Below, piece after piece: positions 1 to 45,558 of a DNA stretch of 45,558 nucleotides (positions are counted from its first letter, which is position 1; each line of letters starts with the position of its first letter). A model generated the notes under the pieces. That model was given only the letters and a program-made list of their open reading frames with translations, was not told where the DNA came from and ran no database searches. The stretch spans positions 1-45,558 of the forward strand of contig JAJYUB010000029.1 of the NCBI GenBank assembly GCA_021792795.1, written 5' to 3'. Both the position numbers and the translations under genes were made by a program. Source of the DNA: Acidobacteriota bacterium (GTDB taxonomy: Bacteria > Acidobacteriota > Terriglobia > Terriglobales > Acidobacteriaceae).

Positions 1-546
1 CGCGACTTATCCCACCCGGCCAGCCGCAGGGTATCTTCCACCGCGCTCCAGCCCCGATCCGAAGGGCCGGGCGCCGTCCAGTCCTTACGAGCGAACTGGC
101 GCCGCAGCATCTTCTTGACCCCGCTGGTCTGGCGCAGTTTGAAAAGATAAGACTGGCCGCGCTTTTCCAGATCGTCGATGAACGGCTCGTTGCCGAAACC
201 GCAGTCCCCACGCGCCAATGCGGGAAGCTGCTCCTTGTCCAAGCTATCCAACACCTCGCTCAATCCAGGACGCGCGTGGGCGGCCGAGTGCTGCTTCCCA
301 GGAGAAACGACGACATCCAGGACCATCCGCAAGCGACTCACGAAGTACGCGCGCAAGGCGTGGCTGGGGCGGCCCGGCTTGTGCTGGTTTTAACTTACCT
401 CCGCCCCGCTCTGCTGGCCGAACAAGGTCTTGACGGTGGTGTCGATGTCCAATATCCACGGCGTGTCCAGCGCGCCCTGCACGCTGGACAGAAGCTGTGG
501 CCGAAGCCATTTCCGGCTCTGCTCCGCGCTCACCAGCGAGACCGTC
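1..546 (-). pseudogene. IS4/IS1380-type transposase remnant (nonsense mutation, cut by window edge)
   Basis: Reading the minus strand gives a DDE-transposase core. ILDIDTTVKTLFGQQSGAEV is followed by an in-frame TAA (near 391-393), then NQHKPGRPSHALRAYF and an RGDCGFGNEPFI motif. The DIDTTVK aspartate and the RGDCGFGN aspartate match the first two catalytic acids of IS4-superfamily enzymes. The stop falls where relatives usually carry tyrosine (TAC to TAA). No start codon is evident, and the C-terminus lies beyond base 1. The reading meets a stop in the 560s, where an unrelated plus-strand fragment begins. A decayed insertion-sequence fragment is certain; the exact IS family is my best guess. 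Confidence 0.75.
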
Positions 547-677
547 AACGCCGAGCTGCGAAGTTATCGCGGGCTGGCGCAAATCACCGTGCGCGGCCTG
601 AAAAAGCCCGATGCGTGGCGCTGTGGCGCGCCCTGGCCTATAACGTGATGCGCTTCGCCGCTCCGCTGCTGAGTTAG
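535..677 (+). pseudogene. C-terminal fragment of a second transposase, frameshifted
   Basis: On the plus strand ETVNAELRSYRGLAQITVRG reads in one frame up to about base 612. The continuation KARCVALWRALAYNVMRF then reads in the next frame to a TAG at 675-677. One missing base in the AAAAAGCC tract (about 608-614) explains the break. The ending (RG-x-KARCVALW-x-ALAYN) is typical of the C-termini of IS1182/ISNCY-like transposases. It abuts the oppositely oriented IS4-type remnant, so two elements seem to have decayed on top of each other. The family assignment is tentative. No terminal inverted repeats were found. Confidence 0.6.
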
Positions 678-869
678 CCGGGCGAAACCGCCAGAGAAAC
701 TGGAGACCGGCAAGCAATCGGCGTAATGCGGGAGCTCGACGCACCGCCGAAAGGACCTCAAACGGAAAATCGCGCCGGCAACGAACGCATTTTTCTTACC
801 AGCCAGCCGGAATGTCGAATTTAGTCACATGCTCTCAGGACGACAATCCCTACTCTTGAATCGAAAAAC
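678..869. other. Non-coding stretch between IS remnants and alaS
   Basis: No convincing gene, RNA or strong terminator hairpin was seen in these 190 bases. It holds the 3' flank of alaS on one side and the edge of the IS debris on the other. Confidence 0.5.
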
Positions 870-3800
870 TCAGCCCAGGAGCGTTTGCACCACTTGCGGC
901 GCGCTGCGCAGGGCCGCGTCGAGCTGGCTGGCGTCTTTGCCGCCGGCCTCGGCCATGTCGGGCCGTCCGCCGCCGGAGCCGCCGACCATCTGCGCCAGTT
1001 GGTGGACAATTTTTCCCGCCTGCACTCGGCCTGTCAAATCTTTGGTGACGCCAACGATCAGCGCCACCTTGCCATCTTCTTGCACCCCCCCAAGCACGAC
1101 CACACCGGATCCGAGCTTGCCGCGCAGATTGTCCACCAACGTCCGGACTTGTCCGCGATCGAGCGCGTCGACCCGCTGCGCCAGCACTTTCACGCCGGAG
1201 ACCTCGACCGCTTCCGCCGCTGCGTTGCTCACGCGACCCGCGGCAGACTTCATCCGCGTCTCGTCCAATTCGCGCCGCAGCCGTTTTAGTTCTTCATCCT
1301 GTGCGGTCAGCTTGTTGCGCAGCGCGTCGGCGGGAGTCTGGGCCTCTGTCTTGCCTGCAACCTGCTCGGCCACCTTGGTGACAGCGAAGTCGCGACGGAA
1401 TTCCTCCAGCGCGCCGGTCCCCGTGACCGCTTCAATGCGACGCACGCCGGAGGAGACGCTATTTTCACCCAACAGCTTGACCAGGCCGATTTCGCCGGTG
1501 GCGGCAGCGTGGGTGCCTCCGCACAGTTCGGTCGAAAAGTCGCCGATCTTCACCACGCGCACCTTGTCGCCGTATTTCTCGCCGAACAAAGCCATGGCGT
1601 GATACTCGTTCACCGCGACATCGATGGGCACGTCTTCCAGCGTAACGACTTGAGCGTTGGCGAGGACGTTTTTGTTGATCAGGTCTTCAATGTCCTGCAA
1701 TTCTTCGTCGGCAACGGCGGTGAAGTGCGAAAAGTCGAAACGCAGGTGAGCCGGATCGTTCAGAGAGCCTGCCTGCTTGACATGGGTGCCGAGAGTTTCG
1801 CGCAGAGCGGCGTGCAGCAGATGGGTCGCCGTGTGGTTGCGCACTGTGGCGGATCGGAAATCCGGATCGACAACGGTATTCACCTTGTCGCCAAGCGCGA
1901 TGGTTTGCTTCGCGATGATTTTGTGCGCAAAAATCCCCTGCATCGGCTTGGTGCAGCCCAATACGTCGGCAACAATAACGTTGCCGTCTTCGGAATAGAG
2001 CCTGCCGTGGTCGCCCACCTGTCCGCCAGAGTCGGCGTAGAAACTGGTGTGGTCGAGGACAACTTCGGCGCTCTCGCCCGCTTTGACTTCCTGCGCGCCC
2101 AGGCCATCCTTCACCAGCGCCAGCACTTCGCAGCCGTTCGAGATAAGTTGGCGGTAGCCTTCGAAGATCGTCTTCGGCAACTCGCGATAGACCGGGCTGG
2201 CGGTGGCTTTCGAGCCGCCTTTCCACGATGCACGAGCACGAGCTTGTTCTTCCGCGCGCGCGCGTTCGAAACCGCGCCGATCAAATTCGAAGCCAGCATC
2301 ACGAGAAGCATCTAATAAGAAGTCTTCCGGCAAGCCGAATGTCTCGTAATACCTGAATGCGGCTCCCCCTTTGAGAACCTGTCGTGAATGACGTGGGGCA
2401 GTCTTGGCGAACTCCACGAACTGCTCCACCCGTTTCTTATCGCTCTTGCGCAACAAGTCGTCCTGCGCCGTTGGAAGTTTGTCAACAAATTCCTCCACCA
2501 ACGCCTGCGTCGCCTCCCAGGGCCTGAGTAGCGAGTCTTGGAGAAAACTGACAAACTGCGACACAAGCCCCCCATACATGCGCCCCGGAGAACTTGTGGG
2601 GAGCGAATTGACGAAATCGTTAATCAAGTTGTCATTTACCAGATCCTCTTCAGAGAGAAAAAGGGATTCTCTAAAGTAAGCGTCCAGCTTTTCGGCACCA
2701 ATGCCAATTACCCTCGCAAACTGTTCTTCCTCTGCTTTCACAACTTTTGACACGCGGTCGGCGGTTTCGTTCAGCTCTGGATAGGCATTCTGCATGTCGT
2801 CGCGGACAGAGTAGACCATCTGGTACATGAACGGTTTTTCCTGGCCGAGCAATCGTCCGTGGCGAATGCCGCGACGGAGAATTTTGCGCAGCACGTAGCC
2901 GCGACCTTCATTAGCAGGCAATACACCATCGGAGATAAGAAATGTCGCGGCGCGTGCGTGGTCAGCAATAATGCGTAAGGAAGCCGAGGATTGCGGGTGC
3001 CCCACGTCCGGATTTTCAGACGTGGGTTTTGATCCTACCAACTCCGCTGCACGTTGGATCAATGGCACAAATAAATCCGTATCAAAGTTCGACAGCTTGC
3101 CTTGCAGCACAGCGGCCAAGCGTTCCAGGCCCGCGCCGGTATCGACGCATGGCTTGGGCAGCGCGTTGAGTTGATAGATATTAAATCGCTGCGCCTTTTC
3201 TCCTTTTGACGACCTCGAACAGCCCCTAACTGCGCATAAAAACTCCGACCTTTCATTCCGCTCTATATGCTCAGGGCAAGCATAATAATGATCCACAATT
3301 ACGCGGTCGAACTGCATAAAGACCAGGTTCCAGATTTCGACGTAGCGGGCGTCATCTTCGCCGAAGGGCAAATCCTTGTCGGGAGTCTCGGATGCGGCCT
3401 GACCCATGTCGTAGAAAATTTCGCTGCATGGGCCGCAGGGGCCGGTTTCGCCCATCTGCCAGAAGTTGTCCTTCATGCCCATCTCGAAGATGCGTTCTTT
3501 CGGCACGCCGACATCGAGCCAGAATTGATAGGCTTCATCATCGCGGGCAACGCCACTTTCGCCCTTGAAGATGGTGACGTACAGTTTGTCTTTTGGCAGG
3601 CCGAACCACTCTGGCGAGGTGACCAGTTCCCAGGCGTAGGCGATGGCGTCCTTCTTGAAGTAGTCGCCAAAGCTGAAGTTGCCGAGCATCTCAAAAAACG
3701 TATGGTGGCGGCGGGTGAAGCCGACATTTTCCAGATCGTTATGCTTGCCGCCGGCGCGGACGCATTTTTGCGCGGTGACGGCGCGAACGTAAGGCCGCTT

Positions 3801-3986
3801 CTCCAGGCCGAGGAAAACGTCCTTGAACTGGTTCATGCCCGCGTTGGTAAACAGCAGGGTGGGGTCGTTGTGCGGCACCAGGGACGAGGAGTGGACGCGG
3901 GTGTGCCCTTTGCCTTCAAAAAACTGGAGGAACATCTCGCGGATGGCAGCGCCGGACTTGAATTTGGGCGAACTTTGCATACCCAT
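870..3986 (-). CDS. alaS: Alanine--tRNA ligase with extra internal segments
   Basis: AlaRS charges tRNA(Ala) with alanine and hydrolyses mischarged Ser/Gly. Domains in order are: the class II catalytic core ([36 protein letters not shown]), the tRNA-recognition helical region ([15 protein letters not shown]), the editing domain with zinc ligands HTATH near residue 715 and CGGTH near 820, and the C-Ala domain ending with [15 protein letters not shown]. About 1038 residues is long for a family usually near 870-900. The excess lies in an extra segment of about 45 residues (229-273), one of about 99 residues (439-537) and a short one near 317-334 that encodes a palindromic repeat. The reading frame stays open throughout. 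ATG at 3986 or 3980, or TTG at 3998, are all possible starts; no strong ribosome site separates them. It diverges from the histidine kinase gene. Confidence 0.97.
2995..3026. repeat. Palindromic repeat inside alaS
   Basis: GGGTGCCCCACGTC, a 10-base loop and GACGTGGG form an 8-bp perfect hairpin (3001-3008 with 3019-3026) behind GGGTGC. The arrangement matches the reverse complement of the intergenic elements at 9681-9713 and 11302-11334 (palindrome followed by GGGGCACCC). Here it is translated in frame as part of a loop just before the conserved [10 protein letters not shown] motif of AlaRS. Confidence 0.6.
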
Positions 3987-4108
3987 TGAGTTTAGCAATG
4001 TGGGCTGGCGCGGTCTCCCACCTTTGACGGTAAAAGCAAAAGCGCGTCAAGGATTGATGGGAATCGCCATCGAAGTCGCGCTCCCATAGAATAAAATCAA
4101 CAACCTCG

Positions 4109-6109
4109 ATGCGTCATCTTTTCCCACGTAGCATTCGATGGCAACTGATCTGGGGCACGGCATTGTTGCAATGCCTGCTGGTGGCGGCCGTGTTTGGATA
4201 CGTCTACCACCAGGAGCGAGACAGTCTTCGCCGTCGGACGGCGGAGCGACTCAGATATCAGGTACACTTGCTTGCCGGAGCAGCCTCCGCGGAACTGCGG
4301 GAACAGCATCTGGCGCATTTGCAATCCATTCTGGAAGGAATGGTGGATACTCCGTCCATCCGCGCGGTCCGCATCACAGACCTTTCCGGCTACACCCTGG
4401 CGTACAGCGATCAGACGGGAAAGGCAGGCTATCCGCCGCTGTCCGCGACCGAACGCCAGCAGTTGCGCCCACCTTCGACCGCCGCCAACATCTTCGACGA
4501 TGGGGACCATGGAATGATGGCGGCTGAGGAAATCGACGTGGATGATGTTCCCGTCGCCATGGCATGGGTGTATCCCGACACTGCGGAAGATCAAATCGAT
4601 TTGTCGAGTATTCTGCGGTCCGCCCTGATCTTCGCCCTGCTGGCGATTGCCGCCAACGCGCTGTTTTCTCTGTTGCTGGCGCGCTCCGTGACCCGTCCGC
4701 TGCGGGGGCTGCTGCGGGGCACCAAACTGCTGATTCGCGACCCGGAACGCAGCGATGTCTTTCCGTTGAAGACAGGTTCGCTGAACGAGGCTGGCGAACT
4801 GACTCGTTCTTTCAACACCATGGTGGCGGCGCTGAAGGAACAACGTGCGGGATTGAACGAGACGCTGGCCCTGCTCGACTCCATGCTGGCCAACGCGCCC
4901 ATCGGCTTTGCTTTTTTCGACCGCAAAATGCGCTATGTGCGCATGAACCAGTTTCTGGCGGAGATGGACCATCTTTCCATCGGCCATCACCTGGGCCGCA
5001 CCGTGCGGGAAGTCTTCCCCAGCGCCGTGGGCGTGGAACTGACGGCCGCCATTGAACGCGTATTCACGACTGGAGAGCCAGTGCGCGATCTGGAAATTCA
5101 TGGCGAATTGCCGGGCATGCCGGCCAGCCAGCGCATCTGGCTGACCAGTCTGTATCCAGTGCGTACCGGAGGCGACCGACCCAGAGACCAGCGCGGGAGC
5201 GCACCGCAGGGAGTTGGCGACACAGAATCAGGTCCCCAGCCGCGCTGGGTTGGGGCGGTCATGGTTGACGCGACAGAGAGGAAGCTGTCGGAAGAATTGC
5301 TGCGGAGAACGGAGAAACTGGCGGCGACGGGACAACTGGCGGCATCGATTGCGCACGAGATCAATAACCCACTGGAAGCGGTGACGAACCTCCTCTACCT
5401 GCTACACCAGCAGCCGCTCGATGAGGAATCGCGGCATTACACGGACATGGCGCAGCAGGAAATCTCCCGCGTGTCTCAGATCACGCAGCAGACCCTGCGT
5501 TTTTATCGGCAGTCTTCCAAACCTACGCTCATCAATCCCGCCGACGTGCTGGATGCTGTGCTGGAACTGCACCATGGAAGGTCGAACGCCGCCAAGATCC
5601 AGACCTTTCGACGTTACCGCGATGCGGTAGAACTGTTCGCGTTCAGCGGGGAGGTGCGCCAACTCTTCGCCAATCTGATCGGGAACGCACTGGACGCGAT
5701 GCCAAACGGCGGCCGTCTGTTTTTGTCGGTCCGCGCATCCCAGGACTGGTATCAACCGGAAGTGCAAGGGGTGCGGATCACGATCGCCGACACCGGCTCG
5801 GGGATGACGGAGGCGATTCGCCAGCGAATTTTTGAGCCCTTCTTCACCACCAAGGAAATCACGGGCACGGGACTGGGGCTTTGGATCAGCTCGGAAATCA
5901 TCGCAAAACATCAAGGCACGGTCCGCGTTCGCAGCCGGCCGGCGGCAGAGGCCGCAGGAAAATCTGAAGGCAACGGCAATGCGGATTTCGCGGCTGAATC
6001 CGAACGCTCGAATTTTTCTGGGAAGACACCCGAGAGCGGGACCGTCTTCATGCTGTTTTTTCCGTTTGATGGCGTGGCCGACCAAGTCGCAGCCGAAGTC
6101 GAGGGCTAA
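4109..6109 (+). CDS. Membrane sensor histidine kinase (HAMP-PAS-HisKA-HATPase)
   Basis: This is a 666-residue two-component sensor kinase. A first membrane segment (LIWGTALLQCLLVAAVFGYV, about 13-32) and a second (ALIFALLAIAANALFSLLLA, about 172-191) flank an external sensing region of about 135 residues. A HAMP linker (SVTRPLRGLL) and a PAS-like domain (about 255-390) follow. The PAS-like domain carries an Arg/Gly-rich loop near 350-375. The HisKA box holds the phospho-accepting His416 in SIAHEINNPLEA. The ATPase domain shows N box NLIGNALDAMPNGG, G1 ADTGSGM, FEPFFTTK and G2 GTGLGLWIS. A short low-complexity loop (about 615-645) precedes the last strand. No response regulator is adjacent, so the partner is unknown. 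It is transcribed divergently from alaS across a 122-base gap. Confidence 0.93.
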   Translation: MRHLFPRSIRWQLIWGTALLQCLLVAAVFGYVYHQERDSLRRRTAERLRYQVHLLAGAASAELREQHLAHLQSILEGMVDTPSIRAVRITDLSGYTLAYSDQTGKAGYPPLSATERQQLRPPSTAANIFDDGDHGMMAAEEIDVDDVPVAMAWVYPDTAEDQIDLSSILRSALIFALLAIAANALFSLLLARSVTRPLRGLLRGTKLLIRDPERSDVFPLKTGSLNEAGELTRSFNTMVAALKEQRAGLNETLALLDSMLANAPIGFAFFDRKMRYVRMNQFLAEMDHLSIGHHLGRTVREVFPSAVGVELTAAIERVFTTGEPVRDLEIHGELPGMPASQRIWLTSLYPVRTGGDRPRDQRGSAPQGVGDTESGPQPRWVGAVMVDATERKLSEELLRRTEKLAATGQLAASIAHEINNPLEAVTNLLYLLHQQPLDEESRHYTDMAQQEISRVSQITQQTLRFYRQSSKPTLINPADVLDAVLELHHGRSNAAKIQTFRRYRDAVELFAFSGEVRQLFANLIGNALDAMPNGGRLFLSVRASQDWYQPEVQGVRITIADTGSGMTEAIRQRIFEPFFTTKEITGTGLGLWISSEIIAKHQGTVRVRSRPAAEAAGKSEGNGNADFAAESERSNFSGKTPESGTVFMLFFPFDGVADQVAAEVEG

Positions 6110-6252
6110 ATGCATTTTCCATGGAGAACAGCCCTGAAACTGGGGTATCCTCCGCCGCATCTCCACATGGAGGCCTCGGTCTGGCGGCATCGCGATACAA
6201 AAGTCGTCGAGTGGACGCGAAGGGAGCGCCGGGTGGTGCATAATGCTTGCTA

Positions 6253-6363
6253 GAGCGGTTCCACAGTTGCTGAACCCGGCCAAGATCACCGAGTGCAGCT
6301 TTTCTTAAGGAAAAGCTGCGCGAAAGTCCAATTCCGCTGGTCACAGCTACCGTGGAACCGCTC
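6253..6363. repeat. Nested inverted repeat upstream of pgsA
   Basis: GAGCGGTTCCAC (6253-6264) and GTGGAACCGCTC (6352-6363) are perfect 12-base inverted repeats. Between them sits a 10-bp hairpin, GCAGCTTTTC / GAAAAGCTGC (6295-6304 with 6310-6319, loop TTAAG). The 111-base unit could be a small MITE-like element or a structured leader for pgsA. No clear target duplication flanks it, so its nature is unresolved. Confidence 0.6.
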
Positions 6364-6400
6364 AGGCCCCGCAGGCTGCGGCCTCAATTTAGGAAACGCC

Positions 6401-7057
6401 GTGAATCTCCCCAACTCCATCACGATGAGCCGCATCTTCTGCGTTCCGCTGCTGATTTGGCTGCTTTCGCGGACGTTTCCCTTCCACGCGTTTTACGGCG
6501 AGGCGGAGGTCCTGGGGTCCGGCCTCTTTATCCTGGCTTCCATTACCGATGGAGTGGATGGTTATCTGGCCAGAAAACGCGGACAGATCACAACCATGGG
6601 AATGCTGCTGGACCCTCTGGCGGACAAGCTGCTGGTGACGGCGGCGTTCATCGCCCTGGTGGAGATGAACCCGCGGATCGTTCCAGCCTGGATTGCGGTG
6701 CTGGTGATCGGCCGCGAGTTCCTGGTGAGCGGGCTGCGCTCCATCGCAACATCCGAAGGTTTCACCATTCAGGCGAGCGATCTGGGCAAGCTGAAGATGG
6801 TGACTCAGATTGTTGCGGTGGTGGCGGCCATCTTGGACCATCGGTGGACGGTGTGGCATTTTGGCTGGTTTATCCTGCCGGTACACGTGATTGCGATCAT
6901 CGCCGTCTACTTTATGGCGATGGTTTCCATCGTTTCCGCCACCGATTATTTTGTGGCGTTCTGGCGCAAGATTGAGCGCGCATCCGTGACCCGACGGCGG
7001 GAAACCTTCATCATGAGCAGGAAAAAAGACGTTTCCACTGTCGACCGTCTTTCCTGA
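6401..7057 (+). CDS. pgsA: CDP-diacylglycerol--glycerol-3-phosphate 3-phosphatidyltransferase
   Basis: PgsA makes phosphatidylglycerol phosphate from CDP-diacylglycerol and glycerol-3-phosphate at the inner membrane. The CDP-alcohol phosphotransferase signature D-x2-D-G-x2-A-R-x8-G-x3-D-x3-D is intact (DGVDGYLARKRGQITTMGML followed by LDPLADK). N-terminal VNLPNSITMSRIFCVPLL and several hydrophobic helices fit the family. The GTG at 6401 is preferred: AGGA lies 6 bases upstream, and the protein then begins at the conserved LPNSIT motif with 218 residues, a normal length. The hydrophilic C-terminal tail (about 25 residues) is not conserved in my memory of the family. A strong terminator follows at 7138. 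Confidence 0.92.
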   Translation: MNLPNSITMSRIFCVPLLIWLLSRTFPFHAFYGEAEVLGSGLFILASITDGVDGYLARKRGQITTMGMLLDPLADKLLVTAAFIALVEMNPRIVPAWIAVLVIGREFLVSGLRSIATSEGFTIQASDLGKLKMVTQIVAVVAAILDHRWTVWHFGWFILPVHVIAIIAVYFMAMVSIVSATDYFVAFWRKIERASVTRRRETFIMSRKKDVSTVDRLS

Positions 7058-7137
7058 TTCCATTTTTCATTCCATTGCGTCCATAGGGTGTGGGCCGCCA
7101 TTGTGGCTTTTGTCTCCTTCAACCAGCGAAGCCCATA

Positions 7138-7176
7138 AAAAAACCCTCGTCGGCTGTGGGGCCACGAGGGTTTTTT
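7138..7176. terminator. Bidirectional Rho-independent terminator
   Basis: AAAAAACCCTCGT (7138-7150) pairs perfectly with ACGAGGGTTTTTT (7164-7176), with runs of A and T on both sides. It sits between the convergent pgsA and GvpL/F-like genes and can serve both strands. Confidence 0.92.
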
Positions 7177-7200
7177 GCGCCTATGGAAGAAAGACCGCGC

Positions 7201-7947
7201 TTATGCGTGCGCAGCCGCCTGGGTTGCGATGCGATGGGTCCCGTGGATGAAGTGATACGGCGGCCACGGACCGGACAGCATGATCTGGCAATCGCGCATG
7301 GTCTGGCTGGCGCAAGAATACTTGTTTTGATAGCGAACAACACTCTCGTGCTCGATGAGGTGGGCAATGTCGAGCAGCATCTTTCCGCTGTCCGTGCGGC
7401 GGCAGGAAATGTCTTCCTCCAACGGAGAAAACATGCGATGGACCTGAATAAAAACGGCCTTGGCCTTGGTCTGTCGCTCCCGCTGCACCGCGGCCGTCTC
7501 CCGCAGCCGGGAAAGATATTCCTTGCCCACGCAAGGGGAAGACTGATATCTCGGCGAATCGGGTCCTGCGTCTTCAAACACCACTTTCAAGTGCATCTCC
7601 GCTTTGCCGCGGAGGCGTTCCACGTTGGCGGTGAACTGGCGCTGATTGCTGCGGACTGAGCGGCGCAAGGCGTCGTCGTCGGGAAATACCGTTCCAAATC
7701 GGAAGGGCAGGACGGTCGAGTGCTCGAAACAGTTGGCAATCACGCGAGCATGATCGACGGCCGATTTTTGTTCTAAATTGTCTTCTGGATTGTGTTCACT
7801 GACGATGACTGCAAAATCGCTGGCGGGGTAAAGGAAGATTTGATTTCCGAGGACGCCGACTTGGGTATCGAAGGGAACCGGCTTGCGATGATGCGCCAGT
7901 TCAGGAAATGCTTGTTTCTCTGCAATGCAATACGCATACCATGCCAT
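7201..7947 (-). CDS. GvpL/GvpF family gas-vesicle-type protein
   Basis: The 248-residue product starts MAWYAYCIAEK and carries the family hallmarks: a VLPFRFGTVFPDDDAL segment near residue 80, ERLRGKAEMHLKV near 110, and a C-terminal LSGPWPPYHF near 230. GvpF/L proteins are accessory or minor shell proteins in gas-vesicle assembly. No gvpA, gvpN or other vesicle gene is nearby, so a vesicle role is not supported here. Lone members of the family occur in bacteria that do not float, with unknown function. Eight or more basic residues in the central part and a His-rich tail (AAAHA) are visible. It is monocistronic and ends against a bidirectional terminator. Confidence 0.85.
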   Translation of the reverse strand: MAWYAYCIAEKQAFPELAHHRKPVPFDTQVGVLGNQIFLYPASDFAVIVSEHNPEDNLEQKSAVDHARVIANCFEHSTVLPFRFGTVFPDDDALRRSVRSNQRQFTANVERLRGKAEMHLKVVFEDAGPDSPRYQSSPCVGKEYLSRLRETAAVQRERQTKAKAVFIQVHRMFSPLEEDISCRRTDSGKMLLDIAHLIEHESVVRYQNKYSCASQTMRDCQIMLSGPWPPYHFIHGTHRIATQAAAHA

Positions 7948-8228
7948 GCTAAGTCACTCCATCACGCTGGAACGCGTCGACTAGAAACGTCCAGGCTGAA
8001 AGTTTATTTTTGATTGGACTACATCGAACCAGGTCTCCGAAAAAACGATCCAGTGCTGGCACGCCGAAAACAAGGCGACACCGAACCATGCATCATCCTA
8101 TTCCTAAGCGTGAAAACCGGCAACTGGCACTCTGGCGGGATAGGGGGCTGCTGGAAGGCAGGTTCCTAAGGTTCGCTCGGCTGGATCGGCGGAAGAATGA
8201 AGCGAGGGTGAGGAGGTTGAATTTTCAA
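7948..8228. other. Intergenic region without recognised gene
   Basis: This is about 280 bases upstream of the GvpL/F-like gene and downstream of tRNA-Pro. Short open frames here show no recognisable protein. Its left end should hold the promoter of the GvpL/F-like gene, but no convincing -35/-10 pair was identified. Confidence 0.4.
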
Positions 8229-8305
8229 TGGTCGGGACGGGCAGATTTGAACTGCCGACCCCTCGCACCCCAAGCGAGTGCTCTACCAGGCTGAGCCACG
8301 TCCCG
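8229..8305 (-). tRNA. tRNA-Pro (GGG)
   Basis: The minus strand folds into a full cloverleaf. The acceptor CGGGACG (8305-8299) pairs with CGTCCCG (8239-8233), followed by discriminator A and an encoded CCA. The anticodon stem CTCGC/GCGAG encloses TTGGGGT with anticodon GGG. The T arm contains GTTCAAATC. Length is 77 bases. Confidence 0.96.
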
Positions 8306-8381
8306 ACGGTCGCGCAAAAAAACGCGGGGTCTGACACAGTTTACACTGCCGTCTCGACCCCACACACGTTCAACTGAATTT

Positions 8382-8654
8382 CTATGCAGTCGGCGGAACG
8401 TATTCCTTGGGGACAGCGGAGCCCTCGCCGAAGAAGAACTGGTCCATCTGCTCCACCAGGAACTCCTGGGCCTCGCGGGTCCATGGCTGCAGGCGGTATT
8501 CATTCAGCAGCATTTTCTGCCGCTCCAGCCACTCTCCCCAGGCCTGTTTCGAGACGCTGTGATAAATCTTGTTGCCGAAATCGCTGTCAAAGGGCGGCTC
8601 GTCGAGCCCTTCCATTTGCGTCTTATACTTGGCGCATTGAACCATGTGTGCCAT
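8382..8654 (-). CDS. yggX: Fe(2+)-trafficking / oxidative damage protection protein
   Basis: This 90-residue protein belongs to the YggX family, small cytosolic proteins linked to iron handling and protection of iron-sulfur enzymes. Typical features are an N-terminal cysteine (MVQCAKYK), the EGLDEPPFDSDFGNKIY segment, AWGEWLERQKMLLNEYRL, and a C-terminal helix ending in FLVEQMDQFFFGEG. Two in-frame ATG codons (8654 and 8645) are possible; the first is listed. It is probably transcribed after the gamma-carbonic anhydrase gene, with 67 bases between them. Confidence 0.93.
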   Translation of the reverse strand: MAHMVQCAKYKTQMEGLDEPPFDSDFGNKIYHSVSKQAWGEWLERQKMLLNEYRLQPWTREAQEFLVEQMDQFFFGEGSAVPKEYVPPTA

Positions 8655-8721
8655 GCTTGTTCGCTCCAGAAAATACTTCTGTTCTTTAGTGTACGGTGTC
8701 GGGAATCAGTTTGCTTCCACT

Positions 8722-9252
8722 TCAGGAGGTGGATGCGGTGCCGGATTCTTCCAAATAGATTTTCGTGTAATCGAGGTAGTTTTTGGCGTACATCAAAATT
8801 GTCTCGCGGTCGGCATCGGTCAGCTCGCGCCGCTGCTTGGCCGGAACGCCAGCCCACAGGGTTCGCGGCGGCACAATCGTGCCTTCTGGGATCACTGCGC
8901 CGGCGGCGATGATCGATCCCTCGCCGATGCGCGCATTGTTCAGGACCACCACACCCATGCCGATGAGGCACGCATCTTCCACGATGCAGCCATGCACGGT
9001 GGCGTTGTGGCCGATGGTGACCCAGTCGCCAACGATGACGGGATAGCGATAGCGCATGCCGTGCAGCACGGAGCAGTCCTGCACATTGGAGTTGGCGCCG
9101 ATGCGGATGGAATGAACGTCGCCGCGTATGACGGCGTTCATCCAGATGCTGGAGTGCTCGCCTAGGGTGACGTCGCCGATGACTTGCGCCGAGACATCCA
9201 CATAACAGGACTGAGAAATGATGGGAGATTTGCCTTGATAGGAACGAATCAT
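8722..9252 (-). CDS. Gamma-class carbonic anhydrase-like protein
   Basis: The 176-residue left-handed beta-helix protein has hexapeptide repeats (for example VIGDVTLGEHSSIWMNAVIR). The three zinc-binding histidines of the gamma-carbonic anhydrase family appear in SVLHGM and IGHNATVHGC. The C-terminal helix (RETILMYAKNYLDYTKIY) is also typical of the YrdA/PaaY/CaiE group. Many members lack measured carbonic anhydrase activity, so the reaction is uncertain. The ATG at 9252 fits the conserved MIRSYQGKSPII start. No Shine-Dalgarno sequence is obvious. Confidence 0.9.
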   Translation of the reverse strand: MIRSYQGKSPIISQSCYVDVSAQVIGDVTLGEHSSIWMNAVIRGDVHSIRIGANSNVQDCSVLHGMRYRYPVIVGDWVTIGHNATVHGCIVEDACLIGMGVVVLNNARIGEGSIIAAGAVIPEGTIVPPRTLWAGVPAKQRRELTDADRETILMYAKNYLDYTKIYLEESGTASTS

Positions 9253-9381
9253 GAGCTAGTGGGGAAGTTTCCCTGCTCCATTGTACGAGGGGGGAAGGAG
9301 GCATTGCTCGAGAGGATTACGAAAGGGAGGCGGGGGCTTTGGAGAGCGGAGGCGGGGGCCGGGTTTGTGGCGCAAGCGGGC

Positions 9382-9472
9382 GGAATTTTTGAAGGATTGT
9401 GTCGAGTATTTGAAGGATTGTACAGGCTAGTTGAAGGATTATGCGGGATAGTTGAAGGATTATGCAAGGGCT
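9382..9472. repeat. Four-copy 21-bp tandem repeat
   Basis: The core TGAAGGATT recurs at 9390, 9411, 9432 and 9453, exactly 21 bases apart. The bases between cores are only partly conserved (for example TAGTTGAAGGATTATGCGGGA). Because 21 is a multiple of three, all six frames show seven-residue periodicity, so the period is no evidence of coding. Confidence 0.85.
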
Positions 9473-9680
9473 TGGGACGGGATAAACTATTGATTCCACG
9501 TGGCCACGGAGGTTTTTGGGCCGGAGGAGACGGGGAAAAGCTGTCAGTTCGCGAAAAAAACCGCACGTAGCGTGCCAATGAGGAACTGGACGCATAGCTG
9601 GGTCTATAACCATTCTACCGTTTTCGGTCGAAATTCAATGCCAAGATCGGCCGCCGTATTTTTGGGTGACAGTGCTTCGA

Positions 9681-9713
9681 TCCCAGGTCTCAGATGCGAG
9701 ACCTGGGGCACCC
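9681..9713. repeat. Dispersed palindromic repeat, copy A
   Basis: TCCCAGGTCTC-AGATGC-GAGACCTGGGGCACCC: an inverted repeat of CCCAGGTCTC and GAGACCTGGG followed by GCACCC. Nearly the same 33 bases recur at 11302-11334. A partial copy of the first arm (TCCCAGGTCTGG) follows at 9722. Confidence 0.8.
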
Positions 9714-9823
9714 GGCATCGGTCCCAGGTCTGGTTCGACTCGCCTTCGGCTCGCTTAGGGCAGGCTTTCGGCAAGCTCAGGGCCGGCTCTTGGGCACCCG
9801 GGCGAGAAGGATTTGCGCGGAAC

Positions 9824-9853
9824 GCCCCGGCTTGACGGGGATCAAGTCGGGGC
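9824..9853. repeat. Stable hairpin downstream of the lipoprotein gene
   Basis: GCCCCGGCTTGA (9824-9835) and TCAAGTCGGGGC (9842-9853) form a 12-bp stem with one G-T wobble around a six-base loop. It lies 45 bases past the lipoprotein stop codon. There is no U tract, so termination is only a possibility. Confidence 0.55.
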
Positions 9854-9897
9854 ATGCGCGGTGTTCGGCACGCCGAAGGTCTAGGCGCGTGATGGGG

Positions 9898-10191
9898 TCA
9901 GCGACCCCCGCGGTAGGTTTCTACATAACCGCGATGGAAATTGTCCCGGTAGATGTGTGCGGGTTCCCCTGGGGGCACGGGCGGGTTGCGGAAGCGAGGA
10001 TGGCGATTGACTTTCGGCCGCAGGCCCAGGGAGATATCGTGGCGTGCCGCGGCGACGCCGGTGTCAAATCCTTGGCGGGCAACCGCGCCTGGAGGCGGCG
10101 GTGCGTAATACGGAGGAGGTTGAGGGTGAGCGCAACCGCTGAATGGAAGCAGAAACAGCGACAAACCTGCGATCGCGAACAATTTCTTCAT
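9898..10191 (-). CDS. Small predicted lipoprotein
   Basis: The 97-residue product begins MKKLFAIAGLSLFLLPFSGC, a signal peptide with a lipobox ending at Cys20. A proline- and tyrosine-rich linker (PQPPPYYAPPPP) and a charged domain containing GFDTGVAAARHDISLGL, RHPRFRNPPVPP and YRDNFHRGYV follow. The ATG at 10191 is chosen over upstream ATGs because GAGG lies 8 bases before it and the signal peptide starts there. It is likely anchored in the outer or inner membrane. I know of no function; similar small proteins with the RHPRFRNPPVPP motif seem familiar from Acidobacteriota, but I cannot verify this. A repeat-rich region lies on both sides. Confidence 0.72.
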   Translation of the reverse strand: MKKLFAIAGLSLFLLPFSGCAHPQPPPYYAPPPPGAVARQGFDTGVAAARHDISLGLRPKVNRHPRFRNPPVPPGEPAHIYRDNFHRGYVETYRGGR

Positions 10192-11042
10192 GATGACGAC
10201 CTCAGTGAATGCGAGATGGTGAATGCGCCTGATGTTGCAGGCATTGCTCCCAAAAGCGTGCGCGGGAACATGCAACAGGAAACACTGTTGTTCGCGAAGA
10301 GTTGTGTAGGGGTGGAAATAAACGACGGAGTTGTGGGCGCTCCTCAGAGCGTCATGCAAGCTGCGGTCCACACCAAGGACATCCAAAGCGACACAGCGAA
10401 TGCGATCCATGCCGGAGGATTCTTCCATTTATGGCCGAGAGCAAGCCAAGCCATGGTCGCCGCGAGTCCAAGATAGGCGCCGCTCGTCGTTCAAAACCGT
10501 GAGAAAAGTCGCACGGTGACGATCACGGGTTCCGATGGAACAGAGATTGTTCACACCTCTGTATTGCCAGGCAGGGCGCGCTTGCTATTTGAACTCCGGC
10601 GATGCTGCGGCGATAACCTGCCGTCGGATTTCCATCGAGAGCCAATTACCGGGGGCTGATCCAAACCCACTTTCCAGATGTAACATCACGTGAATTTGCC
10701 TTTTCGACAATCATGCTTCGGCATGTTGGGGGATGAGTTCTTCTCATCCCACTCAAGCCAACGGAGGGCTTGAATGGGGCACCCGGCTTTCCAGATGTAA
10801 CATCACGTGAATTTGCCTTTTCGACAATCATGCTTCGGCATGTTGGGGGATGAGTTCTTCTCATCCCACTCAAGCCAACGGAGGGCTTGAATGGGGCACC
10901 CGGCAGCCCAATCTTCGGAGATTTGTGCGAAGCATCGATTAGACCTGCAACTCAGTTCCAGGACAGCACCTAGAGTTGGGGAAACTATCGGAGCGGGGGG
11001 GAATTACGGTATTCTAGAGGTGTCCAACCGGAGCGTTGGGGG
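10192..11042. other. Intergenic region with a tandem duplication
   Basis: These 850 bases lie between the divergent lipoprotein and rpsU genes. No credible gene was found. Apart from the 117-base tandem duplication at 10671-10904, the sequence looks unremarkable. The rpsU promoter is expected near its right end. Confidence 0.5.
10671..10904. repeat. Two exact tandem copies of a 117-bp element
   Basis: Positions 10671-10787 and 10788-10904 are identical. Each copy has three consecutive small hairpins: CATGCTTCGGCATG, GATGAGTTCTTCTCATC and CAAGCCAACGGAGGGCTTG. Each ends in ATGGGGCACCCGGC, the tail shared with the dispersed palindromic repeats. The minus-strand reading frame across it is a duplication artefact. 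Confidence 0.93.
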
Positions 11043-11255
11043 GTGGAATCTCATTTGGCAGAAGTAAAGATTCAAGAAGGCGAACCGCTGGAGAATGCAC
11101 TGCGCCGTTTCAAGCGCAAGGTGCAGCAGGAAGACATCATCAAGGAAGTGAAGCGGCACTCGTACTACATGAAGCCAGGCGAGAAGATGCGCATGAAGCA
11201 GGCGTTGGCCCGCAAGCGCAACCGTAAGAAGGCCCGCAAGGAACAGACCGACTAA
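11043..11255 (+). CDS. rpsU: 30S ribosomal protein S21
   Basis: bS21 is a small basic protein of the 30S platform near the anti-Shine-Dalgarno region. LAEVKIQEGEPLENALRRFK is the family's conserved start, followed by RHSYYMKPGEKMRMKQ and a Lys/Arg-rich tail (RKRNRKKARKEQ). Two starts are possible: GTG at 11043 (GGAG 9 bases upstream) and TTG at 11055, which would give the usual MAEV beginning with a G-rich site upstream. The longer form is given. The gene stands alone; a hairpin terminator follows at 11429. Confidence 0.93.
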   Translation: MESHLAEVKIQEGEPLENALRRFKRKVQQEDIIKEVKRHSYYMKPGEKMRMKQALARKRNRKKARKEQTD

Positions 11256-11301
11256 TCGCGCAGATTTGTGACGGCGTGATGTCGTATGGGACGACGGTGA
11301 A

Positions 11302-11334
11302 TCCCAGGTCTCAGAATCGAGACCTGGGGCACCC
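11302..11334. repeat. Dispersed palindromic repeat, copy B
   Basis: TCCCAGGTCTCAGAATCGAGACCTGGGGCACCC differs from the copy at 9681 by two bases in the loop. Further on, CCCACCCCTAGCC...GGCCAGGATGGGGCACCC (11341-11388) is a second, looser palindrome ending in the same GGGGCACCC tail. Confidence 0.8.
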
Positions 11335-11428
11335 AGCTCTCCCACCCCTAGCCGCAAAAAACGAAGATGTGGCCAGGATGGGGCACCCAAAGTTTTGAGG
11401 TTATTCGAAGAACTGCAACAGTAATGTT

Positions 11429-11466
11429 AGGCCCGGACCGCTACGGCGATTCGGGCCTTTGCTTTT
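11429..11466 (+). terminator. Rho-independent terminator after rpsU
   Basis: AGGCCCG (11429-11435) pairs with CGGGCCT (11452-11458), followed by TTGCTTTT. It lies 170 bases past the rpsU stop, just before the convergent ppc stop codon. Confidence 0.75.
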
Positions 11467-14275
11467 ACCCCGTGTTGCGCAGGCCGGCGGCGATGCCGTT
11501 GATGGTGGCGGCGATGGCGCGCTGCAGGGAATCGCTGGTGTCGCCGGCACGCTTGCGCCGCAAGAGTTCCACCTGGATGAGGCTCATGGGATCGACGTAA
11601 GGATTTCTGACTCGAATGGAACGGGACAGCACCGGATTGGTTTCCAGCAGGACCTTTTGCCCGGTGACCGCGAGGACGGCGCGGCGGGTGCGTTCATACT
11701 CTGATTCCAGACGATTGAAGACTCGATCGCCCATCTCACGGTCGCTTGTCAGCAGAGAATATTGTTTCGCGATGTGGAAGTCGGCCTTGGCCAGCGACAA
11801 TTCCACGTTGCGGATCAGGTCAATGAACATGGGAAACTCCCGCATCATGTGCTGCAAGACCGGAAGATTTCCCTGGGCGATGGAATGCTCCAGGGCATGT
11901 CCTACGCCGAACCATCCCGGAACACCGTGGCGACTTTGCATCCAGCCGAACACCCATGGAATGGCGCGTAAATCGTCGAAATTGCTTTTGGCTTTTCGGC
12001 GAACGGGGCGCGAACCGATGCGCGCAAACTCCAACTCATTGACCGGCGTGGCCTCGGCGAAATATTGCAGGACATCTTCATCTTCAGGAATATTTTTGCG
12101 ATAGAACACGTAGGCGGAGGTGGAAAGTTCTTCGCACACTTCCTCCCAGCCGGGCATCATTGCTCCGGTGCGATGACCACCCGGGCGATTTGCTTCTGGA
12201 CGCGCCAGCGCATCGAGCGAAGCGGCCACCATCAGCTCCAGGTTCCATTCCGCCAATACCACGTCAGAATATTTCCAGTGCAGGACCTCGCCCTGTTCCG
12301 TAATGCGAATTTCTCCATTGAAATCGCCAATGGGCTGGGCATAGATGGCGCGATGAGTGGGCGCGCCGCCGCGACCCACGGTACCACCGCGGCCGTGAAA
12401 CAGGCGCAGATCAATGCCGCATTCGCGGGCAACGGCGTGCAGGGCGCGATGCGTTTTGTATATCTCCCAAGTGCTGGTCAACATGCCGCCGTCCTTGTTG
12501 GAGTCGGAGTAGCCCAGCATCACTTCCTGGCGGCGATGCCAGGATTCCAGTAACTGTTGATACGCGGGCGTGGTCCAGATTTCGCGACAGATGGCGGCCG
12601 CGCCGCGCAAATCCTCAATGGATTCAAACAGCGGCACCACGCGAATGGCGGCGCGGCCCTCTCCAGCCATGCAGGAAACTTCATGGGTGCGCGCCAGGTG
12701 CAGCACGCGCCAGACATCTTCTGCGCAGGTAGCGCCGCTGATCACGTATTGCTGAATCGTTTCCAACGGCCCCTCGCGTTGAATCTGCGCGATGGCGCGG
12801 AAGGTGGCCAGAACGTCGGCGGTCTCGCGCGAAAGCGGGGTGGCGAAGTTTTCCTGCGAGGAACTTCCTTCGCAGTTCTCTTCAATTTCCCGCAGCGCCT
12901 GGGTCAACTGGCGCGCGTGCTGGCGAATGTCGAGCGTGTGCAGATGGAGGCCGAAAGTGCGGACTTCGCGAACCAGCGGATCGATCAAACCTCGCGCCAG
13001 ACGAAGGCTTTTCTCTTCCGCCAGGCTTTCCCGCACTAGATGGAGATCGTCCAGCAATTCTTGACTGGAGCGATACGGCGTCAAGCCGACGGTAGCTGAC
13101 GAATCATTCAGTTCGCGCGCAGCGGCTTCCAGCCGCATGCGAACGCACAGGACGAAGCGTCGATGCAGCTCGCGGGGATAGCGCTGATCGATGGCCACGC
13201 CGGAGCGTTCCAACTGGGACGAATAGGCGTGCAGTTTTTTTTCCAGCGGCGGACTGAGACCGACTCGCTGGATGGAAGGCGTCAGCAGGTCGAGGACCAA
13301 CTGAATGCGAGCGCAATAATGCTCAATCAATTTGCGGCGTGCCATCGTAATGGCCTGCCAGGTCACCTCTGGCGTGACAAAGGGATTGCCGTCGCGATCG
13401 CCGCCGATCCAGGAGCCGAATCGCACCACCTGGGGCAGGTCGTTCGCCCCGATTTCCAGACCGTACTCGTCGCGCAGCGCTCCGGCAATTTCTTCGAAAA
13501 GCTGCGGCAGCGTTTCAAAGATCGCAATGTCGTAATAATCCAGGCCGAGTTTGATTTCATTCTGCACCGTGGGGCGATGGCTGCGAACTTCATCGGTCTG
13601 CCACAACGCGGTGATCTCGGCGAGAATGTCTTCTTCGCGGGCCGCCAGTTCCTCATCCTGCAGGGGGACACGATTCAGGCTTTCGAGGGTTTCGCCAAGC
13701 CGTCGCCGCTTGAACAGGACCGAGCGCCGCGCGACCTCCGTCGGATGGGCTGTGAACACTGGAATGACGCAAATTTTCGCCAAAAACTCCATGGCTTCGC
13801 TGGCCGTGATGCCAGCTTCGCGCATGCGTCGAAGAGTCCCGCGCATCTCTCCGGGTTGTGGCGGGCTCTGGCTGCCCAACAGACGGTGCGCTCGGCGGCG
13901 GCGCTTGCGGTGGTTCGTTTCCGCCAGATTGATCAGTTCAAAATAGAAAGCGAAAGCCCGCGTCAACTGCTCCGCAAATTCTGTGTTGCAGGCGGAAATC
14001 CGAGCGATGGCCTCGGCCAGCAGGAGATCGGCCTTCATCGGGTCGCCGTGCAACCGCGCTTCACGGCCTTCTGTGGTGATGCGACGCAAATCTTCCACGG
14101 CCTGAAACAGCGCATCGCCGGCTTGTTCCCGAAGCACGCGCCCCAGCAGCGTTCCCAGCGAGCGAACGTCGCGGCGCAGCGGAGCATCCTTACGCTCCGG
14201 ATCGAACGATTGCAGTTCTTCCAGGCGCTCCGCCCAGTTTTCCGGCTTCCACAAAAGGTCCATACGTATCTGCAT
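11465..14275 (-). CDS. ppc: Phosphoenolpyruvate carboxylase
   Basis: PEPC carboxylates phosphoenolpyruvate to oxaloacetate, an anaplerotic step. At 936 residues it has the usual length. Catalytic landmarks are VFTAHPTE (active histidine near 172), SWIGGDRDGNPFVT, GYSDSNKDGG and FHGRGGTVGRGGAPTH (near 627). The C-terminus QRAIAATINGIAAGLRNTG carries the allosteric-type ending NTG. It lies 25 bases downstream of the ABC-F gene on the same strand, so the two may be co-transcribed. An alternative ATG four codons in (MDLLWKPENW) is possible. Confidence 0.97.
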   Translation of the reverse strand: MQIRMDLLWKPENWAERLEELQSFDPERKDAPLRRDVRSLGTLLGRVLREQAGDALFQAVEDLRRITTEGREARLHGDPMKADLLLAEAIARISACNTEFAEQLTRAFAFYFELINLAETNHRKRRRRAHRLLGSQSPPQPGEMRGTLRRMREAGITASEAMEFLAKICVIPVFTAHPTEVARRSVLFKRRRLGETLESLNRVPLQDEELAAREEDILAEITALWQTDEVRSHRPTVQNEIKLGLDYYDIAIFETLPQLFEEIAGALRDEYGLEIGANDLPQVVRFGSWIGGDRDGNPFVTPEVTWQAITMARRKLIEHYCARIQLVLDLLTPSIQRVGLSPPLEKKLHAYSSQLERSGVAIDQRYPRELHRRFVLCVRMRLEAAARELNDSSATVGLTPYRSSQELLDDLHLVRESLAEEKSLRLARGLIDPLVREVRTFGLHLHTLDIRQHARQLTQALREIEENCEGSSSQENFATPLSRETADVLATFRAIAQIQREGPLETIQQYVISGATCAEDVWRVLHLARTHEVSCMAGEGRAAIRVVPLFESIEDLRGAAAICREIWTTPAYQQLLESWHRRQEVMLGYSDSNKDGGMLTSTWEIYKTHRALHAVARECGIDLRLFHGRGGTVGRGGAPTHRAIYAQPIGDFNGEIRITEQGEVLHWKYSDVVLAEWNLELMVAASLDALARPEANRPGGHRTGAMMPGWEEVCEELSTSAYVFYRKNIPEDEDVLQYFAEATPVNELEFARIGSRPVRRKAKSNFDDLRAIPWVFGWMQSRHGVPGWFGVGHALEHSIAQGNLPVLQHMMREFPMFIDLIRNVELSLAKADFHIAKQYSLLTSDREMGDRVFNRLESEYERTRRAVLAVTGQKVLLETNPVLSRSIRVRNPYVDPMSLIQVELLRRKRAGDTSDSLQRAIAATINGIAAGLRNTG

Positions 14276-14300
14276 TATGCAGGAGTGAGCAGGCAGTTTC

Positions 14301-16289
14301 CTAAGGGTTGGACGAAGAAATTGCCGCCTGCTCTTCCAGTTGGACGATCAGATCTTCCCATTCCGCCAGCAAGGTGGCATGGTCGGCGCGCATCTCATCG
14401 AGCTGGCGCTGCTGGGTCTGAAAGTGTTCCGCAGAAACGTACACTCCCAACTGATCTTCGGTAGTTTGGATGGCCGCTTCCATGCGCGGAATCTCTTCTT
14501 CGAGCGCGTTGCATCGCTCCCGCATCTGCCGCAGCCGGATGGGATTGATGCGGCCGACGCGCTTGATGGGTCCGTTTTCTTGCTGTTGCTCGTTGGCTTG
14601 CGAAACTGTTAGCGGCGGCGAGGGGAGATTGCCGTTCGATTTTTTCAGTTCCGCAGGCGGCGATGCCGTCGTAGCTGCCTCCGCCTGCCGCGAAATCTGC
14701 CACAAATAATCCTCATAATTCCCGGTATAGACATGCACGACGCCGTCACGAATTTCAAAGACCCGCGTAGCGAGCGCATCGATAAACGCGCGGTCGTGCG
14801 AGACAAACACGACCGTGCCGGTGAAATTTCGAATCGCTTCCAGCAACACTTCTTTGGCGCGCATGTCGAGGTGGTTCGTCGGCTCATCCAGCAGCAGAAA
14901 ATTCGCCGGACTCACTAACAGGCGTGCCAGTGCGTACCGGTTGCGTTCGCCGCCGGAAAGCACGCCGAGATGCTTGAACACATCGTCGCCGGAAAATAAA
15001 AAGCATCCCAGCAGGCACCGCAATTCGGTCTGGGGAATTCTGGGGGCGCTGCGTCCGATGTCGTCGAGCATGCGGGCGTCGGCGTCCAGTTCCTTGTATT
15101 GGTCCTGGGCGAAATACTGCAGGACGACATTATGTCCGAGACGAATCTGGCCCTCGGTCGGTTCGTCGAGAGCAGCAAGCAGGCGAATCAGTGTCGATTT
15201 TCCAGCGCCGTTCGGCCCAACCAGGGCGATCCGCTCGCCCCGCTCAATGGTGAACTGCACGCCGGAAAAGACCTGCTTCGCGCCATAGCTTTTGCCGACT
15301 TGTTGCGCCTCGGCCACAGTACGCCCGCTGGCAGGCGGCTGAGGAAAGGTAAAGTGGATCTCGGTTTCTGCCGGCGGCAATTCAATCCGCTCAATGCGCT
15401 CCAGCTCTTTGACCCGGCTTTGTACCTGGCGCGCTTTGGTGGCTTGCGCGCGGAAGCGAGTGATGAACGCTTCCAGATGTTCGATGTGCTCGCGCTGGTG
15501 ACGATACGCGGCCTCCAACTGGGACTGCCGCTCCGCCTTTTGCTGCAAATATTTCTCGTAGTTTCCCGTGTAGCTATACAGGCGTCGATTCCACAGCTCG
15601 ACAATTTTGTCGGTCGCAACATCCAGAAAGAAGCGGTCGTGCGAGACCAGAATATAGGCATGCGGATAGGCATGGAGATACCCTTCCAACCAATTTCTTG
15701 CTTCCAGATCCAAATGGTTGGTGGGCTCATCCAGCAGCAGCAGATCGGGTTTTTCCAGCAGTAGCTTGGCGAGAGCAATTCGCATCTGCCAGCCGCCGGA
15801 AAACTCCTCCGTCTTGCGCTGCCAGTCCTCCTTGGAGAAGCCGAGTCCGGAGAGCACTGTGCCGACACGGGCCTCAATGGTATAGCCATCCTGCGCGTGA
15901 AATTCGGCGTCGCTGCGCGTCAACTGCTCGATGACGGCGGCATACTCCCCGGAATGAGGGGGCAGATCCGCCAACTGCGAATGCAGGCGTTGAATTTTGT
16001 GCTCTAACGCCTGCGTCTTCTCAAACGCAGACAGGCATTCGTCAAAGACGGAGCGTCCATGCAATTGCAAGCCATCTTGAGGAAGATAGCCGAAGGTCAT
16101 GCCGCCGGTCGATTCCATGGAGCCGTCGTCCAGAGAGTCGAGGCCGGCCAGGATTCGCAGCAGCGTGGACTTGCCGGCGCCGTTGCCGCCGACCAGGCCG
16201 GTGCGTTCCGCTGGAGTGATCTGCCAGTCGATCTTTTCGAAGAGAAGCTTGTGGCCGAAGCGCTTGCCGGCGCGGGTCAGTTGCAGCAT
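14301..16289 (-). CDS. ABC-F family ATPase
   Basis: This 662-residue soluble protein has two ABC ATPase domains and no membrane segments, as in ABC-F translation factors that act on the ribosomal E site. Domain 1 has Walker A GGNGAGKST, signature SGGWQMRIALAKLL and LLLLDEPTNHLD. An arm/linker rich in Arg/Lys and Glu follows (about 230-310). Domain 2 has GPNGAGKST, SGGERNRYALARLL and FLLLDEPTNHLD. The C-terminus has a coiled coil (about 585-655). The frame stays open to 16625, but that extension would run into the divergent glgC gene and has no family counterpart, so MLQLTRAGKRFG at 16289 is taken as the start. An ATG at 16313 is also possible. Confidence 0.92.
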   Translation of the reverse strand: MLQLTRAGKRFGHKLLFEKIDWQITPAERTGLVGGNGAGKSTLLRILAGLDSLDDGSMESTGGMTFGYLPQDGLQLHGRSVFDECLSAFEKTQALEHKIQRLHSQLADLPPHSGEYAAVIEQLTRSDAEFHAQDGYTIEARVGTVLSGLGFSKEDWQRKTEEFSGGWQMRIALAKLLLEKPDLLLLDEPTNHLDLEARNWLEGYLHAYPHAYILVSHDRFFLDVATDKIVELWNRRLYSYTGNYEKYLQQKAERQSQLEAAYRHQREHIEHLEAFITRFRAQATKARQVQSRVKELERIERIELPPAETEIHFTFPQPPASGRTVAEAQQVGKSYGAKQVFSGVQFTIERGERIALVGPNGAGKSTLIRLLAALDEPTEGQIRLGHNVVLQYFAQDQYKELDADARMLDDIGRSAPRIPQTELRCLLGCFLFSGDDVFKHLGVLSGGERNRYALARLLVSPANFLLLDEPTNHLDMRAKEVLLEAIRNFTGTVVFVSHDRAFIDALATRVFEIRDGVVHVYTGNYEDYLWQISRQAEAATTASPPAELKKSNGNLPSPPLTVSQANEQQQENGPIKRVGRINPIRLRQMRERCNALEEEIPRMEAAIQTTEDQLGVYVSAEHFQTQQRQLDEMRADHATLLAEWEDLIVQLEEQAAISSSNP

Positions 16290-16468
16290 CGTAGGTGCGC
16301 TCGCAGCGCCCATTGAAAGCGCATATAGCTTATTGTCGCATCGAACATTTAGGTTGGCATAGCGGCAGGCCGACGCAGGCATCCTATGTACAAGCAGCGT
16401 GGCTGCGTCCGCGATCCGGTCCGTCCGCTTGGCATTTCCGGCGGGTGAAACGACAAGCGTGGGCGGAT

Positions 16469-16477
16469 TGGTATACT
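16469..16477 (+). promoter_or_regulatory. Candidate extended -10 promoter for glgC
   Basis: TGGTATACT, an extended -10 (TGn plus TATACT), lies 38 bases before the glgC ATG. No good -35 was found at the usual distance, which is acceptable for extended -10 promoters. This is a sequence match only. Confidence 0.4.
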
Positions 16478-16515
16478 CGCAGCAGACCGCTTTTTCAGCA
16501 GGATAGGCAACTCCA

Positions 16516-17781
16516 ATGCCATCGATGAAAGACACTTTAGGGGTTCTTCTGGCGGGCGGGGCCGGCGAACGGCTGTATCCACTGACCCGCGATCGCGCCA
16601 AGCCGGCTGTGCCTTTCGGCGGCAACTATCGCATCATCGACATCACTCTGTCGAACTGCATCAACTCCGATCTACGCCGGATTTACATCCTGACGCAATA
16701 CAAGGCGCTTTCGCTGAATCGCCATATTCGCGAGGGCTGGGGCTCGGTGGTCGCCAACGAACTCGGCGAGTTCATTGAAATTCTTCCGCCCATGCAGCGC
16801 GTCAGCTCCAATTGGTACATGGGAACGGCGGACGCGGTGTATCAGAACATTTATTCGATCGGCAGCGAGCAGCCCAAGCGCGTGCTGATCCTCTCCGGCG
16901 ACCACATTTACAAGATGAACTACGGACGCATGCTGCAACAGCATCTGGATTCGGGGGCCGATGTCACCCTGGCCACGCTGCCCATCGATCCGTCGGAGGT
17001 GTCCCGTTTTGGGGTGGTCGAGGTCTCGCGAACGGGAGAGGTCACAGGCTTCCAGGAGAAGCCGCAGCAGACGGACCTGCGCTCGCCATTCAACCAGGAC
17101 AAGGTGGACGCGTCCATGGGCATCTACCTGTTCAACACCGACGTGCTGCTTCCATCGCTGATTCGCGACGCGGAAGATCCGGATTCGCAGCACGATTTCG
17201 GCCACAATATCCTTCCGGCGATGCTCGGCCAGTACAAGATGTACGCCTTCAATTTTGTCGACGAGAACAAGCAGGAAGCGCTGTACTGGCGCGATGTGGG
17301 GACGCTCGACGCCTACTACGACGCCAATATGGATGTTGCCTCCTTGACGCCGATCTTCAATCTTTACGACAAGAGCTGGCCCATGCGCACCCGGCCATTG
17401 CAATATCCTCCGGCAAAATTTGTGTTTGGCGAGCCCGGGCGCACTGGCATGGCCATCAACACCGTGGTTTCGGCGGGCTGCATCGTCTCCGGCGCCACCG
17501 TGCGCAATAGCGTGCTTTCGCACGATGTCCGGGTCAATTCCTACGGGGAAGTCGATTCAAGCATCCTGTTTTCCCATGTCCGGATCGGGCGGCATTGCCG
17601 GATTCGACGCGCCATCATCGATCGCGACGTTCAGATCCCTGAAGGCACCGTGATCGGCTACGACGCGAATGAAGATCGCAAAAATTACCTGGTGACGGAG
17701 ACGGGCATCACGGTGGTTAGCAGGGACTACTCCCTCTATGAAAATCCGGTGACCTCGGACCATGTTCCGCACGACATGTAG
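16516..17781 (+). CDS. glgC: Glucose-1-phosphate adenylyltransferase
   Basis: GlgC makes ADP-glucose from glucose-1-phosphate and ATP, the committed step of glycogen synthesis. The 421-residue product shows the N-terminal nucleotidyltransferase fold with LAGGAGERLYPLTRDRAKPA, FGGNYRIIDITLSNCINS and GTADAVYQN. SGDHIYKMNY carries the catalytic aspartate and VDASMGIYLF is typical. The C-terminal part is a left-handed beta-helix (SVLSHDVRVNS, VRIGRHCRIRRAIIDRDV). ATG at 16516 has AGGATAGG 8-15 bases upstream. It diverges from the ABC-F gene; no other glycogen gene is in the window. Confidence 0.96.
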   Translation: MPSMKDTLGVLLAGGAGERLYPLTRDRAKPAVPFGGNYRIIDITLSNCINSDLRRIYILTQYKALSLNRHIREGWGSVVANELGEFIEILPPMQRVSSNWYMGTADAVYQNIYSIGSEQPKRVLILSGDHIYKMNYGRMLQQHLDSGADVTLATLPIDPSEVSRFGVVEVSRTGEVTGFQEKPQQTDLRSPFNQDKVDASMGIYLFNTDVLLPSLIRDAEDPDSQHDFGHNILPAMLGQYKMYAFNFVDENKQEALYWRDVGTLDAYYDANMDVASLTPIFNLYDKSWPMRTRPLQYPPAKFVFGEPGRTGMAINTVVSAGCIVSGATVRNSVLSHDVRVNSYGEVDSSILFSHVRIGRHCRIRRAIIDRDVQIPEGTVIGYDANEDRKNYLVTETGITVVSRDYSLYENPVTSDHVPHDM

Positions 17782-17853
17782 TGCCGGCCTGCGATTCGCA
17801 CTAGGTCAAAAAAATCCTGTCGCCCCGGCCCCTTGCGTTCTGTAGTATGTGAG

Positions 17854-17880
17854 GGAACTGAAAGGTGGCAGGCCGCGTAT
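17854..17880 (+). promoter_or_regulatory. Possible ECF-type promoter upstream of the sigma operon
   Basis: GGAAC, the usual -35 core of ECF sigma promoters, occurs at 17854-17858. It is followed 18 bases on by CGTAT (17876-17880). This would fit autoregulation and a leader of about 125 bases before the chosen start at 18015. It is only one match, so support is weak. Confidence 0.3.
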
Positions 17881-18014
17881 CCTCTGCTATGGGATTGTCG
17901 GCATTGCCATACCCGTGCGGCAGCATCGCCCGATTCGATCCGCGGGATCGCCGCGGCAGTGTGGGCCACGCAACGAACTCCTCATCAAAGGGGACACCGG
18001 AAGCCAGGCAGCGG

Positions 18015-18626
18015 ATGCCCGCAAACTCCGACTCTACGGAAGAGACCAGCGCGCTCGTACGACGTTGCCTGCAAGGAGATGGCCACGCCTGGCAGCAGAT
18101 CGTTGAGTTGCAGCATCGTCGTGTCTACGGTCTGTGCTATCGTTTTACCGGGTCTGCCGGCGATGCGGAGGACCTGACCCAGGACGTATTTCTGAAGGTC
18201 TACCGCAATCTGAAAACATTTGATATTGAACGCGGCAGCTTTCCCACCTGGCTGACCACGCTGACCCGGAACCTGCTGGTCGATCATTTCCGCCGCACCC
18301 GAGTCGAACAGACAACCCATTCGCTCGACGCCGGTTGGGAGGGCCCGGAAGGCCCGTCGTCGCCGGCGGAAAAGATCCAGACGGAGCAGCCCGATCCGCT
18401 GCAAAACTGCATGGACCGCGAACTGCAGGCGCTGGTGCAGCAGGCCCTGTTGCAGGTCTCCCCGGAGTTGCGCGAGGCCGTGATCCTGCGCGATCTAAAG
18501 GACATGGACTACAAGGAAATTGCGGAAGTCCTGCGCATTCCGGAAGGTACTGTAAAGTCGCGCATCAGTCGCGGACGAATGGAACTGGCAAGGCTGTTGG
18601 AACGTACTAAAAGGCAGGTGATGTAA
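18015..18626 (+). CDS. ECF RNA polymerase sigma factor (sigma-70 family)
   Basis: From ATG 18015 the product has 203 residues, a normal ECF size. Region 2 reads RVYGLCYRFTGSAGDAEDLT, with the core-binding and -10-melting part FPTWLTTLTRNLLVDHFRR. Region 4 reads SPELREAVILRDLKDMDYKE followed by the helix-turn-helix EVLRIPEGTVKSRISRGR. The Pro/Glu-rich linker (about 95-125) is slightly long. The frame is open back to GTG 17865, but that N-terminal stretch has no family match. Its stop codon directly precedes the ATG of the anti-sigma gene, which indicates translational coupling. It likely responds to an envelope signal passed on by that neighbour. Confidence 0.92.
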   Translation: MPANSDSTEETSALVRRCLQGDGHAWQQIVELQHRRVYGLCYRFTGSAGDAEDLTQDVFLKVYRNLKTFDIERGSFPTWLTTLTRNLLVDHFRRTRVEQTTHSLDAGWEGPEGPSSPAEKIQTEQPDPLQNCMDRELQALVQQALLQVSPELREAVILRDLKDMDYKEIAEVLRIPEGTVKSRISRGRMELARLLERTKRQVM

Positions 18627-19775
18627 ATGAAGGACCACGGCCAATTTGGAGACAGGCCGGCTGGAAAGTCGGCGAACGTCCCATCGGACAAGCTTGACTG
18701 CGCCGCGGTTGAGCTGTTGTGGGTTGAGGCCGCCGAGGGCTCATTGGCCCCGACAGAGGCCGAGCAGGTCCGTGCCCATACGAGCGAATGTGCGTCCTGC
18801 CGCGAGAAAATCTCCCGGGCGCGCAAGGGTCGCGAGTGGCTGCTGGTGCTGAAAATGGAACCGCTTTCTCCTCCTTCCGATCTGGTTGCAAAAATCCTGG
18901 CCAGGACCACGGGCGCATCGGAGACGTCCCATCTTCCTCGGTGGTCGATGCCGAAGATTCCTGCGGAAATAGATTCGCGTATCGCGGACCGGTATAGCCT
19001 GCCGGGTTATTCTTTCCCGGATTCCGAAACAGCCCCCGTCCCCGGCGAGACGGTTGGCGACAACAGAACCCTCAGTCGCGACGGGATTCCGTCTACCCCA
19101 GTCTGGCAGCGCCCTTCCGTGGTGTTCCTGCGGAAAACGGTTTTTGAACCGCGCATGGCCTTGGTGGCCGCCATGGCATTTTTCTCCATTTCATTGACTC
19201 TGAACCTGGTGGGGGTCAAGTTGACCCGGTTCCGCGCCGCCGATTTGGAGCCGCAGGCAATGCGTCGGGCCGTGACCCGCCAATATGCCCAGGCCAATGC
19301 TCGGGTGGTGCATTACTATGAGAATCTTCGCATCGTGTACGAAGTCGAGTCGCGCGTCCATCAACTGCGGCAGGCTGCGGATTCTGTACAGGCCCCTGAA
19401 AAGACCGGCTATCCGCAGGGCAAGCGGGATCCAGGAGCCAGTCGCGATGGCCAGGGCCATCGAGGCGATCGGGACCATCAAAGCAGTCGTGACGGACTGC
19501 ATCGGGAACGGATGGAAGTCACTCCCGTCAAGGACCAGAATGCGCAGCAGAACCGCTCCACTCCGGTTGAACCCGCACCCATTTTCAGCGGACCGACGAT
19601 CGATGCGTCCTTCAACGCACAGCCGATTTCGCCGGGTCAGAACGTAGTTGAAACTGTGCAGCCAAGATTCGTGTCAACGGTATTCTCGGAATTTGTATCG
19701 CGGCCTGCCTCGCAGGCTTCGTCGCGTTTACTTAAAATTGCTCGTTTTTCTGTGCAAGAAAGGAACTCGGCATGA
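18627..19775 (+). CDS. Membrane anti-sigma factor with zinc-finger (zf-HC2-type) domain
   Basis: The 382-residue product has an N-terminal anti-sigma zinc-binding motif: Cys25 and His51-x3-Cys55-x2-Cys58 (AHTSECASC). A linker leads to one membrane segment (about 177-197, MALVAAMAFFSISLTLNLVG). The rest is predicted outside, with a helical part (about 210-255), an Arg/Asp/Gly-rich low-complexity stretch (about 260-295) and a Pro/Ser-rich tail. It should hold the ECF sigma factor at the membrane until a periplasmic signal arrives. The start touches the sigma stop codon, and its own stop overlaps the next start (ATGA). The large extracytoplasmic tail is unusual; its partner is unknown. Confidence 0.85.
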   Translation: MKDHGQFGDRPAGKSANVPSDKLDCAAVELLWVEAAEGSLAPTEAEQVRAHTSECASCREKISRARKGREWLLVLKMEPLSPPSDLVAKILARTTGASETSHLPRWSMPKIPAEIDSRIADRYSLPGYSFPDSETAPVPGETVGDNRTLSRDGIPSTPVWQRPSVVFLRKTVFEPRMALVAAMAFFSISLTLNLVGVKLTRFRAADLEPQAMRRAVTRQYAQANARVVHYYENLRIVYEVESRVHQLRQAADSVQAPEKTGYPQGKRDPGASRDGQGHRGDRDHQSSRDGLHRERMEVTPVKDQNAQQNRSTPVEPAPIFSGPTIDASFNAQPISPGQNVVETVQPRFVSTVFSEFVSRPASQASSRLLKIARFSVQERNSA

Positions 19776-20698
19776 ATTGTGCAAATCATCCCGATACACC
19801 GGTTGCAGCCTATTGCCAGTTCTGCGGAAAGCCGCTGTGCGCCCAATGCGTTCATAAGATCAACAACATCGTGGGCTGCGAGGCTTGCCTGGCGGCCCGG
19901 ATCGGCGCGGCCAGCGGCGGAACTTACGGCGTCAATATCAACGATGGCAAAGGCTTTCAGTACACGGCAACTGGACCGCTTCCTCCGGGAAACGTACCGC
20001 CTGCCGCGAGCTGGGGTGCGGAACCCTGGGTTGCCTTCGGCCTTGGCTGGATTCCTGGCGTAGGGGCGATGTATAACGGTCAGTTTGCCAAAGCGTTGGC
20101 CCACGTGGTGATTTTCGCGCTGCTGGTCGATTTTTCCAATTACAACGGCGTGCTGGGCGTGGTCGTCTTTGGCTGGGTCGTCTATCAGGTATTCGATGCC
20201 TATCATACCGCGATTGCGCGGCGCGACGGGCTTCCTTTGCCCAATCCGCTGGGCTTGAACGATATTGCCCAATGGTTCGGCGTGCGATCCACTCCTCCCA
20301 CGAACCCATGGGTTGGCGGGAATCCAAATGCTACAAGCGAAAACCCGGCAGGTACCGCGCCAGGAGTGCCTCCGGTGGGAAGTGCAGGGCCTGTCTCCGG
20401 CTTCGCTCCCGCAGCGGAATATGGGCCGCCATACACTCCGCCGTATGTGCCGCCGGCGCCACAACGACCAACGGATCCGTTGAATCCGTTTTGCGCGGCC
20501 GGTCAATTTGGACCCAATCGCGGAATCCACGTGGGCGCGGTGATCTTGATCGTCCTCGGCGTGGCTTTCTTATTGGGGAACCTCGGGATTCTCAGCGAGC
20601 ACTGGATCAATCACGGGTGGCCGATTCTGCTGATTGGTATCGGTGTGTGGATGGTGATTTGTCGTAGCCAAAAGCCACCTGTAGGAGGTGCAAGATGA
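19772..20698 (+). CDS. B-box zinc-finger and TM2-like/LiaI-like membrane protein
   Basis: The 308-residue product starts with a B-box-type zinc finger (Cys3, His6, then CQFCGKPLCAQC and a later CEAC). A hydrophobic TM2-like unit follows (about 85-155, FGLGWIPGVGAMYNGQFAKA), then a Pro/Gly-rich linker (about 170-240). The C-terminal pair of hydrophobic segments (GAVILIVLGVAFLLGNLGIL, ILLIGIGVWMVI) resembles LiaI/LiaF-like (DUF5668) membrane units. It overlaps the anti-sigma gene and the next gene by ATGA junctions. The function is unknown; the context suggests an envelope-stress role. Confidence 0.75.
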   Translation: MNCANHPDTPVAAYCQFCGKPLCAQCVHKINNIVGCEACLAARIGAASGGTYGVNINDGKGFQYTATGPLPPGNVPPAASWGAEPWVAFGLGWIPGVGAMYNGQFAKALAHVVIFALLVDFSNYNGVLGVVVFGWVVYQVFDAYHTAIARRDGLPLPNPLGLNDIAQWFGVRSTPPTNPWVGGNPNATSENPAGTAPGVPPVGSAGPVSGFAPAAEYGPPYTPPYVPPAPQRPTDPLNPFCAAGQFGPNRGIHVGAVILIVLGVAFLLGNLGILSEHWINHGWPILLIGIGVWMVICRSQKPPVGGAR

Positions 20699-21057
20699 AT
20701 CGCTGGTATCAAATTCGCCGCTTAAGAGGTGCCGTCACCCTGATTTTGGTCGGAGTGTTGGCCTTGCTGAACCAGTGGAACATTTTGCATTGGGATGCAA
20801 GCTGGCCTTTGTTCCTGATTGTTTTGGGTCTACTGATGCTGGTGGAGCGCGCCGCGTGGACTGCCGACGTTCGCGCCCGGCAGCAAGAGCAGGAGTATGC
20901 AGCCGGCAACCCCGCCTACCCTGCGGGCCAGCCCCTGGGTAGCGCTGCAGGGTCGGCCTCGTGGCCGCCTGCTTCCCCGCCGTCCAGTGTTGGGTCCGGT
21001 CCGTTCGTTCAGTCGCATCCGCCCACGCCGGAGGATCCCGGCAGAGAAGACCGGTAG
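20695..21057 (+). CDS. LiaI-like (DUF5668) small membrane protein
   Basis: This is a 120-residue protein with two membrane segments (GAVTLILVGVLALLNQWNIL and SWPLFLIVLGLLMLVE). They repeat the pattern of the C-terminal part of the previous protein. A Pro/Ser/Gly-rich hydrophilic tail follows. The start overlaps the stop of the previous gene (ATGA) and the next start lies 4 bases after its stop. LiaI-like units are membrane proteins associated with envelope-stress modules in other bacteria. The specific role is unknown. Confidence 0.72.
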   Translation: MNRWYQIRRLRGAVTLILVGVLALLNQWNILHWDASWPLFLIVLGLLMLVERAAWTADVRARQQEQEYAAGNPAYPAGQPLGSAAGSASWPPASPPSSVGSGPFVQSHPPTPEDPGREDR

Positions 21058-21061
21058 CGCC

Positions 21062-22534
21062 ATGGGCATGCCTCCGCAGACACCGCCTCCTTATCCGCCT
21101 TCGCGCGCACAGTGGAAAGCGCAACGGGCGCAGTGGAAGATGCAATCTAAAATGCAGCGCGCCGCATACCGCGCTTCCCTTCGGGGCACGGCGCACAGAT
21201 CGATCATTGGCCCAATATTTTTAATCGCCATTGGCGTGCTGGCGTTGCTGATGACCCTGCACAGGATCAACGTCGACTACTTCTGGCATTGGTATGGGCA
21301 TTGGTGGCCGCTGCTGCCGATCGGCGCTGGGGTCCTGTTGGCGCTGGAATCGTTGACATTGGCCAACCACTCGCGGGTAAGGCTGGGCGGAGGCGTAGTT
21401 TTCCTGGTGTTGCTACTGGCGCTTGTGGGAGTGATCGCCGCGCACAACCACGTCAATTGGCAATCTGTTGGGGACCAGTTGCAGCTTGGCGACGACGTGA
21501 ATCTCGCCGAGATGTTCGGGAACAAGCACCAGGCCAAGGAACGGATTGACCATGCCTTGCCCGCCGATGCAACCGTTGTGATCCAAAACGCGCATGGCGA
21601 TGTCATCCTGACCGCCGGCAGCGACGACCAGATGCATCTGACGGTCGATAAAACTGTGTACAGCGGTTCCGATCGCGAGGCGCAACGCGAGCTGGACGCG
21701 CTGGAACCCTTGATTACATCGAGCGGCAACGTGGTCACCGTACACATGCCGTCAAGCGACAGCAAGGTGGCCGATATGACCCTCGCGTTGCCCGCGACTG
21801 CGGCCGCGCAGGTGCGAATCGACCATGGAGATGCGACCGTCAGCGGCCGCAAAGCCGCAGTCACGATCAACTCCGGCCAGGGCGATGTGGAACTGACCAG
21901 CATCGCGGGTCCCATCCAGGTGGCGATGCACCAAGGCGATTTTACTGGGCGGGATGTGCAGGGAGATTTTGCGATCAGCGGTCGCATGAACGATGTCACG
22001 CTTTCACAAGTCACAGGGTCTTCCACCCTGACGGGCGACTTTTTCGGCGACGTGCATCTGGACCATCTGCTGGGGCCGGTTCACTTGCATTCCAGCCGCA
22101 CCGAGATTCAGGCGGCCCGGTTGGAGGGTTCGGTCACTTTGAGCGATGGCGATCTGACGATGGACAACGCCGTCGGACCCGTCCTTGTCAGCACACGCGC
22201 CATGGACATTACGATGAAGCATATCCAGGGCGAAGTTCGAGTGAAAAATTCCGATGGCAGCATCGCCGTGAACGTGGTCGATCCGGTGGCCGCCATGGAC
22301 ATCGAAAACCGCAATGGGTCGGTGGACGTGACCGTCCCGGAAGATGCGAAGTTTACTGTGCAAGGCGTCGCCGTCGATGGCGAGATCGATTCAGACTTCA
22401 AGCTGACGCAAAACACGGCGAACGACCACGCCACAGCTTTCGGTTCCGTCGGTGGGGGCGGCCTGCTGCTGCACATCGTCGCCGAAAAAGGCGACATCCA
22501 CCTGAACAAGGCAGGAGCCAGCGCCGACCAATAG
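21062..22534 (+). CDS. LiaI-like membrane unit fused to DUF4097 beta-helix domain
   Basis: The 490-residue product begins MGMPPQTPPPYPP and has a basic Gln/Lys-rich N-terminus. Two or three membrane segments follow (IIGPIFLIAIGVLALLMTLH, a WPLLPIGAGVLLALE segment, GGGVVFLVLLLALVGVIAAH). The large C-terminal domain (about 150-480) has short repeating strands such as VVIQNAHGDVILTAG, VRIDHGDATVSG, VTINSGQGDVELTS, VTLSDGDLTMDNAVG and VRVKNSDGSIAVNV, the mark of DUF4097 right-handed beta-solenoids. The domain probably lies outside the cytoplasm and may sense or bind a surface. It closes the five-gene operon. The longer open frame from 20897 overlaps the previous gene and is rejected. Confidence 0.82.
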   Translation: MGMPPQTPPPYPPSRAQWKAQRAQWKMQSKMQRAAYRASLRGTAHRSIIGPIFLIAIGVLALLMTLHRINVDYFWHWYGHWWPLLPIGAGVLLALESLTLANHSRVRLGGGVVFLVLLLALVGVIAAHNHVNWQSVGDQLQLGDDVNLAEMFGNKHQAKERIDHALPADATVVIQNAHGDVILTAGSDDQMHLTVDKTVYSGSDREAQRELDALEPLITSSGNVVTVHMPSSDSKVADMTLALPATAAAQVRIDHGDATVSGRKAAVTINSGQGDVELTSIAGPIQVAMHQGDFTGRDVQGDFAISGRMNDVTLSQVTGSSTLTGDFFGDVHLDHLLGPVHLHSSRTEIQAARLEGSVTLSDGDLTMDNAVGPVLVSTRAMDITMKHIQGEVRVKNSDGSIAVNVVDPVAAMDIENRNGSVDVTVPEDAKFTVQGVAVDGEIDSDFKLTQNTANDHATAFGSVGGGGLLLHIVAEKGDIHLNKAGASADQ

Positions 22535-22591
22535 AAGCGTATTTTCTGCGCGCGGGTCGAGCCGCCTGACGGTCGCGCATGCGTGCTGATT

Positions 22592-23647
22592 TCAGTAGGT
22601 TACGCCGTTGGGGAACTGGCCTGCGGCGGCGACCCCATTGCGGGTCGTATTTTTGATGTGATACATGGCCGCGTCGGCGGCGCGGATCACGGCATGGATA
22701 TCGAGGCCATCCTCCGGGAAGCTGGAGACGCCGAAGCTGGCGAGGATTCGCAGATTGATGTCCGATTTCGGCAGAAACGTGGTGGTGCGAAGTTTTTCCA
22801 TCAGCCGGTTGGCCAGGTCCAGGGCCCGCTGTTTGGATTGATGCGGCATCAGCACCACAAATTCATCGCCGCCATAGCGGTATCCGGTTTCAATCAGGCC
22901 CAGGCTGTCGCGCACCATGTCGCCGATTTCGGCCAGCAGGCGGCTACCGTTTAAATGCCCGTAGGTGTCGTTGACCAGCTTGAAATGATCAAGATCGAAA
23001 AAGATCAAGCTCACCGGCTTGCCGCTGCGCCGGCTGCGTTCCAGAGAATGTTCGAGCCGTTCATACAGATGGCGCGCATTGAACAATCCGGTGCAATCGT
23101 CGGTAATGGTCAACTGCTGGATTTGCTCAAATGCTCGCGCGTTTTGGACGGCGATGGCGGCATAGTCGCAGAGAGCATGGAGGAAAAATATTTCATGGTT
23201 GTCCATGTTCTCCGGATGGCAATTGATCAGTTGCAGCACGCCGTAGGTTTTGTTTCGCACCCGTAGCGGGAGGCAAATGATAGATTCCACGCGACCGCTG
23301 TTCTCCGGCAGTTCGTCGGCCAGTTCCTGGTCCTCGGGAACGCTGGCCAGGATCATGGGTTCGCCGTGAAGCGCGACCCAGCCAGGGATGCCCTGCCCAA
23401 GAGGGATGCGTTTGTGGCGCAGTTTCTCCGTTCGTCCGCCGGAGATGATGCCGTAGTAGAGTTGACGGTGCTTCTCATCCACAATCAGCAGCGACCAGGC
23501 TTGCGGGCTAAAAAACCGGGTCATCTGCTGCATGATGCCGTTCAGAATGCCGGTAAGATCGACCGACGAAGTGAGGGCGCGGGCGACCTCGTGAAAGGTC
23601 TGGATCTCCAGCGCCGGCTGGCCGTCTGGGAAGCGGATCGTTTTCAT
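22592..23647 (-). CDS. GAF-GGDEF diguanylate cyclase
   Basis: The 351-residue soluble protein has an N-terminal GAF domain (about 20-170, with WSLLIVDEKHRQLYYGIISG and IPGWVALHGEPM) and a C-terminal GGDEF domain (about 180-340). The active-site motif RYGGDEFVVLMP is intact near residue 258, with FFDLDHFKLVNDTYGH upstream. It should make cyclic di-GMP from GTP. The usual RxxD inhibitory site nine residues before GGDEF is absent (GLIE instead), so feedback inhibition is not expected. It sits 165 bases downstream of moaA. The ligand of the GAF domain is unknown. Confidence 0.92.
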   Translation of the reverse strand: MKTIRFPDGQPALEIQTFHEVARALTSSVDLTGILNGIMQQMTRFFSPQAWSLLIVDEKHRQLYYGIISGGRTEKLRHKRIPLGQGIPGWVALHGEPMILASVPEDQELADELPENSGRVESIICLPLRVRNKTYGVLQLINCHPENMDNHEIFFLHALCDYAAIAVQNARAFEQIQQLTITDDCTGLFNARHLYERLEHSLERSRRSGKPVSLIFFDLDHFKLVNDTYGHLNGSRLLAEIGDMVRDSLGLIETGYRYGGDEFVVLMPHQSKQRALDLANRLMEKLRTTTFLPKSDINLRILASFGVSSFPEDGLDIHAVIRAADAAMYHIKNTTRNGVAAAGQFPNGVTY

Positions 23648-23812
23648 CGGCAGAAACCCCCTTCTGTCAGCGTATTCGGTGGGCCCGCTAAGTGCGCGCC
23701 ACGGCTATTGTTCGCGCTGCAGGGGAGGGACAATCCAGATCCATAGCTATGGCAGCATTCTACCGCAAGCGGTGCGGGACAGAAATTTCCGGTCAGGGAT
23801 TGGAAGGTCGTT

Positions 23813-24964
23813 CTATCCGCCGATATGCACCATGCTGCGCGAGGGCTTCAGAAAGTCGGGTTCTCCGATGTGGTGTCGGGCTTCTTTGCGGTCCACCGTG
23901 AGCCGGATGAATTCCGCCAACTCAGCGTCGTCTCCGCCGCGTCGCAGCACGCCATACAAGTCGTGGTCGGACTGCGAAAACAGGCACGTCCGCAGTTTTC
24001 CGTCGGAGGTGAGACGGACCCGGCTGCAATGTCCGCAAAAAGGATGCGACACGGGAGCGATGATGCCGATTTCGCCCGCGCCATCCTGAAATGTGTAGCG
24101 GAGCGCGGTCTCGCTGGCGGCGTTGGCGGCCAGCGGCACTACGGGTTGGAAGCTGTTGAGCGCGGCCAGAATTTCCTCCAGACGGACGACCACTTCAGGG
24201 GTCCAGACGCGGTCTTCCTCCAGCGGCATAAATTCAATGAAGCGGACGATCACGCCTTCCTCGCGCGAGAATTTTGCAAATTCGACGATTTGGTCTTCGT
24301 TGAATCCGCGCAGCAGAACGCAGTTGATTTTTACCGGATTGAGCCCCACGCGTTTGGCGGCGCGAACGCCCGCGAGAACTCTATCGAAACTGTCCGGCAC
24401 GCGCGTGATACGTGAAAATTTCTCGTGATCGATTGCGTCCATGCTGACGGTAATCCGATTCAGCCCCGCGTCTTTCAAGGGCTGCGCCAAACCTTCCAGC
24501 AGGTGTCCGTTGGTGGTCAGGGCAATGTCGAGCGGTTGGCCGGAGCCAGGCGCGCGCCGATTGCCATCCACAGCAAAAGCGGTCCGCATCTGGGCCAGAT
24601 CCACGATCATGTCGATCAGACCCTTGCGCAGCAGCGGTTCGCCGCCGGTCAGCCGGACCTTTTCGATGCCCAGCGAAACAAAGACGCGCACCATACGGAG
24701 ATAGTCGGCAATGGGCAGTTCAGCATACTGCGCCCCTTCCGTACCCGTGCGACAGTACACGCATTTGTAGTTACACCGGTCGGTGACGGAGACGCGCAGG
24801 TCCGTAATGGCGCGGCCATGCTTGTCGCGCAAACGTGGCGGCGCGGACAGCGACTGTACGGAAAGTTGGGCGGCCGGACTGGTAGAGAAAGATGTCATAC
24901 GATTGCAGTACGGCGAGGAAGCCGCGGTTGATTTCAAATTCGTCCGGGTGGGATCGGTCGCCAT
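23813..24964 (-). CDS. moaA: GTP 3',8-cyclase (molybdenum cofactor synthesis)
   Basis: MoaA is a radical-SAM enzyme that starts molybdopterin synthesis from GTP. The SAM cluster motif DRCNYKCVYC lies near residues 62-70. A second cluster site near the C-terminus is CGHC followed by RVRLTSDGKLRTC. The protein ends in IGG; a terminal Gly-Gly pair is typical of MoaA. The N-terminus carries about 40 non-conserved residues before LRDKHGRAITDLRVSVTDRC, so the ATG at 24898 may be the true start. It follows the cytochrome c gene by 12 bases. No other Mo-cofactor gene is present. A loop (VDGNRRAPGSGQP, about 130) adds a few residues. Confidence 0.93.
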   Translation of the reverse strand: MATDPTRTNLKSTAASSPYCNRMTSFSTSPAAQLSVQSLSAPPRLRDKHGRAITDLRVSVTDRCNYKCVYCRTGTEGAQYAELPIADYLRMVRVFVSLGIEKVRLTGGEPLLRKGLIDMIVDLAQMRTAFAVDGNRRAPGSGQPLDIALTTNGHLLEGLAQPLKDAGLNRITVSMDAIDHEKFSRITRVPDSFDRVLAGVRAAKRVGLNPVKINCVLLRGFNEDQIVEFAKFSREEGVIVRFIEFMPLEEDRVWTPEVVVRLEEILAALNSFQPVVPLAANAASETALRYTFQDGAGEIGIIAPVSHPFCGHCSRVRLTSDGKLRTCLFSQSDHDLYGVLRRGGDDAELAEFIRLTVDRKEARHHIGEPDFLKPSRSMVHIGG

Positions 24965-24976
24965 ATTCCCGACCCT

Positions 24977-25729
24977 TCATTTGCCCTCTACAACAATGGT
25001 ATCTTCCCCGTGGACGATTTGCTGCCCAGGGATTTCCGCGTCCGGGCGGGTGTAACTCGCTGTAAGCAGGATACCCGCGCCAGGGCCCGGAGTTACCGGG
25101 GCTTTCATCGAGAAACTGCCTTCTGTCCCGACGTAATAATTGATATCTGGATCGGCTGCGTGCTTCATAATCCAGAAAGAAATATCGTGCAGATCCTTGG
25201 CCGTTAAGTCTGCGTGAGGTGGCATTTGCGCCTGTCCCCACGCTCCCGCCGATCCTTCACGAATATGCTGCGACAAGGTGTCGATCGTGGATGCGGTGTC
25301 AGGATAACGTTTAGCTATCACCGCAAAGGAGGGCCCCATCGCTCTGGACTTGAATTCGTGACAACCCAGACAATTCGACCTCATAATATCTGTCAAGCCG
25401 GAGGACTCCGGAGCTGGTGGAGGTGAATTGACATGCGCTCGAGACAAATCTGGAATGTACATCGTTTTCAGCAAGACTTCATTGGAAGGGATCTCTTGAT
25501 ATTTCGTGGACTTTCCACGGTCTGAGACCACGATCTCATAATTGACCAACGTATCCCACTTATAGATGGCTTTGTCTTTTGGAACGACGATTTTTGCCAC
25601 AGGCAATGCAGCGTCGCCCTCGGTGGTCGCTTGTGCGGATGTATTTTGGACCTTGAAGAAAGACCAAGCGACAAATGCGCCGATTGCGATCCAGCAGGAA
25701 ATGACCATAAAGCGTTTTATTCTGGACAT
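24977..25729 (-). CDS. Exported or membrane-anchored cytochrome c
   Basis: The 250-residue protein has an N-terminal membrane segment (MVISCWIAIGAFVAWSFF). A beta-type domain (about 40-95, AKIVVPKDKAIYKWDTLVNY) is followed by a class I cytochrome c domain. The heme site is CLGCH (Cys120, Cys123, His124), and QMPPHADLT holds the likely axial methionine. A further beta-rich segment follows (SFSMKAPVTPGPGAGILLTA). It starts two bases after the stop of the FAD oxidoreductase gene, so the pair is translationally coupled and the cytochrome may accept its electrons. Base composition is lower in G+C than neighbours. The donor and final acceptor are inferred. Confidence 0.85.
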   Translation of the reverse strand: MSRIKRFMVISCWIAIGAFVAWSFFKVQNTSAQATTEGDAALPVAKIVVPKDKAIYKWDTLVNYEIVVSDRGKSTKYQEIPSNEVLLKTMYIPDLSRAHVNSPPPAPESSGLTDIMRSNCLGCHEFKSRAMGPSFAVIAKRYPDTASTIDTLSQHIREGSAGAWGQAQMPPHADLTAKDLHDISFWIMKHAADPDINYYVGTEGSFSMKAPVTPGPGAGILLTASYTRPDAEIPGQQIVHGEDTIVVEGK

Positions 25730-25731
25730 CG

Positions 25732-27207
25732 CTATGCCTTGGCGATCTCGCGGGCTACCCGTTGGGCCGACCGTATACAGGATTCCATTCCGCGGCTAAG
25801 AGCATCCGCGTAGGTTCCGGCGAAATATATTCTTCCTTCCGGCTTCAGTATTTCCGGCCAGAATCTATGCATTTGCCCGATCGGGAAAGGCTCCATTTCA
25901 CAGTTCGGCGCGTGCCGATTCTGCGTCCAATCCTTGGTCAATGCCTGAACAATTGTGTCACGCTTACCCGGATACACCGTACGAAAGGCGGCCAGAACGC
26001 GTTGTGGAGTAAGGCCGCCGGGTCCATAAGCTTTTAGAATCGCCCGCGTAGTGTCCACCTCATTCGGTACCTCCCAGATGGATGAAATATCGGGGTGATC
26101 GAATTCCATATTCAAGGTTTTGAAGCCGTCGTCCAGCCAGAATTTGGAGCTGGCCTCAAATATGTAAAAAGGATGCGAAGTATAGGTCAGGTTATCGACA
26201 ACATATTGTTTTTCCGGAGAGAGGTCGGGAGAAATAGGAATATTCCTGAAGATTGTCAATGTAATGCAGTTGACAAAATAGTCCGCTTGCATCGATTTTT
26301 CCCGATCATAACCGTATTCGCGATACCTGACCGTGACGCCGTTCTCATCGTGCGTAATTCCGGTAATCGGATGAGCCAATTTGACTCGGGAGCCCAGCCG
26401 TTTGGCAAAAGCGATGGGGAGCTGTTCATTGCCCCCTTTGAGACGAAAGGTCTCACCTTCTGAGAGCGGGATGCCCCTCGACTTCATCGCGGCCAATCGC
26501 CATAGATAGTAAAGTGCGCTGGTATCTTGCCCTCTGAGATAGTCAAGCGCTCTTGGCGAGGCCCCTTGTTGCTTGTACAGATCTGCAACGGGGATGGTAT
26601 CCAGGTGATCATAGCCGATGCCGAAAGGCCGATAGGGATCGCGAAATTTCTCCACGTAGTGACCGAGGTAAAATCCGGTGAGTTCGTACCACGGATGCTT
26701 CGAGAGAAATTCGGTCTCTCGCTGGTTGAATCCAAGGCTTCTCAGTACCTGTGGGTTGGCCAGCATTTCCTCGGTATAGAACTTACCGCCCATCATCGTG
26801 AGCATGCCGTTGTTGCGTGGCAGAGGAGAGCCTTCCGCGTTAGGATAGGGCAGCACAGGGAGATTGAACTCGCGCGTGTATTCAAAAAAACGCTCATAAC
26901 CGGGCTTGGTAATATGGTCGGCCCCGAAATCTGCGTACAATCCGTCAGATAATCCATCCCGCCCAGTGAACACGTGTCCACTGTAGCGTCCGGCCGCTTC
27001 CAACACCGTGACATCGCAGCCTGCCCTCATCAGTTCGCAGGCACAACACAGGCCTGTAATCCCCGCACCGCCGATAATGACTTTTTTGGATGCCGAGCGG
27101 GACGCACTTTCGACTTTCGATGCGGCAGTGGCTGCCAAGATGCCGCGGTCTATCATCGAAGCTCCAGCGCCCACTAGAAAATTTTTTAAGAATGTTCTGC
27201 GAATCAT
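25732..27207 (-). CDS. Tat-exported FAD-dependent amine oxidase-like protein
   Basis: The 491-residue product starts MIRRTFLKNFLVGAGASMID, a twin-arginine (RRTFLK) signal. It has a Rossmann dinucleotide motif (IIGGAGITGLCCACELMRAG, about 47-66) and an FAD-binding end (GRIYFAGTYADALSRGMESC). Long regions resemble flavin monoamine oxidase/protoporphyrinogen oxidase-like enzymes (PNAEGSPLPRNNGM, FYTEEMLANPQVLRSLG). Substrate is unknown. ATG 27207 is chosen over 27273 because AGAGG precedes it and the Tat motif starts there. It is coupled to the cytochrome c gene. Whether it is an oxidase or a dehydrogenase cannot be told from sequence. Confidence 0.83.
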   Translation of the reverse strand: MIRRTFLKNFLVGAGASMIDRGILAATAASKVESASRSASKKVIIGGAGITGLCCACELMRAGCDVTVLEAAGRYSGHVFTGRDGLSDGLYADFGADHITKPGYERFFEYTREFNLPVLPYPNAEGSPLPRNNGMLTMMGGKFYTEEMLANPQVLRSLGFNQRETEFLSKHPWYELTGFYLGHYVEKFRDPYRPFGIGYDHLDTIPVADLYKQQGASPRALDYLRGQDTSALYYLWRLAAMKSRGIPLSEGETFRLKGGNEQLPIAFAKRLGSRVKLAHPITGITHDENGVTVRYREYGYDREKSMQADYFVNCITLTIFRNIPISPDLSPEKQYVVDNLTYTSHPFYIFEASSKFWLDDGFKTLNMEFDHPDISSIWEVPNEVDTTRAILKAYGPGGLTPQRVLAAFRTVYPGKRDTIVQALTKDWTQNRHAPNCEMEPFPIGQMHRFWPEILKPEGRIYFAGTYADALSRGMESCIRSAQRVAREIAKA

Positions 27208-27346
27208 TGGAGCACCTCTTGCGGAAACCGGGGCCGTGGCATTAGGCGGCCTCGTAATTGGAACTGTCATCACGCGCCGGCGTCATACCGTTGATGATCT
27301 GACCGGGTCTATCGGTTTCCATCTACGGACACTGGTTTCCTTGGGT

Positions 27347-27625
27347 TTACGGAAGCGGATCGCGGAACCTTTTGGAGTCAGCTTTTGACGTGTATTTCTT
27401 ATCCGTTGCAAAATCCAACCACCATTGGGGACGGGTAGACATTTTTCCTGCGCGGAAGAAGGTATATGCCGCGTAAGCGACAGAAAAAAGGATTGCGCCA
27501 AGACAGAGGATGTTGGTAGCAAGATCGGACGATGAGGTATGGCGCAGTCCGATCCATATCAGAAGAAAAAGGGCCATATAGACGAGAATGAATTGCATCC
27601 AGGTTTGCCGCAACGGCTTCCTCAT
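27347..27625 (-). CDS. Small two-helix membrane protein
   Basis: This 92-residue protein has two hydrophobic segments ([19 protein letters not shown] and [20 protein letters not shown]) and a basic C-terminal tail ([20 protein letters not shown]). GGAGG lies about 8 bases before the ATG at 27625. It begins 5 bases after etfA, on the same strand. I do not recognise the family. Position suggests it supports membrane docking of the neighbouring electron-transfer proteins; this is inference only. Confidence 0.65.
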
Positions 27626-27630
27626 GAAGG

Positions 27631-28623
27631 TTACCCTCCCGCTTTGGCCTTCTTGATCTCTTCAATCAACGGCGGCACGATGTCGAAGAGGTTGGCGACC
27701 ACGCCGATGTCGGCAATCTCAAAGATCGGAGCCTCGGCATCTTTGTTGATGGCGACGATGGTGCGCGAGCCTTTCATGCCGACGATATGCTGGATCGCTC
27801 CGCTGATGCCAAGCGAGATATAAAGCTTGGGCGCAATGGTCTGGCCGGAACTGCCGACCTGCCGGTCGAGCGGCAGCCAGCCCGCATCGCAAATAGGCCG
27901 CGAGGCCGCTATGTCGCCGCCCAGCAATTTTGCCAATTCCTCCGCCATCGCCAGATTTTTTTGTTCCTTGATGCCGCGGCCGACGGCGACGATCACTTGC
28001 GACTGAGAAAGATCGACGGTCTGCCTGGCCTCTTTGAACACCTCGTGCGGCTGCACTCGGACCACACCGTCCGGTACGGTGACGTGCATGGTCTCAACCA
28101 ACGCGGCCCCGGATTCGACCATGTCGCCGCGAAATGCCGCGTTCTGAAAGGTTGCCATCCAAAGCGGCCCGTCGTCGCTAAAGGAAACGTCGGCGACGAA
28201 TTTTCCCTGGAACATCTGCCGGGTAAATAGCAGCTTGCCGTTCTCGTATTTGTAGCCGATGGCATCGGGGATGACCGTCTTGCCCAGCGCCAGGGCGAGT
28301 CGAGGCGCAAAGTCCCGCACCTGATAGGTGTGCGGCATCAGCACCAGTTTCGACTGCTTGCCGGCGAGAAATTCCTTCAATACATGGACGTATCCATCCG
28401 AGGTGTACGCAGCCAGTTGAGGAGATTCGATGGCATAGACCTTGGCAGCTTTCTTGCCTGCCAACTCCTCGGCAATCGCGGCGATGCCGCTGCCAAACAC
28501 GGCAATCTCCACCTGCCAGCCCGCGTCTTTGGCGATGGCCTGCGCGGCGGCGACGGTTTCCAAAGAGACGCGGTTCAGCTTCGCTTGCTGCTGTTCAACG
28601 ACAACCAGGATGGTTTCATGCAT
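27631..28623 (-). CDS. etfA: Electron transfer flavoprotein, alpha subunit
   Basis: EtfA binds FAD and forms a heterodimer with EtfB that passes electrons from dehydrogenases to the membrane. The C-terminal FAD-binding domain is clear: [39 protein letters not shown] and [20 protein letters not shown]. The N-terminal Rossmann-like domain starts [10 protein letters not shown]. Length is 330 residues, normal for the family. ATG 28623 is preferred over TTG 28632. etfB is 1.2 kb upstream on the same strand, separated by a small membrane-protein gene, unlike the usual adjacent arrangement. Confidence 0.95.
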
Positions 28624-28687
28624 AGGGCTCAATTCCGAAAATCAGAAGCGGCCTGGGCGGATGAGTCCGCCTGCAGGAAATTCGCTT

Positions 28688-28966
28688 CTAGTCGAATTCG
28701 GGACTGCCCTTGCGCAGTGCGGTGCCGACTGTCAGGCAGGCGATCGAAAGCGTGCCCGCAACGATCATGTAATAACCCATGGGATGGATCCAGCCCGGCC
28801 CGTAGGTGAAATCCTGGCCAGCCCAGACCGTCAACAACGTGGCCATGATCCCCAAAATTCCGCCCATCACTTGCAACATCAGGCCACGGAAGCGGCGCTT
28901 GTCGAGTGCGGCCACCTGGTCCGGCGTCAGGTCGCGTTCTTCGGGAGGCAACAACATATTTGGCAT
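28688..28966 (-). CDS. Small membrane protein between etfB and etfA
   Basis: The 92-residue product has a charged N-terminus (LPPEERDLTPDQVAALDKRR) and two membrane segments (MLQVMGGILGIMATLLTVWA and YYMIVAGTLSIACLTVGTAL). GGAG precedes the ATG at 28966. The family is not recognised. It lies 74 bases after etfB and 64 before etfA on the same strand. A role in anchoring the ETF at the membrane is possible but unproven. Confidence 0.65.
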   Translation of the reverse strand: MPNMLLPPEERDLTPDQVAALDKRRFRGLMLQVMGGILGIMATLLTVWAGQDFTYGPGWIHPMGYYMIVAGTLSIACLTVGTALRKGSPEFD

Positions 28967-29040
28967 CGGTTCGTTTCTCCTTGCATTCCTTCTCAGGGGA
29001 GGAAGGTTGGCTTCCCCGTTCCCTATTCACCCATCATTTA

Positions 29041-29811
29041 TTAAATCACGCCGACCTCATTGCGAAGTACATCGACCAGTTTTTTTGCAATCTCCGCCGG
29101 CGGGCCTTGCAGCATCTGTGTCTGCTTCTGTTTCGTCGGTAGGTACAGCCTCTCAATCGTCTGCAAATTCGTGCCCAACTTGCCTTTGAGATCGGCCCGC
29201 GTCCACTGCTGCAGGGGCTTGTTCCGGGCCTGCTTGATGCCCATCAAGGTGGCATAGCGCAACTTGTTGATTCCGCTTTGGATGGTCAGCACGCATGGCA
29301 ATGGCATGTCGATCCACTGAAACTGCCCGGCTTCCAGTTCGCGCTTCAGGCGCAGCCCGGTTTCCGTCTTTTCAATGCCGATGATGATGGTGGCGTGGGG
29401 CCAACCGAGAATTTCTGCCAGTAAAACGCCAGTCTGCGCGAAGCCGTAATCGTCCGATTGCAGGCCAGTGAAGATCATGTCGAAGGACTGCCCTTCGATG
29501 GCTGCCGCAATGGCGCGAGCGGTGCTGACAGCATCCAGGGCGACAAACGAATCGTCGGCCAGATGAATGGCGCGGTCGGCCCCTTTGGCCAGCGCCTCGC
29601 GCAACACCTGCTGCGACCGGGCTGGACCAACGGTAATGACGACCACCTCGCCGCCGTGCTTCTCTTTCTGCTGCAAGGCTTCTTCCAGCGCGTAGGCGTC
29701 CGGCTCGTTCACTTCGTAGGAGACGTCCTCGCGAATCCAGGTGCCCGCCTCATTCAGCTTGAGCGGCGCGTCTTTCTGCGGGACCTGCTTGATGCAAACC
29801 AGAATTTTCAT
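29041..29811 (-). CDS. etfB: Electron transfer flavoprotein, beta subunit
   Basis: EtfB pairs with EtfA. The 256-residue product begins MKILVCIKQVPQKDAPLKLN and shows the family pattern NEPDAYALEEALQQKEKHGG, VVITVGP, LREALAKGADRAIHL and LQSDDYGFAQTGVLLAEILG. GINKLRYATLMGIKQARNKP is the usual C-terminal ETF-beta signature. About 84 bases upstream is the KDPG aldolase gene on the same strand, so the run may be read through. The dehydrogenase partner is not in the window. Confidence 0.95.
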   Translation of the reverse strand: MKILVCIKQVPQKDAPLKLNEAGTWIREDVSYEVNEPDAYALEEALQQKEKHGGEVVVITVGPARSQQVLREALAKGADRAIHLADDSFVALDAVSTARAIAAAIEGQSFDMIFTGLQSDDYGFAQTGVLLAEILGWPHATIIIGIEKTETGLRLKRELEAGQFQWIDMPLPCVLTIQSGINKLRYATLMGIKQARNKPLQQWTRADLKGKLGTNLQTIERLYLPTKQKQTQMLQGPPAEIAKKLVDVLRNEVGVI

Positions 29812-29895
29812 GTGTTGTGGGTGACTGGGCTAGTGTATCGAAGTGCGCGAACCTTGGTCGAGGGGTGAGGTGACAGACCCCGTGATGGCTTCGTT

Positions 29896-30552
29896 TTAGC
29901 TTGCGCCGCGAAATTTTTTGACGATGCCGATGTATTTCTGCGCGTTTTCTGTGATCACGCTGGCGCGGCCTTCGCGGGCGGCCTTCGCATCGACCAGATC
30001 GCCGCCCACACCCAGCGCAAACGCGCCCGCAGCGAGGAATTCCTCAGCGGTGCTGAGCGAAACGCCGCCGGTGGGGATGAGTTGAATCTGCGGCAGCGGG
30101 CCTTGCAGCGCTCTCAGGTATTTTGCGCCGCCAACAGCGCTGCATGGAAACACCTTGACGACGTCAGCGCCTGCCTGCCACGCAGTGACAATTTCGGTGG
30201 GCGTCAACGCGCCCGGAATGATGGGAACGCTGTAACGGCGGCATAGCTCGATGGTGCGCAGATCCAGCGCCGGACTGACGATAAATTGTGCTCCCGCAAG
30301 AATGCAGTTGCGAGCGGTCTCGGCGTCGAGCACCGTGCCCGCGCCGAGCAGCAATTTTTCGCCGTGATGATTCGCCAACTGCTCGATGACGCGGATCGCG
30401 CCGGGTACGGTCATCGTCACTTCCAGGATGTTGACGCCGCCTGCCATGATGGCGTCGGCGATAGCGATCGCCTCTTCCGCGGAGGAGGCGCGAAGCACAG
30501 GAACCAGGCCCAGCTCGTGCATGTGCTGCATGATTTTACTTTTGTCCATCAA
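29896..30552 (-). CDS. eda: KDPG/KHG aldolase
   Basis: This aldolase splits 2-keto-3-deoxy-6-phosphogluconate into pyruvate and glyceraldehyde-3-phosphate, closing the Entner-Doudoroff route. In the 218-residue protein, VPVLRASSAEEAIAIADAI with the LEVTMTVPGA strand, the LGAGTVLDAE segment, and VVKVFPCSAVGG (Schiff-base lysine near 134) are all present. IPTGGVSLSTAEEFLAAGA completes the barrel. ATG 30552 fits. It sits 36 bases downstream of the KDG kinase gene. Confidence 0.95.
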   Translation of the reverse strand: MMDKSKIMQHMHELGLVPVLRASSAEEAIAIADAIMAGGVNILEVTMTVPGAIRVIEQLANHHGEKLLLGAGTVLDAETARNCILAGAQFIVSPALDLRTIELCRRYSVPIIPGALTPTEIVTAWQAGADVVKVFPCSAVGGAKYLRALQGPLPQIQLIPTGGVSLSTAEEFLAAGAFALGVGGDLVDAKAAREGRASVITENAQKYIGIVKKFRGAS

Positions 30553-30588
30553 AGTTCTCCTTGTTTCCTCGCGCGCTCGGGTGCAGCG

Positions 30589-31698
30589 CTATCGAATGAC
30601 CCGCGCGCTGGCGCCGCGCATCAGTCGCTCGACTTCGTCGAAAGTTGCCATGGTGGTGTCGCCGGGGGTGGTCATCGCCAGGGCTCCATGGGCGCAGCCG
30701 CAATCGACGGCCCACTGCGGGCCTTTGCCGCAAAGCAGTCCGTAAATTAATCCTGATGCGAAGGAATCCCCGCCGCCGACGCGATCGAAGATTTCCAGAT
30801 CGGGCATGGGCCGCGCTTCATAGAACTCGCCATCGCAATAGCAGATCGCGCCCCAATCGTTGCGGGTCGCGGTTTTCGCGTGGCGCAGCGTGGTTCCCAC
30901 AACGCGGAAGTTTGGATACTCAGCCACTGCATGATGAATCATGGCGCGAAACTGCGCCGTGTCCAGGTCGGCGAGATTGTCATCGACTCCCTTGATCTCA
31001 AATCCGAGCGCCGCGGTAAAGTCCTCTTCATTGCCAAGCATCACATCGACCAGGCCGGCCAGTTCCCGATTCACCTCGCAGGCGCGTTTCTTGCCGCCGA
31101 TGGATTTCCATAACGAGTCGCGATAATTCAGGTCGTAGGAAATGACGGCGCCGTGGCGATGCGCAGCCTCCATGGCCTCGCGTGCCACCAGCGGCGCCGT
31201 TTCCGATAGCGCGCAGAAGATGCCGCCGGTATGAAACCAGCGCGCTCCTTCGCGGCCGAAAATCTCCTCCCAATCGATCGTTCCCGGCTTCAACTGCGAC
31301 GCTGCCGTGTGTCCACGGTCGGAGCAGCCAAGCGCCGCGCGTACGCCAAAACCTCGCTCCGTAAAATTCAACCCATTGCGCACGGCCCGCCCAACGCCGT
31401 CGTACGGGACCCACAGCAGGTGTGAAAGGTCGACGCCACCCTGCAGCATCATGTCCTCAATCAACCGGCCGACGGGGTTGTCCGCGAGTGCGGTGACAAT
31501 GGCCGTGCGCAGATTGAAGCAGCGCCGCAGTCCTCGCGCGACATTGTATTCGCCGCCGCCTTCCCAGGCGCGGAAACTCCTTGTCGTGGCGACCCGCTCG
31601 TCGCCTGGATCCAGGCGCAGCATCACCTCGCCCAGGCTGACCAGGTCCCAGCGGCAGGCCCCACGCGGCTTCAGGTCCAGGTGCTTCGTATCGTTCAT
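30589..31698 (-). CDS. kdgK: 2-dehydro-3-deoxygluconate kinase (PfkB family)
   Basis: The 369-residue PfkB-family sugar kinase phosphorylates 2-keto-3-deoxygluconate, feeding the aldolase encoded next. PfkB features are SLGEVMLRLDPGDERV, EGGGEYNVARGLRR near the substrate site, NEEDFTAALG, and the signature DRVGGGDSFASGLIYGLLCG with the catalytic aspartate near 309. The signature reads GGGD where many relatives have GAGD. The specific substrate is inferred from the aldolase neighbour; other 2-keto sugars or aldonates remain possible. The start at 31698 has a weak GGGA site. Confidence 0.88.
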   Translation of the reverse strand: MNDTKHLDLKPRGACRWDLVSLGEVMLRLDPGDERVATTRSFRAWEGGGEYNVARGLRRCFNLRTAIVTALADNPVGRLIEDMMLQGGVDLSHLLWVPYDGVGRAVRNGLNFTERGFGVRAALGCSDRGHTAASQLKPGTIDWEEIFGREGARWFHTGGIFCALSETAPLVAREAMEAAHRHGAVISYDLNYRDSLWKSIGGKKRACEVNRELAGLVDVMLGNEEDFTAALGFEIKGVDDNLADLDTAQFRAMIHHAVAEYPNFRVVGTTLRHAKTATRNDWGAICYCDGEFYEARPMPDLEIFDRVGGGDSFASGLIYGLLCGKGPQWAVDCGCAHGALAMTTPGDTTMATFDEVERLMRGASARVIR

Positions 31699-31900
31699 TG
31701 CTGCAATCCCTTTCGTCGCTTCCCTATTCCGGCGCGTAGCCGGCGGGCTGGTTCGTTGATTCCACGCTGCCTCTCGCGAATGATCGGACTCCCCATGATA
31801 TGCGACCCTTCAATGAAAGCGAAATCAGGCCGCATAAGACGGCCTATTCCAGCGGGTCCAGCCCCGTTGCCATCGCACTTGTGAAAAACTTATAGAAGAT

Positions 31901-33526
31901 ATGATTTCCGTCAGCAACGTAAGCATGCGCTATGGATCGAAGATCCTGTTTGAAGATGTATCCACCACCTTTACCGCCGGTCGCCGCTATGGCCTGACCG
32001 GCCCCAACGGAGCGGGCAAAACCACCTTTATGAAAGTCCTCAGCGGAGACCTCGATCCGCAGAAGGGCGTCGTGGTGCGTCCTAAGAAACTGGGCGTCCT
32101 GCGTCAGGACCAGTATGCGTTCGACGCGTATCGCGTCATCGATACCGTCATCATGGGCAACAAAGGTCTGTGGGCGGCTCTGGAAGAGCGCGACCGGATC
32201 TACGAGAAGCATGAATTGGATGATGCCGATGGAATGCGTCTGGGCGAGCTGGAAGGCATCGTCGGCGAAGAGGATGGATATACCGCCGAAAGCGATGCCG
32301 CAATCCTGCTGCAAGGACTCGACATTGCAAACGATGTCCACGAGCGCAAGATGGGCGAATTGCAAGGCGGCCAGAAGATGCGTATCCTGCTGGCGCAGGC
32401 GCTGTTTGGCAATCCGCAGGCCCTGCTGCTGGATGAGCCGACGAACTATCTCGATCTCGATTCCATCCACTGGTTGGAAGACTTTCTGACGCACCGCGAA
32501 GGCACGCTGATCACGATTTCGCACGATCGATATTTTCTGAACAATGTTTGCACGCATATCGCCGACATCGATTATCAGACGATCATCACCTACACCGGCG
32601 GGTACGACGATATGGTGCTGGCCAAAACGCAGGTGCGGACGCGCCTGGAAGCGCAGAATGAGGAACGCGAAAAGAAGATTGCCCAACTGAATGAATTTAT
32701 CGCGCGATTTTCTGCCGGCACCCGGTCCAGCCAGGTGACCTCCCGCAAGAAGGAAGTGGAGCGTCTGCAAACCAGCGAGCTGGCGCGGTCGAACATCGCG
32801 CGGCCGTACATCCGCTTCGACCAACTGCGTCCTTCCGGCAAGCACATTCTGGAAGCGGAAGGCGTGCGCAAGGCGTATGGGGATCATGTTGTCATCGATG
32901 GATTCACCGCATCCGTGACTCGCGGCGAAAAGATTTGTCTGATCGGCCGCAACGGCCAGGGAAAAACCACGCTGGTCAAGGCGCTGTTGGCCCACGCTCC
33001 CCATGTGCATCACATGCCAGGAGAAAACCCCCGCAACGACATCGACAGCGGCAAGGTGAAGTGGGGGCATGAGGCGCAGATCGGTTACTTCGCGCAGGAC
33101 CACACCGCGACCATTGAAAAAGGAACAACGGCGGCGGACTGGCTGCATCAATTCGATCCCAAGGCCACAAAGGAAGACATTCGCGGCGTTCTGGGCCAAA
33201 TGCTGTTCAGCGGAGAAGAAGGTCTAAAGCCCACTGAAGCGTTGTCGGGCGGGGAGGCAGCCCGGCTGTTGTTCTGTAGGCTGATGATGCAGAAGCCGAA
33301 TTTCCTCATCTTCGACGAACCGACGAACCACCTCGACCTGGAAGCCATCAACGCGCTGAACCAGGCGCTGCAGAAGTATGAAGGCACGGTCCTGCTGGTC
33401 ACGCACGATCAGGAACTGATTGACGAGGTGGCGACCCGCATCTGGAACTTTGAAGACCACAAAATTGAGGACTTCAAGGGGCCGTATGCGGAGTTCTTGC
33501 AGTCTCGTATAGCCGTGTCGCGATAA
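31901..33526 (+). CDS. ybiT: ABC-F ATPase, YbiT subgroup
   Basis: The 541-residue double-ATPase begins MISVSNVSMRYGSKILFEDV, as in E. coli YbiT. Domain 1 has GPNGAGKTT, the altered signature LQGGQKMRILLAQALF and LLLDEPTNYLD. The linker carries RFSAGTRSSQVTSRKKEVER. Domain 2 has GRNGQGKTT, LSGGEAARLLFCRLMMQKPN and LIFDEPTNHLD. The subgroup assignment rests on similarity along the whole length. ABC-F proteins act on ribosomes rather than as transporters. No clear terminator was seen before the next gene on the same strand. Confidence 0.93.
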   Translation: MISVSNVSMRYGSKILFEDVSTTFTAGRRYGLTGPNGAGKTTFMKVLSGDLDPQKGVVVRPKKLGVLRQDQYAFDAYRVIDTVIMGNKGLWAALEERDRIYEKHELDDADGMRLGELEGIVGEEDGYTAESDAAILLQGLDIANDVHERKMGELQGGQKMRILLAQALFGNPQALLLDEPTNYLDLDSIHWLEDFLTHREGTLITISHDRYFLNNVCTHIADIDYQTIITYTGGYDDMVLAKTQVRTRLEAQNEEREKKIAQLNEFIARFSAGTRSSQVTSRKKEVERLQTSELARSNIARPYIRFDQLRPSGKHILEAEGVRKAYGDHVVIDGFTASVTRGEKICLIGRNGQGKTTLVKALLAHAPHVHHMPGENPRNDIDSGKVKWGHEAQIGYFAQDHTATIEKGTTAADWLHQFDPKATKEDIRGVLGQMLFSGEEGLKPTEALSGGEAARLLFCRLMMQKPNFLIFDEPTNHLDLEAINALNQALQKYEGTVLLVTHDQELIDEVATRIWNFEDHKIEDFKGPYAEFLQSRIAVSR

Positions 33527-33636
33527 ACTTGCGTCTCTCCGCGAATAGCAGGGTGACGTAAATCGGCGAGTTACGTCCATAGTGTGCGGCTTTGTTCGTG
33601 TGCGGCATTGGCCCGCGAGTTTCCTGGAGAGAAAGA

Positions 33637-35541
33637 ATGTTCAGAACGGTACGCAGGATCAGTTCCTTCGTCGGAATCTCACTGCTTTTCATGGGGTTAC
33701 TCTCAGGTTGTGCGGACCTCGTACCCAACAGCCTGACCTCGACGTCCAAGCCGCCCACGCAACCGGCGCCCACGCCGACACAAGCGGGCACGGTCACCAT
33801 CAGTCCACAAAATGCAGCGGCGGGCGCCGGACAGACGGTGCATTTTACAGCGGCAGCCGCGGGAGGCGGGGCGATCACTTTTTCGGTCAACGGCGTCGCA
33901 GGCGGCAATGCGACGGTCGGTACCATCGACGCAAATGGCAACTATACCGCGCCCGCCACGATCGGCCAGAGTGAAAATGTCGTGGTGCAGGCGGCACTCT
34001 CCAGCGCGCCCCAGGCAAATTACGCCACCGCAGTCGTGGCGGTGATTCAAGCCGGCGTGGTGACGAACACGACCAATCCTCTGGTCGCGGAATACTCCAT
34101 CTACCTGCCGCAGCCGGGAGGGATGTCGGTACAGTTCGGGCCTGACACCAGCTACGGACTGAACACCTGGTCGCAATCCACGCCCACGGCCCCCAGCAAC
34201 AATGGCGGCGAGATCAATATGGAAGTGGCGGGAATGCGCGGCTCCTCCACCTATCACATGCAAGCGCTGGTTACGCTGGCCAACGGCGTCACCTTTCAAG
34301 ACATCGATCACACCTTCACAACCGGAACCGCTCCTCCTACCGCGCCAGTGCAGATCACCACGCCAAGCGGACAGACGCCACAGCCGGGCGTTGAGTTGTT
34401 CGATACGATCTTTCTATTCGGTAAGGGATATGCTCCAAACATTGCGCAGGCATTCGCAACCGATCTGTCAGGGAACGTTATCTGGACCTATTCGTATGCA
34501 ACCACGCAATCGGACATTCTTTATCCCATCAAGCCATTGCCGAACGGCCATTTCCTTCTATTAATTTCATTCCTGGCTTCGCCGAACCTTAAGCCACCAG
34601 CCCCCGGAACGCTGAATGAAATTCGCGAGGTCGATCTGGCTGGAAATATGATTCACGAACTTACAGTCACGGCCCTGAACCAATCGTTGGCCGCGAAGGG
34701 CTATAACATTACACTCCAGAATGTTCACCACGATGTGGTGGCGCTGCCCAACGGACATCTTGTCCTGATTGCAAGCACGGTCAAATCGTTCACAAACCTT
34801 CCCGGTTACCCCGGAACGATCAACGTTCTGGGCGATGTGCTGGTCGATGTGGACCAGAACTACAACCCGGACTGGGTTTGGAATACCTTCGACCATCTCA
34901 ACATCAATCGCCACCCCTACCTGTTCCCAGACTGGACGCACAGCAACGCGCTGCTCTATTCCACGGACGACCACAACCTGCTGCTTTCCATGCGCCATCA
35001 GAACTGGATCATCAAGATCGATTTTCAGGATGCAACCGGCTCGGGCAATATTTTGTGGCATCTGGGCGAGGGGGGCGATTTCAAACTTGTTGGCGGCACT
35101 GATCCCACCGATTGGTTTTATGCGCAGCACGGCCCCAATTTCTTTAGCCCTAACACGACCGGCGTCTTTAAGCTGGGGGTGATGGACAATGGCGACGATC
35201 GCCAGTTTCCTGCTGGCGTGACGTGCGGTTCTACCGGAGCGCCACCTTGTCTCTACTCCACAGTGCCCGAGCTTCAGTTGGATGAAACAGCCAAGACAGC
35301 TACCATGCTCTTTCACTACATTCCTCCGACCAGTCTCTATAACTGGTGCTGCGGCCAGGCAGACCTGCTGACAAACGGCGATATTGAGGCGGATTTCGCC
35401 GCCGTGCCAAGCGGTGCGGTCGTGCAAGAATTGGATCCGACGCAGGACCCTCCGCAGGTAGTCTGGCAGGCAGTCACGCCCAGCCACGCGCAGTATCGGG
35501 CCTTCCGTATCCCCAGCTTGTATCCCGGTGTCCAGTGGTAG
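33637..35541 (+). CDS. Arylsulfotransferase (ASST)-like lipoprotein
   Basis: The 634-residue product begins MFRTVRRISSFVGISLLFMG with a lipobox LLSGC near residue 26, so it is exported and lipid-anchored. A Pro/Thr-rich linker leads to an Ig-like beta domain (about 45-120, TVTISPQNAAAGAGQTVHFT) and a second beta domain. A long beta-propeller-type region (about 260-630) resembles arylsulfotransferases, with NVHHDVVALPNGHLVLIAS, HSNALLYSTDDHNLLLSMR and YAQHGPNFFS, histidine-rich motifs expected near the active site. It may move sulfate between phenolic compounds; activity is inferred. ATG 33637 has GGAG 8 bases upstream. Confidence 0.8.
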   Translation: MFRTVRRISSFVGISLLFMGLLSGCADLVPNSLTSTSKPPTQPAPTPTQAGTVTISPQNAAAGAGQTVHFTAAAAGGGAITFSVNGVAGGNATVGTIDANGNYTAPATIGQSENVVVQAALSSAPQANYATAVVAVIQAGVVTNTTNPLVAEYSIYLPQPGGMSVQFGPDTSYGLNTWSQSTPTAPSNNGGEINMEVAGMRGSSTYHMQALVTLANGVTFQDIDHTFTTGTAPPTAPVQITTPSGQTPQPGVELFDTIFLFGKGYAPNIAQAFATDLSGNVIWTYSYATTQSDILYPIKPLPNGHFLLLISFLASPNLKPPAPGTLNEIREVDLAGNMIHELTVTALNQSLAAKGYNITLQNVHHDVVALPNGHLVLIASTVKSFTNLPGYPGTINVLGDVLVDVDQNYNPDWVWNTFDHLNINRHPYLFPDWTHSNALLYSTDDHNLLLSMRHQNWIIKIDFQDATGSGNILWHLGEGGDFKLVGGTDPTDWFYAQHGPNFFSPNTTGVFKLGVMDNGDDRQFPAGVTCGSTGAPPCLYSTVPELQLDETAKTATMLFHYIPPTSLYNWCCGQADLLTNGDIEADFAAVPSGAVVQELDPTQDPPQVVWQAVTPSHAQYRAFRIPSLYPGVQW

Positions 35542-35630
35542 CCGACTCCCAACCCTGGTGTATGAATCATTCGGATGTTTCGAGCATCGAAAGATTGTGT
35601 AACGCTTTGCGCGAGACGCATGTCCCAACT

Positions 35631-36671
35631 ATGTCGAAATTGATTGCGCCATTGAACCCTGCAGCCGAAGCCTTTCGCCCAGCCGGAATGCTTGGGAACA
35701 AATTTCTCAATCCAGTTCCTACCTCCGTGATGGGTGCCGGACGGGCGGGGCGTATGATGCGCCGCCTGTTGCTGGAGAGACGGCAAGGGGACCCGAAGCG
35801 TGCGATTGGACCATTTCGCACCGATGCTTCGGTCTACGCGGTCCCTCCTGTCCAAGGGCTCCGCGTCACCTGGATGGGACATTCTTGCGTGCTGATCGAG
35901 ATCGACGGGGCGCGAATCCTGACTGATCCGGTATGGAGCGATCGTGCCTCGTTGGTGCAGTTTGCCGGCCCGAAACGCTTCTATCCTCCGACCCTCGATC
36001 TGAAAGATTTGCCGCCGCTCGATGCTGTGCTGCTTTCGCACGATCACTACGATCACCTGGATCGCGCCACAATCGAGCAGATTGCCGCGCTGCTCAAAGG
36101 CGAGAGCGCGCGGTTCATCTGCTCGCTCGGCCTTCGACGATATTTGGAGTCCTGGGGAATTGCGCCGCGGAGGATCACGGAGTTGAACTGGGGCCAATCA
36201 ACCAGCCTCGGTAACGATTGCCAGATTACATCCACGCCAGCGCGCCATTTCTCCGGGCGCGGACTGTGGGGCAGAAATGAGACATTGTGGTCCTCGTTTG
36301 CGATTCGCGGAAACCAACGCAACATTTTTTTCGGAGCGGATTCGGGCATGTTCCCTGGCTTTCGCGCCATTGGGGATGCCTACGGCCCGTTCGATCTGAC
36401 CATGCTGGAAATTGGCGCGTACGACGCTGATTGGCCCGATATTCACATGGGTCCACTCCATGCCGCGGAGGCGCACGTCGATCTGCATGGCAAATTGTTG
36501 CTGCCCATCCATTGGGGCCTGTTCAACCTGGCGTTTCATCCCTGGAGGGAACCGGTTGAGCGTTTGATGGCCGCTGCGGCAGAGAAAAATGTTGCGCTGT
36601 TTCTTCCAACTCCCGGCTCGCCCACAGACGTAACGGGCGCGAGTCTGCACACGTATTGGTGGGGAATCTAA
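35631..36671 (+). CDS. MBL-fold metallo-hydrolase (NAPE-PLD/UlaG-like)
   Basis: The 346-residue product contains the metallo-beta-lactamase fold: VTWMGHSCVLIEIDGARILT followed by DPVW, then the metal site SHDHYDHLD near 137, TPARHFSGRG, FFGADSGMFPGF, and IHMGPLHAAEAHVDL near the C-terminus. This arrangement is typical of NAPE-PLD-like and UlaG-like hydrolases acting on phosphodiester or lactone substrates. The substrate here is unknown. The start is uncertain: ATG 35631 or an ATG at 35562; the longest version would overlap the previous gene. The terminator at 36797 follows. Confidence 0.85.
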   Translation: MSKLIAPLNPAAEAFRPAGMLGNKFLNPVPTSVMGAGRAGRMMRRLLLERRQGDPKRAIGPFRTDASVYAVPPVQGLRVTWMGHSCVLIEIDGARILTDPVWSDRASLVQFAGPKRFYPPTLDLKDLPPLDAVLLSHDHYDHLDRATIEQIAALLKGESARFICSLGLRRYLESWGIAPRRITELNWGQSTSLGNDCQITSTPARHFSGRGLWGRNETLWSSFAIRGNQRNIFFGADSGMFPGFRAIGDAYGPFDLTMLEIGAYDADWPDIHMGPLHAAEAHVDLHGKLLLPIHWGLFNLAFHPWREPVERLMAAAAEKNVALFLPTPGSPTDVTGASLHTYWWGI

Positions 36672-36796
36672 GACCGGAGAACAATTGTCGTGTCCTGGTC
36701 TTCAATCGCGCCATGATCGAGCGGTTTATTGGAGCCGAGACGATGGCTTTCAGACGCGGCCAATCCAGTAGAGTGGGAAAATTATATAGAGATACA

Positions 36797-36832
36797 GGGA
36801 GTGCAGCGAAAGTCTTGCGCTCCCGATTTTTT
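36797..36832 (+). terminator. Rho-independent terminator after the MBL gene
   Basis: GGGAGTGCA (36797-36805) pairs with TGCGCTCCC (36816-36824, one G-T wobble) and is followed by GATTTTTT. It lies 125 bases past the MBL gene stop and 47 bases before the next start. Confidence 0.75.
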
Positions 36833-36879
36833 CTCTCAGTGTAGTATTCTGGGGCGTCCCAAATTACCTGTGAGGCCCT

Positions 36880-37587
36880 ATGCACAACCGAGCCGTTACC
36901 GCTCTTACCCTGGCGCTGCTTTTCGGCGCTGCTGCTACTCCGGTCCTATCGCAGGCGCCGGCGACGGATACTTCGCTGCTCACGAGACTCGAAGCGAGCT
37001 ACAACCTGACGAAAACGGGTTTCGCCAGTTCGCGCGTTACAGCGCCCGGCAGCGTCTATGTGGTCCATGTCGATGGCCTGCTTGCGCGCGCCATCGCGGA
37101 CCATGTGACGCCCACAACAACCATCGAGGACGGCCAGCCTCTGCCTGCGGCAAAGGGGTTCAAGGGTTTTTTCGGGGCCTCAGGAGACACGCGCCAGGTC
37201 GCACAGGGCGAGCGTTTCTATGTGGTGGGGATCGACCTTAAGGACGACGCGATCGTCTTCCGCCTTGACTCCCTCGATACGCACGTGGTGGAGAGCAACG
37301 GCCAGTCAGAGCAGTCGCGCTTTCGCATGCTCATCAAGTTTCCCCTTGCAAAAGGGGCTGCGGACACGCTCACGGTGGCCGGAGTCCACCATCTGACGGA
37401 CCCTATTTTCTCCATCGAGGGCGCTCCCGCTCCGGTTCCGCAGGTGCAGCTTGGCGAGAGTCTGGCAGATGTGGAGAATGCCTTTGGTCAGCCGGACAAG
37501 ATCGTCAACCTGGGCGCAAAGAAGGTCCTCTCTTATGGCAACCTTACGATCATCCTCGTGGACGACAAAGTTACCGACGCAGAGTAG
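36880..37587 (+). CDS. Secreted protein of unknown function
   Basis: The 235-residue product has a signal peptide (MHNRAVTALTLALLFGAAAT, likely cleaved after PVLSQA). The mature part begins with a helical segment and a beta-rich region containing GSVYVVHVDGLLAR and GERFYVVGIDLKDDAIVFRL. The C-terminal 45 residues (LGESLADVENAFGQPDKIVN with VLSYGNLTIILVDDKV) look like the small SmpA/OmlA-type module found in outer-membrane assembly proteins, with the G-Q-P-D-K turn. A function cannot be assigned. It follows a terminator, so it has its own promoter, and it converges on the uup-type gene. Confidence 0.7.
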   Translation: MHNRAVTALTLALLFGAAATPVLSQAPATDTSLLTRLEASYNLTKTGFASSRVTAPGSVYVVHVDGLLARAIADHVTPTTTIEDGQPLPAAKGFKGFFGASGDTRQVAQGERFYVVGIDLKDDAIVFRLDSLDTHVVESNGQSEQSRFRMLIKFPLAKGAADTLTVAGVHHLTDPIFSIEGAPAPVPQVQLGESLADVENAFGQPDKIVNLGAKKVLSYGNLTIILVDDKVTDAE

Positions 37588-37632
37588 CCGAAGGGGGCCT
37601 CCAGTTCCACGAGGAGCCGAGTTTACGCTGCG

Positions 37633-39462
37633 CTATTTCAGCTTGGCTTCCAGTTCCGTCCAGCGCAGATAGAGCGCATCGACGCAGGATTCTGCTTCCG
37701 CGACTGCAGTCATGGCGCGTTCCAGGCGTGCTGCATCGATGGCAATGGCGGGATCTTCCATCGCCTCGCGATGCGATTGAAGCTGCTGTTCCGCATCGGC
37801 AATTTCCTGCTCGATGGTCGAGTATTCGCGGGCTTCCAAGTAGGAAAGTTTTTTCTTGATCTGGTTCGAAGGGGTTTGCGACGTGTGTTTCGCTACATTG
37901 TCGGGGCTGTCCGCAGAGCGCGGCGAAAGCTCTGCGCTTTTCTTCTGGCCGCGTTCATTTTTCCAGACATTCCATTGCGAATAGTCGGCAAAGCGCTCCG
38001 CGCCGCCGCGGCCATCGAGGCCCAGTACAGTCGTAGAAACCCGATCCAGCATGAAACGGTCGTGCGTCACCAGCACCAGCGCGCCGCGAAATTCCAGCAG
38101 GCTTTCTTCCAGAATCTCCAGCGTGGGTATGTCCAGGTCGTTGGTCGGCTCATCCAGCAGCAGCAGGTCCGCCGGCTGCAGCATCAGCTTGGCAATCAGC
38201 ACGCGCGCGCGTTCGCCGCCGGACAGCCGCTCGACCGGCTGATTCAACTGCTCGCTGGTAAACAAAAAGCGTTCCGCCCAGGAGGCAACGTGCTGCACGC
38301 GGTCCTGATAGACGACCGAATCGCTGTCCGGCGCCAGCGCGCGGCGCAGCGTCAGGTTGGTGTCGAGCTGGCGGTTCTGGTCGAAGTACACGATTCGTAA
38401 ATTCTGCGCGCGACGAATTTCGCCTGCATCGGGTTCCAATTCTGTGCGCAGCAACCGCAACAAAGTTGTTTTGCCGCTGCCATTTGGCCCAACCAGTCCC
38501 AGGCGCATGCCGGCGGTCAGGATAAAGTCAAGCTTGTCGAACAGGACCTGCTCGCCCATGTTGCAGGAAACACCCTCAAGTTCCACCAGCCGCTTGGTCT
38601 TTCTGTCGGTGGCGGAAAAATCGATGTTCGCGGTGGATGTCTGGCTGCGCGATCGCATTTCCGCCAGGTTTCCAATCATGCTGTTGGCGCTGTCAATCCG
38701 CGCTTTCGACTTTGTCGTGCGTGCCTTCGGCCCTCGTCGCAGCCAATCGATCTCAATCCGCACGCGGTTCTCCAGCGCATCCTGGCGCTTGGTCTGCGCC
38801 AACAGATATTCGTCTTTCTTTTCCAGGAACTCGCTGTAGTTTCCTTGCACGGTGAAGATGCCTTCGGCATACATGCGGTTCAGCTCAACCATGGTGTGGG
38901 CGATATTTTCCAGAAAGTAACGATCGTGGCTGACGACGACATAAGCAAACGGCGCGTTCAGCAGCAGCTTTTCCAGCCATTCGATTCCGGCAAGGTCCAG
39001 ATGGTTCGTTGGTTCGTCGAGCAGCAGAACATCGGGATGCTGGACCAGCGCTTCGGCGATGGCGAGCCGCTTGCGCCATCCGCCTGACAGCGTCGCCGCG
39101 CGGACATCGAAGTCCTCAAAGCCGGCTCGACCTAAAGTTTCCGCGACGCGCGCTTCGTGCTCGGTTTGCGGGGCACGAATTCGGACGAGTGCTTTTTGCA
39201 ACACGGAACGGATTGTATCCTCGGCGGCAAACTCAGAATTTTGCGCAATGTATCCGACCCGTGCCAGCTTGCGGCGTGAAACTTCGCCGGAGTCGGGTTC
39301 GATATTCCCCGCAAGAATTTCCAGCAGCGTGGATTTGCCGGAGCCATTGGGTCCGACGACGCCAATTTGGTCGCCCTCAGAAACAGTAAACGCAATGTTG
39401 TCGAACAGTGGCGTGGCGCCGTAAGCCTTGCGAAGAGATTGTCCGTTGAGAATTGGGGGCAA
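37633..39462 (-). CDS. uup: ABC-F ATPase, Uup-like
   Basis: The 609-residue double-ATPase has domain 1 with GPNGSGKST, LSGGWRKRLAIAEALV and LLLDEPTNHLD. An arm/linker contains DWLRRGPKARTTKSKARID, typical of Uup. Domain 2 has GPNGSGKTT, LSGGERARVLIAKLML and LLLDEPTNDLD. The C-terminus is a charged coiled coil (about 545-605). Uup proteins bind ribosomes and branched DNA in other bacteria. It is the third ABC-F gene of the window. The start MPPILNGQSLRKAYG at 39462 fits the family. Confidence 0.92.
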   Translation of the reverse strand: MPPILNGQSLRKAYGATPLFDNIAFTVSEGDQIGVVGPNGSGKSTLLEILAGNIEPDSGEVSRRKLARVGYIAQNSEFAAEDTIRSVLQKALVRIRAPQTEHEARVAETLGRAGFEDFDVRAATLSGGWRKRLAIAEALVQHPDVLLLDEPTNHLDLAGIEWLEKLLLNAPFAYVVVSHDRYFLENIAHTMVELNRMYAEGIFTVQGNYSEFLEKKDEYLLAQTKRQDALENRVRIEIDWLRRGPKARTTKSKARIDSANSMIGNLAEMRSRSQTSTANIDFSATDRKTKRLVELEGVSCNMGEQVLFDKLDFILTAGMRLGLVGPNGSGKTTLLRLLRTELEPDAGEIRRAQNLRIVYFDQNRQLDTNLTLRRALAPDSDSVVYQDRVQHVASWAERFLFTSEQLNQPVERLSGGERARVLIAKLMLQPADLLLLDEPTNDLDIPTLEILEESLLEFRGALVLVTHDRFMLDRVSTTVLGLDGRGGAERFADYSQWNVWKNERGQKKSAELSPRSADSPDNVAKHTSQTPSNQIKKKLSYLEAREYSTIEQEIADAEQQLQSHREAMEDPAIAIDAARLERAMTAVAEAESCVDALYLRWTELEAKLK

Positions 39463-39531
39463 GCGTGCGGTACGTCCTTGATCTGCAGAGTGCGTCTCGG
39501 CGGTCTAGCTCAAGGATAGCAGCCGGACGGG

Positions 39532-40263
39532 TCAGAATTTTCCAGCGAGCATTCGCTTGCGCTGTTGTTGCGGGAAGCGTTCCATCGCGTATCGCAGCGT
39601 GGTTCGGGGGATCGACGCGTAATTCTGCTGGAGAAAAGCCAGCAAGTCGGACTGGGAAACTTTGCCGGCTTCACGCAGCGCCCATCCAACCGCTTTGTGG
39701 ATAAGGTCATGGGGATCGTCGAGCAATTTCTCGGCAATCAGAAATGTGTCGGCCGTTTCGCCATGGCGAATCAGCATCAGGGTGGCAACGATGGCGATGC
39801 GCCGCTCCCATAGGGACTTCGATTTTGCCAGCCGAAGCAATACCCGCCGCGACCGCGTCCTGAGATGCTCGCCGAGAATATAGGGAGCGGATGCATCGAC
39901 AAGATCCCAATTGTTAATGCCTCGCGTATTCGCCAAATAAAATTCGACGATCTTTTTGCGGTTGGGGTCTGCCGCGCTCTGATATTGAGCGACCAAAATC
40001 TTGAGTGCAGCCAATCGATGTTCATGGATCTCGGAAGCCAGCAGCAGGGCCAGATCAGGCAAAGGTAGCGCACGATAGCGAAGCGCGGCGTTCCGCAGAG
40101 GGGGCACAGAAATGCCGAGGAATTTGTCGCCTTCGCCGTATTCTCCAACGCCGCTTTTGAAAAACCTGGCGGTGCCGGCGGCGCGCGCAGGACTGCCCAA
40201 TGCGGCAAGTTCACGCACCAGAGCGGCGTGGGTTCCAGGTTGCATCGGACGAGTGGATTTCAT
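39532..40263 (-). CDS. DNA alkylation repair protein, AlkD-like
   Basis: The 243-residue product is an all-helical HEAT-like repeat protein. YLANTRGINNWDLVDASAPY, the SKSLWERRIAIVATLMLIRH segment and IHKAVGWALREAGKVSQ are AlkD hallmarks, with the W, D and R residues that line the lesion-binding groove. AlkD removes alkylated bases such as 7-methylguanine. It lies 69 bases upstream of the uup-type gene. The ATG at 40263 gives a normal length. A DUF202 gene lies 34 bases upstream. Confidence 0.93.
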   Translation of the reverse strand: MKSTRPMQPGTHAALVRELAALGSPARAAGTARFFKSGVGEYGEGDKFLGISVPPLRNAALRYRALPLPDLALLLASEIHEHRLAALKILVAQYQSAADPNRKKIVEFYLANTRGINNWDLVDASAPYILGEHLRTRSRRVLLRLAKSKSLWERRIAIVATLMLIRHGETADTFLIAEKLLDDPHDLIHKAVGWALREAGKVSQSDLLAFLQQNYASIPRTTLRYAMERFPQQQRKRMLAGKF

Positions 40264-40297
40264 CGCGGTTCGACTCGCTCCCTGGCGCTGGCGAGGT

Positions 40298-40711
40298 TCA
40301 TCGTACCCAAATCAAATAGACTGCGAGACCAACACCGGCGGCGCTGAGCAGGAGCGCCAGCGTGACTGCGGTCTTCGATATGCGGCCGGGAATCCACTCG
40401 CCGCTTCGCAGTTGTTTCACCTGGCGGATATGGGTCATGACGGCGCTGATGTTGACCGCAACGCCCACAATGACCAGGGCTGTCCCGAGCCATAGCGAAG
40501 GGCCGGTGGTATGACTCGATACCTGTGGCGGCCCCGAATTCCTCATGCTGAGTTCGCGCAGAAAAAGCCCGAAGCGTGCGACGACAAAGCCGAAGCCCAT
40601 CAAGGCGAGCCCGGTGCGAATCCATGCAAGAAAGGTCCGCTCCGCGGCAAAATACACCCGGGGGTCGCGCTCTTTGGTCGGTTCACTGTTCGAGGCTTGC
40701 GGGTCGTTCAT
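40298..40711 (-). CDS. DUF202 family (YidH-like) membrane protein
   Basis: The 137-residue protein has the DUF202 core RVYFAAERTFLAWIRTGLAL followed by MGFGFVVARFGLF, then two more membrane segments (LGTALVIVGVAVNISAVMTH, AVTLALLLSAAGVGLAVYLI). ATG 40711 is preferred; the frame is open to 40867, but that part overlaps the upstream gene. Function is unknown. It begins 10 bases after the stop of the zinc-ribbon gene, so both are probably co-transcribed. Confidence 0.88.
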   Translation of the reverse strand: MNDPQASNSEPTKERDPRVYFAAERTFLAWIRTGLALMGFGFVVARFGLFLRELSMRNSGPPQVSSHTTGPSLWLGTALVIVGVAVNISAVMTHIRQVKQLRSGEWIPGRISKTAVTLALLLSAAGVGLAVYLIWVR

Positions 40712-40721
40712 GGCAGTCCGA

Positions 40722-41000
40722 TCATGAATCGAGAAACGCGACGGACTTAATGCCCGCCAGCTCGAAACGTTTGCGGCAGCGAATGTTCTGGCAGGCGACC
40801 ATGTCCTCGCGCAGCACCATGTACGACTGCGCTTTGGCAAAACGGGCACGGTCGCGCTCGTCGGCACGCGGAGGCAGGCTGTTTTTCTTGCGCCGGACCA
40901 GCCAGTTCAGCTGATACTCCGCCGCCTGGCGGCAGTGGGGACAAGTGAGGGTATGGGGCCGCTGCTCCGGTTTTTCATTGTAAAAATCGCGTTCTTCCAT
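40722..41000 (-). CDS. Small zinc-ribbon-type protein
   Basis: The 92-residue product carries two cysteine pairs, CPHC near residue 20 and CQNIRCRKRF near 70, likely one zinc ribbon with a charged insert between. The middle is rich in Arg, Lys and Glu (VRRKKNSLPPRADERDRARF). I do not recognise a function. It is the first gene of a four-gene minus-strand run leading to the uup-type gene. Confidence 0.7.
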   Translation of the reverse strand: MEERDFYNEKPEQRPHTLTCPHCRQAAEYQLNWLVRRKKNSLPPRADERDRARFAKAQSYMVLREDMVACQNIRCRKRFELAGIKSVAFLDS

Positions 41001-41145
41001 GGCATGTGCCCTCCAGTGTCAACCTCCAGTATGGCACCGCGGCCGGGTGAACCGCGAATGCGGGCGGCAATTCTCCCGACGATTTTGTGGAGGCATGTAT
41101 TTCCATTTGGCGTACACTGCGCCTAAACGGTCCTTGGAGGGAGTT

Positions 41146-41496
41146 ATGACTGTAAGTCCGATGTTGGATGCAAGTATGGTCACGACAGCGCTGGAGCTGC
41201 CAGGCTTTCGCATTGTGCGGAACTGCGGCGTGGTGCGCGGTATCGTTGTGCGCTCGCGCTCGATTTTCGGGACCATCGGGGCCGGCCTGCAGACGCTGGC
41301 TGGCGGCAATATTTCACTCTATTCGAATCTGTGCGAGAAGACCCGCGAAGACGCGTTCGAGTTGATGATGCAGCACGCGGCACAGCACGGCGCCAACGCC
41401 ATCATTTGTGCCCGCTACGATGCCAACGATATTCAGCAAGGCGTGACGGAAGTGCTGGCGTACGGAACTGCGGTGGTCGTCGAAAGGACAGCGTGA
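41146..41496 (+). CDS. YbjQ family (DUF74) protein
   Basis: The 116-residue product has the YbjQ core GVVRGIVVRSRSIFGTIGAG, LCEKTREDAFELMMQHA, GANAIICARYD, and a final VLAYGTAVVVERTA. YbjQ proteins form pentamers; their role is not settled, and a heavy-metal-binding function was proposed. The ATG at 41146 has GGAGGGAG 4-9 bases upstream, a strong site. A short open frame (41496-41699, starting MAARVTEVGGIFLEAQ) overlaps its stop by one base but has no firm homologue. Confidence 0.88.
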   Translation: MTVSPMLDASMVTTALELPGFRIVRNCGVVRGIVVRSRSIFGTIGAGLQTLAGGNISLYSNLCEKTREDAFELMMQHAAQHGANAIICARYDANDIQQGVTEVLAYGTAVVVERTA

Positions 41497-41699
41497 TGGC
41501 TGCCCGTGTCACCGAGGTTGGCGGAATATTTCTCGAGGCGCAAAAGCCCCGGTTTCGGATTGCTCCCCGGAGTGCCGCCCAGTTTGCAGTGCATACCGGC
41601 GGCTTTTCCGAGAGCGATGCACATGCTTTCAACAGGCAGTGTGGGCGGGTTGCCGCGTCATTTCAGCGTGCCCGCGAGGCCGGTGCAAGTCCACGTTGA
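41496..41699 (+). CDS. Possible small gene overlapping the YbjQ stop
   Basis: The ATG overlaps the YbjQ TGA (TGATG), an arrangement typical of coupled genes. The 67-residue product starts MAARVTEVGGIFLEAQKP, which loosely recalls the start of VOC/glyoxalase-type proteins, and then becomes unfamiliar. It might be a real coupled gene, a decayed VOC start, or chance. Confidence is low. Confidence 0.3.
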   Translation: MAARVTEVGGIFLEAQKPRFRIAPRSAAQFAVHTGGFSESDAHAFNRQCGRVAASFQRAREAGASPR

Positions 41700-42147
41700 A
41701 ATCGCGTGAATTTCACCGAATATTCGCCATTTACACATGGCTGTTCGGTTCGTACTCTAGGCGAGCGTCGATGGAAACAGAAACGCGCCTCTTTCGCCTA
41801 TTTTGATTCACACAACTTGAACTTGGAACGGAAAACCCAGCGCATTCGCGACAGGTCCCGCTGAGAACCGTCCATTGGCTCGCATAGTTTTTCATCGAGT
41901 GGATGGTATCGGTTTGGGAGATGGCGCGGCAGGCAAAAGTGTGTCCGATTTTCCGCTCCCCGCAGTCCGCGTCGCCAAGGCGACCCGAACCGCATAGGGT
42001 GCTTTTTAGCCCCGCGTCTCGCGTGGTATGCGCGGATCGGGACTGGCGCTCGCGGGAAGTGCTGTGTCTTTTTGCAGCGGACTGCGGCTGAACCACCTTG
42101 TTCCCTTGCCGGGGAACGCGCGGTGTAGTGTTTGCAGGGAGTAATGA
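41700..42147. other. Region upstream of the response regulator, no recognised gene
   Basis: These 450 bases hold open frames on both strands, none with a recognised domain. The region lies between the YbjQ/VOC-like start and a response regulator and should hold the latter's promoter. No stable terminator or known RNA was identified. Confidence 0.45.
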
Positions 42148-42582
42148 ATGCGTCCCAAAAAAGTGATTCTGTGCGTCGATGATAACGATCAAGCTCTGTC
42201 AGTCCGCAAGTTTGTTTTGGAGACCCGCGGTTATCGCGTATTGACGGCGAAAAACGCCGAAGAAGCCATTGAATTGTACGATCGGGGCCGAGTCGACCTG
42301 GTCATTACAGACTTGGTAATGCCGCATTGCAACGGCAATGATCTGATTCTGCAACTGAAGGAAATTGCGCCCTGGGTCCCTGCGGTGCTGGTTAGCGGCA
42401 GCATCAAACAGTTCGATCCGAACACTCGTGCCGATGCGTTCCTGCCGAAAGGCGCTTGCTCGCCGCAGGAGTTGCTGGAACGGGTCCGAGTGCTGCTGGT
42501 GCGGAAACGGGGCCCCAAAAAGATGACCGCTCCGCAGCCTGAGCATGAGCGACTGCCCATTCACGAGCAGGTTGTCGCGTAA
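42148..42582 (+). CDS. Single-domain response regulator
   Basis: The 144-residue protein is a CheY-like receiver domain: VILCVDDNDQ (acidic pocket), the LVITDLVMP phosphorylation site at Asp55, VLVSGS, and the conserved lysine in ADAFLPKGACSP (near 105). There is no output domain; the C-terminal tail (KRGPKKMTAPQPEHERLPIH) is basic and disordered. Its kinase is unknown. The orphan histidine kinase at 4109 is in the same window but far away, so pairing is not supported. The ATG at 42148 follows GGGAGTAATGA. Confidence 0.93.
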   Translation: MRPKKVILCVDDNDQALSVRKFVLETRGYRVLTAKNAEEAIELYDRGRVDLVITDLVMPHCNGNDLILQLKEIAPWVPAVLVSGSIKQFDPNTRADAFLPKGACSPQELLERVRVLLVRKRGPKKMTAPQPEHERLPIHEQVVA

Positions 42583-42646
42583 CGAATACGCGGCCCCTTC
42601 TGCAAGTGTCCCCCCCGCAGTCGCCCAGCCGGTACAATAGAGCAGA

Positions 42647-43366
42647 ATGCAGCCCGTCATTGTCGCCGAGAAGCTCGGAAAAATTTATCGCACTGGAAAA
42701 GTAGAGGTCCACGCGCTGCGGTCTGTTTCCTTTTCCGTGGCCGCGGGCGAATTTGTCAGCATCGTCGGGCCTTCCGGCAGCGGAAAATCCACCCTGTTCT
42801 ACAGCCTTGGCGGTCTAACGCGACCGTCTTCCGGCAGACTGTTGATTGACGGCGTCGATTTCGCGTCATTGAGCGATGCGGAGCGGACGCGACTGCGCAA
42901 ACACAAGATTGGCTTCGTCTTCCAGAAATTCAATCTGCTGCCTACCTTGAGCGCCATGGACAACATCCTGCTAGCGCTTGAAATCGCGTCGGGCACGAAA
43001 AAACTGGATAAAACCTACTTTGAACATCTGACGGAACTGTTGGGCATACGCGGCCGCTTGCATCATCGGCCATCGGAGTTGTCCGGCGGCGAGCAGCAAC
43101 GGGTGGCGATTGCCCGCGCCCTGATCTCTCGTCCGGCCATCGTGCTGGCGGACGAACCGACGGGGAACCTTGATTCCAAGAACTCCGACGCGGTGCTGGC
43201 GGTGCTGCGCCGCTCCAATCAAGAACTGAAGCAGACCGTGATGATGATTACGCACAATCCGGAAGCGGCCGCCATCGGCGACCGAGTGCTGCACATGCGC
43301 GACGGCGAATTGCTGGATGCCGAGACCCACGCCGCATTGGAAGCGAGATCCGCAAACGCAGTCTGA
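42647..43366 (+). CDS. LolD/MacB-type ABC transporter ATP-binding protein
   Basis: The 239-residue protein begins with EKLGKIYRTGKVEVHALRSV, as in the LolD/MacB subfamily. Motifs are GPSGSGKST, the Q-loop FQKFNLLPTLSAMDNILLAL, signature LSGGEQQRVAIARAL and Walker B IVLADEPTGNLDS, and the switch histidine MMITHNPE. These ATPases normally work with a FtsX-like permease in lipoprotein release or efflux. No permease gene is adjacent; the next gene is convergent. It lies 64 bases after the response regulator on the same strand. Confidence 0.92.
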   Translation: MQPVIVAEKLGKIYRTGKVEVHALRSVSFSVAAGEFVSIVGPSGSGKSTLFYSLGGLTRPSSGRLLIDGVDFASLSDAERTRLRKHKIGFVFQKFNLLPTLSAMDNILLALEIASGTKKLDKTYFEHLTELLGIRGRLHHRPSELSGGEQQRVAIARALISRPAIVLADEPTGNLDSKNSDAVLAVLRRSNQELKQTVMMITHNPEAAAIGDRVLHMRDGELLDAETHAALEARSANAV

Positions 43367-43387
43367 TGCGTACCGTGAAATTCCGGC

Positions 43388-45154
43388 TTACGGGTATGTT
43401 GTCACTTTCGGTGTCACACGCGGGTGGATGGAAGTCGCCCCGCCCGTATCGTCGATCACATTTAGAATCGCGCCGCGATTGCCCAACGCCACTGTGATCA
43501 TGTGATGGAACTTGACATCCGCGCGCCTGGGAACTTCGATGGCGCGGGTCAGCACGACGTCAGGCTGCTCGAAGACACTGTAAATTCCCAGCCCCCAGGC
43601 TTCGTGGCGGGTGACACGATCGGAAACTTTGTAGGACGCCCATCCCTTTGCATCCGGCGCGCTCATGTAGCTTGCCTGGTTGGGAGGATCGTACGGGATT
43701 TCAGACTGATAAAAGTAGGTTCGCCCGCCGTCGCCGTTCCACAGCACCTGGAACTGCTGGTGATGTTCGACGAACAGCCCATATACCGTGACATTGTTGC
43801 CATTCACCACCAGGCCGTTGGCGCTGGCGTTCAAATCCCAGGCCACGCCGGAGCCGTGGTCGGCGCGCCAGATCCAGGTGTGATCGACAATGGTGTCGTT
43901 ACTGTTGATCTTCAGGTTAATTACAGTGCGACCCACTCCCGCGCCACCCACTCGAAAGAAGACATCGTGCAGCGAGATGGGATCTTTGGCATGGCGCGCG
44001 TTGCTTCCATCCGGCCCTATTTCCAGCAGCACCGGCGATTGTATCGGGCCGGCATCAAACAGCAGGCCCGCGATGACGATTCCGTCCGCATCGGCAGTGG
44101 TCATGGCGGCCGTGCCATGGATCGGTCGCAGCGTGGCGAAGCCCATCCCCAGCACCACAGTATCGTGCCGCGTTACGTGGATTGCGTCCGTCAGATCGTA
44201 GATGCCCGGGGTCAGCAGCAGGTCCTTGCCTTGGGCCAACTGCCGATTGATGGAAGCCGCAGTGTCGATACCCGGCCGCGCGATGTAAAAATGGCCGATG
44301 GGAATCGAACTTCCCGGCGTGGTGCCGCCGTGCCAGGTGATGCCGGAGCTGTCCTTACGCAGTGATGGAACGCGGACACTATAGTTTCCCGCCGCATCCA
44401 CTTGCAGGAAGGGTTTCTCGCGAATGATGGGAGTCAGCGCAATCTTGGTGTAGGGCGGGAAAGGCCACTCGCCTGTAGGAGGACCGGGAACGCCGACAAA
44501 CACCATGTTCCAGTTGGCGCCGGTCCATTGGCCCCACTCCGTGTTTCTTGAAATCCATTGCTGCTGCGGCCCTGCGTCGACGGTGCCGTCAATCAGGTCG
44601 TCGGACATCCAGCCGCCGCTCGCCCATCCGTTGTATTGATGCAGCACGATATTGCCGCGCACATGCATTCTGCGGAAAGGCGCGGCCTGGGAAACTGCCC
44701 ATCGCATCGAACCGCCCGGCGGAGTGACGCTCAAACCCTCTGCGGCCCTCCAGAATGTCGTGGTCGCGTTGTTGTTGTCTTCACTGGCATCGGAATGCAA
44801 ATTGCCATGGATACGCACGTCATCCGGCGAGGCGCCCAACCCAATCGCCTCCGTGTAGAACCCGATGGGGACATCCACGTTGTACTTGCCGGGCAGGAAC
44901 AGCAGAGCGTTGCGCTCCGGGCCAAATTCATTTCTCCGCTGGATGGCGTACACCTTGTCGATCTGCCGCTGCACCCTCGCCGCGGACATCGACGGCGCAA
45001 AGACAAGAACGTTCGGCCCAAAATTCGGCCTGGCGCTGCTGGCCGCCATCGCCAGTGAGACAGCGAACACCAGCAGCCCAAACATCAGGCCGGAGATCAT
45101 CTTTGGCCTAAACTCTCCGCCGCTATGCTGTCCCCAATGCATAAACTTTCCCAT
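43388..45154 (-). CDS. Secreted parallel beta-helix protein
   Basis: The 588-residue product has a signal peptide (MISGLMFGLLVFAVSLAMAA, after a short N-terminal stretch) and a long beta-helix region with pectate-lyase-like features: ALLFLPGKYNVDVPIGFYTE, VRIHGNLHSDASEDNNNATT, a second GIYDLTDAIHVTRHDTVVLG motif, DADGIVIAGLLFDAGPIQSP and HTWIWRADHGSG. Proteins of this kind have been mislabelled adenylyl cyclase in some annotations. I see no cyclase motif. It may act on polysaccharides, but no catalytic set could be confirmed. The start is uncertain: 45154, 45142 or a later methionine; the open frame to 45325 would run into the tRNA-Gly promoter. Confidence 0.72.
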   Translation of the reverse strand: MGKFMHWGQHSGGEFRPKMISGLMFGLLVFAVSLAMAASSARPNFGPNVLVFAPSMSAARVQRQIDKVYAIQRRNEFGPERNALLFLPGKYNVDVPIGFYTEAIGLGASPDDVRIHGNLHSDASEDNNNATTTFWRAAEGLSVTPPGGSMRWAVSQAAPFRRMHVRGNIVLHQYNGWASGGWMSDDLIDGTVDAGPQQQWISRNTEWGQWTGANWNMVFVGVPGPPTGEWPFPPYTKIALTPIIREKPFLQVDAAGNYSVRVPSLRKDSSGITWHGGTTPGSSIPIGHFYIARPGIDTAASINRQLAQGKDLLLTPGIYDLTDAIHVTRHDTVVLGMGFATLRPIHGTAAMTTADADGIVIAGLLFDAGPIQSPVLLEIGPDGSNARHAKDPISLHDVFFRVGGAGVGRTVINLKINSNDTIVDHTWIWRADHGSGVAWDLNASANGLVVNGNNVTVYGLFVEHHQQFQVLWNGDGGRTYFYQSEIPYDPPNQASYMSAPDAKGWASYKVSDRVTRHEAWGLGIYSVFEQPDVVLTRAIEVPRRADVKFHHMITVALGNRGAILNVIDDTGGATSIHPRVTPKVTTYP

Positions 45155-45291
45155 TTCTCCGTGTCCCTCTCGTACTTCAACAAAAAAGCTGCAACACGTC
45201 CAAGTTCTCTTCGCGCAGGCCTCAAATTTTGTATCGTAGCCCTCGAAAGCAGGATCGACAATCTCGCCGCGTCGGATCGAATGCGCTTTCG

Positions 45292-45321
45292 TTGACCCGA
45301 TACGCGGCAAGCCGATATACT
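45292..45321 (+). promoter_or_regulatory. Promoter of the tRNA-Gly gene
   Basis: TTGACC (45292-45297) and TATACT (45316-45321) are spaced by 18 bases, close to the sigma-70 consensus, and lie 15 bases before the tRNA 5' end. Confidence 0.75.
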
Positions 45322-45335
45322 TCAATCCAGTAAGG

Positions 45336-45410
45336 GCGGGAGTAGCTCAGTGGTAGAGCGCGACCTTGCCAAGGTCGAAGTCGCGGGTTCGACCCCCGTC
45401 TCCCGCTCCA
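45336..45410 (+). tRNA. tRNA-Gly (GCC)
   Basis: GCGGGAG pairs with CTCCCGC across a full cloverleaf. The anticodon loop TTGCCAA gives anticodon GCC. GGTTCGACC forms the T arm, and CCA is encoded at 45408-45410. Length is 75 bases. Confidence 0.97.
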
Positions 45411-45481
45411 GCGGCGTGTCGCTGCCAATCTTTCCATGCCAGCAGCCACGGTTCACGGTTCACGTTTCATGTTGCCCATCG

Positions 45482-45556
45482 GGCGCGGTACCCAAGTGGT
45501 AAGGGAGAGGTCTGCAAAACCTTTATGCGTCGGTTCGATCCCGACCCGCGCCTCCA
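45482..45556 (+). tRNA. tRNA-Cys (GCA)
   Basis: GGCGCGG pairs with CCGCGCC in the acceptor stem. The anticodon loop contains CTGCAAA with anticodon GCA. Discriminator U73 and an encoded CCA (45554-45556) fit tRNA-Cys. It follows tRNA-Gly by 71 bases and is probably co-transcribed. Confidence 0.95.
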
Positions 45557-45558
45557 AA

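Follow-up and report, generated by a model that had tools for sequence, protein, structure and literature searches.

A candidate sigma-W/RsiW-like, PspA-free envelope-stress module of Acidobacteriota with B-box, LiaI and toastrack proteins

Acidobacteriota are abundant in soil, and their physiology is poorly known. In the 45,558-nucleotide stretch of acidobacterial DNA analyzed here (the window), an ECF sigma factor gene (SIG) is followed by genes for a membrane anti-sigma factor (ASF) and for three further membrane proteins, designated BBX, LIA, and TOAST. This arrangement raises two questions: whether the three membrane proteins belong to the regulatory circuit of the sigma factor, and which genes that circuit controls.

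Gene content and conservation of the locus

The five same-direction open reading frames (Table 1) meet, in order, by touching ends, an ATGA overlap, a second ATGA overlap, and a 4-base gap, so that both the coordinates and the near-continuous translation given in a preliminary description of this DNA were confirmed. SIG matches both the r2 and r4_2 regions in Pfam. Its best solved match is SigW (5wuq_A, E 1.4e-29), and the SigE and SigW models of NCBIfam score highest, both below their cut-offs. ASF has a zf-HC2 domain above the Pfam cut-off and a single hydrophobic segment, its profile matches RsiW best (3.3e-8), and its alignment contains invariant H51, C55, and C58 and a nearly invariant C25. 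The long outside tail ascribed to ASF is present in near relatives, but the class keeps only ~55 residues past the membrane helix; ASF length ranges from 146 to 391 aa across a 48-row set in which the shortest is possibly cut.

Table 1 Features of the locus, with positions in the window.
Feature	Position	Strand	Evidence
P1, ECF-type promoter GGAAC-N17-CGTA	17854..17879	+	relaxed motif conserved across loci
SIG, ECF sigma factor, SigW/SigE-like, 203 aa	18015..18626	+	Pfam Sigma70_r2, r4_2; SigW 5wuq_A
P2, second GGAAC-N17-CGTA in SIG 3' end, facing ASF gene	18581..18606	+	codon-level conservation
ASF, membrane anti-sigma factor, zf-HC2 (ZAS) domain and one membrane helix, 382 aa	18627..19775	+	zf-HC2; RsiW profile match; model
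ASF membrane helix, residues 175-195	19149..19211	+	hydrophobicity, model
ASF long outside helix, residues 209-252, conserved YYENLRxVYExESR	19251..19382	+	alignment, model
BBX, B-box zinc finger / two-helix IPGVGA domain / LiaI pair, 308 aa	19772..20698	+	Pfam, alignment, model
BBX B-box-type zinc finger, residues 1-42	19772..19897	+	pLDDT about 95; zf-B_box in 48/50 members
BBX conserved membrane domain, residues 82-151, no Pfam TM2 match	20015..20224	+	alignment, model
BBX LiaI-type helix pair, residues 254-299	20531..20668	+	PF18917 E 4.3e-9; helices in model
LIA, small LiaI-type membrane protein, 120 aa	20695..21057	+	PF18917 E 1.4e-8
TOAST, LiaI pair, third membrane helix and DUF4097/toastrack, 490 aa	21062..22534	+	Pfam; topology
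TOAST three membrane helices, residues 48-126	21203..21439	+	mean hydrophobicity of 48 aligned sequences
TOAST toastrack domain, residues 173-481, predicted outside cytoplasmic membrane	21578..22504	+	Pfam; charge distribution

The B-box proposed for the third protein is upheld by its orthologues: the zf-B_box score of the window protein (23.0 bits) is just below the Pfam cut-off of 24.1, while the family is matched at E ≤ 0.1 throughout nearly the whole alignment and the zinc ligands are conserved (C3, H6, C15, C18, C23, C36, and C39). Compared with PDB sequences, the BBX profile matched LIM domains best (0.007) and a TRIM3 chain next (0.049), and a Foldseek search with the BBX model yielded only weak matches, mostly to LIM domains and none reaching E ≤ 0.001. 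A TM2 domain, also proposed for BBX, was rejected because PF05154 does not match the window protein even at E ≤ 1; it matches one of the 50 members (E = 0.057). The corresponding two-helix segment (..IPGVGAxYNGQ..) is at best DUF5683-like (7/50 members, best E = 0.014). Pfam matches to LiaI_TM1 in BBX, LIA, and TOAST, and to DUF4097 in TOAST, agree with the domains first assigned to these proteins. The charge pattern of TOAST predicts that its toastrack domain lies outside the cytoplasmic membrane, which is relevant to two papers that disagree on the membrane side of this domain: toastrack is called intracellular in section 27 of PMC11237479, which treats DUF2089-type four-gene contexts, and the DUF4097 of LiaG is called extracellular in the part of PMC9239133 available to us.

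Gene order was scored by strand and midpoint rank within 6.5 kb, with strict adjacency not required. By this measure all five genes occur in order in 37 of 51 class-level loci, as anticipated if the arrangement were conserved in other genomes. The sigma-anti-sigma-BBX order is kept in 49 of these loci, the remaining 2 being cut by contig ends, and in 18 of 20 loci chosen from other Acidobacteriota classes. BBX is therefore the core third partner of the sigma pair. No BBX was detected in 9 of 61 relatives, including G002, G021, G056, and G057 (completeness at least 91%). The survey covered Acidobacteriota, with one search retaining the best 80 of 566 matches. The B-box had been thought unusual in such a gene set, but this does not hold within the phylum because a BBX-profile match, partial ones included, occurs in 321 of 396 sampled genomes and a 2024 survey already lists the B-box, LiaI-LiaF-TM, and a sigma gene in toastrack neighborhoods (PMC11237479).

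Promoters and predicted target genes

The first base of P1 is 161 nt upstream of the SIG start codon. A relaxed motif, NGAAC-N17-CGTW, precedes SIG in 47/49 close, 64/72 named, and 18/19 distant loci, whereas the strict form (GGAAC-CGTA) does so in only 16/49, 48/72, and 4/19, respectively. The spacing is fixed at 17, with other spacings giving 0 to 3 loci, and this conservation points to an autoregulated ECF promoter for SIG.

The relaxed P2 motif is found at spacing 17 in 89 of 119 unique class-level SIG genes, compared with 0 to 1 at spacings 12-16 and 18-22. Within it, the Arg197 codon is CGT in 90 of 95 arginine cases against a background of 10.8%, with CGT used at the nearby arginines 188 and 193 in 12/119 and 8/116 cases, and the Glu190 codon is GAA in 100/117 against 42.5%; residues 196 and 198 of SIG are variable. 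Judged by codon usage, P2 is held at the codon level within the 3' end of SIG. It is nearly absent outside the class (1/18 distant loci).

The same motif precedes zinc-ribbon (ZnR) PspC genes in the loci of 28 of 30 genomes, and a ZnR-PspC gene with the motif is present elsewhere in the genome studied here. Motif-linked genes common to this genome and to genomes G004 and G026 encode a ZnR-PspC, a ZnR membrane protein, and a TolC-like protein; a motif-linked MacB gene occurs in this genome and G026, and a motif-linked MacA gene in G004 and G026. This three-genome comparison was made without a reversed-pattern control, and permeases and HlyD proteins form large families. The motif at secreted-toastrack genes is largely confined to the genus (8/10 in the genus versus 2/20 elsewhere). 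Across whole genomes, the strict motif outnumbers its reversed pattern by little (38 versus 27 here, 37 versus 29 in G004, and 29 versus 22 in G026), so most single matches are chance and genome-wide counting was rejected as evidence. Conserved motif pairs between this genome and G004 number 8, compared with 2 for the control. A crude coding test, which left frames untrimmed to gene starts and counted antisense frames, placed 6 of the 8, including P1, within an open frame; we therefore relied on position relative to the gene start instead. Co-occurrence of BBX and PspC was set aside because too few of 43 good genomes lack either (39/43 carry BBX and 36/43 PspC).

The predicted targets, which comprise PspC, toastrack, and MacA/MacB/TolC-like proteins, lend support to the link with envelope stress suggested in the preliminary description. 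A gene of Granulicella WH15 that is annotated as sigma-W, and may correspond to SIG, showed a rise in transcript in the same comparison in which the MacA, MacB, and OprM proteins rose; 250 proteins were up or newly seen, and 'PspC' is absent from the available part of the text (PMC7074687).

Comparison with known stress systems

The solved structures nearest to SIG and ASF are SigW and RsiW, and autoregulation is a further likeness to the sigma-W/RsiW system of Bacillus subtilis. According to the available part of PMC3498285, B. subtilis sigma-W controls yvlA-D and yknW-Z, so that its targets likewise include PspC/toastrack genes (yvlA-D), and pspA also belongs to its regulon. In contrast, PspA (PF04012) was not found in this genome or its 9 genus relatives; the family matches in 19 of 61 genomes, in 18 of them over the cut-off, and the motif precedes 0 of 19 PspA genes. 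PspA was therefore rejected as an effector or target in the genus. Of the yknW-Z products, YknX and YknZ are MacA/MacB-like. The anti-sigma factor in sigma-W/RsiW systems is controlled by the site-1 protease PrsW. A PrsW route was rejected for this genome (98.2% complete) because PF13367 is unmatched in it; the family matched in 4 of the 61 genomes searched and was not found in 57. Unlike sigma-W/RsiW, the operon also holds B-box/LiaI/toastrack partners and, in most class-level sigma genes, an internal second promoter.

As in the Psp system, PspC is present and carries the motif, but a PspA/LiaH effector was not found. Like the Bacillus Lia system (LiaIH-GFSR), the locus combines LiaI-LiaF membrane domains and a DUF4097/toastrack protein with an adjacent regulator. 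It differs from that system in having no LiaRS two-component pair detectable by Pfam in the five genes and four flanking genes, no LiaH/PspA found in the genome, and output through an ECF sigma factor. The 2024 PSP survey names LiaI-LiaF-TM, B-box, PspC, and an operonic sigma factor around toastrack genes; the available main text has no match to 'acidobact' or 'anti-sigma' and mentions neither a promoter nor a PspC target nor an acidobacterial sigma-anti-sigma-BBX core (PMC11237479). A study of Psp networks that includes the same phylum surveyed PspC and PspA, but its acidobacterial networks center on PspA with band-7 partners, and 'sigma factor' has no match in the part available (PMC9239133). 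The available parts of PMC8999054 and PMC7406223 contain nothing on this operon.

Proposed mechanism and alternatives

We consider it probable that the locus is a sigma-W/RsiW-like, PspA-free envelope-stress module in which the B-box/LiaI/toastrack proteins gate ASF. Its wiring is well supported by sequence, through the gene set, the core triad within the class and outside it, P1, the codon-level P2, the pspC motif, and the missing matches to PspA and PrsW. We infer that SIG reads these promoters, that envelope damage is the trigger, and that BBX, LIA, and TOAST control ASF. ASF, a zinc-type anti-sigma factor, would hold SIG at the membrane, where BBX (with a cytoplasmic B-box and a membrane part that includes the LiaI pair), LIA, and TOAST would sit with ASF and gate it. 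Membrane or envelope damage would disturb this assembly and free SIG, which could then transcribe its own operon from P1 and transcribe ASF-BBX-LIA-TOAST again from P2, providing built-in negative feedback. Freed SIG would also switch on a PspA-free defense set of zinc-ribbon PspC, secreted toastrack, a zinc-ribbon membrane protein, and MacA/MacB/TolC-like export genes. The originally suggested complex of three LiaI-type proteins controlling ASF fits with the ATGA overlap of the ASF and BBX genes and with the absence of PrsW.

BBX, LIA, and TOAST could instead be outputs that stabilize the membrane and are co-made with the sigma pair, while ASF alone senses stress through its own conserved outside helix. 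The other predicted targets are likewise effector-like, TOAST was found in 11 of the 20 distant loci and not in the other 9 (a separate LIA in none), and the available part of PMC9239133 assigns the B. subtilis proteins LiaI, LiaG, and YvlB to the membrane-protection network. However, BBX follows the sigma pair even in distant loci, in 7 of the 18 with neither LIA nor TOAST after it, and its gene overlaps that of ASF by ATGA in 39/50 close and 52/78 named loci, although in 1/18 distant ones. This pattern fits a regulatory partner better than just another of many targets, and we judge the output role rather unlikely.

It is improbable that the motif at pspC and export genes belongs to another sigma factor of similar specificity, leaving the operon as its own sole regulon. 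ECF factors commonly use a GGAAC -35 box, and in the sister family the sigma promoter ends in CGTT and the PspC promoters in CGTA, which means that strict co-variation between the two is lacking. Nonetheless, the spacing is 17 in both promoter sets, the PspC and toastrack domains match the theme of the operon itself, and the motif was found upstream of 0 of the 12 other sigma genes of this genome. Among the 13 sigma-70 region-2 genes of this genome, SIG alone has the motif in the 700 nt that precede region 2, a search range that may stop short of the promoter where a sigma gene has a long N-terminus. That the gene order reflects nothing but shared ancestry, with an ordinary ECF sigma pair beside membrane genes of no joint function, is very improbable: the sampled genomes do share ancestry and the locus sets overlap, but other classes retain the core triad and promoter although the remainder of their locus is different, and the ATGA overlaps recur within the class.

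Returning to gating of ASF by its membrane partners, we tentatively extend the proposal, at somewhat less than even odds, to BBX as a new third component of ECF sigma systems. BBX would be a zinc-finger LiaI-type gate taking the role of PrsW or a similar site-1 protease. The envelope-stress response rooted in it would be phylum-wide, PspA-free in this lineage, and equipped with a second, codon-embedded autoregulatory promoter for negative feedback.

The module gives Acidobacteriota a candidate regulator of envelope stress whose promoters and targets are named, and ties PspC and toastrack to an ECF sigma factor with no involvement of PspA. It also offers a case in which LiaI/B-box membrane proteins may control an anti-sigma factor, and seems to fill the role of better-known stress systems while using different sensor parts.

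Gene order and conservation

The five open reading frames are those of the preliminary description, which also gave their junctions correctly: the first pair touch, the next two junctions are ATGA overlaps, and the last is a 4-base gap. They lie on one contig of a 4.04-Mb genome that is 98.2% complete. In Pfam, the ECF sigma factor (SIG) carries sigma regions 2 and 4, the membrane anti-sigma factor (ASF) zf-HC2, and the last protein (TOAST) DUF4097, with a LiaI-LiaF-like membrane pair common to TOAST, the B-box protein (BBX) and the small LiaI protein (LIA). The B-box itself was found in 48 of the 50 members of the orthologue alignment, the window protein falling just below the Pfam cut-off. 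The TM2 label once attached to BBX is unsupported by Pfam in both the window protein and the alignment.

Coordinates of the operon, its promoter-like motifs and neighbouring genes
Feature	Position	Strand	Remarks
GlgC-like sugar-nucleotide transferase	16516-17781	+	NTP_transferase and GlmU-like hexapeptide; ends 72 nt before P1
P1	17854-17879	+	GGAAC-N17-CGTA; upstream of SIG
SIG	18015-18626	+	ECF sigma factor
P2	18581-18606	+	second motif match; SIG coding end, 20 nt to ASF start codon
ASF	18627-19775	+	membrane anti-sigma factor
ASF residues 198-225	19218-19301	+	outside the membrane helix
BBX	19772-20698	+	B-box/LiaI protein
LIA	20695-21057	+	small LiaI protein
TOAST	21062-22534	+	LiaI and DUF4097/toastrack
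GAF-GGDEF protein	22592-23647	-	convergent with operon; stop-to-stop distance to TOAST 57 nt
c-type cytochrome-like, by eye	24977-25729	-	CLGCHEF; adjacent to next
FAD-dependent amine oxidase-like, by eye	25732-27273	-

BBX is present in 52 of 61 genomes spanning genus to class, the window's own included (39/43 among good genomes), and was not found in nine, among them G002, G021, G056 and G057, which are at least 91% complete. Across the phylum, 321 of 396 sampled genomes match the BBX profile, weak and partial matches included. The predicted conservation of the five-gene order is borne out, with all five genes in order in 37 of 51 class-level loci, which were picked by their BBX match and also supplied the order-search profiles. 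The order criterion was strand and a midpoint within 6.5 kb, so that intervening genes are possible; TOAST lies 1.4-2.2 kb from BBX in a few class-level loci. Eleven of the 51 loci have SIG-ASF-BBX-TOAST without a separate LIA, one has SIG-ASF-BBX at a contig end, and two are cut on the 5' side. The best 80 of 566 matches, all with acidobacterial titles and overlapping the class-level set in some genomes, have SIG-ASF-BBX in order in 77 cases, the other three being cut on the 5' side.

Beyond the class, we fetched 20 loci chosen non-randomly for high-scoring, full-length or near-full-length BBX matches. SIG-ASF-BBX was found in 18 of these and a TOAST homologue in 11; in the seven loci with the triad alone, the genes downstream of BBX appear by eye to be unrelated. 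The ATGA overlap of ASF and BBX occurs in 39/50 class-level, 52/78 acidobacterial-titled and 1/18 distant loci. Because SIG-ASF-BBX persists in the distant loci while other genes vary, these three genes are the core of the system. Five loci from other classes (L380-L384) have two consecutive TOAST-type matches after BBX.

Promoter-like motifs and predicted targets

GGAAC-N17-CGT occurs upstream of SIG in 27 of 50 regions (the window and 49 relatives) and at no other spacing from 12 to 21, compared with an average of 0.18 (at most 4) in 300 Markov-resampled sets. Of the other 23 regions, 22 carry a one-base variant and L077 has none. Among loci with sufficient upstream sequence, the relaxed motif NGAAC-N17-CGTW is found in 47/49 class-level, 64/72 acidobacterial-titled and 18/19 distant loci, with 0-3 occurrences at other spacings from 10 to 24, while the strict GGAAC-N17-CGTA is less common (16/49, 48/72 and 4/19, respectively).

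For the second copy, P2, the 127 loci (window, class-level and acidobacterial-titled) yielded 119 unique SIG genes, a set of related sequences whose counts are not independent. Of the 95 genes that retain Arg197, 90 encode it as CGT, against 10.8% of arginine codons in the same genes, 12/119 at Arg188 and 8/116 at Arg193. Similarly, Glu190 is encoded by GAA in 100/117 genes against a background of 42.5%, and residues 196 and 198 are variable. The relaxed motif is present at spacing 17 in 89/119 genes, compared with 0-1 genes at any other spacing between 12 and 22. This pattern looks like DNA-level selection within coding sequence, and P2 is best read as a putative internal promoter that would drive ASF and the membrane genes. 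P2 is all but restricted to the class (32/49 class-level, 64/77 acidobacterial-titled and 1/18 distant loci).

Genome-wide, the strict pattern has 38 matches in the window's own genome, against 27 for the reversed pattern, and single matches therefore carry little meaning. Comparison with G004, from the same genus, placed eight matches at corresponding positions (two in the operon) out of 38 and 37, against two for the reversed pattern, both coding, out of 27 and 29. Outside the operon, the shared motif precedes genes for a zinc-ribbon PspC protein, a secreted toastrack protein, a TolC-like protein (partial OEP match), a zinc-ribbon-like membrane protein (zinc-ribbon scores under Pfam cut-offs, membrane nature judged by eye), a small membrane protein and a 438-aa protein. 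The small hydrophobic membrane protein (L111/L118, MKFLLWCVLL...) has the motif at corresponding places in two species. The conserved 438-440-aa protein (L108/L135) has no Pfam match at E<=0.01, and its motif, which may be coding, ends 12 nt before the start.

In G026, a one-contig genome from another genus compared without a reversed-pattern control, the motif lies upstream of the PspC, zinc-ribbon membrane and TolC-like homologues, a MacB-like gene (66% identity to that of the window's genome) and a MacA/HlyD-like gene (64% identity to that of G004). A permease pair and an uncharacterised pair, both motif-preceded, are common to G026 and G004. In G026, a gene for a TM2 and zinc-ribbon protein (L440) is likewise preceded by the motif.

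The strongest test of the predicted regulon is the zinc-ribbon PspC gene: in the best 30 loci, from 30 of the 50 genomes with a match (10 from the genus), the motif lies within 300 bp in 27 (strict) or 28 (relaxed), with 0-2 at other spacings and ~0.05 of 30 expected from the rate in the window's genome. The motif precedes secreted toastrack genes in 8/10 cases in the genus and 2/20 elsewhere. Two negative sets yielded no match: the motif precedes 0 of 19 PspA genes, at least three of which have an uncertain start codon, and 0 of the 12 other sigma genes of the window's genome carry it in the 700 nt upstream of region 2.

Topology and relationship to sigma-W

The nearest solved structures are SigW for SIG (E 1.4e-29) and RsiW for ASF (E 3.3e-8). 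The ASF model (mean pLDDT 64.5) has confident zinc-type helices at 25-94, one membrane helix, and a helix at 209-252 bearing a conserved YYENLRxVYExESR in an otherwise mostly low-confidence and variable tail. Both flanks of the membrane helix are equally basic (net positive in 44/47 on each side), so the charge rule gives no orientation, which rests instead on the sigma-binding domain being inside. Residues 198-225, outside the membrane helix, are strongly basic, contrary to the positive-inside rule (44/47). The BBX model (mean pLDDT 70) has the B-box at pLDDT ~95 and helices at 105-122, 128-151, 254-270 and 276-299.

TOAST has three hydrophobic segments. Its N-terminus (44/48) and the loop joining segments 2 and 3 (41/48) are net positive, and the stretch beyond segment 3 is net negative (39/48), which places the toastrack domain, by prediction, outside the cytoplasmic membrane. 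The part of PMC9239133 dealing with LiaG agrees with this placement; section 27 of PMC11237479 describes the toastrack as generally intracellular, which is the opposite.

The PrsW protease initiates degradation of RsiW. A search of 61 genomes did not find PrsW in 57, the window's own among them, and the signal therefore probably reaches ASF by another route, for which BBX, LIA and TOAST would be the obvious candidates. According to PMC3498285, the sigma-W regulon of B. subtilis includes yvlA-D, pspA-ydjGHI and yknW-Z; PMC9239133 describes YvlB as a DUF4097 protein and YvlC as a PspC protein. The predicted acidobacterial targets echo this list, minus PspA.

According to PMC7074687, a transcript annotated as sigma-W and the MacA, MacB and OprM proteins increased in Granulicella WH15 on high sugar, against a background of 121 proteins up two-fold and 129 newly seen; its text makes no mention of PspC. 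If the transcript belongs to the putative SIG orthologue, these data offer weak independent support for the predicted regulon. Among the papers listed by searches of the open-licence PMC literature, we found no description of the operon, its promoters or a PspC target in Acidobacteriota; the closest paper is PMC11237479, whose Figure 5 and Table S4 may include the operon. The regulatory module is real and conserved, with a core that reaches past the class, and its predicted regulatory wiring is well supported at the sequence level. The module is a variant of the ECF envelope-stress systems.
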